64,000 bases of DNA from Pseudomonadota bacterium (lineage in GTDB: Bacteria; Pseudomonadota; Alphaproteobacteria; Caulobacterales; Caulobacteraceae): contig CAUJHO010000013.1 of the NCBI GenBank assembly GCA_963205025.1, positions 1-64,000 on the forward strand, given 5' to 3'. Below, piece after piece: positions 1-64,000 of this stretch (positions are counted from its first letter, which is position 1; the number at the start of each line of letters is the position of its first letter). Below the pieces are notes generated by a model that saw nothing but the letters and a program-made list of their open reading frames with translations, did no database searches and was not told where the DNA came from. The position numbers were made by a program, and so were the translations under genes.

Positions 1-400
1 CGGCCAGTCATTCGTCCTGGCCGCCGCCGAGGCCACCCAGGATCGCGGTCGCAGCTCGCTGGTGCGTCTGACCCGACCGGCCCTGCGCCTGAATGCCACG
101 GGTGAGCGACCGACCGAGGTTACTGCCCTGAACGGCGTCTATGATGAGCGAGCCAACCGGATTTCCCTGTCAGGCGACGTCCGCGTGATCGACGGGCGGT
201 CCAGTTTCCGCTTTGAAACCGGGCAGGCCACCATCGATACCCGCACGGGCGTCATTTCGGGGCGCTCTCCCTTGCGCGGGCACGGCCCCCTTGGAACCGT
301 CGACGCTTCGTCCTATGCCATCTACGATCAGGGTGATCGCATCGTTTTCCAGGGCGATGGGGATCGCAAGGTCACCGGCATCATCCATATGGCTGACTGA
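1..400 (+). CDS. lptC: LptC-like LPS export protein, 3' part only
   Basis: The reading frame is open from the left edge of the window, so the start codon and the N-terminal membrane anchor are missing. The visible ~132 residues are rich in short beta-strand-like segments and end in VTGIIHMAD. LptC is the bitopic inner-membrane subunit that hands LPS from LptB2FG to periplasmic LptA. The assignment rests mainly on position: lptA follows after 14 nt and lptB overlaps lptA, the usual lptC-lptA-lptB order. Sequence similarity within LptC is low, so context carries most of the weight. Confidence 0.75.
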   Translation, partial: GQSFVLAAAEATQDRGRSSLVRLTRPALRLNATGERPTEVTALNGVYDERANRISLSGDVRVIDGRSSFRFETGQATIDTRTGVISGRSPLRGHGPLGTVDASSYAIYDQGDRIVFQGDGDRKVTGIIHMAD

Positions 401-414
401 ACAGGAATACAGTG

Positions 415-939
415 ATGCGGAAACTCATTCGCCGCCTGCCCGCCGCCCTGATCGCCGCCGCAGCGGTGGCCATGGTCGGCCCGGCCGGTGCCCAGATCGC
501 ACCGGGCGGCGGTCCGGTGGCCTATGGGGCCGATGATTCGGAATATATCGGCAGCGAAGGGGTCTTCCGCCTGATCGGTCGGGCCGAGATGATTCAGGGT
601 GAGAACCGGCTGCGCGCCGACACCATCGACATGTTCACCACCCCGAATCGGACCGGCGGAAGCGGTGGCGACGTTCGCGAAGTCGTGGCCACGGGCAACG
701 TCTATTTCGTCACCCCGACCCAGGTCGTGCGCGGAGATCGCGCGGTCTATACGGCCTCGACCGATCTGGTGGTGATCACCGGCGACGTCATCCTGACCCA
801 GGGTGAAAACGTCATGACCGGCAGCCGACTGACGATTGTGGTCTCGACCAATCGCGCCACCATGGACGGGGCCCCCTCGGCCAGCGGTTCGCGCGTGCGC
901 GGCGTCTTCTATCCAGACGAGAGCCCGCCGCGTGAATAG
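415..939 (+). CDS. lptA: LptA/OstA-like periplasmic LPS transport protein
   Basis: 174 residues starting at the ATG at 415, which has an AGGA 8 nt upstream; a GTG three bases earlier is the alternative. An N-terminal signal peptide (RKLIRRLPAALIAAAAVAMVGPAGAQ) is followed by an OstA-type repeat region with YIGSEGVFRLIGRAEMIQGENRLRADTI and VYTASTDLVVITGDVILTQGEN. LptA forms the periplasmic bridge that carries LPS to LptD/LptE. The stop codon overlaps the GTG start of lptB, so the two are probably translationally coupled. Length and context fit the family well. Confidence 0.88.
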   Translation: MRKLIRRLPAALIAAAAVAMVGPAGAQIAPGGGPVAYGADDSEYIGSEGVFRLIGRAEMIQGENRLRADTIDMFTTPNRTGGSGGDVREVVATGNVYFVTPTQVVRGDRAVYTASTDLVVITGDVILTQGENVMTGSRLTIVVSTNRATMDGAPSASGSRVRGVFYPDESPPRE

Positions 940-1696
940 CCCGGCCCTGTTCGCCGGCGCGCCCGGCACCGATGCCCAGACCGAAGGCCTGTTCGTCGAT
1001 TCCATCGGTCGGTCCTTCGGTGGCCGTACCGTGGTCAAGAGCGTGTCCCTGCGCCTGCGCCGGGGCGAGGTCGCCGGCCTGTTGGGTCCGAACGGAGCCG
1101 GCAAGACCACCTGCTTTTACATGATCACCGGACTGGTCCCGGCCGAGTACGGGTCCATCTATCTGGACGGCGAGAACATCACCTCCCAGCCCATGTATCA
1201 GCGGGCACGTCTGGGCGTCGGCTACCTCCCTCAGGAGGCCTCGATCTTCCGGGGCATGACGGTCGAGGACAATGTCATGTCCGTCGTCGAAATTCGCGAA
1301 CGCGACCGGTCCAAGGCCCTCGAGGAGACCAGCCGGCTACTTGACGAACTGCGGATCAGCCATCTGAGGCAGGCCTCGGCGCTGGGCCTGTCGGGCGGCG
1401 AGCGGCGGCGCGTCGAAATCGCCCGCGCCCTGGCCTCCGAACCGTCCTTCATGCTTCTGGACGAACCCTTTGCAGGGATCGACCCCCTGGCCATCGCCGA
1501 CATCCGCGAGGTCATCGTCTATCTGGCGACACGCGGCATTGGCGTGCTGATCACCGACCACAATGTGCGTGAGACCCTAGACATCATCGACCGGGCCTCG
1601 ATCATCCACGGCGGCGAGGTCCTGTTCGAAGGCACGCCGTCCGAGATTATCGCCAATCCGGAAGTGCGCCGCGTCTATCTGGGCGAAGCCTTCTAG
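932..1696 (+). CDS. lptB: LPS export ABC transporter ATP-binding protein LptB
   Basis: 254 residues from a GTG overlapping the lptA stop; the ORF track's upstream ATG lies inside lptA and is not needed. Walker A GPNGAGKTT is at ~52-60, the ABC signature LSGGE at ~153-157 and Walker B FMLLDEP at ~173-179, followed by the H-loop region ITDHNVRETLDI. LptB is the cytoplasmic ATPase that powers extraction of LPS from the inner membrane with LptF, LptG and LptC. The C-terminal IIANPEVRRVYLGEAF is typical of LptB. It is convergent with grpE, with no clear terminator in the 82-nt gap. Confidence 0.96.
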   Translation: MNSPALFAGAPGTDAQTEGLFVDSIGRSFGGRTVVKSVSLRLRRGEVAGLLGPNGAGKTTCFYMITGLVPAEYGSIYLDGENITSQPMYQRARLGVGYLPQEASIFRGMTVEDNVMSVVEIRERDRSKALEETSRLLDELRISHLRQASALGLSGGERRRVEIARALASEPSFMLLDEPFAGIDPLAIADIREVIVYLATRGIGVLITDHNVRETLDIIDRASIIHGGEVLFEGTPSEIIANPEVRRVYLGEAF

Positions 1697-1778
1697 ATTC
1701 TAGAGATTGGGGCCTGGGTTCCGGGCGGATTCAAGCCGAGCGCGTTGGGCCACCCGGGCAACTTAACTCCGGGGGGTC

Positions 1779-2357
1779 CTACGCCTGGGTGTCGACCGTC
1801 GAGCCCGGGGCTGCGGTCGGGGCGGCAGCCTTGGCGGCCACAATCACCATGGCCGGGCGCACGGTGCGTCCGAACAGGCCGTAGCCGGGCTGGAAGGTCT
1901 GGATCACGGTGCCGGGCGGCACCTCCGTCGAGGGCTGTTCCGACACCGCCTGATGCACATTGGGATCGAACCGCTCGCCCGCCGCCGGAGCCACGCGGGT
2001 CAAGCCATTGGCCTCGAACGCCTGCAGAAGCGATTTTTCCGTCATCTCCAGGCCGGTGACCAGACCGGCCACACCGGCGTCGGTCGATCCTTGCGGCGCG
2101 GCCTGCAGCGCCCGCTGCAGATTGTCGGCGACGCCAAGCAGGCTCTGGGCGAACCGCTGGATGGCGTAGGCGCGGGCGTCATTGGCTTCGCGCTCGGCCC
2201 GGCGCTTGACGTTCTCGACCTCTGCGGCCATCCGCAGGGCCTTGTCCTTCCAGTCATCGCGCTCGGCGATCACCGCATCCAGCGGTGCGAGGTCACCCTC
2301 CTGGGTCTCGGCGACCGGCGGGGTGTCTTCGAATTCGTTTTCAGCGATCTCGGTCAT
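1779..2357 (-). CDS. grpE: nucleotide exchange factor GrpE
   Basis: 192 residues. The start is the ATG at 2357 (MTEIAENEFEDTPP), one base after the hrcA stop, because the longer ORF reads into hrcA. An acidic N-terminus and a long coiled-coil stretch (DDWKDKALRMAAEVENVKRRAEREANDARAYAIQRFAQSL, ~40-80) precede the beta domain with the GrpE motif FDPNVHQAVSEQP and GTVIQTFQPGYGLFGRTVRPAMVIVA. GrpE releases ADP from DnaK. It forms a two-gene operon with hrcA. Confidence 0.96.
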   Translation of the reverse strand: MTEIAENEFEDTPPVAETQEGDLAPLDAVIAERDDWKDKALRMAAEVENVKRRAEREANDARAYAIQRFAQSLLGVADNLQRALQAAPQGSTDAGVAGLVTGLEMTEKSLLQAFEANGLTRVAPAAGERFDPNVHQAVSEQPSTEVPPGTVIQTFQPGYGLFGRTVRPAMVIVAAKAAAPTAAPGSTVDTQA

Positions 2358-2358
2358 G

Positions 2359-3438
2359 TCAGTCCTGTCCGTCCAGCATGCGCCCCAGCACCCGGGCGGT
2401 ATAGTCCACCAGCGGAATGACGCGAGCATAGTTTAGGCGCGCCGGGCCGATCACGCCGATCGCCCCGACAACCTTCTGTTGGCCGGTCATATAGGGAGCG
2501 GCCACCACAGCGGAACCCGAAAGCGAGAACAATCGCGTTTCCGAACCGATGAAAATGCGCAAACCCTGGGCCGCCTTGACCCCATCGAGCAGGCCGATCA
2601 GCTGTTCGGTCTCTTCCAGATCATCGAACAGCTGGCGAACGCGCTCCAGATCGGCCAGGGCCGAGGCGTCTTGCAGCAGATTGGCCCGACCCCGCACGAT
2701 CAACGACCGGTCGCGGGTTTCGCCGCCGGACCAGCCGGCCAGGCCGTCCTCGACCAGCCGCGCCGCCGTGGCATCCAGCTCCGCACGCGCCGCCACCAGT
2801 TCGGCGGTCATCTCGCCTTGCGCCTCGGCCAAGGTGCGCCCACGCAGGCGTACATTCAGAAAGTTCGAGGCCGATTGCAGGCTGGCCGGGGTCACGCCGG
2901 GCTGAAGCCGCATCAGGCGATTCTCGACGGCGCCGTCATCGAACACCAGCACCACCAACGCCTGGTCCGCCGACAGGGAGACGAACTCGACGTGCTTGAC
3001 CCCGGCCTCGCGCACCGGGGCGGCCACGACGCCGGCCCCGCCGGCCAGACCGCTGAGCAGGTCCGACGCGGCCTCAAGCGCCTCATCAAAGCCGCGCCCC
3101 TTGCCGATCAGACGGGCATCGACGGCGCGGCGTTCTTCCGTCGTCAGATCTCCGATCTCAAGCAGGCCGTCCACGAACAGCCGAAGGCCGGCATGGGTCG
3201 GCATTCGCCCGGCCGAGGTATGGGGCGCCGCCAGCAGGCCCAGCTGGGTCAGGTCCTGCATGGTGTTGCGGATGGAGGCGGGCGACAGATGCACGCCGCC
3301 TCTGGACAGGGTGCGAGACCCCACCGGCTCGCCGGTCTCAAGATAGGATTCGACGATGCGCCGGAAGATGTCGCGCGCCCGGGCGTCGAGTCCGGCCAGG
3401 CCGGACGCGGATGGTGAGCGCGCCTCAAGCCCCTTCAT
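2359..3438 (-). CDS. hrcA: heat-inducible transcription repressor HrcA
   Basis: 359 residues from the ATG at 3438 ([14 protein letters not shown]); the upstream 31 codons in the ORF track lack family features and run into the divergent rph promoter region. The N-terminal winged helix ([42 protein letters not shown]) is followed by the GAF-like domain and a C-terminal [31 protein letters not shown], both classical HrcA features. HrcA represses chaperone genes carrying CIRCE. I see no CIRCE inverted repeat upstream of this operon, so HrcA probably acts elsewhere, such as groESL. Confidence 0.95.
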
Positions 3439-3503
3439 GTCGGCCTCCGGTGCGGTAAATGGGCAAGACCCCAGAGCTGTACGGTGGCGAAACCCATAGC
3501 GAT

Positions 3504-3531
3504 AGGATAAGCCGCCCGCTTCTCCCTTCAA
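3504..3531 (-). promoter_or_regulatory. possible hrcA-grpE promoter
   Basis: On the minus strand TTGAAG (3531-3526) and TATCCT (3509-3504) are separated by 16 bases and lie about 65 bases upstream of the hrcA ATG. The preceding base makes CTTGAAG, which resembles a heat-shock sigma-32 -35 element (CTTGAAA). The -10 does not match the sigma-32 consensus well, so either sigma-70 or sigma-32 use is possible. Motif reading only. Confidence 0.35.
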
Positions 3532-3548
3532 GCCTTAGAGACAGGTCC

Positions 3549-4262
<714 letters not shown>

Positions 4263-4307
4263 GCTGCGCGCCTTGCGGTCGCCCCAAGTCGTGCCCATAA
4301 GGCGAGA

Positions 4308-5678
4308 ATGACTGATCAGGCTCCCGGCCAGCCGTCCAAGCGTCTGTTCATCAAGACCTACGGCTGCCAGATGAATGTCTATGATTCCGAGCGTATGGCC
4401 GATGTCCTGCGCCCGCTGGGCTATGCCGCGACCGACCGGCCCGAAGACGCCGATTTCGTCATCCTGAACACCTGTCACATCCGCGAAAAGGCCGCTGAAA
4501 AGGTCTATTCGGAACTCGGCCGGCTCAGGGCCATCCGCCATGACCGGCTGGAGCAGGGGCTGCCGCGCTCGACCATCGCGGTGGCCGGCTGCGTCGCCCA
4601 GGCCGAGGGCCAGGAAATCATCCGCCGCCAGCCCGCCGTCGACATGGTGGTCGGACCCCAGGCCTATCACCAGATTCCCGAGCTTCTGGCCCGCGCGGCG
4701 CGCCAGACCGGCGAGCGTCTGGCTGCCGAGTTCGAGGCCGAGGCCAAGTTTGACAGCCTGCCGGCCGAGCGTGAGATCAGGGGGCCGACCGCCTTCCTGA
4801 CGGTGCAGGAGGGCTGCGACAAATTCTGTTCGTTCTGCGTCGTGCCCTATACGCGCGGAGCCGAGTGGAGCCGCCCCGTCCAGGCCGTCCTCGATGAAGC
4901 GCGGGCGCTCGCCGACAAGGGCGTGCACGAAGTCACCCTGCTGGGCCAGAACGTCAACGCCTATGACGGGGCCGGACCGGACGGTCAGGTCTGGACCCTG
5001 GCGAAGCTGGCACGCGCCATCGCCGCCATCCCGGGCCTCGATCGTATCCGCTACACGACCAGCCACCCCAACGACATGAGCGAGGACCTGATCGCGGCCC
5101 ACGGCGAGCTGGATGCCCTGATGCCCTATCTGCACCTGCCGGTGCAGTCGGGATCGGACCGGATCCTGCGGCTGATGAACCGCAAGCACGGGGCCGCCTC
5201 CTATCTGAAGGTGATCGAACGTATCCGGGCCGCCCGACCCGACATGGCGATCTCAGGTGATTTCATCGTCGGCTTCCCCGGCGAGACCGAACGCGATTTC
5301 GAGGACACGCTCAATCTGGTGCGCGAGGTCGGTTATGCCTCGGCCTTCTCATTCCGCTATTCGCGGCGGCCCGGAACCCCGGCGGCGGCGATGCCCGGCC
5401 AGGTCGCTGACGACATCGCCGAAGGCCGGCTGCACCGGCTGCAGGCGCTGCTTTTCGAACAGCAGACCGCCTTCAACGAAAGCCAGGCCGGCAAGGTTCT
5501 GAATGTTCTGTTCGAGAAACCCGGCCGCCATCGTGACCAGGCCATCGGCCGATCGCCCTATCTGCAGTCGGTCCATGTCGAGGCGGCGCGCGGTCTGATC
5601 GGACGGATCGTGCCGGTGCGGATTACAAGCGGACAGCAAAACTCCCTGGCCGGTGAGCTGATTCTGGAGACGGCCTGA
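4308..5678 (+). CDS. miaB: tRNA-2-methylthio-N6-dimethylallyladenosine synthase MiaB
   Basis: 456 residues. The N-terminal UPF0004 domain has cluster cysteines C20 (KTYGCQMN), C56 (NTCHIR) and C95 (AGCVAQ). The radical-SAM motif CDKFCSFC supplies C170, C174 and C177, and a C-terminal TRAM domain ends the protein ([17 protein letters not shown]). MiaB adds the 2-methylthio group at A37 of tRNAs reading UNN codons. [15 protein letters not shown] and [11 protein letters not shown] separate it from RimO and MtaB. Its TGA overlaps the ATG of the downstream phoH-like gene. Confidence 0.97.
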
Positions 5679-6661
5679 TGGCGCGCGGCCCCAGGGGCGA
5701 CCAGGAATTCGTCGCCCTTTCGGACCTGGCTCTGCGGTCGGTAATTGGTCCGAACAGTCGCCACATCGCCCTGGTCGAAAACGCCTTTGATGTGCTGATT
5801 GAAAGTCCCGGCGGCGGCGTCACGATTACGGGATCGGCGCGCGAACGGGCGGAGGCCCGGCGCGCCGTCCTGGCCCTGGGCGAGCGGGCTGAGGCTGGCA
5901 TCATCCTGACCGAAACCGATGTGCGGGCGACCTTGTCGCTGTCTGCCGGCGGCAAGCCGGGTGCGGCCAACCAGGGCCTGATCTCTGGGCGGCGTGGGCC
6001 GATTGCGCCCAAGACCGAGGCCCAGGCCGCCTATCTGCAGATGCTGGAGCGCTGCGACCTGACCTTCGGGGTCGGCCCGGCCGGAACCGGCAAGACCTTC
6101 CTGGCGGCAGCCTATGGGGCGACCCTGCTGCTCAAGGGTCAGGTCGATCGGCTGGTGATCACCCGCCCTGCCGTCGAGGCCGGCGAGCGTCTGGGCTTTC
6201 TGCCCGGAGATCTAAATGAGAAGGTCGATCCCTATCTGGCCCCGATCTGGGAGGCCCTGGACCAGATCATCGGGGCCGACGCCGTTCGCCGCCGTCGTGA
6301 CAAGGGCGAAATCGAGGTCGCGCCCCTGGCCTTCATGCGTGGCCGCACCCTGGCCCACGCCTTCGTCATCGTCGACGAGGCCCAGAACACCTCCCGCCTG
6401 CAGATGAAGATGGTGCTGACCCGGCTGGGCGAAGGTGCCCGCATGGTCGTGACCGGCGATCCGAGTCAGGTCGATCTGCTCAATCCCCGCGATTCCGGCC
6501 TGTCGCACGCCATCCGGCTGTTGCGCGGCGTCGAAGGCGTCGGTGTCTCGACATTCACTGCTGAGGATGTGGTGCGTCACCCGCTGGTCGCCCGCATCGT
6601 GCGGGCCTATGACGCCGATGCCGAAGCGCGCCGGCCCAAGCCCGATCTGGAAGACTCGTGA
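5678..6661 (+). CDS. ybeZ: PhoH-family ATPase (YbeZ type)
   Basis: 327 residues starting within the miaB stop codon (TGATG). An N-terminal KH-like segment with IGPNSRHIALVENAF is followed by the PhoH ATPase with Walker A GPAGTGKT (~133-140) and Walker B FVIVDEAQN (~229-237), plus TRLGEGARMVVTGDPSQVDL. PhoH/YbeZ proteins are cytosolic NTPases linked to RNA metabolism and functionally to YbeY. The order miaB-ybeZ-ybeY-lnt is the standard proteobacterial cluster, except that corC, normally between ybeY and lnt, is missing. Stop and the ybeY GTG overlap. Confidence 0.95.
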   Translation: MARGPRGDQEFVALSDLALRSVIGPNSRHIALVENAFDVLIESPGGGVTITGSARERAEARRAVLALGERAEAGIILTETDVRATLSLSAGGKPGAANQGLISGRRGPIAPKTEAQAAYLQMLERCDLTFGVGPAGTGKTFLAAAYGATLLLKGQVDRLVITRPAVEAGERLGFLPGDLNEKVDPYLAPIWEALDQIIGADAVRRRRDKGEIEVAPLAFMRGRTLAHAFVIVDEAQNTSRLQMKMVLTRLGEGARMVVTGDPSQVDLLNPRDSGLSHAIRLLRGVEGVGVSTFTAEDVVRHPLVARIVRAYDADAEARRPKPDLEDS

Positions 6662-7101
6662 TCGAGATCGAGGTCGACGACCCAGCCTGGACCGACGCTC
6701 TGGCCGAGGTCGAACCCCTGGTTCAATCGGCGGCGGCCCTGGCCCTTGAAGCCGCCGGCCTGGTCAGCGTCTCCCTGACCGACGACGACACCGTCGCGGA
6801 TCTGAATCTGAGGTTTCGGGGCAAGCCTGGTCCGACCAATGTCCTGTCCTTCCCGGCCCTCGAGAGCGCGCGGCCGTTCCTGGGGGATGTGATCCTCGCC
6901 TTCGGCGTCTGCGCCCGCGAGGCGGTCGAGCAGCGCAAGTCGTTGTCGGCCCACCTTCAGCACCTGGTCGTGCACGGGGTGCTGCACCTTCAGGGCTATG
7001 ACCACCTTGACGAGGCCGAGGCGATGGAGCATCAGGAACGCATGATCCTTGCAAAACTCGGGGTTTCTGACCCCTATGCGTCCCGCCATGAGCCAGACTG
7101 A
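6658..7101 (+). CDS. ybeY: endoribonuclease YbeY (rRNA maturation factor)
   Basis: 147 residues with a GTG start that overlaps the ybeZ TGA. The metal-binding HxxxHxxxxxH motif is intact (HGVLHLQGYDH, H106, H110, H116), with FRGKPGPTNVLSFP and GDVILAFGVCAREAVEQ before it. YbeY acts in 16S rRNA 3'-end maturation and ribosome quality control. Its last codons overlap the lnt start by 14 bases. Confidence 0.96.
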   Translation: MIEIEVDDPAWTDALAEVEPLVQSAAALALEAAGLVSVSLTDDDTVADLNLRFRGKPGPTNVLSFPALESARPFLGDVILAFGVCAREAVEQRKSLSAHLQHLVVHGVLHLQGYDHLDEAEAMEHQERMILAKLGVSDPYASRHEPD

Positions 7102-8716
7102 CGATTCGCCACCCAACGAGGCCGACGCCGACGCCCTGTCGGTACCGGCCTTCCCGCGCCTGCCTGAGCGGGTGCGGCGGGCCGTGGTCGGGGTGCTGGC
7201 CCTGACAGCCGGGCTGGGGGCGGCGGTGGCTCACCCACCCTGGTCGATCTGGGTCGGGCTGCTCGGCTATCCCTTGCTGATGGCGCTGACCGACCGGGCG
7301 ACGAGCGTGCGATCCGGGTTCTGGATCGGGTGGATCGCCGGTTTCGGCTACTTCCTGGTCAGCTGCTGGTGGGTGGCAGAGGCCTTTCTGGTGAATCCGG
7401 CCCAGGCCTGGATGGCCCCCTTCGCGGGGTCCTTGCTGCCGGCGGGCCTGGCCCTGTTCTGGGGGGGGGCGACCGCTGTCTATCAGCGCTACGGGGCCGG
7501 TCGTGGCGTCGAACGGGTCTTTGTATTTGCGGCGCTGTTCGGCCTGTTCGAATGGCTCAGGGGCCACATCCTGACGGGGCTGCCCTGGAATCCGGCCGGA
7601 GCGACCTGGGCCGCCGGCTCGGCCCCGTCGCAGATCGCCGCCTATGTCGGGGTTTATGGGCTGGGCCTTCTCACCGTCCTGGGCGTCTGCGCGCCGGCCC
7701 TGCTCGCCGGACCGGGGCGCTGGAAGGTCAAGGCCGGCTATCTGGCGGCAGGGACGGTCCTGATCACCGGGCTTTTCATCAGCGGGGCCGCCCGGCTCTC
7801 GGGAGCCGACCTCAGGCTGACCCCAACGACGGTGCGGATTGTCCAGCCCGATGTCGATCAACAGGCCAAATGGGAACCCGACCAGTTCGAAGCCGTGGTT
7901 CGCCGCTACGTCAATCTTTCGGCCAGTCAGAGCGGAGCGCGACCCGATGTCGTGATCTGGCCGGAGGGGGCCTTGCCCGTCACTGCCAATGACGCCTTTT
8001 CATCCTGGGTCGGGCCGTCGATTGACCGAGCCCTGGAGCCCGGCCAGACCCTGGTGGCCGGCTTCAGCCGCGCCGAGGCCGGGCGCGACGGAGAACCCAG
8101 CTATTTCAACAGCCTGTTTGTCCTGCACGATAGTGGGCAGCTGCGGATCGCGGCCATCTACGACAAGTATCGGCTGGTTCCGTTCGGTGAATTCTTGCCG
8201 TTGGGCGGCGTGATGTCGGCCACCGGCATCCGGTCGCTGGTGCATGTGCCGGCAGACTTCTCGGCGGGGCCGCGCCCCCGGCCGGTCGACATCCCCGGCG
8301 CACCCCGCGCCCAGCCGCTCATCTGCTACGAGAGCCTCTACCCCGGCTTCACCTCGTCCGAGGGGGGGCGTCCCGGCTGGATCATCAACATCTCCAATGA
8401 CGCCTGGTTCGGGCGGACATCCGGCCCCCGCCAGCACCTCAACCTGGCCGCCTATCGAGCCATTGAAACGGGACTACCTATGGTTCGGGCGACACCGACC
8501 GGCATCTCGGCTCTGGTCGATCCCTGGGGGCGGGTAGGACCGCGTCTGGAGCCCGGCGAGAGTGGGGTCCTGGACGTTCGCCTGCCCGAACCAGCGGCAC
8601 CGACGCTCTATGCCAAAATTGGTGACCTGCCATTCTTGATTTTCGTCGTGCTTCTACTCATTTCTGGCTTGAGATTTAATTCGGAAACGCGCATTTCCAA
8701 GTCGCAGGGGGCATAG
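7088..8716 (+). CDS. lnt: apolipoprotein N-acyltransferase Lnt
   Basis: 542 residues from the ATG at 7088 (MSQTDDSPPNEAD); the earlier ATG lies deeper inside ybeY. An N-terminal multi-span region (about 30-235, with SCWWVAEAF and WLRGHILTGLPWNPAG) precedes a nitrilase-type domain with the expected triad E293 (IWPEGALP), K360 (YDKYRLVPFGEFLP) and C413 (LICYESLYPG). Lnt adds the third acyl chain to lipoproteins in the inner membrane. It follows ybeY directly, so the magnesium-transporter-like corC usually found between them is absent. A final TM helix (FLIFVVLLLISGLRF) closes the protein. Confidence 0.96.
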   Translation: MSQTDDSPPNEADADALSVPAFPRLPERVRRAVVGVLALTAGLGAAVAHPPWSIWVGLLGYPLLMALTDRATSVRSGFWIGWIAGFGYFLVSCWWVAEAFLVNPAQAWMAPFAGSLLPAGLALFWGGATAVYQRYGAGRGVERVFVFAALFGLFEWLRGHILTGLPWNPAGATWAAGSAPSQIAAYVGVYGLGLLTVLGVCAPALLAGPGRWKVKAGYLAAGTVLITGLFISGAARLSGADLRLTPTTVRIVQPDVDQQAKWEPDQFEAVVRRYVNLSASQSGARPDVVIWPEGALPVTANDAFSSWVGPSIDRALEPGQTLVAGFSRAEAGRDGEPSYFNSLFVLHDSGQLRIAAIYDKYRLVPFGEFLPLGGVMSATGIRSLVHVPADFSAGPRPRPVDIPGAPRAQPLICYESLYPGFTSSEGGRPGWIINISNDAWFGRTSGPRQHLNLAAYRAIETGLPMVRATPTGISALVDPWGRVGPRLEPGESGVLDVRLPEPAAPTLYAKIGDLPFLIFVVLLLISGLRFNSETRISKSQGA

Positions 8717-8768
8717 GTCGCAGCGCAGGATGTGGCGGCCAGCCGTATTAGGGACGGACGCGCTAGAG

Positions 8769-9182
8769 ATGGCTTCAGACTCTACGAACGAACGCAGGCC
8801 AAATCCAATCGATATTCACGTTGGATCTCGCGTGCGAATGCGGCGAAAACTCATGGGCGTCAGCCAGGAGAAACTCGCCGAGGCGCTCGGCCTGACCTTT
8901 CAGCAGGTCCAGAAATACGAGCGCGGCGTGAATCGGGTGTCGGCCTCCAAACTGTTTGAAACGTCGAATTTCCTGGGTGTCGACGTCAGCTATTTCTTCG
9001 ATGGCCTGGCCAATCGGGATCCGGCGTCGGGCTTTGCCGAGAGCGAATCCGAACGCTTTACGCACGAGTTCCTGATGACCACCGAAGGGGTTGAGCTGGC
9101 CTCGCTCTTCCCGAGGCTGGCGGCCAAGCAGCGTCGGCGAATTCTCGAGCTGGTACGGACCCTGGCTGACGACGACGACTGA
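8769..9182 (+). CDS. XRE-family transcriptional regulator (lnt-metK intergenic type)
   Basis: 137 residues, taking the ATG at 8769 (MASDSTNERRPNPIDIHVG); an in-frame ATG at 8730 would add 13 poorly conserved residues. The HTH spans ~21-75 (VGSRVRMRRKLMGVSQEKLAEALGLTFQQVQKYERGVNRVSASKL), and the C-terminus ends in ELVRTLADDDD. Rhizobial PhrR/PraR-type regulators have the same architecture and also sit near lnt and metK, which suggests orthology (from memory). The target is unknown, and the conserved position says nothing definite about control of metK. Confidence 0.88.
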   Translation: MASDSTNERRPNPIDIHVGSRVRMRRKLMGVSQEKLAEALGLTFQQVQKYERGVNRVSASKLFETSNFLGVDVSYFFDGLANRDPASGFAESESERFTHEFLMTTEGVELASLFPRLAAKQRRRILELVRTLADDDD

Positions 9183-9195
9183 TTTCGCTCGTCGC

Positions 9196-9224
9196 TTGCG
9201 GATATAAGGACATCTTTATATGTT
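9196..9224 (+). promoter_or_regulatory. metK promoter with embedded palindromic operator
   Basis: A candidate -35 TTGCGG (9196-9201) and -10 TATGTT (9219-9224) are 17 bases apart. The 22-base imperfect palindrome at 9201-9222 (left half GATATAAGGAC, right half ATCTTTATATG; 8 of 11 positions pair) fills the spacer and overlaps the -10. A perfect version lies in front of ahcY at 58315-58336. This placement would suit a repressor. The ArsR-type SAH-responsive regulator SahR is a candidate; I cannot confirm its site here. Confidence 0.7.
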
Positions 9225-9254
9225 CCGCGCGCCTTTTCACAGGAGAGCGCGCGC

Positions 9255-10448
9255 GTGAGCCGGACGTCCTTTATCTTCACCTCCGAGAGTGTCTCGGAAG
9301 GCCATCCCGACAAGGTCGCGGATCGCATTTCTGATACAATCGTCGATCTGTTCCTTGCCCGGGATCCTGAAGCGCGCGTCGCGTGTGAGACCCTGACGAC
9401 GACCAATCTGGTGGTCATTGCCGGTGAGATTCGCGGCAAGGGGATCATGGACACGGCGGGCAACTGGGCCCCCGGCGTCCAAGAGGAGATCGAGGCGGCC
9501 GTCCGTCAGGCCGTCAAGGACATCGGCTACGCCCAGTCCGGCTTCCATTGGGAAACCTTCCGGTTCGAGAACCATCTGCATCCGCAGTCGGCCGACATCG
9601 CCGTCGGCGTGGATTCCGCCGGCAACAAGGACGAGGGTGCCGGCGACCAGGGCATCATGTTCGGCTATGCGTCGAACGAAACCGAAGAGTTGATGCCGGC
9701 GACGCTGCAGTACAGTCAGAACATCCTGCGCCGGCTGGCCGCCCTGCGTCACGGCGGCGAGCGCCGCCTGGAACCGGACGCCAAGAGCCAGGTCAGCCTG
9801 TTCTACGAGAACGGCAAGCCCGTGCGCGCGACCTCCATCGTCGTTTCGACCCAGCACGCCGCCGGCCTGACCCAGGCCCAGGTGCGCGAGGTCGTCGAAC
9901 CGGTCGTGCGCGAGGTCCTGCCGGCCAGCTTCATCACCGACGAGACCGTCTGGCACATCAATCCGACCGGCATTTTCGAGATCGGCGGCCCCGATGGTGA
10001 CGCCGGCCTGACCGGGCGCAAGATCATCGTCGACACCTATGGCGGGGCCGCCCCGCACGGCGGCGGGGCCTTTTCGGGCAAGGATCCGACCAAGGTGGAT
10101 CGCTCGGCGGCCTATGCCGCCCGTTATCTGGCCAAGAATGTCGTCGCCGCCGGCCTGGCGGACCGCTGCACCATCCAGCTCAGCTATGCCATTGGCGTGG
10201 CCGAACCGCAGTCGGTCCACGTCGACCTGCACGGCACGGGCCGCATCGAGGCTGAAATTCTGGAGCGTGAACTACCGGCCATGATCGGCGGGGCCACGCC
10301 GCGCGCCATCCGCGAACACCTGGGCCTGAACCGCCCGATCTATGCGCGCACGACCGCCTATGGCCATTTCGGGCAGGCCCCGGACGCCGACGGCGGCTTC
10401 TCGTGGGAACGCACCGATCTGGTCGACCGGTTGAAGGCCCTGGCCTAG
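9255..10448 (+). CDS. metK: S-adenosylmethionine synthetase
   Basis: 397 residues with a GTG start preceded by AGGAG nine bases upstream. Family signatures include [20 protein letters not shown] at the N-terminus, the [12 protein letters not shown] hexapeptide region (~128-139) and the loop [19 protein letters not shown] (~270-290). MetK makes SAM from methionine and ATP. The start lies 32 bases after an operator-like palindrome shared with ahcY, so production and recycling of SAM are probably co-regulated. Codon use and GC match the neighbours. Confidence 0.98.
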
Positions 10449-10539
10449 GAATCAGGTTCTGGGTTCTCGGCTCCAGGTGCTAGGGACGGCGTCGATCTGC
10501 CCCCAAGAACCTAGTCCTTAGAACCTAGCCCCTTTTCCA

Positions 10540-11238
10540 ATGTCCTCCGCTCCTCCTACCTGGGGCCCGTTGCGGTCTTTCGGCCGCATCCGCTCCCGCA
10601 CCCTGAAACCGCGTCAGGCCGCGTTGTTCGACAGCCTGCTGCCACAAATTTCCCTGCCCGATCCGGCGGCGGGCCCGCTGGATCCGCAAGGCCTGATGCC
10701 GGGCGCACGCCAAGTCTGGCTGGAAATCGGCTTCGGCGGCGGCGAGCATCTGGCTGAACAGGCGGCCCGCCATCCTGATGCCCTGATGATCGGGTGCGAG
10801 CCGTTCCTGAATGGGGTCGGCTCGGCTCTCCGCCATGTCGACGAGCGCGGCCTGGCCAATGTCCGGCTGCACCCTGATGACGCGCGCGCCGTCATGGCGG
10901 CCCTGCCCGACGGATCACTGGATCGGGTGATGATCCTGTTCCCCGATCCCTGGCCCAAGGCCCGGCACAACAAGCGCCGCTTCATCCAGCCGGAAACCGC
11001 CGTCGAGATTGCGCGCCTGCTCAAGCCCGGCGGTCGCCTGCGCTTCGTCACCGACTGGAAGGCCTACGCCGACTGGGCGCTGGAAATCCTGAACACCACG
11101 CCCGGCCTGAACTGGGCCGCCGAGGTCGCCGACGACTGGCGACAGGCCCCGGCCGACCACGTCGTCACCCGCTATGAGGAAAAGCGGCTGGGCGACACCG
11201 CGCCGATCTTTCTGGAGTTCGCCAGGGCAACGGCCTAG
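10540..11238 (+). CDS. trmB: tRNA (guanine-N7-)-methyltransferase TrmB
   Basis: 232 residues. The SAM-binding motif I is WLEIGFGGGEHLAEQA, followed by IGCEPFLNGVGSALRHV and the TrmB-specific LFPDPWPKARHNKRRFIQP, with a C-terminal VTRYEEKRLGDTAPIFLEF. The enzyme makes m7G46 in tRNA variable loops. It follows metK in the order common in alphaproteobacteria. The 91-nt gap before it holds two copies of AGAACCTAG and inverted TTCT-type stretches, possibly a degraded small repeat. Confidence 0.96.
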   Translation: MSSAPPTWGPLRSFGRIRSRTLKPRQAALFDSLLPQISLPDPAAGPLDPQGLMPGARQVWLEIGFGGGEHLAEQAARHPDALMIGCEPFLNGVGSALRHVDERGLANVRLHPDDARAVMAALPDGSLDRVMILFPDPWPKARHNKRRFIQPETAVEIARLLKPGGRLRFVTDWKAYADWALEILNTTPGLNWAAEVADDWRQAPADHVVTRYEEKRLGDTAPIFLEFARATA

Positions 11239-11268
11239 TCAGGGCTCTGAGTGATGGGAGCCAGACCG

Positions 11269-11772
11269 ATGGAACTTTCCCTCTATTCCGCCTCGGCCCC
11301 GATGTTCATTCGCGGCCTGGGTGTGTTGTCCGGCCTGCTCGACAAGGCCGAGGCCTCGGCCCTGTCCGAAGCCGAGCTGTTCGAGGCCCGGCTGGCCGAG
11401 GACATGCGGCCTTTCCCGGACCAGATCCGCATGGCCGCCTTCGGCGCGCGCAGCTGTATGGCCCGGCTGGCCGGGATCGAATGGCCCCGCACCGACGATT
11501 CCGAAGCGACACTGGCAGACCTGAAAGCCACCATCGCGCTGACCCGCAGCTTTATCTCCCAGATGCCGCCGGACGCCCTGGATGGGGCCGAGACGCGCCC
11601 GATCACCCTGAAGCTGCCGTCGATGGAGCTGAATTTCGTCGGCGAAGGCTATCTGACCAGCTTTGCCCTGCCGAACTTCTATTTCCACCTGTCGATGGCC
11701 TACGCCATCCTGAGAAGCCGAGGCGTCGACCTCGGTAAGCGGGACTTCCTGGGCAATATCGCGCTGGTCTAG
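11269..11772 (+). CDS. DUF1993 family protein
   Basis: 167 residues from the ATG at 11269 (MELSLYSASAPMFIRGL), which has GGGAG eight bases upstream; the ORF track starts six codons earlier at a GTG. The protein is mostly alpha-helical, with FPDQIRMAAFGARSCMARLAGIEWP in the middle and NFYFHLSMAYAILRSRGVDLGKRDFLG at the C-terminus, the hallmark of DUF1993. These proteins belong to the DinB-like four-helix fold and have no established reaction. It follows trmB by 30 bases and may be cotranscribed with it. Confidence 0.85.
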   Translation: MELSLYSASAPMFIRGLGVLSGLLDKAEASALSEAELFEARLAEDMRPFPDQIRMAAFGARSCMARLAGIEWPRTDDSEATLADLKATIALTRSFISQMPPDALDGAETRPITLKLPSMELNFVGEGYLTSFALPNFYFHLSMAYAILRSRGVDLGKRDFLGNIALV

Positions 11773-11791
11773 CCGAAGGACGCATTGGGGG

Positions 11792-11820
11792 CTGACAAAG
11801 CCCCACCACGCCGCTATATG
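11792..11820 (+). promoter_or_regulatory. predicted rimP-nusA operon promoter
   Basis: CTGACA (11792-11797) and TATATG (11815-11820) are separated by exactly 17 bases, a good sigma-70 type match. The predicted start would be near 11827, giving a leader of ~90 bases before the rimP start that contains a terminator-like hairpin. The -35 lies within the stem GGGGCT-gacaa-AGCCCC (about 11787-11803). Confidence 0.6.
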
Positions 11821-11865
11821 CACGGCCACATCGTTATCGGCAGGCGTCGGACGACGCTTCTGAGA

Positions 11866-11899
11866 GCGGCGGTCCCGATCCCGGGCCGGCCGCTTTTTT
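11866..11899 (+). terminator. intrinsic terminator / attenuator in the rimP leader
   Basis: GCGGC-GG-CCCG (11866-11877) pairs with CGGG-CC-GCCGC (11882-11893) with a single-base bulge on each side, and is followed immediately by TTTTTTG. It lies between the predicted promoter and the rimP start at 11915, so it can only act on the rimP-nusA transcript as an attenuator or as a terminator of upstream readthrough. A small GCGTC/GACGC hairpin precedes it. The downstream TTTTTTGTTGGA is repeated after the infB hairpin. Confidence 0.75.
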
Positions 11900-11914
11900 G
11901 TTGGACCAGGGACC

Positions 11915-12448
11915 TTGAAGGCCAGAACCGGCGAGGATCGCAGACTGCTCGAGATGCTCGAGCCCGTGGCCGAGGGCCTGGGCCTCGAGATCGTGCGCCT
12001 GCGCCTGATGGGGGGAACCCAGCGTCGCCGCCTTCAGATCATGGCCGAGCGCCCGTCCGACCACGAGATCGACGTCGAACAGTGCGCCGCCCTGTCGCGC
12101 GCGGTCTCGGAGGTGCTGGACGCCACCGACCCCATCGCCGGCGAATATATGCTGGAGGTGTCGTCTCCCGGCATCGACCGGCCTCTGACACGGCTGGAAG
12201 ACTTCCAGACCTTCGCCGGGCTGGAAGCCCGCATCGAGACCGACCGCCTGGTCGAGGGCCGCAAACGCTTCAAGGGCCGGCTGGCCGGGATCGAGGACCA
12301 GGACATCCTGATCGACCTGGACGGCGAGGACGAGACTGCCCTGATTCCATTCGCCTGGCTGGCCGAGGGCAAGCTGGTGCTGAACGACGAACTTATGAAA
12401 CTCGGGGCCGCCAAGCGCCCCGCCCAAGACCTGACCGAAGAGGACTGA
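11915..12448 (+). CDS. rimP: ribosome maturation factor RimP
   Basis: 177 residues with a TTG start (TTGAAGGCCAGAACC); no better ATG or GTG precedes the conserved [21 protein letters not shown]. The RimP domains are clear: the N-terminal alpha/beta part with [32 protein letters not shown] and the C-terminal SH3-like part with [19 protein letters not shown]. RimP assists 30S assembly. It opens the rimP-nusA-ylxR-infB cluster, six bases before nusA. The 177-residue length includes a short acidic tail ([13 protein letters not shown]). Confidence 0.94.
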
Positions 12449-12453
12449 CGGCC

Positions 12454-14196
12454 ATGAGCCTGACCGGTGTTTCCGCAAACCGCCTCGAACTGCTCCAGAT
12501 CGCCGACGCGGTCGCGCGCGAGAAGTCGATCGAGAAAGAAATCGTCATCGAGGCCATCGAGGACGCCATCGTGAAGGGGGCCAAGGCCCGCTACGGCACC
12601 GATCACGATATCCGCGCCCGGATCGACACCAAGACCGGCGAACTGGCGCTGACGCGCCACGTCACGGTTGTCGCCGACGACTGGGAACCGGAAGTCGCCG
12701 AGGGCGAGCTGGAACCGGCCGAGTTCAATGACGACGCCATGGTCCGCCTGTCGGTCGCCAGGAAGACCGATGCCGAGGCCGAGGTCGGCAAGGAGTATGT
12801 CGAGGATCTGCCGCCGTTCGAATTCGGTCGCGTCCAGACCCAGATGGCCCGTCAGGTCGTTATGCATAAGGTCCGCGAGGCCGAGCGCGAGCGCCAGTAC
12901 GAAGAGTTCAAGGATCGCGTCACCGAAATCGTCAACGGCACGGTCAAGCGCGTCGAATACGGCAACGTCATCGTCGATCTGGGCCGGGGCGAAGGCGTCA
13001 TGCGCCGCGATCAGTCGATCCCGCGTGAACAGTTCAACATGGGCGACCGCATCCGCAGCTACATCTATGACGTCCGGCGCGAGACCAAGGGCCCGCAGAT
13101 CATGCTGAGCCGCGCCCATCCGGGCTTCATGGCCAAGCTGTTCGCCCAGGAAGTGCCCGAGGTCTATGACGGCGTGATCGAGATCCGGGCCGCCGCCCGC
13201 GATCCGGGCAGCCGTGCCAAGATGGCGGTCCTGTCCAACGACAGCTCGATCGATCCGGTCGGGGCCTGCGTCGGTATGCGCGGATCGCGCGTGCAGGCGG
13301 TCGTGGCCGAGCTGCAGGGCGAGAAGATCGACATCATTCCGTGGAATTCCGACGAAGCCGCCTTCATCGTCAACGCCCTGGCCCCGGCCGAAGTGTCCAA
13401 GGTGGTCATGGACGAGGACGAGGGCCGCGTTGAGGTCGTGGTACCCGACGAACAGCTCAGCCTGGCCATCGGCCGTCGCGGCCAGAATGTGCGTCTGGCC
13501 TCACAGTTGACCGGCTGGCAGATCGACATCATCACCGAGAGTCAGGATTCCGAGCGTCGCCAGAAAGAATTCACCGAACGCACGGCCCTGTTCCAGGAGG
13601 CGCTTGACGTCGATGAGGTCATTGCCCAGCTGCTGGTGACCGAAGGCTTCGCCACGGTCGAAGATGTGGCCTATGTCGAAGCCTATGAAATCTCCGAGAT
13701 CGAGGGCTTCGGGGAAGACACCGCCGCCGAGATCCAGGCCCGCGCCAATGACTTCCTGGAGCGCCAGGCCGCCGAGATGGATGCCAAGCGCAAGTCGCTG
13801 GGCGTCGAGGACGGCCTGCTCGAGGTTCCGGGTGTGACCTTGCAGATCGCCGTCTGGCTGGGTGAGGGCGGGGTCAAGACCGTCGAGGATCTGGCCGAGC
13901 TGGCGACCGACGAACTGCGTGGCGGCTTCGAGTTCAAGGACGGCGAGCGCGTGCGCGTGCCGGGCGTCCTGGAACAGGCCGCCCTGTCGACTGAAGACGC
14001 CGAGATGCTGATCCTGCAGGCGCGCGTCGCGGCCGGCTGGATCGACGCTTCGGACCTGCCGCAGCCCGAGCCGGAGTACGAAGAGGTCTATGCCGACGAT
14101 GACGGCTATGACGAGGCTGAGGCCGTCTTCGAGACCCAGGACGAAGCCGAGATCCCGGCTGAGGTCGAAGCCTCCGAGGAGGACGAAGAGGCTTAA
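12454..14196 (+). CDS. nusA: transcription termination/antitermination factor NusA
   Basis: 580 residues from the ATG at 12454 ([29 protein letters not shown]); the ORF track's 803-residue version reads through rimP in another frame. The N-terminal RNA-polymerase-binding domain (~1-130) is followed by S1 ([22 protein letters not shown]), KH1 ([27 protein letters not shown]) and KH2 ([23 protein letters not shown]), then two C-terminal helix-hairpin-helix repeats and a very acidic tail. NusA modulates pausing, termination and rRNA antitermination. The stop codon sits in the loop of a perfect hairpin. Confidence 0.97.
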
Positions 14197-14206
14197 GGCC
14201 TCTTCG
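14184..14206 (+). other. perfect stem-loop spanning the nusA stop codon
   Basis: CGAAGAGGC pairs with GCCTCTTCG (9 bp, no mismatch) around the loop TTAAG, which holds the nusA TAA. No T-run follows, so it is unlikely to be an intrinsic terminator. It lies 11 bases before the TTG start of ylxR, which lacks a clear Shine-Dalgarno sequence, so a role in mRNA stability, processing or coupling is possible. Confidence 0.6.
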
Positions 14207-14217
14207 TTGCGCCCGTC

Positions 14218-14841
14218 TTGACCCGCAAGACGCCGGCAATCGAACGCGAGCGAAAGGATCTGGTCACGGGCCAGGTCATGGACGAAGCGTGCCTGATCCG
14301 GTTCGTACCCGGCCCCGACGGAGAGGTCGTTCCCGACCTAGGTCGCAAGCTGCCGGGGCGGGGCCTGTGGGTCGAGGCCAGCCGGCAAGCAGTTGATACG
14401 GCTTCGAAAAAGGGGCTGTTCGCGCGCGCTGCCAAGGCCACCGTCAAGGCTCCGGCCGATCTGTCGGACCGGATCGAAATCTTGCTCATGCGGCGGTGTC
14501 TGGATCAGCTCGGCTTGGCGCGACGCGAGGGCGTTCTTATCTCTGGGTTTGAGAAATGCCATCAGGCGCTGAAGGCCGGGCGCGCCGCCTGGTTGATCGA
14601 GGCGTCGGATGGCTCCGAAGACGGCCGCACCAAACTTCTGGGGGCCGTCGAGAAATCTGAATCCGGGGTTCAGGTCTGCGGCGTCTTCTCAAGTTCAGAT
14701 TTGGGTTTGGCCTTGGGCCTTGAAAATGCGATACACCATGTCCTTCCTGTGGGACGGCGGGCTGAACGGTGGGCCTTCGAGGTTCGGCGTCTAGCGGGAT
14801 TTCGTCCTCTCCTTCCTTCGGAGTGGCGTGGACGGGACTAG
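14218..14841 (+). CDS. ylxR: YlxR/DUF448 - L7Ae-like fusion RNA-binding protein
   Basis: 207 residues with a TTG start (TTGACCCGCAAGACG); the next ATG would remove part of the conserved N-terminus. Residues ~1-90 are a DUF448/YlxR domain (ERKDLVTGQVMDEACLIRFVPGPDGEVVPDLGRKLPGRGLWVEASR). Residues ~95-190 look like an L7Ae/ribosomal-L30e-type domain (LDQLGLARREGVLISGFEKCHQALKAGRAAWLIEASDGSEDG). The cysteines of the usual YlxR RTCVGCR-like start are absent. The nusA-infB location is universal for ylxR, and the fused form is common in alphaproteobacteria. Its role is probably RNA binding in translation. Confidence 0.9.
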   Translation: MTRKTPAIERERKDLVTGQVMDEACLIRFVPGPDGEVVPDLGRKLPGRGLWVEASRQAVDTASKKGLFARAAKATVKAPADLSDRIEILLMRRCLDQLGLARREGVLISGFEKCHQALKAGRAAWLIEASDGSEDGRTKLLGAVEKSESGVQVCGVFSSSDLGLALGLENAIHHVLPVGRRAERWAFEVRRLAGFRPLLPSEWRGRD

Positions 14842-14845
14842 AGGC

Positions 14846-14879
14846 GGGCGGGACAGGAACGTCCCGGCCCGATTTTTTT
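14846..14879 (+). terminator. terminator-like hairpin between ylxR and infB
   Basis: GGGCGGGAC (14846-14854) pairs with GTCCC-G-GCCC (14861-14870, one bulged G) around the loop AGGAAC, followed by GATTTTTTTG. Like the rimP-leader hairpin, it is followed by a T-run and GTTGGA, and lies 44 bases upstream of a start codon. It could reduce infB expression relative to nusA or mark the 5' end of a separate infB unit. Confidence 0.75.
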
Positions 14880-14922
14880 GTTGGAAAGTGGCCCACGCGA
14901 TCGGGCCGAACGAAGCGACCGA

Positions 14923-17862
14923 ATGAGCGATACGAACGACGACAAGCCCAAGACTGATGCAGCCAAGCCCAGCGCCACGGGTCCGCGTGCGCCGCTGAGC
15001 CTGCGTCCGCGCCAGGAGGGCTCTGTGTCCAGCGGCGTAGTCCGCCAGAGCTTCAGCCACGGTCGCTCCAAGACCGTCGAGGTCGAGGTCAAACGCCGCG
15101 CCGGACCCGGGCAGCGTCCGCGTCCCCAGCCGCAGGGCTTTGACGTCGCGCGCCCACGACCGACGACGGCCCCGGCTCCGGCCAAGCCCACGGCCGAACG
15201 CGCCCCGGCCGCCGATACCGGCGGCCTGTCGCGCGATGAACAGGCCGCGCGCCAACGCGCCATCGAGGCGGCCCAGGCCGCCCATCAGGATCGCGCCCGC
15301 CAGGAAGCTGAACGGGCCGCCCGCGCCAAGGCAGTCGCCGCTGAGGCGGCCGCCGCGGCCGCACCCGTTGCTCCGGTCGCAAAAGCCGAGCCGGCCAGGG
15401 TCGAAGCGCCCGCCAAGACCGAGCCCAAGCCGGTCGAGCCTACCCCGGCACCCGAGGCGGCTCCCGCTCCTGTGGTCGCCCAGGCCCCGGCCGAGCCGGC
15501 AGCCCGCCCCGAACGTCGCCCGACCTCCAATTTCGGCCAACGCGCGCCGCGCGAGAAATCGCCGAACTTCGGCCAACGCGCCCCGCGCCCCGATCGAGGT
15601 GGAGACCGCGAACGCCCCAGCCACGCCATGCGGACCGAGGGCGGCAATCTGGCCGGCCGGTCGTCCGGTGAACGGCCCGAGGGTCGTCCGCGTCAGGGCG
15701 CCGGTGGCGAAACCGTCCGCTATTCGGCCCTGGCTCCGCGTCCGGCTCCGAGGTCGCGTGACGGCGGCGGTTTCCGCAGCACGCCCGAAAACGCCCCGGC
15801 AACGCCCGAGGTCGCGCGCCCGTCACGCGGCGTCGGGGCTCGCGCCGGTGGTGATCGTCGTCCGGCCGGTGACGATGATCGCAATAATGTCCGCCGCCGC
15901 CCGACCGGCGGTGACGACCGCGCCGTCAGCCGCCAGAAGGGGGCTCCCCAACGTCGCGAAGGGCGCCTGACGATCCAGGCCCTGGCCGGCGGTGACGAGG
16001 ATGCCGCCGAACGGATGCGCTCGCTGGCGTCGGTCCGCCGCGCCCGTGAACGCGAGAAGGAAAAGCGCCGGGGCGGCCAGACCGAGGCCCCCAAGGTCGT
16101 GCGCGACGTCGTCATCCCCGACGTCATCACTGTTCAGGAACTGTCCAACCGCATGGCGACGCGCGGCGTGGACATCATCAAGTTCCTGATGCGCGAAGGC
16201 ATGATGCTGAAGATCAATGATGTGATCGATTCCGACACGGCCGAGCTGGTCGCCCAGGAATTCGGCCACAAGGTCACGCGCGTTTCGGAAGACGACATCG
16301 AAGAGGGCTTCATCGACGAAACCGTCGATGCCGACGACACCCTGCTGCCGCGACCGCCGGTCGTGACCATCATGGGCCATGTCGACCACGGCAAGACCTC
16401 GCTGCTGGACGCGCTGCGGACCACCGATGTGGCCGCCGGCGAGGCCGGTGGCATCACCCAGCATATCGGGGCCTATCAGGTCCGTCTGAAGGATGGCCAG
16501 CGGGTCACCTTCCTCGACACTCCGGGTCACGCCGCCTTCTCGGCCATGCGCGCGCGCGGTGCCGACATCACCGACATCGTGGTTCTGGTGGTCGCGGCCG
16601 ATGACGGCGTCATGCCCCAGACCATCGAGGCCATTCAGCACGCCAAGGCCGCCAACGTGCCGCTGATCGTGGCGGTCAACAAGGTCGACAAACCCGGAGC
16701 CGACTCGCCCCGCGTGGTCAATGAACTGCTCCAGCACGAAATCGTGGCTGAAAGCCTGGGCGGGGAAACGCAGATCATCGAGGTTTCGGCCAAGACCCGT
16801 CAGGGTCTGGACAATCTGATCGACGCCATTCTGCTCCAGGCCGAAATGCTCGACCTGCGGGCCAATCCTGATCGGAGTGCCGACGGTGTGGTCATCGAGG
16901 CCAAGCTGGACAAGGGCCGCGGCCCGGTCGCGACGGTCCTGGTCAAGCGCGGAACGCTCAAGCGCGGCGATGTCGTCGTGGCCGGGTCGTCCTGGGGCCG
17001 GGTTCGCGCCCTGCTGGATGAACGCAACGCCCAGCTGACCGAGGCCGGACCGGCCACGCCGGTGGAGATCCTCGGCCTGGACGAGGCGCCGTCTCCGGGC
17101 GACGCCTTCGCCGCCGTTGAGAACGAGGCGCGCGCCCGCGAGCTGACCGACCACCGCGAACGCAAGCGTCGCGATCTGGCGGTTTCGCCGGTGGCGGCGG
17201 TGTCGCTGTCGGACATGATGTCCAAGCTCCAGACCAACAAGCTGAAGGAGCTGCCGCTGATCCTGAAGTCGGACGTCCAGGGATCGGGCGAGGCCATCAT
17301 CGGGTCGCTCGACAAGATGGCGACCGACGAGGTGCGCGCCCGCGTCATCCTGTCGGGCGTCGGCGGCATTACCGAAAGCGACGTCACCCTGGCCAAGGGA
17401 GCAGGGGCTCCGATCATCGGCTTCAACGTCCGCGCCTCGAAACAGGCGCGTGAACTGGCCGAGCGTGAAGGCGTCGAAATCCGGTACTATTCGGTGATCT
17501 ACGACCTGCTGGACGACCTCAAGGGCGTGCTCTCGGGCCTGCTCTCGCCGATCCAGCGCGAGACCTTCCTGGGCAATGCCGAGGTCCTGCAGGTGTTCGA
17601 CATCTCCAAGGTCGGCCGGATCGCCGGCTGCCGCGTCACCGAAGGCGTGGTCCGGCGCGGATCCCGCGTGCGGATCGTGCGCGACGACGTCGTGGTGCTG
17701 GAACTGGGCACGCTACAGACACTCAAGCGCTTCAAGGACGATGTGGCCGAGGTCACCAACGGCTATGAATGCGGGATGCACTTCCAGGGCTTCCAGGACA
17801 TCAAGGTCGGCGACCTCATCGAGTGCTTCAATCTTGAGGAAGTGGCGCGGACCCTCGATTAG
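14923..17862 (+). CDS. infB: translation initiation factor IF-2
   Basis: 979 residues from the ATG at 14923 ([16 protein letters not shown]). The first ~350 residues are a low-complexity Ala/Pro/Arg/Glu region with a duplicated [19 protein letters not shown] stretch. An IF2_N domain follows ([38 protein letters not shown]), then the GTPase with G1 GHVDHGKT (~485-492), G3 [17 protein letters not shown]4 NKVDKPGA and G5 SAKTRQG, and domains II-IV ending [16 protein letters not shown]-2 delivers initiator tRNA to the 30S subunit. The long N-terminal extension is usual for alphaproteobacteria, though its sequence is not conserved. Confidence 0.98.
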
Positions 17863-17905
17863 GCCTGCCCCACTATCGCCGCGCGGCCGCGGCAAAGGAG
17901 CGATG

Positions 17906-18421
17906 ATGCGTCGTCTTCTACTTGCAAGCTTGCCGTTGATCGCCCTGGCGGGCCCGGCTCAGGCCGAGGATCGCTTCTTTGCCTATGATCCGGCCAATGA
18001 TGCGGCTCGCCTGATGACCCGGGGCATTACGCTGCGGGCCGAGCGCAGTCTGTTCGGATCTGTTCGGGCCGAGCGCCTGTTCTCGACCGTCGGCGCAGGT
18101 TCGGCTGGCCTCGATCCCGACAGTCTGCCGGGGGGAACCCGGGGCGTGCTGCCGGACGGAGCCGATGAATCCAACGTCTATCGGATCGACGCCGAAGGGA
18201 CTGGCGCGGCCCTGGCCCGAGTTCTGTGCCCGGGGGCCACGACCGTCTGGCTGATCATGGGACGCATCCGCCCCGTCCGCGACCTGACCGTTCATGCGGT
18301 CGGCCAGGGGGCAGCCGGACAGGTCCTTCTGTGCCAGACCATGGAGTACCGCTATCGCGGAGAATGGGCCGTTCCGTCCGACGGACGCCCGATCCAGCCG
18401 GGCCCGCCCCCAGGCCTGTGA
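17906..18421 (+). CDS. hypothetical exported protein
   Basis: 171 residues from the second of two adjacent ATGs (17903 and 17906); AAAGGAG ends at 17900, so 17906 has the better spacing. A clear signal peptide (RRLLLASLPLIALAGPAQAED) is followed by a ~150-residue domain with FAYDPANDAARLMTRGITLRAERSLFGSVRAERLFST and ARVLCPGATTVWLIMGRIRPVRDLTVHAVGQ. I do not recognise the family. It lies 43 bases after infB, and its TGA overlaps the GTG of the next gene, so these two are probably translationally coupled. Confidence 0.75.
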   Translation: MRRLLLASLPLIALAGPAQAEDRFFAYDPANDAARLMTRGITLRAERSLFGSVRAERLFSTVGAGSAGLDPDSLPGGTRGVLPDGADESNVYRIDAEGTGAALARVLCPGATTVWLIMGRIRPVRDLTVHAVGQGAAGQVLLCQTMEYRYRGEWAVPSDGRPIQPGPPPGL

Positions 18422-19134
18422 TCGAGGGCCGATACTTCGCTGACCTGGGGCTGGTGCGCCTGGCGCTCGTCACCCTGGTCGCGGTGACCATCGGCGTGGG
18501 CGGACGCTGGACCGAGGCGGGCGATCCGCGCCTGGCCGCAACCGGGCGAGACGACGACGTCACGATCTGGGTTGCCGACAACGGCTTTCACACCGACCTT
18601 ATTCTACCGCGCGCTTACCTGAGCGAAGGCGGTGGGCCGCTCGGCCAGGCCGTCGACAGTCTCGATCCTGGGTCCTGGGTCGCGGTGGGCTGGGGCGATG
18701 CCCGCTTCTATCCCGATCCCCGTCCGGTCAGTGAGCGTCTTCTCGACGGCCTGCGGGCCTTCCTGTGGCCAGGCAACCCATCCGTGGTCCTGCTGGATCC
18801 CACCACGCGTCCACCTGAGGCGATCTATCGTCCCGGGTCACTCCACCAGGCCCGGCTGTCGAGAGCCGGGTTCCTGGCCCTGCGCCGGCGTCTATCCAGC
18901 TCGCTGGCGGTCCAGAACCATGCGCCGCTTCGCGGGCCGGCCTCGCGGGTCGGCAACGGCCAGTTCTTCCTGAGCGTTGAGTCCTTCTGGATCGGCCACC
19001 TGTGCAACCACTGGTCCGCAGAGCTCCTTCATGCCGGCGGCTTGCCCGTACGCCCGGGGCGAACAATTTTCTCTGCCGAAATCGTCCGGATGGCGCATAG
19101 TACAGATGCGACGCCCGGGATACGGGACCGATAG
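18418..19134 (+). CDS. DUF2459 / TIGR02117-like conserved protein
   Basis: 238 residues from a GTG that overlaps the stop of the preceding gene (GTGA). One N-terminal hydrophobic segment (LGLVRLALVTLVAVTIGVGG) could be a membrane anchor or uncleaved signal. The body has the DUF2459 pattern: VWVADNGFHTDLILP-type start, VAVGWGDARFYPDP, WPGNPSVVLLDP and CNHWSAELLHAGGLPVRPGRTIFSAEIV at the C-terminus. TIGR02117 proteins were first noted near urease genes, which are not present here. No biochemical role is established. Confidence 0.8.
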   Translation: MIEGRYFADLGLVRLALVTLVAVTIGVGGRWTEAGDPRLAATGRDDDVTIWVADNGFHTDLILPRAYLSEGGGPLGQAVDSLDPGSWVAVGWGDARFYPDPRPVSERLLDGLRAFLWPGNPSVVLLDPTTRPPEAIYRPGSLHQARLSRAGFLALRRRLSSSLAVQNHAPLRGPASRVGNGQFFLSVESFWIGHLCNHWSAELLHAGGLPVRPGRTIFSAEIVRMAHSTDATPGIRDR

Positions 19135-19150
19135 TTTGAGAAGACGGGAC

Positions 19151-19933
19151 ATGAAGTTGACCTGGGCGACCCTCGCGGGTCTGGCTGTTGCCCTGATTTT
19201 GGCAGGCTGCCAGCCACAGGCCGCCGCCGTGGCCGATGAGACCCCCTCCACCGGAGCCGCCGAAGACGAGGTCGCCGCCCCGGAGTTGTCGGCCGAACAG
19301 GCCGAGGCCCGCGCCTTTCAGGCCGCCTGGGATGCCGCCGCTCCGGTGACCGCCTCGGATCCGCGCCTCAATGACGTGGAGGACGGCCGTTGGCCCGAGC
19401 CGATCCCGGGCCAATTCGAATTCCGCGAGTCTGAGCTGATCCAGCTGTCGACCGATCTGTTTGCTCTGGTGTCCAGCGGCCATGCCCAGGGCGGCGGCCA
19501 GACGACCCGGGGTGCTCTCGCCTTTCATTATCTGTCGCGAACCACCGACGGCTTCCGGCGCGTGGGGGCTACTCCCCTCTTCATTGCCGGCGGCGGGGCC
19601 GGCCAGGCCCCGACCTTTACCGTTCGGCGCGATCTGACACCGGCCACGGCGGTCGTCATCCACACCCGGACCCAGAATGGGCGCGGGACCTGTACCGTCA
19701 GCCAGTTGGTGGAGCTGACCCCGAGCCAGCCGGTCCTGCGCGCCACCGGAATTGCCACCGGATTCGAGGCGACCAACGGCCAGGGTAACTGGGAAGGCGC
19801 GCTGGAGACGGGCCGGTCGGGCCGGGATTTTGACGTCCAGTACTCCGGAGCCTCCGACGCCGAGGCAACCTGGGTCTTTACCGACGCCGGGACCTATCGA
19901 GCCCCTGCCCAGCCGCGCCTGAGCGGCTGCTGA
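19151..19933 (+). CDS. hypothetical lipoprotein
   Basis: 260 residues from the ATG at 19151 with a lipoprotein signal MKLTWATLAGLAVALILAGCQ (lipobox LAGC, mature Cys at ~20). A low-complexity Glu/Ala linker (about 25-60) leads to a domain with GQFEFRESELIQLSTDLFALVSSGHAQGGGQ and RTQNGRGTCTVSQLVELTPSQPVLRATGIA, ending in a second cysteine (RLSGC). I do not recognise the family. It follows the DUF2459 gene by 16 bases, so the three envelope genes between infB and rbfA may form one unit. Confidence 0.72.
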   Translation: MKLTWATLAGLAVALILAGCQPQAAAVADETPSTGAAEDEVAAPELSAEQAEARAFQAAWDAAAPVTASDPRLNDVEDGRWPEPIPGQFEFRESELIQLSTDLFALVSSGHAQGGGQTTRGALAFHYLSRTTDGFRRVGATPLFIAGGGAGQAPTFTVRRDLTPATAVVIHTRTQNGRGTCTVSQLVELTPSQPVLRATGIATGFEATNGQGNWEGALETGRSGRDFDVQYSGASDAEATWVFTDAGTYRAPAQPRLSGC

Positions 19934-20025
19934 CTGGACAAGGTCGGCTCTGCGCCCTAGACCGCGCGCCTTTCCGCGCCGACCGGGTCCGAGCCCCGGG
20001 GACGCCAGCCTGAAGGAGCGAGCCC

Positions 20026-20469
20026 ATGAGCCGCCATCGCCACCATGATCGACCCCAGTCCGGCCCGTCGCAGCGCCAGTTGCGCGCCGGCGAACTGATC
20101 CGTCACGCTCTCGTCGAGGTGCTGCGAGAGGAAGACATCCATGACCCGGCCCTCAAAGGCGTCTCAGTCACGGTGACGGAGGTCCGCCTCAGCCCGGACC
20201 TGAAACACGCCACCTGTTTCGTCGAGCCGCTGGGTGTCGGCGTCACGGACATGAACCCGGCCGATCACACCGCGGAGATTATCAAGGCTCTGAATAATCA
20301 TGCGAAATTCCTGCGCGGCGCTCTGGGTCGGCATATCGACATGAAATTCACGCCGGACCTGCGCTTTCGCCATGACGAGAGCTTTGACGCCGCCAGCCAC
20401 ATGGACAGGCTGTTTAATGATCCCCGCGTCCGTGCCGATATCGAGCGGGGCGACGAGGACGAGGTCTGA
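20026..20469 (+). CDS. rbfA: 30S ribosome-binding factor RbfA
   Basis: 147 residues with a KH-like domain: [108 protein letters not shown] precedes the ATG. RbfA acts in late 30S assembly and cold adaptation. The TGA overlaps the truB ATG. Separation of rbfA from infB by three envelope genes is unlike the compact infB-rbfA-truB arrangement of many bacteria. Confidence 0.95.
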
Positions 20470-21404
20470 TGGGCCGTCGAAAGCGGGGGCAGCCTATTCA
20501 TGGCTGGGTCTGTCTGGACAAGCCGCTGGGGATGGGGTCGACCCAGGCCGTCAGCCGCGTCCGCCGGTTGTTCGACGCCGCCAAGGCCGGCCACGCCGGA
20601 ACACTCGACCCGCTAGCGTCCGGAATCCTGCCGATCGCGCTGGGTGAGGCGACCAAGACGGTTCCCTTCATGATGGAGGCCCGCAAGGTCTATCGTTTTT
20701 CGATCCAGTGGGGGGCCTCGACCACGACCCAGGACCGGGAGGGCGAGGTCGTCGCCCGCTCCGATGTCCGGCCGACGCCCGACCAGGTGCAGGCTGCCCT
20801 GTCAGCCTTCATCGGCGAGATCGACCAGGTGCCGCCGGCCTTTTCGGCCATCAAGGTCGATGGGGCCCGCGCCTATGACCTGGCCCGCGACGGTCAGACG
20901 GTCGAGCTAAAATCCCGTCGCGTTACCATCGACGAGGCCACGATCACCGGCGCGCCGGATCCCGACCATGTCGAAATCACCGTATTGACAGGCAAGGGCG
21001 TCTATATTCGCTCCCTGGCCCGCGATCTGGCGACGGCGCTGGGGGCTGAAGGGCATGTTTCGGCCCTGCGCCGCGAACGGGTCGGCCCGTTCAGCCTTCA
21101 GAACGCGGTAGGGCTGGAATTCCTCGAGGATTTGGTGCATAGGGGCGCCGCCTCGGAGGGCTTGCTTCCGATTACGACCGCTCTGGACGACATCCCGGAC
21201 CTGGCCGTGACCGACGAAGATGCCTTCCGGCTGAGGCAGGGACGATCCATCGTTCTGCTTCCCCGGCAAATGGAAACGCTTCAGGCCCGGCTCTCGGCCG
21301 GTTCGGATTTCGTTTCTGCCGTCCAGGGAACGGAGCCTGTGGCCCTGTGCAGCCTGAAGGCCGGACGGCTCCAGCCGGACCGCGTTTTCAACCTCCAGAC
21401 CTAA
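20469..21404 (+). CDS. truB: tRNA pseudouridine(55) synthase TruB
   Basis: 311 residues, start overlapping the rbfA stop. The catalytic aspartate is D47 in [23 protein letters not shown]; further family segments are [44 protein letters not shown] and [16 protein letters not shown]. TruB makes the T-loop pseudouridine in tRNAs. It stops ten bases before rpsO, so rpsO either is cotranscribed or has a promoter within truB. Confidence 0.96.
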
Positions 21405-21414
21405 GGAGCATCCG

Positions 21415-21684
21415 ATGTCGATTACTGCCGAGCGCAAGAGCGCCGTCATCGCCGACAACGCCCGCAAAGAGGGCGACACCGGGTCGGCCGAAGTCCAGGT
21501 CGCGATCCTGACCGAACGGATCGTCAATCTGACCGAGCACTTCAAGACCCACAAGAAGGACAACCACAGCCGCCGCGGCCTGCTGAAGCTGGTTTCCCAG
21601 CGCCGCCGTCAGCTGGACTTCCTCAAGAAGACCGACGAGGCCCGTTATCAGGCCCTCATCGCCAAGCTGGGCCTGCGCCGCTAA
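21415..21684 (+). CDS. rpsO: 30S ribosomal protein S15
   Basis: 89 residues, the standard S15 length, with AGGAG upstream of the [56 protein letters not shown] is unmistakable. S15 binds the 16S central domain early in 30S assembly. A strong hairpin terminator follows after 15 bases. The rpsO-pnp order is widely conserved. Confidence 0.98.
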
Positions 21685-21699
21685 GGCCGGATCCACCAG

Positions 21700-21722
21700 A
21701 AAGGGGCCGAAACGGCCCCTTT
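21700..21722 (+). terminator. rpsO terminator
   Basis: AAAGGGGCCG-AAA-CGGCCCCTTT forms a perfect 10-bp stem with a three-base loop, ending in a short T-run. It closes the rpsO transcript or reduces readthrough into pnp. Confidence 0.85.
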
Positions 21723-21891
21723 CGCAATTCCGCCGGTCGGTATGGCCGGTATTACCGCGAGGGCCTCTAGACGGTCCTCACCTCCCTATCCGCCGGCCAC
21801 GGGGTCGGCGGTTCACAGGACCGAAGGACTGAAATCCTGCCCGTCCGTCGCCCATGCGGAATACGCCCGTGGGCCTGAGAAAGCTAAAAAC
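21723..21891 (+). other. pnp leader region
   Basis: The 169 bases between the rpsO terminator and the pnp ATG contain several potential stems: CCGCCG...CGGCGG near 21791-21812, GGCCGG/CCGGTC near 21735, and GCCCA...TGGGC near 21850-21874. In other bacteria structured pnp leaders allow RNase III and PNPase autoregulation; here that is only an inference from position and structure. I see no ORF in it worth calling. Confidence 0.4.
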
Positions 21892-24051
21892 ATGTTTGAT
21901 ATCAAGCGCAAGACCATTGAATGGGCTGGCCGGCCCCTGACGCTCGAGACGGGCCGTATCGCCCGTCAGGCCGACGGCGCGGTCCTGGCCACCTACGGTG
22001 GGACTGTCGTCCTGGCCACTGCCGTCTTCAACAAGGCGCCCAAGGCCGGGGTCGACTTCTTCCCCCTGACCGTCAACTACCAGGAAAAGACCTTTGCCGC
22101 CGGCAAGATCCCGGGGGGCTACTTCAAGCGTGAAGGCCGTCCGTCGGAAAAGGAAACCCTGGTCAGCCGCCTGATCGACCGTCCGATCCGTCCGCTGTTC
22201 GCCAAGGGCTTCAAGCACGAGACCCAGGTCGTCGTCACCGTGCTCCAGCACGACATGGAGAATGACCCCGACGTTCTGGGCATGGTCGCGGCCTCGGCGG
22301 CCCTGACCCTGTCGGGCGTGCCCTTCATGGGCCCGATCGGCGCAGCGCGCGTCGGCTATATCAACGGCGAATATGTGCTGAACCCGCTTCTGGATCAGAT
22401 GGCCGACAGCCAGCTGGACCTCGTCGTCGCCGGCACCCAGGACGCCCTGATGATGGTCGAGTCCGAAGCCAAGGAGCTGCCGGATGACGTGATGCTCGGC
22501 GCCCTGGTGTTCGCGCACCAGTCGATGCAGCCGGTGATCGACGCCATCATCGAGCTGGCCGAACACGCGGCCAAGGATCCGTTCGAGTTCGAGCCGGCTG
22601 ACGTCTCGGACATCGTCGCCTCGATCAAGGAACTGGTCGGAGAAGACATCAAGGCCGCCTACGCCCACACCGGCAAGTACGACCGCCACACCGCCGTCGG
22701 GGCCGCCAAGAAGAAGGCCGCGGAGGCCCTGGTCGCCTCGGATGCCAATCCGGACGGCGTCGATGCGACCAAGTTCGGCACTGCCTTCAAGGAATGTGAA
22801 GCCGACGTCCTGCGCCGTGACATCATCGAGAACAGCCACCGCGTCGACGGTCGCGCGCTCGACAAGGTCCGCGCCATTGTTTCGGAAGTCGGCATCCTGC
22901 CGCGGACCCATGGTTCGGCCCTGTTCACCCGGGGTGAAACCCAGGCCATCGTCGTCGCCACCCTCGGCACCGGCGAAGACGAACAGTGGATCGACGCCCT
23001 GCAGGGCACCTACAAGGAATCCTTCCTGCTGCACTACAACTTCCCGCCCTATTCGGTCGGTGAAGCGGGCCGCATGGGCTCGCCGGGCCGTCGCGAAATC
23101 GGCCACGGCAAACTGGCCTGGCGCGCCATCCGCCCGATGCTGCCGTCCAAGGAAGACTTCCCCTACACCGTCCGCCTGGTCTCCGAGATCACCGAGTCCA
23201 ACGGCTCGTCCTCGATGGCCACGGTCTGTGGTTCTTCGCTGGCCCTGATGGATGCCGGCGTGCCGCTGGCCCGGCCGGTCTCGGGCATCGCCATGGGTCT
23301 GATCCTGGAGCCGTCGGGTGAATACGCCATCCTGTCGGACATTCTGGGTGACGAAGATCACCTGGGCGAAATGGACTTCAAGGTCGCCGGCACCCGCGAA
23401 GGCATCACCTCGCTGCAGATGGACATCAAGGTCCCTGGCATCACCGAGGAGATCATGCGCAAGGCCATCGCCCAGGCCTCGGCCGGTCGTCTGCATATCC
23501 TGGACGAAATGGACAAGGCCATCGACGGTGCCCGCACCGAACTGGGCGAATATGCGCCCAAGATCGAGACCATCAAGATCGCCACCGACAAGATCCGTGA
23601 AGTCATCGGCTCGGGCGGCAAGGTGATCCGCGAGATCGTCGAAAAGACCGGAGCGAAGGTCGACATCGGCGATGACGGCACGATCAAGATCGCCGCCTCG
23701 GAACAGTCCAAGATCGACGCGGCCCGCGACTGGATCAAGTCGATCGCGTCGGAGCCGGAAGTCGGTGCCATCTACACCGGCAAGGTGGTCAAGGTTGTCG
23801 ACTTCGGGGCCTTCGTGAACTTCTTCGGTGCCAAGGACGGTCTGGTTCACATCAGCCAACTGGCCCCGCGCAAGGTCGCCAAGGTCTCGGATGTGGTCAA
23901 TGAAGGCGACCAGGTGAAGGTCAAGTTCCTGGGCTTCGACGATCGCGGCAAGACCAAGCTGTCGATGAAGGTCGTCGATCAGGAGACCGGCGAAGACCTG
24001 ACCGAGAAGTTGGCGGCTGAACGTGAATCCGCCAAGGCCGACGCCGAATAG
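21892..24051 (+). CDS. pnp: polyribonucleotide nucleotidyltransferase (PNPase)
   Basis: 719 residues from the ATG at 21892 ([29 protein letters not shown]), the typical alphaproteobacterial start. Two RNase PH-like domains ([63 protein letters not shown] and [26 protein letters not shown]) flank a helical linker. KH ([28 protein letters not shown]) and S1 ([31 protein letters not shown]) domains follow. PNPase is the phosphorolytic exonuclease of mRNA decay. The 775-residue antisense ORF across it is a codon-bias artefact. Confidence 0.98.
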
Positions 24052-24077
24052 GCATTGGTCGATCAGATCGGTGTTTG

Positions 24078-24100
24078 AAAGGGGCCCTTGCGGCCCCTTT
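24078..24100 (+). terminator. pnp terminator
   Basis: AAAGGGGCC-CTTGC-GGCCCCTTT gives a perfect 9-bp stem followed by TCTC. It starts 26 bases after the pnp stop and precedes the first parS by 14 bases. It is nearly the same stem as the rpsO terminator. Confidence 0.85.
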
Positions 24101-24113
24101 CTCATATCGCCAC

Positions 24114-24129
24114 TGTTTCACGTGAAACA
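24114..24129 (+). other. parS site 1
   Basis: TGTTTCACGTGAAACA, an exact match to the 16-bp ParB-binding parS consensus. It lies between pnp and the DUF6489 gene, about 4 kb from parA-parB and 26 kb from the predicted oriC. ParB loads here and spreads to build the segregation complex. Confidence 0.96.
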
Positions 24130-24141
24130 CGGAGCCCTGCC

Positions 24142-24381
24142 ATGAAGATCAATATCGAGATCGACTGCACCCCGACCGAGGCCCGGACCTTTCTCGGCCT
24201 GCCGGATGTGACCCCCCTGAACGAACATCTCGTCGGCGAGATGCAACGACGTATGGACGAGAACATGGCCCGGATGCAGCCTGAAGAGCTGATGAAGACC
24301 TGGGCCTCCTTCGGGGTTCAGGCCACCGAACAGTTCCGCAGCATGATGGGGATGGCGGCAACCGGTGCCACCAAACCCTGA
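24142..24381 (+). CDS. DUF6489 family small protein
   Basis: 79 residues from the ATG at 24142 (MKINIEIDCTPTEARTFLGLPDVTPLNEHLVGEMQRRM); the ORF track's upstream start runs back across parS. An N-terminal beta strand and a helix ending in PEELMKTWASFGVQATEQFRSMMGMA match what I recall of this small alphaproteobacterial family. The start is 12 bases past parS, so its promoter must overlap or precede that site. Function unknown. Confidence 0.75.
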   Translation: MKINIEIDCTPTEARTFLGLPDVTPLNEHLVGEMQRRMDENMARMQPEELMKTWASFGVQATEQFRSMMGMAATGATKP

Positions 24382-24420
24382 GCCGCGCCCCTCCAGCCGC
24401 GAACGACCGGTGCCACCGCC

Positions 24421-25707
24421 ATGACTGACACCATCTTTGCCCTGGCCACCCCGCCCGGCCGGGGGGCTGTCGCGGTCCTGCGAATCAGCGGCCCCCAAAC
24501 CGCTGACATTCTGTCGTCGTTGGGGGCCGGCGGCCTGACGCCTCGCCGCGCCGGTCTCCGGTCGCTCAAGGACGCCCGAGGCGGCAAAATCGATCAGGCC
24601 CTGGTCCTTCGTTTCATCGCGCCGAACAGCTTTTCAGGCGAAGACCTGGCCGAACTGCACCTTCACGGCGGCTTCGCCGTCGTGGAAGCCGTAGTCGAGC
24701 GTCTGCTTCAGCTCGGGCTGCGCCTGGCCGAGCCCGGCGAATTCACCCGTCGCGCCTTCGAAAACGGCAAGCTCGACCTGACCCAGGCCGAGGCCGTCGC
24801 CGACCTTATCGATGCGGAAACCAGTGCCCAGCGCGACCAGGCGCTGCGCCAACTCGATGGCGCCCTCAGCCGCCGCTATGACGGCTGGCGCAATCAACTG
24901 ATTCACATCCTGGCCATGCTGGAGGCCGCCGTCGATTTCCCGGACGAAGAGTTGCCGGAGAATGTGGCCGAACGCGCCCTGCCCGGTATCGACGGACTGA
25001 TCGCCGATCTGGAAGCCGCTCTCACCGACGGCCAACGGGGCGAGCGCATCCGTACCGGCTTTCGGATCGCCCTTACCGGCGCCCCCAACGCCGGCAAGTC
25101 GTCCCTCTTCAACGCCCTGATCGGACGCGACGCCGCCATCGTCACCCCGATTGCTGGTACCACCCGCGATATTATCGAGGCTTCTCTGGTCTTGGGCGGT
25201 CGCAAGGTCCTGATCGCCGATACTGCAGGCTTGCGCGAAACCGATGACATCATCGAGGCCGAAGGCGTCGCCCGCGCCCGCGCCTGGGCCGAAGCGGCCG
25301 ATCTGACGCTGCTGCTTTCCCCTGTCGATGAGGCGATGCCGGACCGACCGCCTGGCGTCTGGCAGATCCGGACCAAGGCCGACCTCGGCCTCGAAGCCGG
25401 TGCCGTCAGCGCCGCCACGGGCCAAGGCATCCCGGAGCTGATCGAACGACTAGAGGCTGCCGTCATCGCGGCGACCACCGGAGACGATTTCCCGGTCGCA
25501 ACCCAGGCCCGCCACCGGGGCCGCCTGGTTGAAGCACATGGCCACCTGTTACGGGCGAGACAGAACCTCGGCGATAGCGGCGCTTCCCCTGAGCTGGCAG
25601 CGGAAGACGTGCGCCTGGCGATCCGGGCTCTGGAGGCGATTACCGGCCGGGTCGATGTCGAATCGGTTCTGGACGTCATCTTTTCCAGCTTCTGCATCGG
25701 AAAGTGA
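24421..25707 (+). CDS. mnmE: tRNA uridine-5-carboxymethylaminomethyl modification GTPase MnmE
   Basis: 428 residues. The N-terminal folate-binding domain ([25 protein letters not shown]) is followed by helical segments around an embedded Ras-like GTPase with G1 GAPNAGKSS (~220-228), the [10 protein letters not shown] switch and DTAG (~267-270). The protein ends in the conserved FCIGK box (424-428) whose cysteine is required. MnmE acts with MnmG on wobble uridines. It is bracketed by two parS sites. Confidence 0.97.
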
Positions 25708-25712
25708 TCGCC

Positions 25713-25728
25713 TGTTTCACGTGAAACA
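25713..25728 (+). other. parS site 2
   Basis: A second exact TGTTTCACGTGAAACA, five bases after the mnmE stop and 1,599 bases from site 1, in the mnmE-mnmG gap. Two perfect copies this close make chance occurrence very unlikely. Confidence 0.96.
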
Positions 25729-25794
25729 GACCGCCCCCGGTTCCGCCACTCCCGACGGTCTGCTATAGGCCGCTTCCTTCTTTCGGAGCCCGCC

Positions 25795-27672
25795 TTGAGC
25801 CTGCATTGGGATGTGATCGTGATCGGCGGCGGCCATGCCGGCTGCGAGGCGGCCCACGCCGCCTGGCGCGCCGGCGCCCGCACCCTGCTGCTCACCCACA
25901 AGCTCGAGACCATTGGCGAAATGAGCTGCAATCCCGCCATGGGCGGTCTCGGAAAAGGCCATCTGATCCGCGAGATCGATGCCCTGGACGGTCTGATGGG
26001 CCGGATTACGGACCAGGCCGCCATCCAGTATCGCCTGCTCAACCGGTCCAAGGGCCCGGCTGTCCGCGGACCCCGCGCCCAGATCGATCGTGGCCTCTAT
26101 CGCGCGGCGATGCAGGCCGCCCTTGCCGAAAGCGAAGGCCTGGCCCTTGAGGCCGCCGCGGTCGAGGACCTGATCGTCGAGAACGGCCGCGTCGTCGGGG
26201 TTTCCGATGATCGCGGTCGCGCCTGGCGCGCCGGGGCCGTCATCCTGACGACCGGGACCTTCCTGAAGGGGGTCATCCATCGCGGCAATGAGAGGATCCC
26301 CGCCGGCCGCATTGGAGATCAACCCTCGGTCGGCCTGTCGGAACGACTGTACAGCCTCGATCTCAGGATGGGGCGACTGAAGACCGGTACGCCCGCACGG
26401 CTGGAGTATGACTCCATCGGCTGGGCCCAGCTGGAAATGCAGGACGCTGACAGTTCGCCGTCGCGCTTCTCCTTCCTGGCGGACGGAGCCACCCTCCCCC
26501 AGATCGCCTGCGGTGTAACCGCCACGAACGAAAGAACGCACCGGATCATCGCCGAGAACCTCGACGAATCCGCAGTCTACGGCGGCCGCTTGTCCGGCAA
26601 GGGGCCGCGCTACTGCCCGTCGATTGAGGACAAGGTCGTCCGCTTCGCCGACAAGACGAGCCATCAGGTCTTTCTGGAGCCCGAGGGCCTGCCGGGCAAT
26701 CCCGACGGTCAGACCGTCTATCCAAACGGGGTCTCGACCTCGGTCTCGGAAGCGACCCAGCTGGCCTTTCTGCGAACCCTTCCGGGCCTCGAGGCCGTGC
26801 GCGTGCGCCGGTATGGCTACGCCATCGAGTATGACTACGTCGACCCCACCAGCCTGCATCCCACGCTCGAGCTTCGGGCCCTGCCGAGTCTCTATCTCGC
26901 CGGCCAGATCAACGGCACGACCGGCTATGAGGAGGCGGGCGCACAAGGTCTGATCGCCGGTCTGAACGCCGCCCGCGCCGTCGCCGGTCAGGACGGAATC
27001 GTGCTCGGGCGCGACCAGGCCTATATCGGCGTGATGATCGACGACCTGGTCACACGCGGTGTGACCGAGCCCTACCGCATGTTCACCAGTCGAGCCGAGT
27101 TCCGTCTGTCCCTGCGCGCCGACAATGCTGATCAACGATTGACGCCGCTGGCGATGCAGGTTGGTCTGGTTGGATCTGCGCGCCGTCAGGCGTTTGACGT
27201 CAAAGCCGGAATCCTGACGCGGGCGCGCCGACTGATGACGGAGACGGAACTGACGCCCAATGCGGCCAACCGCTTGGGATTAAAGGTCAATCAGGATGGT
27301 CAGCGCCGGTCGCTGAGCCAGCTTCTGACCTATCCGGGCGCCTCGCTGGAGATCTTTGCCGCGACCTGGCCCGAGATTCACACCTGGTCACCAGAGGTCG
27401 CCGAGCAGATCGAGATCGACGCGGCCTATGCCGGCTACCTCGGCCGCCAGGCGGCCGATGCCGACGCCCTGCGACGTGATGAGGCCCTGGTCATACCGGA
27501 CGATCTCGACTTTTCGATCGTCGGAGGCCTATCCCATGAGGTGCGGGAAAAGCTGAGCTCGGTTCGACCGCGCACGCTCGGCCAGGCGGGGCGTATCGAG
27601 GGTGTCACGCCGGGGGCTCTGACGGCGCTGCTGGCCCACGTCCGTCGTGGCCGATCAGACGCGGCCGCGTGA
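25795..27672 (+). CDS. mnmG: tRNA uridine-5-carboxymethylaminomethyl modification enzyme MnmG
   Basis: 625 residues with a TTG start preceded by GGAG six bases upstream; the FAD motif VIGGGHAGCEAAHAAWRAG begins within the first 12 residues, leaving no room for a later start. GidA signatures include SCNPAMGGLGKGHLIREIDALDG, LTTGTFLKGVIHRGNERIPAGR, QINGTTGYEEAGAQGLIAGLNAA and PYRMFTSRAEFRLSLRADNAD. A TGCTATAGGC -10-like element lies about 30 bases upstream of the start. It partners MnmE, and rsmG overlaps its 3' end. Confidence 0.97.
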   Translation: MSLHWDVIVIGGGHAGCEAAHAAWRAGARTLLLTHKLETIGEMSCNPAMGGLGKGHLIREIDALDGLMGRITDQAAIQYRLLNRSKGPAVRGPRAQIDRGLYRAAMQAALAESEGLALEAAAVEDLIVENGRVVGVSDDRGRAWRAGAVILTTGTFLKGVIHRGNERIPAGRIGDQPSVGLSERLYSLDLRMGRLKTGTPARLEYDSIGWAQLEMQDADSSPSRFSFLADGATLPQIACGVTATNERTHRIIAENLDESAVYGGRLSGKGPRYCPSIEDKVVRFADKTSHQVFLEPEGLPGNPDGQTVYPNGVSTSVSEATQLAFLRTLPGLEAVRVRRYGYAIEYDYVDPTSLHPTLELRALPSLYLAGQINGTTGYEEAGAQGLIAGLNAARAVAGQDGIVLGRDQAYIGVMIDDLVTRGVTEPYRMFTSRAEFRLSLRADNADQRLTPLAMQVGLVGSARRQAFDVKAGILTRARRLMTETELTPNAANRLGLKVNQDGQRRSLSQLLTYPGASLEIFAATWPEIHTWSPEVAEQIEIDAAYAGYLGRQAADADALRRDEALVIPDDLDFSIVGGLSHEVREKLSSVRPRTLGQAGRIEGVTPGALTALLAHVRRGRSDAAA

Positions 27673-28291
27673 TCCCGTGGACGCGCGTGCCTTTCAAAAC
27701 CTGACCGGAGCCTCTGACCAGGCCATCGCTGATCTGGATCGCTATCGCCAGATGCTCGAGGCCGGCAATGCCGTGATGAACCTCGTCGGCCCGGCCAGCC
27801 TGCCCGACTTCTGGAACCGCCATGCGCTCGATAGCGCCCAGCTTCTGCCCCTGGCCCCCGACGCCCGGGTCTGGGCGGATCTGGGTGCCGGGGCCGGCCT
27901 GCCCGGCGTGGTTCTGGCTGTTCTCCTGAAGGAGGCCCCCGAGGCGAAGGTCTGGCTGATCGACAGCCAGACCAAACGTTGTCGTTTCCTTTCAGACGTT
28001 GTCAGCGCCCTGTCTCTACCAGCCGAAGTCGTCAATGCTCGGGCCGAATCCCTGTCGATCAAGGCGGATGTGGTGACGGCCCGAGCCTGTGCCCCGCTTG
28101 ACAGGCTACTGCAATTTGCCGAGCCCTATCGTCGCAGGGGAGCCGAAGCGCTGTTCCTGAAAGGCGAGAAGGCCGAAGACGAAATCGCCGAGGCCCGCCG
28201 GCATCATCGCTTCGATGCCGAGGTCCTGCCGTCCGCCAGCGATCCCCGAGGTCGCATCCTTCGTATCCGGAGCCGCCAAGTTGCCGCGTGA
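27647..28291 (+). CDS. rsmG: 16S rRNA (guanine527-N7)-methyltransferase RsmG
   Basis: 214 residues from the GTG at 27647, which overlaps mnmG by 26 bases; a GTG at 27677 just after the mnmG stop is a real alternative, and neither has a strong Shine-Dalgarno sequence. The SAM motif is VWADLGAGAGLPGVVLAVLL, with NLVGPASLPDFWNRHALDSAQLLPL before it and VVTARACAPLDRLLQFAEPY after. RsmG methylates G527 of 16S rRNA. Its 3' end overlaps the predicted TTG start of parA. Confidence 0.93.
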   Translation: MADQTRPRDPVDARAFQNLTGASDQAIADLDRYRQMLEAGNAVMNLVGPASLPDFWNRHALDSAQLLPLAPDARVWADLGAGAGLPGVVLAVLLKEAPEAKVWLIDSQTKRCRFLSDVVSALSLPAEVVNARAESLSIKADVVTARACAPLDRLLQFAEPYRRRGAEALFLKGEKAEDEIAEARRHHRFDAEVLPSASDPRGRILRIRSRQVAA

Positions 28292-29117
28292 AGTTCCCCC
28301 CCCTCGCATTCTCGCCGTCGCCAACCAGAAGGGTGGCGTTGGCAAGACAACCACGGCCATCAATCTGGGCACCGCCCTGGCTGCGGTCGGAGAGCGGGTG
28401 CTGCTGATCGACATGGACCCCCAGGGCAATGCCTCGACCGGCCTGGGTGTGCCACGCGAACACCGGCGGGTGACGATCTATGATTCCATCGTCGACGGTC
28501 GCCCCCTGCACGAGGCTGCGGTCGCCACCCAGGTTCCGAACCTGTGGCTGGTGCCGTCCGATCCGGACCTGTCCGGCATCGAAATCGAACTCGGCCAGGC
28601 CGACCGTCGCTCGTTCCGCCTGCGCGATGCCATAGATCGGCTCAAGCAGCTAAAGGACAGCCTGAAGCCGACCTATGTGCTGATCGACTGTCCGCCGTCG
28701 CTGAACCTGCTGACCGTCAATGCCATGTCGGCTGCCGATGCCGTGCTGGTCCCGCTGCAGTGTGAGTTCTTCGCCCTGGAGGGCCTGACCCAGCTGATGC
28801 GGACCATCGATCTGGTCCGGTCCAGTCTCAACCCCCGCCTCGACATCCAGGGCATCGTCCTGACCATGTACGATCGCCGCAACGCCCTGTCCGGCCAGGT
28901 CGAGGCCGATGTCCGGGGCCATTTCGGCGACAAGGTCTATCAGACGGTGATTCCGCGAAACGTGCGGGTGTCGGAGGCCCCCTCCTTCGGCAAACCGGCC
29001 CTGATCTATGATTTGAAATGCGCGGGCAGCCAGGCCTATCTGAACCTGGCGCGCGAGCTGGTCCGGCGCGAAAGGGCGCGTCGTCGGTCAGAGCAACTTC
29101 TTGAGAAAGCTGAATAA
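28281..29117 (+). CDS. parA: chromosome-partitioning ATPase ParA
   Basis: 278 residues from a TTG at 28281 with GGAG eight bases upstream; the ORF track's ATG adds 22 residues that lie inside rsmG. The deviant Walker A KGGVGKTT is at ~17-24 (LAVANQKGGVGKTTTAINLGTALAA), followed by LLIDMDPQGNASTGLG and DCPPSLNLLTVNAMSAADAVLVPLQCEFFALEGLTQL. ParA forms the nucleoid-bound ATP gradient that moves ParB-parS complexes to the new pole. parB starts immediately after its stop codon. Confidence 0.96.
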   Translation: MPREVPPPRILAVANQKGGVGKTTTAINLGTALAAVGERVLLIDMDPQGNASTGLGVPREHRRVTIYDSIVDGRPLHEAAVATQVPNLWLVPSDPDLSGIEIELGQADRRSFRLRDAIDRLKQLKDSLKPTYVLIDCPPSLNLLTVNAMSAADAVLVPLQCEFFALEGLTQLMRTIDLVRSSLNPRLDIQGIVLTMYDRRNALSGQVEADVRGHFGDKVYQTVIPRNVRVSEAPSFGKPALIYDLKCAGSQAYLNLARELVRRERARRRSEQLLEKAE

Positions 29118-29987
29118 ATGTCTGAGCGTCACCGAGGACTGGGTCGAGGCCTCTCGGCCCTTCTGAGCGAGGCGGGGGCTGATGTACCCGACGCGCCGCC
29201 GCCATCGGCTCCGACCGATATTCCGATCGAGTTGATCCGGCGCAATCCCGAGCAGCCGCGACGGACCTTCACGGAGGCCGAACTCGACTCCCTGACCGCC
29301 TCGGTCAAGGAACGTGGCGTGCTGCAGCCGATCCTGATCCGGCCCGCCCCCGATGGCGACGGCTATCAGATCGTCGCCGGCGAACGTCGCTGGCGGGCAG
29401 CCCAGAAGGCCAGCCTGGCGACCATCCCGGCAGTCATCCGGGAGCTCGACGACCGCCAGGTCCTCGAGATCGCGATCATTGAAAATGTTCAGCGCGCCGA
29501 TCTGAACCCGATTGAAGAGGCCCTGGGCTATCGCTCCCTAATCGAGCGTTTCGGGCGCACCCATGAGGCGCTTGGTGAAATCGTCGGCAAGAGCCGCAGC
29601 CATGTCGCCAACACCCTGCGTCTGCTCACCCTGCCCGACAGCGTGCGCGTCCATGTCGAGGAAGGCCGGATCTCCGCCGGCCACGCCCGCGCGCTTCTGA
29701 CCGCCGACAATGCCGAAGGCCTGGCGCAACGGATCATCGATGAAGGCCTGAGCGTCCGTCAGGTTGAAGCCCTGGCCAAGGGGCCGGAAGAACGCCCCGC
29801 TCGCGCCGGTACCCGCCGCGATGCGGCGGGGCGCAATCCCGACATCGCGGCGCTGGAGAGCGATCTCTCCGACACCCTGGGGCTTAAGGTCGACCTGGCC
29901 GACAAGGGAGGCAAGGGTGCCCTCACGCTGCGCTACGTCACGCTCGAACAGCTCGATGAACTGTGCCGGCGACTGATGCGCGGTTGA
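29118..29987 (+). CDS. parB: chromosome-partitioning CTPase ParB
   Basis: 289 residues. The N-terminal RGLGRGLSALLSE contacts ParA. The CTP-binding ParB/Srx fold has GERRWRAA (~88-95) and ENVQRADLNPIEEA (~122-135), the HTH for parS is near 144-172 (GRTHEALGEIVGKSRSHVANTLRLL), and the C-terminus dimerises (VTLEQLDELCRRLM). ParB clamps onto parS and spreads in a CTP-dependent manner. Both parS sites are 3.4-5 kb upstream. The gene is convergent with holA over a 25-base gap. Confidence 0.97.
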   Translation: MSERHRGLGRGLSALLSEAGADVPDAPPPSAPTDIPIELIRRNPEQPRRTFTEAELDSLTASVKERGVLQPILIRPAPDGDGYQIVAGERRWRAAQKASLATIPAVIRELDDRQVLEIAIIENVQRADLNPIEEALGYRSLIERFGRTHEALGEIVGKSRSHVANTLRLLTLPDSVRVHVEEGRISAGHARALLTADNAEGLAQRIIDEGLSVRQVEALAKGPEERPARAGTRRDAAGRNPDIAALESDLSDTLGLKVDLADKGGKGALTLRYVTLEQLDELCRRLMRG

Positions 29988-30012
29988 TCCAAGGTCGATC
30001 GCAGGGGCGGCG

Positions 30013-31065
30013 TTAAAGCCCCAGCCGGCGCGCCCGAGCCGCCACCGACAGCAGCGCCCGTTCGGCAATCAGACCATCGGGCGATCCGGCGCGCTTGCAG
30101 GCGCGATCCGCCTCGAGCAGGTCAGACTGCACCGTATCAAGCTCGGCCAGTGACCACGACCGCGCCTGACGCAGCATCTCCCGTTCCTGTTTCCAGAAGA
30201 CGCCGGCGGCCTTGGCCGCCTCCTTCATGTCGGCCCCGCTGCGCGACAGGGTGACGATCCGGCGCAGCTTGCCGAGGTGCTGACTGGCGGCACGCACAGC
30301 CGAAGGGCCGGTTTCGCCCTCCTCCAGGGCCCGCACCAGTCCGCTGCGCGCGGGACCGGGCCGGCCACCGAAGGCGTCATTGGCAGCCTCGAACAGGGAG
30401 GCATCCGGTTCGACTCCCAGGAAATCCTCTAGTTCGGCAACGCCCAGAGTCGACCCGGATCCTGGCCCGATAAACAGGGCCAGACGCTCGATCTCCTGGC
30501 GCGCGACGCCGCGTTCCTTGGGCAAACGCCCCAAGAACACCTCCAGCGCCTCCGAACTCAGCGACACATTGTCGGCCCTGAGCACCTCTCGGGTCATGCG
30601 CGCAATATCGCCGACCTCATCCTCATAACAGGGGATGACCCAGGCGGCGTCGCCCTTCTCCGCCGCCTTTCTGAGCGCCGAGTCGCGCCCGAGATTGCCG
30701 GCTTCAATGACCAGACCGGCGTCTGGATTGAGCCGACCGTCCAGGTGCGCCACCAGGGCCTCTGCAGCCAGGCGATCGACAGACGCCTTCTCCCCATGCA
30801 GGCGCAGCCGCACCAGCCGCTTGCCGCCGAGCATCGACTGCGCCGCCAGCTCCTCCTCGAGCCGCGCCGGATCGGCCTCCAGGTCGCCGTCGGTGAGAAG
30901 GGCGGTATCAAACGGATCGTCGATGTTGGGGACCAGGGCCCGGGCCAGCTGCTCGCCGCGCTCGCGCACGACGCCGCGATCGCGCCCATAGATCAGGGTC
31001 GCCCGCATGGCCGGATCGGGCTTGGCCAGAAAGCGGTCGATATCCGGCCGCCGCTTGAGGATCAT
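30013..31065 (-). CDS. holA: DNA polymerase III subunit delta
   Basis: 350 residues. MILKRRPDIDRFLAKPDPAMRATLIYGRDRGVVRERGEQLARALV at the N-terminus and LFEAANDAFGGRPGPARSGLVRALEEGETGPSAVRAASQHLGKLRRI in domain III match HolA. It is the clamp-loader subunit that opens the beta sliding clamp. The ATG overlaps the lptE stop (ATGA), so it closes the DUF3576-leuS-lptE-holA operon, an order common in alphaproteobacteria. Confidence 0.93.
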   Translation of the reverse strand: MILKRRPDIDRFLAKPDPAMRATLIYGRDRGVVRERGEQLARALVPNIDDPFDTALLTDGDLEADPARLEEELAAQSMLGGKRLVRLRLHGEKASVDRLAAEALVAHLDGRLNPDAGLVIEAGNLGRDSALRKAAEKGDAAWVIPCYEDEVGDIARMTREVLRADNVSLSSEALEVFLGRLPKERGVARQEIERLALFIGPGSGSTLGVAELEDFLGVEPDASLFEAANDAFGGRPGPARSGLVRALEEGETGPSAVRAASQHLGKLRRIVTLSRSGADMKEAAKAAGVFWKQEREMLRQARSWSLAELDTVQSDLLEADRACKRAGSPDGLIAERALLSVAARARRLGL

Positions 31066-31568
31066 CCCCCCACGGCTCCGGCCTGGTCGGCGAACACCTG
31101 GGCGAGATCTGAGCGAATCCGGTCAGCCACCTGGGCCGCCGCACGCTCGGATCCGTCCTCGCCGGCGACCACCCCGGCATAAGGTTGGGCCGAGGCCGCA
31201 TAGGTGGTCGACACCGTGATGACATCCTCGTGGACGCGCCGGTTGGTCCGGATTTCCGTCAGGGTATAGGCGACCGTCAGGGTCAGTTCATACCGCGTCG
31301 CGGTATCGTCGGCGCGTCGGCCGAGCGGGGACCGCTGTTCCGACAGCCGGGTCGTCAACCGATAGATCGGTTCGGCCGTCCCGTCCCGACCGAACGCATC
31401 CTCCAGCCGCTCGCGGAGCGCGAAACCGGCCCGATTGTTCGGAACCTGAACCGAGATCCGCTCAAGACCCGCCACCACGCCCGGCTCGGCATACAGGGGC
31501 GTAAAGCCCACACAGGCCGAAAGCAGGATCGCCATCGCCCCCAGAATCGGTCCGGCCAGGCGGTTCAT
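31062..31568 (-). CDS. lptE: LPS assembly lipoprotein LptE
   Basis: 168 residues with a lipoprotein signal (MNRLAGPILGAMAILLSACVGF, lipobox LSAC). The mature part has GFTPLYAEPG near the N-terminus and a C-terminal helix ERAAAQVADRIRSDLAQVFADQAG, as in alphaproteobacterial LptE. It plugs the LptD outer-membrane barrel. It lies between leuS (3-base gap) and holA (overlap). Sequence conservation of LptE is weak, so the leuS-lptE-holA context is important support. Confidence 0.88.
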   Translation of the reverse strand: MNRLAGPILGAMAILLSACVGFTPLYAEPGVVAGLERISVQVPNNRAGFALRERLEDAFGRDGTAEPIYRLTTRLSEQRSPLGRRADDTATRYELTLTVAYTLTEIRTNRRVHEDVITVSTTYAASAQPYAGVVAGEDGSERAAAQVADRIRSDLAQVFADQAGAVGG

Positions 31569-31571
31569 GCG

Positions 31572-34139
31572 TCACCCCGTGACAATATTGATGATCCGGT
31601 CCGGCACGACGATGATCTTGCGAACCGACAGGCCCTCCAGTTTGGACTGAACCTCCGCGTCTGCAAGTGCGATCTGTTCGACCTCGGCCGGAGCCAGGCC
31701 GCGCGCCACGCTCAGTTCACCGCGGCGCTTGCCGTTCACCTGAATCGGCAGAACCACCTGATCATCCATGGCCAGGGCCGGATCGAACGCCGGCCACGGC
31801 GCATTGACCGCCAGGCCCGACTGCCCCAGCCGCTCCCAGCATTCCTCAGCCAGATGGGGAACAAAGGGTTGAATCAAAAGCGTCAGGGCGACCAGGCCAT
31901 CATGCTTGGCCGCCCGCAGGGCCGGCGATGCTGCCCCGGTCTGCACGGCCCGCAGCGTATTCAGATATTCGTACAGGCGCGCGATGGCCGCATTGAAGTG
32001 AAAGCCCTCGACACCCTCGGTGACGGCCTTGATGGCCTTGTGCGTAGCTCGGCGCAGCGCCAGGGACTCGGCGTCGTCCCCGACCGCCGACATCTCCGTT
32101 TCGGACGGAAAGCCGTCAACCTCGACCCAGACGCGCTGGACGAAACGACCCGCTCCTTCCAGACCCCCGGCCGTCCATTGCACATCGCGCTCCGGCGGAC
32201 TGTCGGACAGGACGAACAGGCGACCGGCATCGACCCCGTACTGGTCGACGATCTCCTGGGGCGCCACCACGTTCTTCTTGGACTTCGACATCTTTTCGAT
32301 GTCGCCGACCGTGACCGGCTGGCCGAATTGGCGGTCGACCCACATCCCGTCGCGCTTCTCGACCTCATCGGGCGAAAGCCAGTTGCCGGCCTGGGATCGG
32401 TAGGTCTCGTGGACGACCATCCCTTGTGTAAACAGCCCTGAGAAGGGCTCGCGGATCGACATCAGGCCGGCATCGGTCAGGGCCCGGGTGATGAAGCGAG
32501 CGTAGAGCAAGTGCAGGACCGCGTGCTCCACCCCCCCGATATATTGATCGACGGGCAGCCAGTAGTCGGCCGCCGCCTTGTCGATGGGGGCCTCGGTCCA
32601 GGGATCGGCGAAGCGGGCAAAGTACCAACTGGAATCCACGAAGGTATCCAGAGTATCGGTTTCGCGTTCAGCCGGAGCCCCGCATTTCGGACAATCGACG
32701 TGTTTCCAGGTCGGGTGCCGCGCCAGCGGGTTGCCGGGCACATCAAACGTCACATCATCCGGCAGTTTGACAGGGAGCTGCGCTTGCGGAACCGCGACGG
32801 TTCCGCAGCTCGGACAGTGGATGATCGGGATCGGGCAACCCCAGTAGCGCTGGCGGCTGACGCCCCAGTCCCGCAGGCGATAGACGGTCGCACCTTGGCC
32901 CTGACCGGTCGCCTCAATGCGCCGGATCGCCTCGGCCTTGGCGGCCTCGATATCGAGACCGTCGAGGAAGTCGGAATTGAACAGGGTGCCTGATCCCGTA
33001 AAGGCCTCTTCGCCGATGGTGACGTCCCCGACAGCGCCGATGGGGCGAACCACCGGGAGCACCGGCAGGCCGTATTTCCGGGCAAAATCCAGGTCGCGCT
33101 GGTCGTGGGCCGGACAGGCGAAGATGGCCCCCGTGCCGTAGTCCGACAGGATGAAATTGGCGATCCAGACCGGCACCTCAACCCCGGTAAAGGGGTGAAT
33201 CACCTTCAGGCCGGTGTCCCAGCCGATCTTTTCGGCCTGTTCGATATCGGCCTGGCTCGACCCGCCCTTGCGGCATTCGGCCACGAAGGCTGCAATCTCG
33301 GCATTGTCGGCGGCCAGCGCCGTCGCCACCGGGTGGTCCGGGGCCAGGCCCATGAACGACGCGCCGAACAGGGTGTCGGGCCGGGTCGTATAGATGGTCA
33401 GGCCGTCGGGGGCTGCGGGCGGGGCCTCTGCGGCCCATGCCCAGGTCAGGGTCAGGCCCTTGGAGCGCCCGATCCAGTTCTCCTGCATCAGGCGGACCTT
33501 GTCCGGCCAGCGGGCCAGGGTGGTCAGGCCGTCGATAAGGTCATCGGCATAGTCGGTGATACGCAGAAACCACTGGGTCAGCTTGCGCTTCTCGACGATC
33601 GCGCCCGAGCGCCAGCCCCGGCCGTCGATCACCTGCTCATTGGCGAGCACCGTGTTGTCGACCGGATCCCAGTTGACCACCCCCTCCTTCTGGTAGGCCA
33701 GACCACGCTCCCACAGCTTGAGGAACCAGGCCTGCTGCTTGCCATAATAGGCCGGGTCGCAGGTGGCGAGCTCGCGCGACCAGTCCAGCGACAGGCCAAG
33801 CAGTTTCAGCTGATCGCGCATGGTGGCGATGTTGGACCAGGTCCATTCCCCGGGGTGCACCCCGCGCTCCATGGCGGCATTCTCGGCCGGCATGCCGAAG
33901 GCGTCCCAGCCCATGGGATGGAGCACCTCGAATCCGCGGGCGCGCTTATAGCGCGCCACGACGTCTCCCATCACATAGTTGCGGGCATGCCCCATGTGGA
34001 TGTTCCCACTGGGATAGGGAAACATTTCAAGGACATAATATTTCGGGCGGCCCGAGTTCGGATCGGCCCGAAAGACGTTTTCGGATTCCCACTGGGCGCG
34101 GCGGCGTGGTTCCGCCGTCCGGGGATCATATCGGGACAT
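31572..34139 (-). CDS. leuS: leucyl-tRNA synthetase
   Basis: 855 residues. The class I HIGH motif is in [19 protein letters not shown], the CP1 editing domain has [21 protein letters not shown], a C4 zinc-knuckle-like segment is present ([11 protein letters not shown]), and KMSKS occurs in [19 protein letters not shown]. The C-terminal anticodon-binding region ends normally. It charges tRNA-Leu. The gene is second in a minus-strand operon starting with the DUF3576 lipoprotein. Antisense ORFs across it are shadows. Confidence 0.98.
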
Positions 34140-34150
34140 GGGTCGGTCGA

Positions 34151-34603
34151 TCAGTCTCCGGTCCCGGCCAGGCGCAGCTGGCGGGCACGGGTCAGGATGG
34201 CGTTCTCGAGATCCGTTTCAGTCTGGGCGGAGACCTGGGCTTCCACCCACTCTCCGGCCTCGTTACGAACCTGGCGGTTGACGGTGACGTTCAGGGCATC
34301 GGCCCGAAGTCGGGAATCCAGGATATAGACCGTGGCCTTGATCCGTTCGTTCGGCGAGGCCGCCGTCGAATGCCAGCCGTAGTTGATGATCCCGCCCCAC
34401 GGATCAGCCGTATCCAGCGGCAGGAACGACAGAGTGTCCAGCGAGGCGCGCCACAGATAGCCGTTCACGCCGATACCGACCGGCGCGGCCGCCGGCTGAG
34501 AATCGTCGTTCCCGACCATCCGGCTGACGGTCCCGCACGCGGACAGGCCGGAAACCAGCCCCAGGGCCAGGGTCACGCCGAGAAGGCCGCGCGCAAAGTT
34601 CAT
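34151..34603 (-). CDS. DUF3576 family lipoprotein
   Basis: 150 residues from the ATG at 34603 ([24 protein letters not shown]); an ATG nine bases upstream abuts the GGAG and is less well spaced. The lipobox LSAC is followed by a ~125-residue domain with the DUF3576 signature [37 protein letters not shown]...[31 protein letters not shown]. The ~60 extra residues in the ORF track are not supported. It starts the leuS-lptE-holA operon; a similar placement upstream of leuS is seen in other alphaproteobacteria. Function unknown. Confidence 0.85.
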
Positions 34604-34918
34604 GGGGGTCATCTCCACCTGAATTCCAAGGCCAGCTGGCCGCATCGCTCCTATAGCACGCGCCCTTAGCCGTCTGACAAGCGGCTCGCAAAGGGGCAGA
34701 ACGATGACCGGCCCGATCGCAGCCTGCGGCCGCGTGTCGCAGGGGACACAGCGGTCGGATGATTCGCCTTTTGGACGAACCGCCAGGCCGATCAGCGTTG
34801 ACCTTGGGGACAAGCGGAGTCTTTAGTTGCCTTATTGGCGTCATGACGGACAACTATTTCTCCGTCTGAACCGCGACTTGCCATCAGGAAACCCCGGTGG
34901 CGCAGGACAGTGAGGCGA
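34604..34918. other. intergenic region with divergent promoters
   Basis: 315 bases between the minus-strand DUF3576-leuS operon and the plus-strand ntrZ-like gene. On the minus strand TTGTCA (34680-34675) and TATAGG (34655-34650) could be promoter elements, though the 19-base spacer is long. On the plus strand TTGACC lies near 34797 but no good -10 follows at the normal distance. I see no RNA gene, repeat or credible ORF here. Confidence 0.4.
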
Positions 34919-35302
34919 ATGGGCCACAAGACGATCATCGCAGCCTTGGCTGTCGGCCTGACCCTGACGGGACTGGCTTCGGTGACGCACGCCCAAACCC
35001 GCTCCCGTCCGGAGGCCGTTTCCGGCAGCCAGATCGTCGATTCCACCGCCCAGCGCCAGGGCCGCCGCGGCCTGCAATGGAACGGTGAGGGCCGTTGGGG
35101 CCTGAATCTCGACGTCGACCAGCCCGTCGGACGCGAGGCTGACTGGAACGATGTCGATGCTTCGGCCTCCTTCCGCCTGTCGCCCTCCCTGCGGCTGCAG
35201 GGAACTGTCGGCCTGGGCGAACGTCGCCCCGATCCGGCCCGTCCTCAGTCGACTGACCGCGACCAGCCGCGCGTCCGGCTCGAGACGATTTTCCGCTTCT
35301 AG
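34919..35302 (+). CDS. ntrZ: NtrZ-like periplasmic regulatory protein
   Basis: 127 residues from the ATG at 34919; an in-frame GTG at 34910 is possible. A signal peptide (HKTIIAALAVGLTLTGLASVTHAQ) is followed by ~100 residues with IVDSTAQRQGRRGLQWNGEGRWGLNLDVDQPVGREADWNDVDASASFRLSPSLRLQGTVGLGERRPDPARP and the terminal PRVRLETIFRF. This matches my memory of the Caulobacterales NtrZ family, where NtrZ restrains the NtrY sensor kinase from the periplasm. ntrYX is not in this window, so the assignment rests on sequence recall alone. Confidence 0.6.
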   Translation: MGHKTIIAALAVGLTLTGLASVTHAQTRSRPEAVSGSQIVDSTAQRQGRRGLQWNGEGRWGLNLDVDQPVGREADWNDVDASASFRLSPSLRLQGTVGLGERRPDPARPQSTDRDQPRVRLETIFRF

Positions 35303-35321
35303 TTCCGGTTTCTATTCGGGA

Positions 35322-36431
35322 TCAGGCCGCCTCTTCGCGGGCAGGGCCGTTGTTGCGTGCGAGCGACACTTCGAAATCCGAGAAGATGTCGAGCATTTCG
35401 TCGACCGTGATCGGCCCACCGCTGACCCGATAGCGCCAGAAGCTCACGATATGGCGCAGCGCAGCCACCTGCTCGCCCAGCCGGACAAACAGCAGCGGTG
35501 CATCCAGCAGGAATTCGCGGAAGGCCGTCGGGCGGCCATTGCCGGTGAGATGGCCGTAGGCGGTGTCATAGACCTTCAAGGTCTCGGCGGCATCGCCGAG
35601 CGTCAGCTTGATCCAGCCGACCAGATTCTCCCGGATCTGGGTCAGTTCGGCCCGTTCCTCCAGCGTGGTCGGACCAAAGGGCCTGGCACGCGCAATCTCG
35701 GCGGCGACCGGCCCGATTTCGGCCATCACGCTGGCCAGGGACCACTTGTAGTAGAGGAAGCCCTTCCAGCAGAAGACGCCCTCGGCATAGTCCTCCGGGG
35801 CCAGCCGCAGCGTCAGTCGCAGCGGCTCCATCTCGTCCCCATCGGCATTGGACAGAATCTTGCCGACCAGAACGGCGGCGCGCTGAGCCGTCTGTTCATC
35901 GCGCCCCATGCTGGCCGCCACGAGGGGCGCGATCTCGGCCTGGGCAAAGGCAAACATCCGCCTCCGGTCGGCCTCCGTCAGGTCGAAATAGGCGGGGTCG
36001 GGCGTACGACCGCCCCGGGCCAGCTGTTCGCGCAGCAGAAACGGATCGAGCGACGGCAGCTGATCGATCAGGCGCAGGGTTTCCAGGTCGGATTCCGGCA
36101 TCGACGTCCCGAAGACGTCCCGGATCACGCGTGAAAAGTCTGACTGATCCACGAAGACATAGCGACCGCCCAGCTTCAGGTCCGAGGGATCGATCGGAAT
36201 CACCACCTTGGTAGCCACCTGACGTCGGCGGCGAAACAGATCCAGCTCGTCACGGCGAAGGCGATGCTTGATGATCAGGGAGCGGTTGAGATGGGGATTG
36301 GCAAACAGCGGCCGTTCCGACCAGCCCGGAAGCTCGCGGAAATTCCGCCAGACCATCATCAGGTTCAGGACCCGTGACGTCGACGCCGAGGCCTGAAGCC
36401 GTGCCAGATTACGAACATGAGGTTGTGACAC
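35322..36431 (-). CDS. conserved hypothetical protein, ~369 aa
   Basis: 369 residues from a GTG at 36431 with AGGGAGA ten bases upstream. There is no signal peptide or membrane segment. The N-terminal half is basic (HLNRSLIIKHRLRRDELDLFRRRRQVATKVVIPIDPSDLKLGGRYVFVDQSDF), and the C-terminal half is helical with GVFCWKGFLYYKWSLASVMAEIGPVAAEIARARPFGPTTLEERAEL and FWRYRVSGGPITVDEMLDIFSDFEVSL. I do not recognise a domain. The full-length frame, codon bias like its neighbours and lack of repeats support a real cytosolic protein. Confidence 0.7.
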   Translation of the reverse strand: MSQPHVRNLARLQASASTSRVLNLMMVWRNFRELPGWSERPLFANPHLNRSLIIKHRLRRDELDLFRRRRQVATKVVIPIDPSDLKLGGRYVFVDQSDFSRVIRDVFGTSMPESDLETLRLIDQLPSLDPFLLREQLARGGRTPDPAYFDLTEADRRRMFAFAQAEIAPLVAASMGRDEQTAQRAAVLVGKILSNADGDEMEPLRLTLRLAPEDYAEGVFCWKGFLYYKWSLASVMAEIGPVAAEIARARPFGPTTLEERAELTQIRENLVGWIKLTLGDAAETLKVYDTAYGHLTGNGRPTAFREFLLDAPLLFVRLGEQVAALRHIVSFWRYRVSGGPITVDEMLDIFSDFEVSLARNNGPAREEAA

Positions 36432-36546
36432 GCGGTCCGGGTCTCCCTTTGTCAGGGCAACCTAGGCGCAATCTCTCACCAACCGGTTAGTCAATTCGGA
36501 ATTTTGCTGACTGGACAGCGACGTAACCAGGGCCTAGCCCGGCAGA

Positions 36547-37671
36547 ATGGTCGAGATCACCGGTTCCAGCCCCTCTGAATTCGCTGTCGTGCGGGACCGT
36601 TTTGCGGCCCAGTTCGATCAGGATGAGGCCCTCGGCGCGCGTTTCACCGCCTGCGTGGATGGCCAGGTCGTCCTGGATCTGATCGGCGGCAGCGCCGATC
36701 TAGCCGGGACGACGCCCTTTGGCCCGGACACTCTGACGCCTGTCTTCTCGACCACCAAGGCCGTCATGGCCCTGATGATGGCGCGGCTGGTCGATCAAGG
36801 ATTGATCACCTACGACACCCCGGTCGCCGAGATCTGGCCGGCGTTCGCCCAGGCCGGAAAGGAACCGGTCACCCTGGCCCAGATGATGAGCCACCAGGCC
36901 GGCTTGCCCGGCTTCTTGCCGCCGGCCGAGCCCGAGATCTGGTTCGACCCGCCGGCGGTCTGTGAGCGGCTGGCGGCCCAGGCCCCGCTGTGGCCGCTCG
37001 GAACCGGCTCCGGCTATCACCCCATCACCATCGGCTATCTGGCGGGTGAAGTGTTCCGGCGCCTTGATGGCCGTACCCTCGGTGCCGCCCTGCGTGAAGA
37101 CATCTGTGTTCCGCTCGGCCTCGACCTCTGGATCGGCCTGCCGGATAGCGAACACGGCCGCGTTGCCCAGATGCGCAAGCCCCCGGCGGCCCCCGACCTC
37201 GGCCAGATCGACGACATCAAGCGCGCGGCCTTCCTCGACCGGGGCTCGGCCCCCGGTGGCCGCGGCTCTGGCGATTGGCGGCGCATGGAGATCCCCTCCG
37301 CCAATGGTCATGCCACCGCCGCAGCTCTGGCCCGGCTGATGGCGGTTATCGCCGGGGACGGCTCACTCGACGGTCGGGCGGTGGTATCGCGCGAGACGCT
37401 GACCGCACTGACGCGGGAGCAGGTGCGGGGGCCGGACAAGGTCCTGCCCTTTGATCTGATCTGGGCGGCGGGCCTAATGAAAAACACCGGTTCCAACGGG
37501 CTTGGGCCGGGGCATCAGGCCGTCGGCCATTATGGATGGGGCGGCTCCATGGCCATGGCGGATCCTGAACGCCGTCTCTCGGTGGCCTATGTGATGAACA
37601 AACAGTCGGTGCATCTGGTCGCCGACCCCCGCCCGGTCGCCCTGATCGAGGCGCTTTACGCCAGCTTTTAG
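36547..37671 (+). CDS. serine hydrolase, beta-lactamase/esterase class C family
   Basis: 374 residues. The nucleophile motif SxxK is STTK (S68-K71, PVFSTTKAVMALMMARLVDQGLITYDTPVAEIWPAFAQ), and a tyrosine in SGYHPITIGYLAGEVFRR (~157) occupies the second motif position. The C-terminus has GHYGWGGSMAMADPERRLSVAYVMNKQ in place of KTG. This arrangement is that of EstB-type carboxylesterases and other class C-like hydrolases rather than true AmpC, and there is no signal peptide, so a cytosolic esterase is the better guess. It overlaps the 3' end of convergent rarD by four bases. Confidence 0.85.
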   Translation: MVEITGSSPSEFAVVRDRFAAQFDQDEALGARFTACVDGQVVLDLIGGSADLAGTTPFGPDTLTPVFSTTKAVMALMMARLVDQGLITYDTPVAEIWPAFAQAGKEPVTLAQMMSHQAGLPGFLPPAEPEIWFDPPAVCERLAAQAPLWPLGTGSGYHPITIGYLAGEVFRRLDGRTLGAALREDICVPLGLDLWIGLPDSEHGRVAQMRKPPAAPDLGQIDDIKRAAFLDRGSAPGGRGSGDWRRMEIPSANGHATAAALARLMAVIAGDGSLDGRAVVSRETLTALTREQVRGPDKVLPFDLIWAAGLMKNTGSNGLGPGHQAVGHYGWGGSMAMADPERRLSVAYVMNKQSVHLVADPRPVALIEALYASF

Positions 37672-38627
37672 GGCCGCTCCGCCGGCGGATCGATCAGGCC
37701 GGGTTCGGGGGCCAGAACCCGCGCCGCCCGCGTCCGTCTGACGGCTCCGGCGGCATAGACCAGGGCTCCGACCCAGATGAAGGCGAAGCTGACCACCCTG
37801 AGGTCGCCCAGCGGCTCTCCCTGGATCGTGCCGATGATAAAGGCGATCGACGGGGCCATAAATTGAAGGAATCCCATCGTTGACAGCGGCATGCGTCTGG
37901 CAGCCCAGGCAAACAGCGCCAGCGGCAGGACGGTGATCGGCCCGGCTGCCATCAGCCAGAAGACACTGGCCGCGCTATCGGTGAAATGGCCGGTCCCCTG
38001 CACCTGCAGCCAGATTGCCCAGCCAAGGCCGAGCGGGGCCAGCAACAGGCATTCGACAAACAGGCCCGCCTGGGCATCGGCCGACACCCGCTTGCGGATC
38101 ACCCCATAGGCCGCGAACGAAAGGGCCAGGACCAGCGAGATCCACGGCAGGTGTCCGAGCGCCAGGGCCTGAAGCACCACCCCGACCGCTGCCAGAGCGA
38201 TGGCCGTCAGACCCCACCGATCCAGCCGCTCGCTGAAGAACCAGGCCCCCGCCGCCATGCTCAAAAGCGGATTGAGGTAATAGCCGAGCGAGGCGTCCAG
38301 CAGCCGCCCAGACGTCACCGCCAGCACGAAGATCGTCCAGTTGACGGCAATCAGGGCCGTCGAAAGCGCCAGCCAGCCCAGGGTGCGGCGGTCGCTCAAT
38401 ATGGCCCGCACCTGTCCGGACTGGTGCGCCATCAGAACCAGCAGCCCAGCCCAGACGACGCCCCAGATCGCCCGGTGCGCCATCACCTCTAGCGGATCGG
38501 CCCCGACCGCACCCATCTGCTGAAAGGCCAGGGGCGCAAACCCCCAGATCAGGTAGCAACTGATCCCGGCCGCAAGCGCCGTGCGGGCCTCGGTTGGCGC
38601 GGGGGGGACACCGCCGGAGCCTGACAT
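37668..38627 (-). CDS. rarD: EamA family transporter RarD
   Basis: 319 residues with about ten hydrophobic helices in two EamA/DMT repeats. The RarD-type start (AAGISCYLIWGFAPLAFQQMGAVGADPLEVMAHRAIWGVVWAGLLV) and NWTIFVLAVTSGRLLDASLGYYLNPLLSMAAGAWFFSERLDRWG are characteristic. A drug/metabolite-superfamily permease in the inner membrane; its substrate is not known. It lies three bases after asd, which suggests cotranscription. Confidence 0.9.
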   Translation of the reverse strand: MSGSGGVPPAPTEARTALAAGISCYLIWGFAPLAFQQMGAVGADPLEVMAHRAIWGVVWAGLLVLMAHQSGQVRAILSDRRTLGWLALSTALIAVNWTIFVLAVTSGRLLDASLGYYLNPLLSMAAGAWFFSERLDRWGLTAIALAAVGVVLQALALGHLPWISLVLALSFAAYGVIRKRVSADAQAGLFVECLLLAPLGLGWAIWLQVQGTGHFTDSAASVFWLMAAGPITVLPLALFAWAARRMPLSTMGFLQFMAPSIAFIIGTIQGEPLGDLRVVSFAFIWVGALVYAAGAVRRTRAARVLAPEPGLIDPPAERP

Positions 38628-38630
38628 GGC

Positions 38631-39680
38631 CTAGACCGTGATCGAACGATAGCCGCCCTGGGGGGTGATGATCCCCTGCTCGTCCAGCAACTGGGCGATC
38701 TGGACGGCATTGAGGGCTGCGCCCTTCCTCAGATTGTCCGATACCACCCACAGATTGAGGCCATGCTCGACCGTCGGATCATTGCGAATGCGCGAAACGA
38801 AGACGGCAAAATCGCCCGCCGCCTCGACCGGCGAGACCCAGCCGTCGACCTCTTCGGGCTTGTCGACCACCATGATCCCGGGGGCCTCGCGCAGCAGGTC
38901 GCGGGCGTCTTCGGCGTCCAACGGCTCCTCGAACTCCAGGTTCACGGCCTCGGAATGACCGACGAAGACCGGCACTCGCACGCAGGTGACCGTCAAGCGG
39001 ATCTCCGGGTCGAGGATCTTGTGGGTCTCGCGCCACATCTTCTCTTCCTCGGACGTATAGCCCTCGTCCTTCAGTTCGCCGGCGAAGGGCAGCACGTTGA
39101 AGGCGATCTGTTTCGGATAGACCTTGGGGGTGGCGTCCCCCAGGCCATAGAGGGCCTTGGTCTGGTTCCACAGTTCGTCCATGGCCGCCTTGCCGGTGCC
39201 CGAGACGGACTGATAGGTCGCGACCACCGCGCGCTTGATCCGGGCTGCGTCGTGAAGCGGCTTGAGCGCCACCACCAGTTGGGCCGTCGAACAGTTCGGA
39301 TTGGCGATAATGTTCTTCTTCTTCGCCAGATGGACCGCGTCCGGGTTCACCTCCGGTACGATCAGCGGCACATCCGGGTCCATCCGGAAGGCCGAGGAGT
39401 TGTCGATGACGATCGGACCCTGCTGGCCGATCTTTTCCGACCAGGCCCGGCTGACGTCACCGCCCGCAGACATCAGCACGATGTCAACTTTTGAAAAGTC
39501 GAATGTTTCCAGGTTCAGACACTTCAGGGTCTGGTCACCGAAGGCCACCTCGACGCCCTGCGAGCGCCGCGAGGCGACCGCGTACATCTCGTCGACCGGG
39601 AAGTTCAGCTCTTCCAGAATGGCCATCATCTCACGGCCAACGTTGCCGGTGGCGCCTACGACAGCGACGCGATAGCCCAT
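38631..39680 (-). CDS. asd: aspartate-semialdehyde dehydrogenase
   Basis: 349 residues from the ATG at 39680 (MGYRVAVVGATGNVGREMMAIL), six bases after GGAG; the ATG at 39686 touches the Shine-Dalgarno sequence and the ORF track's start is upstream noise. The NAD(P) motif is VVGATGNVG, the catalytic cysteine C130 sits in IANPNCSTAQLVVALKPLHDAA, and SVSGTGKAAMDELWNQT and VPVFVGHSEAVNLEFEEP follow. It reduces aspartyl phosphate in the lysine, threonine, methionine and diaminopimelate pathway; dapB of the same pathway is 15 kb away. Confidence 0.97.
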   Translation of the reverse strand: MGYRVAVVGATGNVGREMMAILEELNFPVDEMYAVASRRSQGVEVAFGDQTLKCLNLETFDFSKVDIVLMSAGGDVSRAWSEKIGQQGPIVIDNSSAFRMDPDVPLIVPEVNPDAVHLAKKKNIIANPNCSTAQLVVALKPLHDAARIKRAVVATYQSVSGTGKAAMDELWNQTKALYGLGDATPKVYPKQIAFNVLPFAGELKDEGYTSEEEKMWRETHKILDPEIRLTVTCVRVPVFVGHSEAVNLEFEEPLDAEDARDLLREAPGIMVVDKPEEVDGWVSPVEAAGDFAVFVSRIRNDPTVEHGLNLWVVSDNLRKGAALNAVQIAQLLDEQGIITPQGGYRSITV

Positions 39681-39798
39681 GCTCATCTCCTGAATCCGGC
39701 GGGGAAGCTGGCAGGCCCGCCGTGCCCTCGCATTTAGGCCGATCCGGCCAAAGCGCAATCGGCTTGCGCGATTCAAATCTGCCGCTAATCCCCGATCC

Positions 39799-40905
39799 AT
39801 GCCCATCGATGTGGCCGAGGCCTATCAATCGCTGATCAATCAGAACCGGCTAAGGCCTGATCCCAGCCAGCGCCCGGCGCTGGATGCACTCGGCGAGGTC
39901 GAGGCCGCCATCGAGGCCCGCCCGAAGCTGTGGTCGTTCGGAGCCGAACCGGTGCGCGGGCTTTACCTGTGGGGCCCGCCCGGTCGCGGCAAGTCGCTGC
40001 TGATGGATTTGTTCTTCCAGACGGTCGACGAGCCGAAGAAGCGCCGCGCCCACTTCCATGCCTTCATGGCCGAGGTCCAGGCCCGCATCCAGACCTGGCG
40101 GACCGGCGACAGGATGACGCGCAAGCGGGTGTTCGGAACCTCGCGCGGAGACGATCCGATCGCGCCCCTGGCCCGGCTGATCGCGTCGGAGGCCCGGCTG
40201 CTCTGTTTCGACGAGCTGCAGGTGACGGACATTGCCGACGCCATGATCCTGGGACGGTTGTTCGAGGCCCTGTTTGCCGAAGGGGTGGTGCTGGTCTGTA
40301 CGTCCAACCGACCACCGGTCGATCTCTACAAGGACGGGATCAATCGCCAGCTGTTCGTGCCCTTCATCGAGATAATCCAGGCCCGCTGCCGGGTGCTGGA
40401 GCTGAAAGGTGCCCAGGACTGGCGGCTGGAACACCTGAAATCGGCCACGGTCTGGTTCTCGCCGGATCAAAGGGAAGGCTTCGACACCCTGTGGGATCGG
40501 CTGAAAGGACAGGCCCAGGAAGCTCCGGCCACCCTCGACATCTCCGGACGCAAGGTCGTCATCGCCCGCTCGGTGGGAGCCATGGCCCGCGACACTTTCA
40601 AGGACCTGTGCGACCGACCGCTCGGTCCTTCGGACTATCTGGCGCTCGCCGAGCGGTTTGATACCCTGTTCCTGGAAGATGTGCCGCAACTGACGCCGGA
40701 TCGGCGCGAGGCAGCCCGTCGCTTCGTCACCCTGATCGACGCCCTCTATGAGGCACGGGGGCGCCTGGTCGTCCTGGCCGAGGCCGAGCCCGATGACCTC
40801 TATCCCGCCGGGCCGGGGGCTTTCGAGTTCGAACGCACCGCCTCGCGTCTGCACGAGATGCGCTCTAGCGACTGGCTGAAAAACAAGAGCCGCCGACAGC
40901 CCTGA
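39799..40905 (+). CDS. zapE: cell division protein ZapE (AFG1-like ATPase)
   Basis: 368 residues with Walker A GPPGRGKS (~59-66, GLYLWGPPGRGKSLLMDLFFQTV), FHAFMAEVQARIQTWR and Walker B LLCFDELQVTDIADAMILGRLFEALF, followed by VCTSNRPPVDLYKDGINRQLFVPFIEII. AFG1/ZapE ATPases associate with the Z-ring in E. coli and with protein turnover in mitochondria. It is divergent from asd. A strong hairpin overlaps its stop codon. Confidence 0.93.
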   Translation: MPIDVAEAYQSLINQNRLRPDPSQRPALDALGEVEAAIEARPKLWSFGAEPVRGLYLWGPPGRGKSLLMDLFFQTVDEPKKRRAHFHAFMAEVQARIQTWRTGDRMTRKRVFGTSRGDDPIAPLARLIASEARLLCFDELQVTDIADAMILGRLFEALFAEGVVLVCTSNRPPVDLYKDGINRQLFVPFIEIIQARCRVLELKGAQDWRLEHLKSATVWFSPDQREGFDTLWDRLKGQAQEAPATLDISGRKVVIARSVGAMARDTFKDLCDRPLGPSDYLALAERFDTLFLEDVPQLTPDRREAARRFVTLIDALYEARGRLVVLAEAEPDDLYPAGPGAFEFERTASRLHEMRSSDWLKNKSRRQP

Positions 40906-40920
40906 GGTCATCGGCGGCTC
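40887..40920 (+). terminator. hairpin terminator overlapping the zapE 3' end
   Basis: GAGCCGCCGA (40887-40896) and TCGGCGGCTC (40911-40920) form a perfect 10-bp stem with a 14-base loop that contains the zapE TGA. No long T-run follows (CATTCTGG). It may be a weak terminator or an mRNA 3'-end stabiliser. The ~160 bases from here to the permease gene contain no further gene. Confidence 0.5.
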
Positions 40921-41082
40921 CATTCTGGCGTCCGACCCGACAAGGGGACGGGGCGGATCGTCATGCGGTGACCGGATCGGGGGGACGGGTCCTGGTCACC
41001 TGACCGGCGGCTCCAAGGGGAGGGGGATGAGCCACCGTTGAGACAGATGTAGGAAGCCCTGCCCCGGATGTAAGGGGGATGA

Positions 41083-42285
41083 TCACGAAAACTTGATCGG
41101 CGCCGTCGCCTTTCGTCGCGCCTTGGCCTCGGCGATCAGTTTTCGCTGTTCCGGCGGCACCGGATAGGGATTGCCGTCCCCCGACAACAGCACCGCGATC
41201 CAGCGTGTGCCACCGAACTGAGCCGTGATGGCCATGACCATCACCGCGATCGGCGTCGACAGGAAGGCTCCCGGAATTCCCCACAGCGCACTCCACAGCG
41301 CCAGAAACAGCATGACCGTCACCGGATCGATATTCTGGTTGTCACCCTGCATCCGCGGCTGAATGAAATTGCCCGAAACCTGTAGAATGACCTGCAGCCC
41401 GGCAAACAGGACAATGGCCTGCCAGTAGGAATCGAACTGGACCAGGGCATAGAGCGGCGGACCGACCGCCGCGATGGCCCCGCCGACCACCGGAATGTAG
41501 CCGACCAGAAAGATCAGGAAGGCCCAGAACAGCGGGTTCTCCAGCCCGACGATCACCATGATCAGCCAGGCCGTGGCCGAGATCATCAGGCCCGTCACCG
41601 TCTGAACCATCAGATAGCCCTCGACGCCGCCCCGTACCCGCTCGAAAATCTGGGCGGCCTGGTAGCGCTCGCGCTTCAACGGGAACAGCGCCACCACCTT
41701 CTTCAGGAAGCTGCGCTTGGAGGCCATCATGAAGCCCAGATAGACGAGGGTGAAGAAGGCGGCACTGAAGACCGACTGGGTCGTCAGGGCGGCACGCGCC
41801 GCATAACCGGTCAGATCGAGATCGGAGACCAGATCTCGCAGGGCCGGCGGCGTGGTGATGCCGAACAGGCTGGCGATATCGGCAATGATCTGATCCAGCC
41901 GCTCGCCAATCCCCTGCCCCTGGGCAATGATGCCCGACAGGCCATCGACGATCACCCAGATCGCCCCAAACAGGCCCAGAAAGACGAGGATGGCCGAAAC
42001 CCAGCCCACCGCGCTGCGGGGAATCGGCAGGCGGCTCGCCACCCAGCGCGTCAGGCCCTCGATCATGATCAGGAGAAACAGCGCCATGGCCAGCGGCGTG
42101 ACGATCCCCCTGAGCCAGTACAGAGCACCGCCGGCCAGGATCACCGCGATGATGGCTACCGAGTTTCGGGTGACCGTCGATCCCTCATGCGGCGGGCGCG
42201 CCGGCGGCAGGCTTGCATCGACCCCTTCTTGCACACCGTCCGGGGAGGCCTTGCGGCGGCTGAGTTTTGGCATCTTGATCGGCAT
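41083..42285 (-). CDS. AI-2E family transporter (YdiK/PerM-like permease)
   Basis: 400 residues from the ATG at 42285 (MPIKMPKLSRRKASPDGV). An ~45-residue basic/proline-rich N-terminus precedes hydrophobic helices (NSVAIIAVILAGGALYWLRGIVTPLAMALFLLIMIEGLTRWV; GWVSAILVFLGLFGAIWVIVDGLSGII). The family-specific IFERVRGGVEGYLMVQTVTGLM, VGYIPVVGGAIAAVGPPLYALVQF and VLQVSGNFIQPRMQGDNQNIDPVTVMLFLALWSALWG follow. These are eight-helix inner-membrane exporters with varied or unknown substrates; the AI-2 label is historical. Confidence 0.9.
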   Translation of the reverse strand: MPIKMPKLSRRKASPDGVQEGVDASLPPARPPHEGSTVTRNSVAIIAVILAGGALYWLRGIVTPLAMALFLLIMIEGLTRWVASRLPIPRSAVGWVSAILVFLGLFGAIWVIVDGLSGIIAQGQGIGERLDQIIADIASLFGITTPPALRDLVSDLDLTGYAARAALTTQSVFSAAFFTLVYLGFMMASKRSFLKKVVALFPLKRERYQAAQIFERVRGGVEGYLMVQTVTGLMISATAWLIMVIVGLENPLFWAFLIFLVGYIPVVGGAIAAVGPPLYALVQFDSYWQAIVLFAGLQVILQVSGNFIQPRMQGDNQNIDPVTVMLFLALWSALWGIPGAFLSTPIAVMVMAITAQFGGTRWIAVLLSGDGNPYPVPPEQRKLIAEAKARRKATAPIKFS

Positions 42286-42386
42286 GGTCGCAGCTTTGCG
42301 GCCTGTCCGGTCGCGGGTCAATCACGCTGGCTTCCGGCGATGACGCACGCTAGGTCTGGGGGTCTGAAATTCGGAGAGATCTGGGC

Positions 42387-43928
42387 ATGAGCGATCAGGA
42401 CCAAGCGGGCGTCTATCTGGGCCAGTCGACCAAGGCCGAGACCCTGTTGTTCCGGCGGACCAATCGCCATGGCGTCGTCGCCGGCGCGACCGGTACGGGC
42501 AAGACCGTTACCCTGCAGATCATGGCCCAGGGCTTTGCCGACGCCGGCGTTCCCGTCTTTGCCGCCGATGTGAAGGGGGATCTGTCGGGCATCTGCCAGA
42601 TCGGCACGCCGAATGAAAAGCTGTTGGCCCGCGCCCAGCAGATTGGACTGGAGCTGGTGCCCGAGGCCGCGCCAACGATCTTCTGGGACCTGTTTGGTCG
42701 CAAGGGGCACCCGATCCGCACCACCATGTCGGAGGTCGGCCCGCTGTTGCTGGCCCGTATGCTGGAGCTGAACGACGTCCAGGAAGCGGTCCTGTCAGTG
42801 ACGTTCCGGGTCGCTGACGACGAAGGCCTGCTGCTGCTCGACATCGAGGACCTGCGGGCGGTCCTGGCCTATGTTTCCGAACACGCCGACGAAATCGGGC
42901 GGCGTTACGGCAATGTCGCTCCGGCCACGGTCGCGGCCATCCAGCGCGCCCTGCTGCAGGTCGAGGACCAGGGCGGGGCGGGCTTCTTCGGCGAGCCGGC
43001 GCTGCAGCTGTCGGATCTGATGCGGACCACCCCAGAGGGCAAGGGTATCGTTTCGGTGCTGGACGCCACCACGCTGATCAACAGTCCCCGGCTCTATTCG
43101 ACCTTCCTCCTGTGGCTGATGTCCGAACTGTTCGAACAGCTCCCGGAGGTCGGGGATCCGGACAAGCCCAAGCTGGTCTTCTTCTTCGACGAGGCCCATC
43201 TCCTGTTCCGCGACACACCCAAGGCCCTAATGGAGAAGGTCGAACAGGTGGTGCGGCTGATCCGGTCCAAGGGCGTCGGCATCTATTTCGTCACCCAGAA
43301 CCCGGCGGACATTCCCGACACGGTGCTGGCGCAACTCGGCAACCGCATCCAGCATGCCCTGCGCGCCTATACCCCGAGCGAACAGCGCGGCCTGAGAGCC
43401 GCGTCCGACAGCTTCCGCCCCAATCCCGATTTCGATACGGCCACGGCCATCCAGGAGCTCGGCGTCGGCGAGGCCCTGGTCTCGACGCTGGACGAAAAGG
43501 GGGCCCCGACCGTCGTGCAGAAAACCCTGATCCGGCCGCCGGCGTCGCGGCTGGGTCCGGTGACCGATGCGGAACGCGCCGCGGTCATGGCCGCCAGCCC
43601 CGTTCGTGGCGTCTATGACACGCCCGCCAATCGTCAGTCGGCCCACGAGCTGCTGCAGCAACGAGCCGAGGCAGCGATCGCCCAGGCCGATGCGCGTGAC
43701 GCCCAGCAGGATAGGCTGGACCGCGCCGAACAGGATCGCACGCCGCCGGCCCCGCGCTCGCGTTCGACCCCATCTGGCGGATCGCGGGCCCGCACCCCGG
43801 CCGCGCCCCGTCGCTCCAATCGCCAGTCGACGGCAGAGGCCTTCGGCAAGTCCGTGGCGCGGTCGGTCGGGTCCCAGATCGGCCGGGCCCTGGTGCGCGG
43901 AATTCTCGGTAGCCTGACGCGGCGCTAG
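42387..43928 (+). CDS. HerA/YjgR-like ATPase (DUF853)
   Basis: 513 residues. Walker A GATGTGKT is at ~33-40 (RHGVVAGATGTGKTVTLQIMAQGFADAGVPVFAADVKGDLSGICQ), Walker B is VFFFDEAHLLF (~268-278), and VGIYFVTQNPADIPDTVLAQLGNRIQHALRAYTPSEQRGLRAASDSFRPNP is diagnostic for the YjgR/DUF853 branch of HerA-FtsK ATPases. The last ~100 residues are a disordered Arg/Ala/Pro region. Related NTPases translocate nucleic acids, but no role is established for this branch. It overlaps mltA tail to tail by four bases. Confidence 0.9.
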   Translation: MSDQDQAGVYLGQSTKAETLLFRRTNRHGVVAGATGTGKTVTLQIMAQGFADAGVPVFAADVKGDLSGICQIGTPNEKLLARAQQIGLELVPEAAPTIFWDLFGRKGHPIRTTMSEVGPLLLARMLELNDVQEAVLSVTFRVADDEGLLLLDIEDLRAVLAYVSEHADEIGRRYGNVAPATVAAIQRALLQVEDQGGAGFFGEPALQLSDLMRTTPEGKGIVSVLDATTLINSPRLYSTFLLWLMSELFEQLPEVGDPDKPKLVFFFDEAHLLFRDTPKALMEKVEQVVRLIRSKGVGIYFVTQNPADIPDTVLAQLGNRIQHALRAYTPSEQRGLRAASDSFRPNPDFDTATAIQELGVGEALVSTLDEKGAPTVVQKTLIRPPASRLGPVTDAERAAVMAASPVRGVYDTPANRQSAHELLQQRAEAAIAQADARDAQQDRLDRAEQDRTPPAPRSRSTPSGGSRARTPAAPRRSNRQSTAEAFGKSVARSVGSQIGRALVRGILGSLTRR

Positions 43929-45028
43929 CTCCGAGGGACCAGCCGCCACATCCTCAAGGGATGCCTGACCCGCCCGGCCTGAAGCCCGGCGGCCTCGCCC
44001 CGACCGACGTAGAAATCGGCGCGGACCGGACCCCGGATCGCGCCGCCGGTGTCCAGCGCCACCACCAGCCCCTGATAGCCCCGGTCAGCACCGACCAGAT
44101 CGCCTTGCGGGGCCACGATCCAGACCAGGTCGCCATAGGACCAGTGCGCCGGGTCCACTGCGATCGAACGACCCGCCACAAGGGGCAGGCCCGCCGCCCC
44201 CATGGGGCCACGGCCGTCATCCGGCTCAAGTCGGAAAAAGACATAGCGCGGATTGAGATTCATGATGGTCTGCGCCTCGGCCCCGCGATGCCTGGCTAAC
44301 CAGCCCCGGATCGCCTCGCCGGAGGTGCCGTTGGCCGGCAGAAGACCCCGCTCCACCATCGGTCGTGCGATCCCCACAAAGGTCTGTCCGTTGTGAGCGG
44401 CATAGGCCGCGCGCCGCGTCGTGCCGTCTTCGAAGGTCAGATAGCCGGACCCCTGGATCTGCAGGAAGAACAGGTCTTCGGGCCGCATCCAGGCGATGGG
44501 CGCTGCATCCGTCTCGTCGATTTCAGCGCGCGCCGGATACGGAACCAGGCGCCGATCGGCCAGCCGCTGTTGCACGGTCGCCCCATCGGCGACCAGATCG
44601 AGCGGTCGCGCCAGGACGGGGGCCGAGAATTCTTCGGTGCGATACAGGCGCGCTGCATATTCGGGGGCGAAATAGGCCGTCAGCAGGCCCTGCTCATCGC
44701 CCCGCTCGACGACGAACCAGGCCTCGAGGAACCGTCGTGCCGCCTCGGCCTGTCCAGAGGGCAGGACGCGGGCCGCCTGGCAAGCCGCCGCATAGGCGGC
44801 ATCCTGTGCCGCGTGGCAGGTCTCAGCCCAGGCCTCGACCGCAGCCAGGTGGTTTTCCTCGGCCCAGCCCGGCAAGGTCGCCGGACTGAGGCCGGGCCCC
44901 GCCGGCGGGATCACGGATGCGCCCCCGCCCGGTTGCGGCTCGGGTCTCGTCGGCACCGAAGCGGTCGTGCAGGCCGCCAGAACCGAGGCTGTGACCAGGC
45001 TAGCCGCCAGGGCGGTGAGGCGCCTCAC
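43925..45028 (-). CDS. mltA: membrane-bound lytic murein transglycosylase A
   Basis: 367 residues with a GTG start overlapping the stop of the Tim44-like gene. Lipoprotein signal [22 protein letters not shown] (lipobox LAAC). The MltA domain has GLLTAYFAPEYAARLYRTEEFSAPVLARP and IAWMRPEDLFFLQIQGSGYLTFEDGTTRRAAYAAHNGQTF, and the 3D domain has SIAVDPAHWSYGDLVWIVAP and ALDTGGAIRGPVRADFYVGRGEAAG with the catalytic Asp region. MltA cleaves peptidoglycan with 1,6-anhydro-MurNAc formation at the outer membrane. Confidence 0.95.
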   Translation of the reverse strand: MRRLTALAASLVTASVLAACTTASVPTRPEPQPGGGASVIPPAGPGLSPATLPGWAEENHLAAVEAWAETCHAAQDAAYAAACQAARVLPSGQAEAARRFLEAWFVVERGDEQGLLTAYFAPEYAARLYRTEEFSAPVLARPLDLVADGATVQQRLADRRLVPYPARAEIDETDAAPIAWMRPEDLFFLQIQGSGYLTFEDGTTRRAAYAAHNGQTFVGIARPMVERGLLPANGTSGEAIRGWLARHRGAEAQTIMNLNPRYVFFRLEPDDGRGPMGAAGLPLVAGRSIAVDPAHWSYGDLVWIVAPQGDLVGADRGYQGLVVALDTGGAIRGPVRADFYVGRGEAAGLQAGRVRHPLRMWRLVPRS

Positions 45029-45654
45029 GCGCGCGCCTCCTCCACCCGGGCCAGGACCCAGTTCGGATCGCCAGAGCCGATGCGGCGCTCGAAGGTCCAG
45101 AGCTCGGCGGTGCGGCGCTCTTCGTTGGTGGAAACACCGTCGTGAGTGACCTCGCTCTTCACCTCGGCCAGAAAGCGGACGCGGGCGCTGGCAAGATCAC
45201 CCCGGGCCTCAACCCGATCCAGATCGGCGCGCGGCGGATGCGCCAGTTCGACCGTCTCCGACCGTCCGCTGGCCTCGCGGGCGGCGATTCCCTGTTCGAA
45301 CGAAACCATGACCGGGCCAGCCAGAAGCGGCCTGAGCGTCTCGCGGTCGCCCGCAGCATAGGCCCGAACGATGGTTTCATAGGCATGGCGAGCCCCGTCG
45401 AGGAACCGCGCCGGATCGAAGGCTGGATCGCTCCTGCGCAACTGGGCAACACCTTCAGCGGCAGCCGGGTCCAGCCCCAGGCCGAAATCCTGACGTCCCG
45501 GCTCGGCCGGGGCCTCGGAACCGCCCGGCAAGGCCGGGGCGGGGCGGTCCTCGGGCTGGCGACCGACCTTCTTGCCGAGCACATTGTACAACAGCACCAG
45601 CAAGACTGCCGCCACGGCGGCAAAGACAACCATCTGGATAAGCGCGGGGTCCAA
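45025..45654 (-). CDS. Tim44-like domain protein
   Basis: 209 residues from a TTG ([32 protein letters not shown]); the MDP-type start with an immediate N-terminal TM helix is the family pattern. A Pro/Ala linker (to ~65) leads to the Tim44/TimA domain ([44 protein letters not shown] and [34 protein letters not shown]). Mitochondrial Tim44 tethers Hsp70 to the translocon; the bacterial protein's role is unclear. Its position next to mltA and secB, near dnaQ and the origin, matches the Caulobacter arrangement as I remember it. Confidence 0.88.
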
Positions 45655-45799
45655 AACGACGGGATTCCTTATTCTGCAGGCCCTATCGAGTAAGCATCGC
45701 GGCCCCGATGCGCAAGGTCGCTCGGCCGCGCGACGTTGCGCCCGAGGGCCTGTCGTGATAGGCGCCGCCGCCTCGATTTCCTTCTTTCAGAGACCTCCG

Positions 45800-46318
45800 A
45801 TGACCGATCAACCGCCCGCCGACGCCGGAAACGCCCCTGACGGTGCGCCGCAAGGAACGCCGATGGGGCCGCAGATGCGGGTCCTGGTGCAGTATGTGCG
45901 CGACCTGTCCTTCGAAAACCCGCGGGCGCCGGATTCGCTGCGGGTCGACGGCAAGCCCGCCATCGACCTGGCGGTCGAGATGAATGCGCGCGGGCGTCGC
46001 GACGACCTGTACGAAGTCGAGCTCAAGCTGTCGGTCGGCGCTTCGATCGAGCAGCAGGCGGTCTTCCAGATCGAGCTGGTCTATGGCGGCGTCTTCCAGA
46101 TCGCCGGTGTGGCCGAGGCCGACATGGAGCCGTTCCTGCTGATCGAATGCCCGCGCTACCTGTTCCCCTATGCGCGCGAGATCATTTCGCGGGCGTCGTC
46201 GGATGGTGGCTTCTATCCGCCGTTCCAGCTCGATCCGCTGGACTTCGCCGGCATCTATCACGCCCGCAAGGCCCAGGCGGCCCAGCTCAACCAGGCCGAA
46301 CCCGCCGGCGAGGCCTGA
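45800..46318 (+). CDS. secB: protein-export chaperone SecB
   Basis: 172 residues from the ATG at 45800 ([18 protein letters not shown]), after a disordered N-terminus of ~25 residues. SecB signatures are [97 protein letters not shown]. The tetramer keeps preproteins unfolded for SecA. It is divergent from the Tim44-like gene and convergent with dnaQ; a tandem repeat lies between the two 3' ends. Confidence 0.97.
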
Positions 46319-46324
46319 ACAAAG

Positions 46325-46471
46325 CGCGTCCCGATACGTGGGAACCGGTTATCGGATCAAGACGCGCGCCCACGACAAGCCGCGTCCCGATAAGTGGGAA
46401 CCGGTTATCGGATCAAAACGCGCGCCCACGACAAGCCGCGTCCCGATAAGTGGGAACCGGTTATCGGATCA
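46325..46471. repeat. 56-bp tandem repeat, 2.6 copies, each with an inner palindrome
   Basis: Copies start at 46325, 46381 and 46437 with an exact 56-base period; the third is cut at 35 bases. The core GTGGGAACCGGTTATCGG is identical in all, and copies 1 and 2 differ at only a few positions. Each core is flanked by CCGATAA and TTATCGG, giving a 7-bp stem (copy 1 has one change, CCGATAC). The last copy ends at the dnaQ stop codon, so the array fills the whole secB-dnaQ convergent gap. It resembles the small palindromic repeats scattered in alphaproteobacterial genomes and may work as a bidirectional terminator. Confidence 0.93.
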
Positions 46472-47176
46472 GTCGGCCAGGTCCGATGCCAGGCGTGCCC
46501 ACAGACTGGTATCGGCCAGCGTCGTCTTCAGAAAGGCGGCGTGACGCGCCCGCTCGGCCGGGGTCGAGCGCGCGGCCAGCGGCCGCGGTCGATCACCATG
46601 GGCTGACTGTCCGACCTCCGTGCGGGCGCGCGCGATTTCCGGGCTGGACAGGTCCAGGGCGCGCTCCCGGCCCCCTTTAAGCTCCAGATAGACCGACGAC
46701 AGCAGGCGCGCATCGATCAAGGCGCCGTGTAGCGTCCGCTCGACCAGCGACACCTTGAAGCGCTTGCACAGGGCGTCGAGCGAATTGGCCATGCCCGGAA
46801 ATCGCTTCTGGGCCAGCTGCAACGTATCGATCCACCGGTCGTCGGCGATAATCGGCCGACCGGCCGCCTCCAGTTCAAAATTGACGAAGTTGCGGTCGAA
46901 CCCAGCGTTGTGGGCGACCACCGGCGCATCGGCGATAAAGGCGTGCAGGTCGTCGGCAATATCGGCAAACCTGGGGGCGTCCTTGACCTTTTCATTGGTG
47001 ATGCCGTGTACCCGCACGACCTCCGGGCCGATGATCCGGCCCGGGTTGATCAGGGTGTGAAAAGTCCGGCCGGTCGGCGTCAGATTTTCCAGCTCGATAC
47101 AGCCGATTTCGACCATCCGGTCGCCGCCACGGGGGTCAAAGCCGGTGGTTTCCGTATCCAGGACAATTTCGCGCAT
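46469..47176 (-). CDS. dnaQ: DNA polymerase III subunit epsilon
   Basis: 235 residues from the ATG at 47176 (MREIVLDTETTGFDPRGGDRMVEIGCIEL). Exo I DTETTGF, Exo II VAHNAGFDRNFVNFEL and Exo III HGALIDARLLSSVYLEL are all present, followed by a C-terminal tail for binding the alpha subunit. It is the 3'-5' proofreading exonuclease. It is last in the ppsR-maf-aroE-coaE-dnaQ operon, and its TGA is inside the last copy of the tandem repeat. Confidence 0.97.
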   Translation of the reverse strand: MREIVLDTETTGFDPRGGDRMVEIGCIELENLTPTGRTFHTLINPGRIIGPEVVRVHGITNEKVKDAPRFADIADDLHAFIADAPVVAHNAGFDRNFVNFELEAAGRPIIADDRWIDTLQLAQKRFPGMANSLDALCKRFKVSLVERTLHGALIDARLLSSVYLELKGGRERALDLSSPEIARARTEVGQSAHGDRPRPLAARSTPAERARHAAFLKTTLADTSLWARLASDLAD

Positions 47177-47181
47177 GGCCC

Positions 47182-47829
47182 TTACTCGCCCGGTTCGTCC
47201 GGCCTGTGAAGGGTGCCCGCGCGCCGCGCCTGCCATTCGGGTGTGGACAGCCGCCAGAGCACCGCCTTGACCTCGGCCCGGCTGTCCTCAAGGGTCCCGT
47301 CGGTTGCGATCACGAAATCCGCTCGGGTGCGCTTGTCCTCATCGGGCATCTGGCGCGCCAGGATCTGCTCGAACCGAGCCGCCGACATCCCCGGACGGGA
47401 CAGCACCCTCTGCCGCTGGATCGCAGCCGGGGCTGACACCACCACCACCACATCAACCTCGGCTTCGGCCCCGGTCTCAAACAGAAGCGGGACATCGACC
47501 ACAGCCACCTCGGTGCCCTGATCCCGGGCCGTCGCCAGAAAAGCCGCTCGATCCCGCCGAACCAGCGGATGAACCAGGGCTTCCAGCTTGGCAAAACCCT
47601 CTGGGGCGGCCCGCAGGCATTCGGCCAGGGCGCGGCGGTCGACGCCGCCGTCTGGTGATGTCGTTCCGGCAAACAGAACTTCAACCCCGGCGACCGCCGC
47701 TCCCCCCGGCCCATAGAGACGATGGACAGCCGCATCAGCATCCCAGACCGCACAACCCTCGTCGGCAAAAAAGCCGAGCACCGTCGACTTGCCCATGCCG
47801 ATCGACCCGGTCAGTCCGATCACGATCAT
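47182..47829 (-). CDS. coaE: dephospho-CoA kinase
   Basis: 215 residues from the ATG at 47829, which overlaps the aroE stop. Walker A is GSIGMGKST in MIVIGLTGSIGMGKSTVLGFFADEGCAVWDADAAVHRLY, followed by LVHPLVRRDRAAFLATARDQGTEVAVVDVPLLFETGAEAEVDVVVVVSAP and RQMPDEDKRTRADFVIATDGTLEDSRAEV. It phosphorylates dephospho-CoA in the last step of CoA synthesis. The maf-aroE-coaE-dnaQ order is conserved in alphaproteobacteria. Confidence 0.96.
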   Translation of the reverse strand: MIVIGLTGSIGMGKSTVLGFFADEGCAVWDADAAVHRLYGPGGAAVAGVEVLFAGTTSPDGGVDRRALAECLRAAPEGFAKLEALVHPLVRRDRAAFLATARDQGTEVAVVDVPLLFETGAEAEVDVVVVVSAPAAIQRQRVLSRPGMSAARFEQILARQMPDEDKRTRADFVIATDGTLEDSRAEVKAVLWRLSTPEWQARRAGTLHRPDEPGE

Positions 47830-48650
47830 CCGTTCGCCTCCAGAACCTTCAAACACAGGCTTCGGACATCCACGTCCGGTACAGCGCATCCGAACAGGGC
47901 CGAAAAGCTCGGACGGGCCTGTCCGATCAGCATGGCCAGGCCGTCGACAGTGGTTAGGCCTTCGGCCTCGGCGGCGGCCAGCAGCGGCGTCATTAGCGGG
48001 CGATAACTCATGTCCATGACGATGGCGTCACGGGCCATGCCACCCAGATTTGGGGAATCAACGTGCGATGCAGCATTGATCAACATATGCGCCTCCTCGA
48101 GCGCTCCTGCCACCGCATCCAGCGACCAGGCCGAGACGCCTGACCCGAAATGGGACGCCTGGGCCGCCGCCCGCCCCAGGGTCCGATTGACCAGACGGAT
48201 ATCGGTTGAGCCCTCGGACCTGAGGGCGTGCACCGCCGCGCTCGCAGCCCCGCCTGCCCCCAGTATGACGATCGGGCCACGGCTGAAATCATGATCGGGC
48301 ACGCGGGCTCGGATGGCCGCAATCAGCCCTTGCCCGTCGGTGCTGCGGGCCTCGGGACGCTTTCCCAGAAGCAGCAGATTGACTGATCCGGTGGCTCGGG
48401 CCTCCGGCCCTATCCCCGCCCCGCGTTCTTCAGCCCAGCGAAAGGCGTGAGGCTTGTACGGGGCCGTCACATTGCAGCCGACCAGGTCTGCGGAGTCCAA
48501 CAGGGCCATCAGTTCCTCAGGCGAGGCCGGGGCCAGAGCCAGATAACGGCCGTCGATCCCGGCGGCCTCCAGCCAGGCGGTATGGATCACCGGGCTGAGC
48601 GAATGATCGATGGGAAGGCCGACCACGGCGGCCGTCCGGGTTGACCTCAC
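47826..48650 (-). CDS. aroE: shikimate dehydrogenase
   Basis: 274 residues with a GTG start overlapping the maf TGA. GLPIDHSLSPVIHTAWLEAAGIDG at the N-terminus, CNVTAPYKPHAF with the catalytic Lys, NADP motif ILGAGGAASAAVHAL with VNRTL after it, and INAASHVDSPN / DMSYRPLMTPLLAAAEAEGLTTVDGLAMLIGQ support AroE. It reduces 3-dehydroshikimate in aromatic amino acid synthesis. The motif CNVTAPYK is the family's CNVTxPxK with Ala in the variable place. Confidence 0.95.
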   Translation of the reverse strand: MRSTRTAAVVGLPIDHSLSPVIHTAWLEAAGIDGRYLALAPASPEELMALLDSADLVGCNVTAPYKPHAFRWAEERGAGIGPEARATGSVNLLLLGKRPEARSTDGQGLIAAIRARVPDHDFSRGPIVILGAGGAASAAVHALRSEGSTDIRLVNRTLGRAAAQASHFGSGVSAWSLDAVAGALEEAHMLINAASHVDSPNLGGMARDAIVMDMSYRPLMTPLLAAAEAEGLTTVDGLAMLIGQARPSFSALFGCAVPDVDVRSLCLKVLEANG

Positions 48651-49240
48651 GACACCATCACTCCACGCCCCCGAAGCTCGGCCAGCAGGGGCAGCAGGGG
48701 CAGGCCCAGGATGGTGAAATAGTCGCCCTCGATCCGTTCAAACAGCTGAACCCCCTCTCCCTCGAGCCAGTAGCCGCCCACCGCCGACAGGGCGGCCTCG
48801 GCATTCGTCGCCACATAGGCGTCGATATAGGTCCGGCTCAGAGACCGAACGGTCAATTCCGCTGTGTCGCAGACACTCCAGACCAGCTGGCCGTCGCAGG
48901 CGAGTGCGGCCCCGGAGTGAAGCCGGTGGGTTCGACCCGAAAACTGCCCCAGTCGCGCGCGCGCCTCGTCCAGGCTGGCAGCCTTGTCATAGAGGGTACC
49001 GTCCAGCTCCAGGGTCTGGTCCGAACCCAGCACCAGGGCACCGGGTCGGCGGCTCGAGACGGTCAGGGCCTTTTGGCCGGCCAGGGCCTCGGCGACTGCG
49101 GCCGCCGTCGCCCCTTCGCTCAGAAGCCGCCCCTTGAACGCGCTCTCGTCCAGATCGGCCGGATCGAGCGACACCTCGACGCCCGCAGCCTGGAGCATCT
49201 GGCGTCGGGCCGAACTTCGGCTGGCGAGGATCAGGGTCAT
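48647..49240 (-). CDS. maf: Maf family nucleoside triphosphate pyrophosphatase
   Basis: 197 residues, ATG at 49240 overlapping the ppsR stop. ILASRSSARRQMLQAAGV is the Maf start motif; LVLGSDQTLELDG carries the conserved aspartate and FSGRTHRLHSGAAL follows. LEGEGVQLFERIEGDYFTILGLPLLPLLAELRGRGV is the usual C-terminus. Maf proteins hydrolyse non-canonical or pyrimidine NTPs and were first linked to septum inhibition. In C. crescentus maf is the second gene from the origin, as here. Confidence 0.95.
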   Translation of the reverse strand: MTLILASRSSARRQMLQAAGVEVSLDPADLDESAFKGRLLSEGATAAAVAEALAGQKALTVSSRRPGALVLGSDQTLELDGTLYDKAASLDEARARLGQFSGRTHRLHSGAALACDGQLVWSVCDTAELTVRSLSRTYIDAYVATNAEAALSAVGGYWLEGEGVQLFERIEGDYFTILGLPLLPLLAELRGRGVMVS

Positions 49241-50085
49241 TGCGAGGCTCCCAGCTTGCCGGACCGACGCTCATTGATCAGATTGATGACCTGGGCAGCT
49301 GTCTCCTCGACGGATCGACGCGACACATCGATTACCGGCCAGCCCAGTCTTTCGAACAGACGGCGGGCCCGCACCGTTTCCTCGCGGACGCGGTCCGTAT
49401 CGACATAGTCGGTGGTGGGGTCGACCCCCAGATGCTGCAGACGATTGCGACGGATGGACACCAGCCGGTCCGGCGAGACGACCAGTCCGACCACCAGCGG
49501 GTGCTTCAGCTGTGAAAGAAGCTCGGGCGGGTCCTGGGTCGGGACCAGGGGCACATTGGCCGCCCGGATTCCCCGATGAGCCAGATAGACGCAGGTCGGC
49601 GTCTTGGACGTCCGGCTGACCCCCACCAGCACCACATCGGCGCGCTCCAGTTCGTCCAGGCCCTGGCCGTCATCATGGTGCATGGCGAAATCCAGGGCCC
49701 CCATGCGTTCGAAATAGTCGCTGTCCAGGGCGTGCTGGGCCCCGATCTTCCTTGACAGGGCCGCCCCCAGATAGCCGCCGACCACCTTCACCAGCGGATC
49801 CAGGGCCCCGAGCTGGGGGGCGCCGACACGGCGACATCCCGCCTCCAGCATCTGACGAAGCTCGGGGTCCACCAGCGTATGCAGGACGATCCCGGGGGCC
49901 GCCTCGATCTCCTCCAGCACCCGCTCGAGCTGTCGGGGCGTCCGGACCAGGGCATAGATGTGCTCGATCGGAATGACGCCCTCGAAACGGGCCACCACGG
50001 CCTTGGCCATGGCGTTCAGGGTCTCGCCGGTGGAATCCGACACCAGATGAACATGGAAATAGGTCGAGAACCTGCGGGGAGGCAT
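49237..50085 (-). CDS. ppsR: PEP synthase regulatory kinase/phosphorylase (DUF299)
   Basis: 282 residues from the ATG at 50085 (MPPRRFSTYFHVHLVSDSTGETLNAMAKAVVARF). The ORF track's TTG start at 50115 lies inside a DnaA-box-like TTGTCCACA and is rejected. The DUF299 P-loop-like segment is LVGVSRTSKTPTCVYLAHRG, followed by VPLVPTQDPPELL and GLVVSPDRLVSIRRNRL. The family is a bifunctional ADP-dependent kinase/phosphorylase acting on PEP synthase or pyruvate phosphate dikinase. In Caulobacter the DUF299 gene is the first gene beside the origin, opposite hemE. Confidence 0.93.
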   Translation of the reverse strand: MPPRRFSTYFHVHLVSDSTGETLNAMAKAVVARFEGVIPIEHIYALVRTPRQLERVLEEIEAAPGIVLHTLVDPELRQMLEAGCRRVGAPQLGALDPLVKVVGGYLGAALSRKIGAQHALDSDYFERMGALDFAMHHDDGQGLDELERADVVLVGVSRTSKTPTCVYLAHRGIRAANVPLVPTQDPPELLSQLKHPLVVGLVVSPDRLVSIRRNRLQHLGVDPTTDYVDTDRVREETVRARRLFERLGWPVIDVSRRSVEETAAQVINLINERRSGKLGASQ

Positions 50086-50106
50086 CACGACTTTCGGGGG
50101 AAGGGA

Positions 50107-50115
50107 TGTGGACAA
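50107..50115 (-). promoter_or_regulatory. DnaA-box-like site in oriC
   Basis: TTGTCCACA on the minus strand differs at one position from the E. coli consensus TTATCCACA and is the best such match in the region. Weaker relatives on the same strand are TCGTCCACC (50199-50191), TTGTCCCCG (50262-50254) and CTGTCCACG (50375-50367). Confidence 0.65.
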
Positions 50116-50307
50116 TCGGGTCTCGGTTGGGGGCGGGAAATGCGAAACCGGACCCTAGCGCGCCTTGACCGGCAACGCACCTGGGACGGAGGTGGACGAA
50201 TCTTAAGCCTGTCCCCAGGTCTGTGCGTGCCGCCCAGCCCCGAGATTCACAGCCGGGGACAATTTCAACGGCGTCTCGACTGTACCCAGGTCGATCCCTC
50301 GCCATCG

Positions 50308-50322
50308 TTAAGACTTTGGTAA
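50308..50322 (+). promoter_or_regulatory. CtrA box (near-consensus) in oriC
   Basis: TTAA-N7-GTAA (TTAAGACTTTGGTAA), one base from the CtrA consensus TTAA-N7-TTAA. It lies eight bases before a perfect box. In Caulobacter phosphorylated CtrA bound at the origin blocks initiation. Confidence 0.65.
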
Positions 50323-50329
50323 GGAACTC

Positions 50330-50348
50330 TTAAGCCTTTCTTAACCAT
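50330..50348 (+). promoter_or_regulatory. perfect CtrA box in oriC
   Basis: TTAAGCCTTTCTTAACCAT matches TTAA-N7-TTAACCAT, the full CtrA consensus including the CCAT extension. With the neighbouring near-match it forms a pair 22 bases apart, start to start (about two helical turns), so dimers would bind the same face. Confidence 0.85.
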
Positions 50349-50540
50349 CCCCGCTGTCCCCAGACCCGTGGACAGATCGCACCGGTCGCCTTCAAACCTG
50401 TCGGTGACTTGGGGTCTGGCGGGGAACAGGGCCAGGTTTCCCCCGTGATCCAGCCCGACTACTGATCTCTTCAATCCTTCTTGAATCCTCTTTTCTTGAG
50501 AGGGATTGAGCCTGATCCGGGGACGGCCTAGGACGCCTCC

Positions 50541-51575
50541 ATGTCTGACCAACCTGATTTCCTGCGCGCCCTCGCCGGCGAAACCCTGGGCCGTCCGCCA
50601 GTCTGGTTCATGCGCCAGGCGGGCCGTTACCTGCCGGAATATCGCGCGCTTCGGGCCAAGGCCCCGGACTTCATCGGCTTCTGCCTGAATCCCGAGATGG
50701 CCGCAGAGGCCACTCTTCAGCCGATGCGGCGGTTCCCGTTCGATGCCGCCATCGTCTTTGCCGACATCCTGCTGATTCCAAAGGCGCTGGGCCAGGAGGT
50801 CTGGTTCGAGGCCGGCGAAGGGCCCAGGCTCGGTGCCCTACCGGACTTGACCCAGATGCGGGATCTGGCCCCCCGATCCGGTGAAACCCTGTCCCAGGTT
50901 GGAGAAACCCTCTCGCGGGTCCGGGCCGAGCTGCCGATCGACAAGGCCCTGATCGGCTTTTGTGGAGCTCCCTGGACGGTCGCGACCTATATGTTGGACG
51001 GGGTCGCGCGCACCATCGGCAAGGGCGAGCGCGCCAATGCCCGCACCTATGCCTATGCTGATCCCGAGGGGGTGGATGCCCTTCTGGCCATTCTGGTTGA
51101 GGCCAGCGCCTGGTACCTCAAGATGCAGGCCGACGCCGGGGCCCAGGCCTTGCAGGTCTTCGAAAGCTGGGCCGAGGGCCTACCCGACGATCTGTTCGAG
51201 CGGTTGGTGGTCAATCCGCACCAGATGTTGCTGGCGCGTCTGTCCGAGCTGGGCGTTCGCGTGCCGATCATCGGGTTTCCGCGCGGCTCCGCGGCCCTTG
51301 TCGAGGACTATGCGGCGCGGGTCCCGGTCCAGGCCATTGGCCTGGACACTGCCTGTCCACTGGCCGTAGGGCGGCGGGTCCAGGCGCTCAAACCCATCCA
51401 GGGGGCGCTCGATCCTCTGGTCCTGAGGGCTGGAGGCGCGGCCCTAGACCGCCGGATCGATCAACTACTCGACAGCTGGGGGAACGGCCCTTGGGTGTTC
51501 AACCTCGGCCACGGCATTCTGCCGGATGTGCCCATCGCCCATGTCGAACAGGCCCTCAAGCGGATCAAGGGCTGA
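50541..51575 (+). CDS. hemE: uroporphyrinogen decarboxylase
   Basis: 344 residues with AGGA seven bases before the ATG. GRPPVWFMRQAGRYLPEYRALRAKAPDFIGFCLNPEMAAEATLQPMRRFPFDAAIVFADILLIPKALG and GFCGAPWTVATYMLDG are the family signatures, and GHGILPDVPIAHVEQ ends the barrel. It makes coproporphyrinogen III. It is the origin-bordering gene as in Caulobacter, and transcription leaves oriC. TTGAGC-N16-CTAGGA just upstream is a weak promoter candidate. hemH starts in its stop codon. Confidence 0.97.
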   Translation: MSDQPDFLRALAGETLGRPPVWFMRQAGRYLPEYRALRAKAPDFIGFCLNPEMAAEATLQPMRRFPFDAAIVFADILLIPKALGQEVWFEAGEGPRLGALPDLTQMRDLAPRSGETLSQVGETLSRVRAELPIDKALIGFCGAPWTVATYMLDGVARTIGKGERANARTYAYADPEGVDALLAILVEASAWYLKMQADAGAQALQVFESWAEGLPDDLFERLVVNPHQMLLARLSELGVRVPIIGFPRGSAALVEDYAARVPVQAIGLDTACPLAVGRRVQALKPIQGALDPLVLRAGGAALDRRIDQLLDSWGNGPWVFNLGHGILPDVPIAHVEQALKRIKG

Positions 51576-52600
51576 TGGGCCGCCTGGCCGTCGTTCTGTT
51601 CAATCTCGGCGGACCGGATGGTCCGGCCGATGTTCGACCGTTCCTGCAGAACCTGTTTTCCGATCCGGCGATCATTGGCCTGCCTGGGTTTCTGAGGTTG
51701 CCCCTGGCCCGGCTCATTTCGACACGCCGGGAAAAACCGGCGCAGGCCAACTATGCCCTGATGGGCGGCGGTTCCCCCCTTTTGCCGCAAACCTATAAAC
51801 AGGCAGGAGCTCTTCAGGACGCCTTGACCGGGGCTGCCGATGACGTTCGGGTTTTCGTTGCCATGCGCTACTGGCGGCCCCTCACCGAGGATACGGCGCT
51901 GGAGGTGGCGGCCTATCAGCCTGACGATGTGGTGCTGCTGCCGCTCTATCCGCAGTATTCGACGACCACGACGGCCTCATCCCTGAAGGCCTGGGCCGAG
52001 GCCTATGACGGCTCCGGACAGGTCCACACCGTCTGTTGCTATCCGGAGGCGGAGGGGTGGGTTGCTGCCCAGGTCACGGCTATCCGCGCCAGGCTGACAA
52101 AAGCCGGGGGCCGCCCGGTACGGGTGCTGTTTTCGGCTCACGGCGTGCCCGAAAGCGTCATCAAGCGTCGCGGCGACCCCTATCAGGCTCAGGTCGAAGC
52201 CGGAGCCACCGTCCTCGCTGAAGCCGCCGGCCTGACGGATTGGTCGATCTGCTACCAGAGCCGGGTCGGGCCGATGAAATGGCTCGGCCCCTCGACACCG
52301 GAGGCCATCGAACAGGCCGCCCGTGACGGGGTCGGGGTGATCATCGTGCCCATCGCCTTTGTCTCCGAACACATTGAAACCCTGGTAGAGCTGGACATCG
52401 AATACGCGCACCTGGCCCGAGAGCTGGGAGTTGCGCCCTATCTTCGCTGTCCGACGCCCTCGACCGATCCAGCCTTCATCTCTGCCTTGTCGCGAGCTGT
52501 GAGAAACGCCCTGACCGGGCCGTCACCGGCCCCTTACGGGCCTGGATGTCGCAGCGATTTCGCCGCCTGTCCCTGTCGCGAATCCGGAGCCGCCGCATGA
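51575..52600 (+). CDS. hemH: ferrochelatase, probably with a [2Fe-2S] cluster
   Basis: 341 residues, TGATG overlap with hemE. Family features are VVLFNLGGPDGPADVRPFLQNLFSDPAII, GGGSPLLPQTYKQAGALQ, AMRYWRPLTEDTALEV, PLYPQYSTTTTASS and LFSAHGVPESVIKRRGDPY. The active-site His is in SAHG and the conserved Glu in VSEHIETLVELDIEY. The C-terminus carries C292, C325, C332 and C334 (GPGCRSDFAACPC), a cysteine pattern like that of ferrochelatases known to hold [2Fe-2S] clusters, reported for Caulobacter. It inserts iron into protoporphyrin IX. Confidence 0.96.
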   Translation: MGRLAVVLFNLGGPDGPADVRPFLQNLFSDPAIIGLPGFLRLPLARLISTRREKPAQANYALMGGGSPLLPQTYKQAGALQDALTGAADDVRVFVAMRYWRPLTEDTALEVAAYQPDDVVLLPLYPQYSTTTTASSLKAWAEAYDGSGQVHTVCCYPEAEGWVAAQVTAIRARLTKAGGRPVRVLFSAHGVPESVIKRRGDPYQAQVEAGATVLAEAAGLTDWSICYQSRVGPMKWLGPSTPEAIEQAARDGVGVIIVPIAFVSEHIETLVELDIEYAHLARELGVAPYLRCPTPSTDPAFISALSRAVRNALTGPSPAPYGPGCRSDFAACPCRESGAAA

Positions 52601-53064
52601 CCGCCTATGACCTGGCCCGGGGCCTTCATATCCTCGCAGTGATCGCCTGGATGTCAGGCATGCTCTATCTGCCGCGTCTGTTCGCCTATGACGTCGAACA
52701 GAATGACAAGCCCGAGCCCCTCCGTTCCGAAATGCAGGGCCTGTTGCGGACCTGGCAGGTTCGCCTGCTTCGCATCATCATCAATCCGGCCATGTTCCTG
52801 GCCTGGGGGTTCGGCCTGTGGCTGATCCATCTGGATGTGCAGGCGCGCGGCTGGGGCTTCCTTGCGGAACCGTGGATGATCACCAAATTGTCTGGAGTGA
52901 TGCTGCTCAGCGCCTGGCACGGCTACCTTGCCGGCGAGCGCAAGCGGATCGCCGCCGGTACATCGCGGAGATCGGCCCGCTACTGGCGCATGACCAATGA
53001 AATCCCGTTCCTTCTGGCGATCATCATGGTGATGTCCGTGACGACGGAGTGGACCTTCGGCTAG
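52597..53064 (+). CDS. hemJ: protoporphyrinogen oxidase HemJ
   Basis: 155 residues from the ATG at 52597, overlapping the hemH TGA (ATGA). Four TM segments, the first with the conserved His (LARGLHILAVIAWMSGMLYLPRLFAYDVEQ), then RIIINPAMFLAWGFGLWLI, WMITKLSGVMLLSAWHGYLAGERKRIAAG with the conserved Lys, and EIPFLLAIIMVMSVTTEW. HemJ (UPF0093) oxidises protoporphyrinogen IX. With hemE and hemH it gives three steps of the late haem pathway, although hemJ acts before hemH. Confidence 0.93.
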   Translation: MTAYDLARGLHILAVIAWMSGMLYLPRLFAYDVEQNDKPEPLRSEMQGLLRTWQVRLLRIIINPAMFLAWGFGLWLIHLDVQARGWGFLAEPWMITKLSGVMLLSAWHGYLAGERKRIAAGTSRRSARYWRMTNEIPFLLAIIMVMSVTTEWTFG

Positions 53065-53292
53065 CGCGCCAGCCTTGACGGGCGGCGGCGGGTGTGGTTC
53101 CGCTAGGCCCAGGCGACGGATACTGCTTCGGCGGTCTGGCGCTTTCCCACCTTTCTCAAGGCCCGCTCCGTTCCCTTTCGGCGCGGCCTCATCTTGAAAA
53201 TCCTTGGCGCGACCTCAGCGCCTCCATCCAGGTCTCACCCGGAATCCGTGTTTCGCGGCTCCGGGCGCGAGGCTTCAAGTCCAAGATACCCC
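53065..53292 (+). other. hemJ-rho intergenic region
   Basis: 228 bases. A TTGACG near 53077 and GCTAGGCC near 53102 resemble promoter halves, but they are ~23 bases apart, too far for a normal promoter. I see no hairpin terminator after hemJ and no credible ORF; the ORF track's extension of rho back into this region lacks conserved sequence. A long rho leader involved in Rho autoregulation is possible but not shown. Confidence 0.35.
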
Positions 53293-54630
53293 ATGACTGA
53301 CGAAACCCTGATCGACCACGACCTCGACCCGGCTGCAGAGGGCGACGAAGACGGCCAGGCGGCCAACCAGCGCATTGCCCTGTCGGAGCTGAAGGACAAG
53401 ACCGCCGCCGAGCTGGTCGCCTTCGCCGAAGATCTGGAGGTCGAAAACGCCTCCAACCTTCGCAAGCAGGACCTGCTGTTCGCCATCCTCAAGACCCTGG
53501 CCGACGAAGAGGTCGAGATCTCCGCCGGCGGCGTGCTGGAAGTGCTCCAGGATGGCTTCGGCTTCCTCAGAAGCGCCGACGCCAACTACCTGTCGGGACC
53601 CGATGACATCTATGTCTCGCCGTCCCAGATCAAGCGCTTCGGCCTTCGCACCGGCGACACGGTTGAGGGCACGGTGCGTGGCCCGCGTGAGGGCGAACGC
53701 TATTTCGCCCTGCTCAAGGTCGATTCGATCAACTTCGAAGATCCCGAAAATGTCCGCCACAAGGTCAATTTCGACAATCTGACGCCGCTCTATCCCGATG
53801 AGCGGCTGCATATGGAAATCCAGGATCCGACCCTGAAGGACCGGTCGGGCCGGGTCATCGACATCGTCGCGCCGCTCGGCAAGGGCCAGCGCTGCCTGAT
53901 CGTGGCACCGCCGCGCGTCGGCAAGACCGTGATGCTGCAAAACATCGCCAAGTCGATCGAGGCCAACCACCCCGAGGTCTTTCTGATGGTTCTGCTCATC
54001 GACGAGCGGCCCGAAGAAGTCACCGACATGCAGCGCACCGTGAAGGGCGAGGTTGTGGCCTCGACCTTCGACGAGCCTTCGACCCGCCACGTCGCCGTGG
54101 CCGAAATGGTCATCGAGAAGGCCAAGCGCCTGGTCGAGCACAAGAAGGATGTCGTCATCCTGCTGGACTCGGTCACCCGCCTGGGCCGGGCCTATAACGC
54201 CACGGTCCCGTCCTCGGGCAAGGTTCTGACCGGTGGTGTCGATGCCAATGCCCTGCAGCGGCCCAAGCGCTTCTTCGGGGCGGCCCGAAACATCGAAGAG
54301 GGCGGCTCCCTGACCATCATCGCTACGGCCCTGATCGACACGGGCTCGCGCATGGACGAGGTCATCTTCGAAGAGTTCAAGGGCACCGGTAACTCGGAAA
54401 TCGTGCTGGACCGCAAGGTGGCGGACAAGCGCATCTTCCCGGCTATCGATGTGCTGAAGTCCGGCACCCGCAAGGAAGATCTGATCACGCCCAAGGACCA
54501 GCTGACCAAGACCTATGTTCTGCGCCGGATCCTGAACCCCATGGGACCGCAGGACGCCATCGAATTCCTGCTCGACAAGCTCAGACAGTCCAAGAACAAC
54601 GCCGACTTCTTCCAGTCGATGAACACCTAA
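53293..54630 (+). CDS. rho: transcription termination factor Rho
   Basis: 445 residues from the ATG at 53293 ([21 protein letters not shown]), after a short acidic N-terminus. N-terminal SAP-like and OSB RNA-binding domains ([67 protein letters not shown]), P-loop [15 protein letters not shown], Walker [17 protein letters not shown]-loop [25 protein letters not shown] and R-loop [12 protein letters not shown] are all intact. It is the hexameric RNA translocase for termination. dapB follows after ten bases. Confidence 0.98.
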
Positions 54631-54640
54631 GGGCCCTGGC

Positions 54641-55390
54641 GTGGCGGGGTTCGTACACATCGGCTTGGCGGGCGCGCGCGGGCGCATGGGCCGCGCCGTC
54701 TCCGAAATCCTTGACCAGCGCAAGGATGTCGTCACGGCCGCCCGCTTTGACCGGACCGATCAGCCGGATCTCAGCGCCTGTGATGTCGTTATCGACTTCA
54801 CTGAGGCGGATGCCTCGGTTCAGCTGGCGCGGATGTGTGCCGAGGCCGGGAGTCCGGCCCTTGTCATCGGGGCGACCGGCTTCACGCGCGAACAGGACGC
54901 CGAGATCGAGCGCGCCGCCGAGCGCATCGCCATCGTCAAATCCGGAAATTTCTCTCTCGGCGTCAATATGTTGGTCGGCCTGGTCGCCCAGGCCGCCCGG
55001 CGTCTTCCGGCTGCCGACTGGGACATTGAAATCATCGAGGCCCATCACCGCTTGAAGCGCGACGCGCCGTCGGGCACCGCCCTGATGCTGGGAGAGGCGG
55101 CCGCCGATGGGCGTGGGCATGATCTGGCCGACCTCAGGGGCGCGCCGCGCGACGGGCTCGGCGAAGAGCGGCCGAGCGGCGAGATCGGCTTTGCCGCCAT
55201 CCGCGCTGGCGGCATCGTCGGCGAACACCAGGTTATCTTTGCGGCCCAGGACGAAATCCTGACCTTGTCACACTCGGCCCGCGACCGGGCCCTGTTCGCA
55301 CGCGGGGCGGTGATGGCGGCCCTGTGGGTCAAGGGCCGCAGCCCCGGCCTTTACGGCATGCAGGACGTCCTGGGCTTCCAGCAGGCGTAG
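54641..55390 (+). CDS. dapB: 4-hydroxy-tetrahydrodipicolinate reductase
   Basis: 249 residues with a GTG start. NAD(P) motif GLAGARGRMGRAV, VIGATGFT, the catalytic IIEAHHRLKRDAPSGTALMLGE (E-A-H-H-R...K...DAPSGTA) and IGFAAIRAGGIVGEHQVIFAAQDEILTLSHSARDRALFARGAVMAALWV match DapB. It reduces HTPA in lysine and diaminopimelate synthesis. It is slightly shorter than average (usually ~260-270). The gene lies ten bases after rho and may be cotranscribed. It is convergent with dut. Confidence 0.95.
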   Translation: MAGFVHIGLAGARGRMGRAVSEILDQRKDVVTAARFDRTDQPDLSACDVVIDFTEADASVQLARMCAEAGSPALVIGATGFTREQDAEIERAAERIAIVKSGNFSLGVNMLVGLVAQAARRLPAADWDIEIIEAHHRLKRDAPSGTALMLGEAAADGRGHDLADLRGAPRDGLGEERPSGEIGFAAIRAGGIVGEHQVIFAAQDEILTLSHSARDRALFARGAVMAALWVKGRSPGLYGMQDVLGFQQA

Positions 55391-55401
55391 GTGGAAGGGG
55401 C

Positions 55402-55854
55402 TCAGGCTCCCGTCGAGCCGAAACCGCCGGCTCCGCGTGCCGTCTCATCCAGACTCGCGACCTCTTCAAAGACGCCGCGCGTGACCGGCGCGATGACCAT
55501 CTGGGCAATGCGGTCGCCGCGCCGGACGACGAAAGGCTCCGCCCCCAGATTGGCCAGGATGACCCCGATCTCGCCGCGATAGTCGGCGTCGATGGTGCCG
55601 GGGCTGTTCAGGCAGGTAATTCCGAATTTCAGCGCCAGCCCCGAGCGAGGCCTGACCTGGGCCTCGTGATCGGTCGGAAGGGCGATCGTCAGGCCGGTCG
55701 GAACCAGCGCCCGTCCACCCGGTGGCAGGGTCAAGGGCTGATCTTCAGCCACCGCAGCCCTCAGGTCCATCCCGGCAGACCCTGGCGTCTCATAGGCGGG
55801 AAGGGGCAGCCCTTGCGAATGCGGCAGGCGTGTCAGGCGGATGGAGACGGTCAT
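55402..55854 (-). CDS. dut: deoxyuridine 5'-triphosphate nucleotidohydrolase
   Basis: 150 residues with all five trimeric dUTPase motifs in order: 1 AGMDLRA, 2 RPRSGLALK, 3 [15 protein letters not shown], 4 [13 protein letters not shown] and 5 GAGGFGSTG. It removes dUTP and supplies dUMP for thymidylate. It is divergent from the SOS-type lipoprotein gene; the 125-base gap contains the LexA-like box, so dut expression could also be touched by DNA damage, but no dut promoter is clear. Confidence 0.97.
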
Positions 55855-55916
55855 GGCTGGCCCCTTTCGCTCCGGGCTTAGGGGGCTTCGGGGGTCGGTG
55901 TCGAGGCCGACGTAAA

Positions 55917-55949
55917 GAACATTGCCAGAACATTGATCCGTGGTATAGC
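55917..55949 (+). promoter_or_regulatory. promoter with perfect LexA-type SOS box (GAAC-N7-GAAC)
   Basis: GAACATTGCCAGAAC at 55917-55931 is GAAC-N7-GAAC, the reverse complement of the alphaproteobacterial LexA box GTTC-N7-GTTC, with no mismatch. TTGCCA (55922-55927) and TATAGC (55944-55949), 16 bases apart, make a good promoter, and the box covers its -35. The start codon of the lipoprotein follows 31 bases after the -10. Binding there would repress the gene until LexA is cleaved. Confidence 0.75.
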
Positions 55950-55979
55950 GTTGTTCCGCAACTGAGACGGGAGGATCTC

Positions 55980-56498
55980 ATGCGGGTGATGACGTTTGCG
56001 GCCGTGGCGGCCCTGGTGCTGACGGGCGGCTGCGGCAATGGTGGTTCGGCGGTCGAGACGCGGGATCGAGCGGAATCCGGGACGCCCACAGCACAGGGCG
56101 AAGCCGTTGGCCTGGCCTCATCAGCAGTCGACGCCGGTTCAGACGCCTCGGCACCGGTGACCGAGGCCGAGCGTGGCCGGGCCGTCTGGTCGACGGCGCG
56201 CAATCGCACCGCCGAAGAAGGGGCGCAGCGGTCGTTCGAGCGCAATGGCGCGGATTTCGGGGCTGCGACCCAGGAGGCCTATGTCCAGTCCGTTCATGCC
56301 TTCCTTGCCAATCCACCGCCGGGCACCGAGACGGTGCGTCGCCGCAACGGCGACATCCTGTACTACCACGCGCCCACGAACACCTTTGCGGTGGCTACGC
56401 GCGACGGGGCCCCCCGGACCATGTTCAAGCCCCGGGAAGGGGCCGCCTACTGGGCCGATCAACAGGCTCGCGCCGCGCGCCGCTCCGGCGAGGGATAG
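55980..56498 (+). CDS. small lipoprotein with toxin-like C-terminal domain, predicted SOS-controlled
   Basis: 172 residues from the ATG at 55980, after GGGAGGATCTC. The N-terminus MRVMTFAAVAALVLTGGCGN is a lipoprotein-like signal (TGGC in place of LxGC, so processing is uncertain). A Ser/Ala/Asp-rich linker (to ~75) leads to a compact C-terminal domain: AQRSFERNGADFGAATQEAYVQSVHAFLANPPPGTETVRRRNGDILYYHAPTNTFAVATRDGAPRTMFKP. This resembles from memory the BECR-type RNase domains at the ends of polymorphic toxins. No immunity gene is evident next to it. The function is unproven. Confidence 0.72.
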   Translation: MRVMTFAAVAALVLTGGCGNGGSAVETRDRAESGTPTAQGEAVGLASSAVDAGSDASAPVTEAERGRAVWSTARNRTAEEGAQRSFERNGADFGAATQEAYVQSVHAFLANPPPGTETVRRRNGDILYYHAPTNTFAVATRDGAPRTMFKPREGAAYWADQQARAARRSGEG

Positions 56499-56665
56499 CG
56501 TCGGCAATGGTGTCGGCGTCCCCGCCTTGGGGTCGGGGAAAGCGTTGACGAGGTCGGGTCAGTCGACGCACGGGCGTCAGGGCATCCCCGCCTGGGCGAA
56601 GGGGGCTATTCTGATTGAGGGCGGTGGCGGTTTCTGACCGGTCGTTGCAAGGGCCAGAGGGTCGG

Positions 56666-56741
56666 GACGGTTCAGACGGTTCAGACGGTTCAGACGCTGT
56701 TTTCCGGCCTGAACGACCGTCCAGACCGTCCAGACCGTTTG
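56666..56741. repeat. two facing blocks of 9-bp tandem repeats
   Basis: GACGGTTCA is repeated exactly three times at 56666-56692, and GACCGTCCA twice plus GACCGTTTG at 56715-56741. The two blocks are partly complementary (the ACGGT cores pair in register), so they could form a long imperfect hairpin around CTGTTTTCCGGCCTG. The sequence CCGGCCTGA occurs both between and after the blocks. They lie in the 342-base gap between the SOS lipoprotein and ahcY, otherwise free of genes. Confidence 0.8.
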
Positions 56742-56777
56742 GGCCGGCCTGACCCGGAGGCGACCAGGCCGGCCGAC

Positions 56778-56813
56778 AAAAAACCCCGGCGCGACTGTCG
56801 CCGCGCCGGGGTT
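56778..56813 (-). terminator. ahcY terminator
   Basis: Read on the minus strand, AACCCCGGCGCG and CGCGCCGGGGTT form a perfect 12-bp stem with an eight-base loop, followed by six T. It begins 27 bases after the ahcY stop codon. This is the most canonical intrinsic terminator in the window. Confidence 0.93.
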
Positions 56814-56840
56814 CTCAATCTTGGTCGCCCGGGCGGTCGC

Positions 56841-58238
<1,398 letters not shown>

Positions 58239-58281
58239 GGTGGGCCTCCTGGGGCGCGAACTGTCTGGGAATTCAGCCGCG

Positions 58282-58310
58282 CCTATAGCCGTCCCCAGGG
58301 AGACGGGCAA
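58282..58310 (-). promoter_or_regulatory. ahcY promoter
   Basis: TTGCCC (58310-58305) and TATAGG (58287-58282) on the minus strand are 17 bases apart; the -10 context GGCTATAGG fits the Caulobacter GCTANAWC-like style. The start codon follows 43 bases downstream of the -10. The palindromic operator sits four bases upstream of the -35. Confidence 0.55.
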
Positions 58311-58314
58311 CCAT

Positions 58315-58336
58315 CATATAAGGATATCCTTATATG
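58315..58336. promoter_or_regulatory. perfect 22-bp palindromic operator upstream of ahcY
   Basis: CATATAAGGAT followed directly by its exact reverse complement ATCCTTATATG. An 8-of-11 paired relative overlaps the metK promoter. AT-rich palindromes like this are rare in this GC-rich sequence, and both lie in front of SAM-cycle genes. An ArsR-type SAH-responsive regulator (SahR) is a plausible binder. One base separates it from the stop codon of the M61-like gene. Confidence 0.85.
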
Positions 58337-58337
58337 C

Positions 58338-59843
58338 CTACCGACCGGACAGGCGCTGTTGGCAGCTCTGCGTGCCCTTTCCGATCAGGCCGGGGCCGGG
58401 TTCGAGGTACAGGCGGTCGGGTCTCTCGATCACGCGGATACAGTCGCCCAGGCCGTCTGTTGAGACCCCGATCGGCCAGCCGAGGTCGAGGTGGCGGTGC
58501 AGGTCTGGCGCGATATCGCCGCCTCCCATGTCGCTGTAGGCCCGGATCAGTCGCTGCGGAGCCATGCCCTGGCCGCTTCGCATGGCCAGGATCACATCGT
58601 CCAGGTCGCGCGTGCCGCCAGAGGTCGTTCTCAGCCGACTGTCGAGGCTGAGCGCCAGTAACAGACCTCGATGGTAGGGGACGGCCAACGCTCCGGGCCG
58701 GTTGAAAAAAGCGTTCGCATTCGAGGCATTGGTCCAGCCCGGCGGTGTGCGGGCCTGCAGGGCCAGGGCCTCATCCAGGGCTGCCACATAGGCCTCGGGC
58801 GAGATCAGGCCGAGCCTGAGCGCCATCCGATAGGCATAGAAATCGGTGAAGCCTTCGGAGAACCAGAAATCCAGCACCTGCGACGGACCGTCCGCCAGGC
58901 CCCCGACCCGCGCCGGCAGCCAGGCGTGCTGTTGCTCATGGATGAGGACATGGCTGGCCTCGTCCAGGGTCTGATTGGGCGTCAGCCACACCGCGATCCC
59001 GTCGCCCAGACCCAGGCCGCTCTGGACCCTGGCCGACGGATCACCCGCCAGCGGTGTCAGGGCCAGGAAGGTCGGCTGGCCATCATCGCCCCAGAATTCA
59101 GCTGAGCCCTCGCCAATCTCGACGAACCGATCCGCCAGGTCATCGGGTGAAAAGCCCCAGGCGCCGAGGACGGCTATCCTGACCGGACCGGCCGACGACT
59201 GGCGGGTGCGGAGCGTCAGGTCCGGTCCACCGATCAGAACGCTGTCGGCCAGGGTGTCGAAGTCGATGAAGGTTCCCTCCAGCGGATCAAGGTCCGAGGC
59301 GTAGTGCCAGGCGGGGGCCGGCTCGCCCCAGTGGAAGCGGACTGGGTCAGGGTCGCGGCCTTCGACCCGGGCGAAGACCGTCCGGCCGATCAGGGTGAAG
59401 CCGTCGCGGAGCGTCGAGGGGCGATAGGGCCGGTCGAAGCCGACGCGAGGGGGGCCAGCATAATCCTGACGCACGCGATAGGTCACACGGATGGGGGCCC
59501 CGCCCCGATGTCGGAGCCGCAGCCCCGACCGGCGGCGCTGGAGGCGAGCCCCTTCGACCCGGACATCGGTGATGATGCGGTCGAGCCGCTGTGTCCCGGC
59601 CCAACGGGTTGGAAGGCCGACCTCGGTGCGGCCGTCTCGGTCCCCCAAAAAGCTCAGGGAGATGTCGATGCCGTCCAGTCCGCCGGGGCCGACCACAGGC
59701 GTAACCTCATAGGAGACGGCGTCCCGGGCCGCGTCCGGTGCGCCCTGGGCCAAGACCAACCCCAGCGCCATGATCATGCCGGACCCAAACACCGACCGCC
59801 CCCTCTCGAGCCGTCGCCCCCGCCGCGACCCTCTCACGGACAT
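58338..59843 (-). CDS. M61-like (glycyl aminopeptidase-type) metallopeptidase, exported
   Basis: 501 residues. An Arg-rich N-region and hydrophobic stretch (SVFGSGMIMALGLVLAQGAPDAA) suggest export; the start could also be the ATG at 59777. A beta-rich N-terminal half (~45-200) precedes the zinc site HEQQH (HVLIHEQQHAWLPARVG) and the downstream Glu in FWFSEGFTDFYAYRMALRLG, the gluzincin pattern. ALAVPYHRGLLLALSLDSRLR and a C-terminal domain follow. No PDZ domain is obvious, unlike many M61 proteins. It is divergent from mutM and ends one base from the ahcY operator. Confidence 0.78.
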   Translation of the reverse strand: MSVRGSRRGRRLERGRSVFGSGMIMALGLVLAQGAPDAARDAVSYEVTPVVGPGGLDGIDISLSFLGDRDGRTEVGLPTRWAGTQRLDRIITDVRVEGARLQRRRSGLRLRHRGGAPIRVTYRVRQDYAGPPRVGFDRPYRPSTLRDGFTLIGRTVFARVEGRDPDPVRFHWGEPAPAWHYASDLDPLEGTFIDFDTLADSVLIGGPDLTLRTRQSSAGPVRIAVLGAWGFSPDDLADRFVEIGEGSAEFWGDDGQPTFLALTPLAGDPSARVQSGLGLGDGIAVWLTPNQTLDEASHVLIHEQQHAWLPARVGGLADGPSQVLDFWFSEGFTDFYAYRMALRLGLISPEAYVAALDEALALQARTPPGWTNASNANAFFNRPGALAVPYHRGLLLALSLDSRLRTTSGGTRDLDDVILAMRSGQGMAPQRLIRAYSDMGGGDIAPDLHRHLDLGWPIGVSTDGLGDCIRVIERPDRLYLEPGPGLIGKGTQSCQQRLSGR

Positions 59844-59908
59844 GGCGGCCCTGCCAAGGGCGTCCGGGTCGGCTTGGCGCGGTCCCGGTGCTGGCCTATC
59901 TGTGGCCC

Positions 59909-60772
59909 ATGCCCGAGTTGCCCGAGGTCGAGACCGTTCGCCGTGGCCTGGAGCCGGTCCTGCAGGGGGCGCGGCTGCTTCAGGTGCGCCAGAACCGACC
60001 GGACCTGCGGTTCCCCTTTCCAGAGCGATTCGGCGAGCGGCTCGAGGGGGCGGTCGTCGAACGTCTGGACCGGCGGGCCAAATATCTCCTGTTTGGCCTG
60101 TCGACCGGCGAGACCTGGATCACCCACCTAGGCATGACCGGGCGTTTCACCCTGGACGGCGCTGCGCTGGGCGAATTCGAGGATGCCCCGCCGACCCTCG
60201 GCAAGCACGAACATCTGTCGCTGGTGGCCGAGAGGTCCGCAGAGCGACGCCGGATCGGCTTCGCCGATGCCCGCCGGTTCGGCTTCATGGGGCTGATTGC
60301 GACGCCTGAGGTGCCGGCCCACGCCTGGTTCAGGGACCTGGGGCCTGAGCCCTTGTCGAACCGGTTTTCCGCCGCTGATCTCAAGGCCGGCTTCGAGGGC
60401 CGGACCACGCCCGTGAAATCCGCCCTGCTGGATCAGCGGATCGTGGCGGGCCTGGGCAATATCTATGTCTGCGAGGCGCTTTATCGGTCGGGTATCTCGC
60501 CCCTGACGCCAGCGGGCAAGGTGTCCGGTCCGCGCCTCGAAAAACTGGTCGCCGCCATCCGTCAGGTTCTGATCGAGGCGGTGGAGGCCGGCGGTTCGAC
60601 GCTCAAGGATTTTGCCAATGCCGAGGGCGGCCAGGGCTATTTCCAGCACCGGTTCGACGTCTATGGCCGCGAGGGCGAGGCCTGCCACACGCTCGCCTGT
60701 CCGGGCATTGTCCGCCGCATCGTCCTGGCCGGGCGCTCGAGCTTCTACTGTCCGGCGTGCCAGCGGCGATGA
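59909..60772 (+). CDS. mutM: formamidopyrimidine-DNA glycosylase (Fpg/MutM)
   Basis: 287 residues from the ATG at 59909, because MPELPEVETVRRGLEPVLQG must start with the catalytic Pro (after Met removal) and Glu; the ORF track adds seven residues. H2TH region SALLDQRIVAGLGNIYVCEALYRSGISP and the GGSTLKDFANAEGGQGYFQHRFDVYGR loop are present. The zinc finger is C-x4-C...C-x2-C (ACHTLACPG...FYCPACQRR), with the wider first pair seen in alphaproteobacteria. It excises 8-oxoguanine. It overlaps the next gene by ATGA. Confidence 0.97.
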   Translation: MPELPEVETVRRGLEPVLQGARLLQVRQNRPDLRFPFPERFGERLEGAVVERLDRRAKYLLFGLSTGETWITHLGMTGRFTLDGAALGEFEDAPPTLGKHEHLSLVAERSAERRRIGFADARRFGFMGLIATPEVPAHAWFRDLGPEPLSNRFSAADLKAGFEGRTTPVKSALLDQRIVAGLGNIYVCEALYRSGISPLTPAGKVSGPRLEKLVAAIRQVLIEAVEAGGSTLKDFANAEGGQGYFQHRFDVYGREGEACHTLACPGIVRRIVLAGRSSFYCPACQRR

Positions 60773-61317
60773 GTGACGTCCGTATCATCCTGTTCCGGGG
60801 CATGAACACCGGTGGCGTTCGGGCACCTGTGGCCGAGCAGACGTCCATGGCGCTTGATCTCGGTCTGGCGATGCCGCGAACCGTGCTGGCCTCGGGCAAT
60901 CTGATCGTGGACAGCGATGCCGATCCGGCTGAGCTGGAAGCACGGGTTGAGTCCGAAACGGAGCGCCGCTTCGGGCGCCGTATCGAGACTATTGTGCGGT
61001 CGGCAGATCAATGGTCCGCCCTGATGGCCGCCAACCCGTTCGCGGACGAGGCCCGAAAGGACCCCAGCCGGCTGCTGCTCATGGTGATGAAGGCCGGGAT
61101 CCGGCACGAGGGGGTCCAGACCTTGCGTGCCCATGCCACCCGGGCCGAGGCGGTCACGGCCGCCGGCGGGGGCCTGTGGTTCTGGCACCCCGACGGCATC
61201 GGTCAATCCAAACTGGCCGAAAAGGCCCAGCCCCGCCTGATCGGTTCGGGCACGGCGCGTAACTGGAATACGGTTCTGAAGATTGCGGCCAGCGCCGGCC
61301 TGGGGGAGACGCGATGA
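60769..61317 (+). CDS. DUF1697 family protein
   Basis: 182 residues from the ATG that overlaps the mutM stop. The DUF1697 start motif is IILFRGMNTGGVRAPVAEQ (usually LLRGINVGG), followed by LASGNLIVDSD (ASGNVvF-like), VRSADQWSALMAANPFADEARKDPSRLLLMVM and a C-terminal GSGTARNWNTVLKIAAS (TtRNWnTv motif). The role of the family is not known. Overlapping ATGA junctions tie it to mutM and the following membrane gene. Confidence 0.9.
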   Translation: MSDVRIILFRGMNTGGVRAPVAEQTSMALDLGLAMPRTVLASGNLIVDSDADPAELEARVESETERRFGRRIETIVRSADQWSALMAANPFADEARKDPSRLLLMVMKAGIRHEGVQTLRAHATRAEAVTAAGGGLWFWHPDGIGQSKLAEKAQPRLIGSGTARNWNTVLKIAASAGLGETR

Positions 61318-61814
61318 GCAACAAGGAACTCGTGGCCTGGGGCCACCTGATCACCACCGCCCTGATCTGGGGCTACTATGGGGTGCAGCTGGTTCAGGCG
61401 GTTGCATCCGGCGATCTGGCCGAGGCCGGCTTTGTCAGCACCCTGGGTGTGCCGCTGGCGATCGCGGTCGGCCTGTCAATTCTGGCCAGCGTCGTGATCG
61501 AGTTCGGGGTCAATCTGATCCGCACCGACCGCCCCGGCCGCCGTGAGGTCGATGCGGAGGCCTGGGCCGGGCTCAGGGCCACGCGCATCGCCCATGGGGT
61601 CGTCATTACCCTGATCATGGCCTTGTCGGGCCTGGGACTGGTCCTGGGGGCCTTTGCCGGACCATCGGTCGCCGCCGAGACCGGAGCCTGGCTGACCGGG
61701 CGGTTCGGTAACGGCCTGGTCCTGTTCGCCAACGGCGGCTTGCTGGTGCTGATCCTGGCCGAGCTTGTCCACTATGGGGCGTTGATCGCCTTCCTCAGTA
61801 GGGACCGCCGCTAG
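61314..61814 (+). CDS. hypothetical four-helix membrane protein
   Basis: 166 residues, ATGA overlap with the DUF1697 gene. Four predicted TM helices: LITTALIWGYYGVQLVQAV, LGVPLAIAVGLSILASVVIEFGVNLI, GVVITLIMALSGLGLVLGAFAG and GLVLFANGGLLVLILAELVHYGALIAFL. A short cytosolic loop (RTDRPGRREVDAEAWAGLRATR) lies between helices 2 and 3. I do not recognise the family. Its stop overlaps the lpxK stop in convergent orientation. Confidence 0.78.
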   Translation: MSNKELVAWGHLITTALIWGYYGVQLVQAVASGDLAEAGFVSTLGVPLAIAVGLSILASVVIEFGVNLIRTDRPGRREVDAEAWAGLRATRIAHGVVITLIMALSGLGLVLGAFAGPSVAAETGAWLTGRFGNGLVLFANGGLLVLILAELVHYGALIAFLSRDRR

Positions 61815-62821
61815 TCCAGATCGTCGGGATCACGCGGCAACAGATCAAGGATCGTCTGTTCCTCTTCGAAGCGGGCACGAACCGGCCAGGATTCAATTCG
61901 CCGACGCCAAACAGGCGGCAGGCGGGTCCAGTCCTTCTCGGTCGTGATCAACCCGGCCCCCAGCCGTTCGGCCTCGCGGGCGAGGCCGGCCAGGGTCTCT
62001 TCGGAATAGGTGGCGTGATCGGGAAAGGCGCGAAATCCCTTCAGATCGGCCCCGGCGGCCCTCAGGCTCTGTTCGACCCGCCAAGGCTTGGCAATGCCGG
62101 CAAAGCCCAGTTTCGGACCCGGCGAGGGCGCGCGCAGGGGCTCCAGCCGCGCGATCCTGACCGGCAGATCGCCGAACAGGGCCAGCAGCTCGGGATCAGG
62201 CGTCGCCAGGTCACTCGGCATCAGCAGGATGATGGCGTCGGCTCGCGCCAGGCCGGTGGCCAGTGGCTCCCGCATCGGTCCGGCCGGTACGACCGATCCA
62301 TCGCCGAAAGGCCAGGCTCCGTCGCGGGTTTCGCCATCGACGACGACGACGGACCGGGTCTTTCTCACGGATGGATTCTGATGGGCGTCATCGAGGACCA
62401 GGAGCTTGGCCCCGCCGGCGACAGCGGCCCGGGCCCCTTCGGCCCGGTCGCGGGAGATCCAGACGGGATGGTCCTGGGCCAGCATCAGGGGCTCGTCCCC
62501 GACGTCCTCGGCGGTGTGCTCGTCCGGATCGACCAGCAGCGGCCCCGTTTCACGCGCTCCGTAGCCCCGCGACAGGCCGTGGGCGTCGATGCCGTTGCGC
62601 GCCAGCATGTGCAGGACCTCGCGCACGACCGGCGTCTTGCCGGAGCCGCCGACCGTCAGATTGCCGATCGAGATCACGGGCACGCCGGGATCGAAGCCGG
62701 TGCCAGCGGCCAGGCGGCGCGCGGTCTGGTCGGCATAGAGGGCCGCCAGCGGCTTCAGCAGGGCCGCGGCCAGGCCGCCACCGGTGCGGCGGTACCACCA
62801 ACGGGGTGTGTTCAGCTGCAT
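61811..62821 (-). CDS. lpxK: tetraacyldisaccharide 4'-kinase
   Basis: 336 residues. The N-terminal helix region (LNTPRWWYRRTGGGLAAALLKPLAALYAD) is followed by the P-loop NLTVGGSGKTPVV (~54-66). HGLSRGYGARETGPLLVDPDEHTAEDVGDEPLMLA, LLVLDDAHQNPSV and AGIAKPWRVEQSLRAAGADLKGFRAFPDHATYSEE (FAGIgnP-type) follow. It phosphorylates lipid A precursor at the inner membrane. The conserved DDGxQ is DDAHQ here. It overlaps waaA by ten bases; waaA-lpxK is the usual order. Confidence 0.95.
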   Translation of the reverse strand: MQLNTPRWWYRRTGGGLAAALLKPLAALYADQTARRLAAGTGFDPGVPVISIGNLTVGGSGKTPVVREVLHMLARNGIDAHGLSRGYGARETGPLLVDPDEHTAEDVGDEPLMLAQDHPVWISRDRAEGARAAVAGGAKLLVLDDAHQNPSVRKTRSVVVVDGETRDGAWPFGDGSVVPAGPMREPLATGLARADAIILLMPSDLATPDPELLALFGDLPVRIARLEPLRAPSPGPKLGFAGIAKPWRVEQSLRAAGADLKGFRAFPDHATYSEETLAGLAREAERLGAGLITTEKDWTRLPPVWRRRIESWPVRARFEEEQTILDLLPRDPDDLD

Positions 62822-64000
62822 CGCGGCACCTGCGGGCTGAGGAGAGACCAGGTCTCGGCGATGACATCCCGCTGCGTCTCGGCAAAGGCCAGGGCACGCC
62901 TGCCCAGAGCCTCCCGCGCCTTGGGGTCAGCCATCAGGGCGGCCAGCATCTCAGCCAGGGCATCAGGCCCGGCCAGCCGGATAGCGTCATCCCTGGCCAT
63001 GGCCGCAAAGACGCCGGCCCAGTTGCTGACCAGCGGGCCGGAGATCACCGCCCGGCCCTGCCGGGCCGGCTCCAGCGGATTGTGGCCGCCGACGCCGTCG
63101 GCCCAGCCGCCGCCGAGCAGAACCAGATCTGCCAGTTCAAAGAACAGGCCCATTTCGCCGAGTGTATCGGCCAGATAGATGTCGGTTTGGGGCGTGACCG
63201 GATCGCGACGCGAGCGCCGCGCCACTGTCCGGCCGGTCAGGATCAGTTCGGCCTCGATCTGGTCGGCGCGGTCCGGGTGACGCGGCACGATCAGATGCAG
63301 GGGCTCCCCCTCGAGCGCCGCCACGGCAGCATCGGTGATCCGCTCCTCAGGTGAATGGGTGCTGGCCGAGACGATGACAGGACGCTGTCCGATTTCAGCC
63401 CTCAGCGCCGCCAGGGTGGCGGCATCCCAGGTCAGGGCCGAGCCGGCCAGCTTCAGATTGGCGCGACCGCCGACCCGGGCCCCAAGATCGCTCAGCCGGA
63501 TGGCCGAGGCGTCGTCCTGGGGCAGGACCAGATCGAAGCCGGACAACAGTTCACGCGCCGCGCCGCGCGCCCTCTGCCAGCCTCTGGCGCTGGCCTCGGT
63601 AAAGCGGGCGCTGACCAGGGCCAGACGGCAGCCCCGCGCCCGGGCCTGTCGCAACAGATTTGGCCAGAGCTCACCTTCCAGCAGGATCAGGAGATCGGGC
63701 CGCCAGTGGTCGAGGAATCGGGTCACGGCCGCCGGGCCGTCCACCGGCACATATTGGTGCAGGGCGAAGGGCGGCAGGCGTCGGGCCAGGATCTCGGCCG
63801 AGGTCGTGGTGCCGGAGGTGACCAGCACGGTCACGCCCGGCCGCTCGCGTCCGATCTGTTCGATCAGCGGCAGGGCCGAGAGGGTTTCGCCGACGCTGGC
63901 ACCATGGATCCAGACCAGGGGTCCGCCAGGCCGCCCGAGGGTCGCATAGCCGAGCCGCTCCTCGATACGAGACGGGTCTTCGCGGCCCTTTGCCGCCCGC
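62812..64000 (-). CDS. waaA: Kdo transferase WaaA (KdtA), 5' part missing
   Basis: The frame is open to the right edge; the ORF track's start at 63834 is internal. Visible residues include GGPLVWIHGASVGETLSALPLIEQI and VTVLVTSGTTTSAEILARRLPPFALHQYVPVDGPAAVTRFLDHWRPDLLILLEGELWPNLL, VSARFTEASARGW, VSASTHSPEE and LADTLGEMGLFFELADLVLLGGGWADGVGGHNPLEPARQGRAVISGP, all typical of WaaA. It transfers Kdo to lipid IVA. About 395 residues are visible; the N-terminal anchor is beyond the window. Confidence 0.95.
   Translation of the reverse strand, partial: RAAKGREDPSRIEERLGYATLGRPGGPLVWIHGASVGETLSALPLIEQIGRERPGVTVLVTSGTTTSAEILARRLPPFALHQYVPVDGPAAVTRFLDHWRPDLLILLEGELWPNLLRQARARGCRLALVSARFTEASARGWQRARGAARELLSGFDLVLPQDDASAIRLSDLGARVGGRANLKLAGSALTWDAATLAALRAEIGQRPVIVSASTHSPEERITDAAVAALEGEPLHLIVPRHPDRADQIEAELILTGRTVARRSRRDPVTPQTDIYLADTLGEMGLFFELADLVLLGGGWADGVGGHNPLEPARQGRAVISGPLVSNWAGVFAAMARDDAIRLAGPDALAEMLAALMADPKAREALGRRALAFAETQRDVIAETWSLLSPQVPRCS

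Follow-up and report, generated by a model that had tools for sequence, protein, structure and literature searches.

The metK gene of this caulobacterial genome is preceded by a short AT-rich palindrome, and the question raised by the locus is whether this element is an operator at all and, if so, which protein would occupy it and with what consequence for the synthesis of S-adenosylmethionine (SAM). The window analyzed here is the whole stretch of 64,000 nucleotides; metK starts within it from the GTG codon at 9255, preceded by AGGAGA, and the following features of the region are relevant (the operator and promoter elements being predicted):

9196..9201, + strand: predicted metK -35 hexamer TTGCGG (TTG at operator offset -6 in 18/18 genus members)
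9202..9221, no strand assigned: predicted SahR-type operator of metK, ATATAAGGACATCTTTATAT (self-complementarity, pattern searches in window and genome, conservation)
9219..9224, + strand: predicted metK -10 hexamer TATGTT, overlapping the operator (17-nt spacing kept in 18/18 genus members)
9241..9246, + strand: metK ribosome-binding site AGGAGA (sequence)
9255..10448, + strand: metK, methionine adenosyltransferase (TIGR01034, E 2.4e-137)

The sequence-only reading had placed an AT-rich palindrome at 9201-9222, where the letters are GATATAAGGACATCTTTATATG. The palindrome is there, but the outermost pair G9201/G9222 is mismatched, so that the symmetric core comprises 20 bp (9202-9221, self-complementary at 16 of 20 positions) and not 22. 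The sharp contrast with a GC-rich background, pointed out in the same reading, is evident from a GC content of 20% as compared to 66.3% for the window, and 20-mers with 25% GC or less occur at five places only in the 64 kb, the metK and ahcY sites being among them. When the ahcY-type 20-mer was used as a query and up to 3 mismatches were allowed, these two sites were the sole matches in the window, while 100 shuffles of the window gave none. A looser pattern of the motif, again with up to 3 mismatches, revealed exactly three sites in the genome of 2.54 Mb, located in front of metK, ahcY and the sahR operon; the reversed pattern, taken as a control, had no match across the same genome. The metK palindrome is thus a real site and not a product of chance. 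Its counterpart at ahcY is arranged as follows:

56844..58238, - strand: ahcY, adenosylhomocysteinase (TIGR00936, E 6.4e-176)
58282..58287, - strand: predicted ahcY -10 hexamer TATAGG, 17-nt spacing (sequence and relatives)
58305..58310, - strand: predicted ahcY -35 hexamer TTGCCC, 5 nt downstream of the operator (sequence and relatives)
58316..58335, no strand assigned: predicted SahR-type operator of ahcY, perfect palindrome ATATAAGGATATCCTTATAT (pattern searches in window and genome)

The description of the metK site as a degenerate copy of the perfect ahcY palindrome is valid for this genome, whereas in relatives the relation is usually reversed, the metK site being a perfect fit to the consensus and the ahcY site a poorer one. 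Elsewhere in the window, two perfect copies of TGTTTCACGTGAAACA, which we take to be the ParB-binding parS consensus, lie 1.6 kb apart at 24114-24129 and 25713-25728 (chance expectation about 0.01), and the window is probably located near the replication origin.

Scanning with the plain E. coli-type or strict sigma-70 consensus detected no promoter at the metK site, which we ascribe to weakness of the hexamers in this species, and the literature was searched for maps of the ahcY and metK promoters in Caulobacter with no usable result. The metK hexamers were assigned from conservation in relatives, with the operator as an anchor. In every one of the 18 genus members, this genome included, TTG directly precedes the operator and is followed at 17-nt spacing by a -10-like hexamer, the -35 element being TTGAAC in most congeners as opposed to TTGCGG here. 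With these distances the metK operator would fill the spacer and enter the -10, in agreement with its initial placement between the two hexamers, and the predicted arrangement, with transcription starting near 9231, is the classical position of a repressor. The metK loci of Sphingomonadales offer a different picture: there a -10-like hexamer, as read by eye, apparently lies just before the operator, an arrangement that would put the operator over the transcription start instead of the spacer.

The third genomic site points to the protein that may bind all of them. It precedes, by 6 nt, the ATG codon from which a two-domain regulator of 320 residues is translated, which combines an ArsR-type HTH (PF01022, E 1e-14) with a C-terminal methyltransferase fold (Methyltransf_11, PF08241, E 2.6e-23). 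This regulator heads the operon sahR-metF-metH-metH2, all genes being on the same strand; those after sahR, named from their translations, are presumably metF and the homocysteine-methyltransferase and cobalamin/reactivation parts of metH. Thus an ArsR-family regulator is encoded in the same genome with the operator at its own start, 20-bp palindromic operators precede SAM-cycle genes at three sites, and the core targets sahR, metF, metH, metH2, ahcY and metK are all present, as is characteristic of a SahR regulon. Judged from these sequence features, the metK palindrome is almost certainly a SahR operator. A SahR/ArsR homologue had been suggested as the binder from the outset, together with the expectation that the motif would recur before other genes of methionine metabolism and the SAM cycle; the genome scan bears this out for ahcY and the sahR-metF-metH operon, and it revealed none at a metE, which had been named as one further possible target. 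The promoter of sahR also appears to be covered, since TTG is found at operator offset -10 in 27 of 30 sequences (usually as TTGC) and the 17-nt spacing places the predicted -10 inside the right arm of the operator. Transcription is then expected to start at or beside the ATG, so that the sahR transcript is probably leaderless. Leaderless mRNAs are common in Caulobacter, with 375 cases described (PMC4117421). The distance from the operator end to the sahR ATG is near-constant at 6 nt in relatives, extending the leaderless prediction across the genus.

Conservation was assessed in 61 genomes, namely this one and 60 relatives. A SahR homologue is encoded in 60 of the 61, and the operator motif is present in 55. 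In front of metK the site occurs in all 18 genus members and deviates from the consensus at one position at most, in contrast to the columns on either side, the majority of which vary, and it is present in a drifted form in several other families (for example in f3 and f5 and in named Sphingomonas, Sphingobium and Phenylobacterium genomes), so the anticipated conservation upstream of metK in relatives does hold. Family f2, which belongs to the same order, keeps SahR, and its sahR, ahcY and metK regions mostly have a diverged motif or none, which means that the motif drifts; motif and regulator may possibly be changing together in this family. One drifted site of f2, GTATAAAGGAACATTGATAT, lies just before ahcY, and metK and ahcY are close together in two f2 genomes. 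At the level of the class, SahR homologues were found in 15 of 30 other members with 46-54% identity, and 12 of these 15 SahR-bearing genomes have the motif (up to 2 mismatches) upstream of sahR.

Taken together, the predicted sites very probably serve for repression of metK, ahcY and sahR-metF-metH-metH2 by SahR, relieved by S-adenosylhomocysteine (SAH). With a SahR dimer on 9202-9221, the spacer and -10 of the metK promoter would be occupied and thereby closed to RNA polymerase; accumulating SAH would bind to the methyltransferase-like domain and release the protein, and this release would switch on SAH removal (ahcY), remethylation (metF, metH) and SAM synthesis (metK) together. Binding to the three sites, SAH as the ligand and repression as the effect are all what we infer for this system. 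It is favored by the location of all three genomic sites at SAM-cycle transcription units, with none in the control, while weakness of the metK hexamers in this genome and location of the ahcY operator upstream of the -35, where it is less obviously blocking, as well as the lack of the close motif in f2 despite its retention of SahR, speak against it.

The latter circumstance leaves room for a dual mode of action, in which SahR, when bound over the -10, acts as a repressor of metK and of the operon that it heads, and as an activator of ahcY, where its site is just upstream of the -35. At ahcY a conserved promoter of the type TTG-N17-TATA indeed follows the operator, which in most cases precedes the -35 or directly adjoins it: among 63 ahcY regions with an operator, sampled class-wide, the best-scoring promoter has its TTG between +24 and +26 in 34, and in the order-level set TTG is exactly at +25 in 18 of 22 sequences. 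This spacing, however, is not phase-locked, as six of the 63 regions have an abutting -35 at +20, displaced by roughly half a turn of the helix, which argues against a phase-dependent activator, and in other lineages the best-scoring promoter is located elsewhere relative to the operator. Moreover, the core promoter of ahcY is at least as strong as its metK counterpart, the footprint of a protein on a 20-bp site that stops 5 nt short of the -35 can be wide enough to block this hexamer, and activation of ahcY by SAH-free SahR would oppose the need for AhcY at high SAH. Simple occlusion of the -35 by SahR is therefore more likely for ahcY than phase-dependent activation, and it appears unlikely that near-identical operators support two modes, repression at metK and sahR and activation or another non-steric mechanism at ahcY. 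Were it nevertheless so, the methyl cycle would be controlled differentially and not uniformly.

Candidates other than SahR are far less probable. One might consider the XRE-family protein whose gene (8730-9182) immediately precedes metK as a local regulator acting at the metK operator, for it is of DNA-binding type (HTH_3, E 7.5e-13) and its gene is next to metK in many alphaproteobacteria. Against this, 17 congeners have the metK operator and no XRE gene in the roughly 1.5 kb in front of metK, more than 30 other alphaproteobacterial metK loci have the XRE gene without the operator, and further copies of the motif are located at ahcY and the sahR operon, distant from the XRE gene. Since gene and operator occur independently, the XRE protein was rejected as the binder, its role at this site being very improbable; its gene is an old neighbor of metK in alphaproteobacteria. 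The local order here is lnt-XRE-metK-trmB, while in the 17 congeners neither XRE nor lnt is the immediate upstream neighbor of metK; the operator has stayed with metK through this change of neighbors. Still less credible is that the palindrome, AT-rich and overlapping the promoter as it is, represents mere promoter DNA or an RNA element such as a riboswitch or attenuator: it precedes the predicted transcription start, and three near-identical 20-bp copies are present genome-wide, all at SAM-cycle units. An Rfam search at gathering thresholds gave no family match anywhere in the window, and control of metK by a SAM/SAH riboswitch was rejected in view of the lack of such a match in the metK leader.

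The predicted control by SahR thus ties SAM synthesis in this lineage to a SAH-sensing regulon, and the exact operator, predicted promoter geometry and candidate regulator are now defined for metK. As the operator is placed to block at metK and sahR and lies upstream at ahcY, uniformity of the response among targets becomes testable. The kind of system is already known for this bacterial order and the site is ordinary for the group: a SahR regulon of Alphaproteobacteria including Caulobacterales was reported by Leyn et al. (2014; PMC4239095), and, as far as the available part of that report goes, the present case is alike in the 20-bp palindrome and in the ArsR-type regulator under its own control and has the same targets (sahR, metF, metH, metH2, ahcY and metK), with no difference established and with promoter geometry, as measured here, not discussed there. 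Autorepression is supported by Ensifer aridi, whose sahR promoter reaches its highest activity in a sahR deletion strain (PMC8877191). SahR of Desulfovibrio alaskensis, cited in PMC4239095 and PMC8877191 as a SAH-responsive repressor of the ArsR family, has the same role and gene set as predicted here, although a slight difference is reported between the motifs of alpha- and deltaproteobacteria. SamR of Xanthomonadales, a distant homologue of SahR, controls metK and metF among others, yet, according to PMC4239095, from a 24-bp motif and in a regulon without other SAM-cycle genes such as ahcY, whereas here it is the ahcY site that is the best in the genome.
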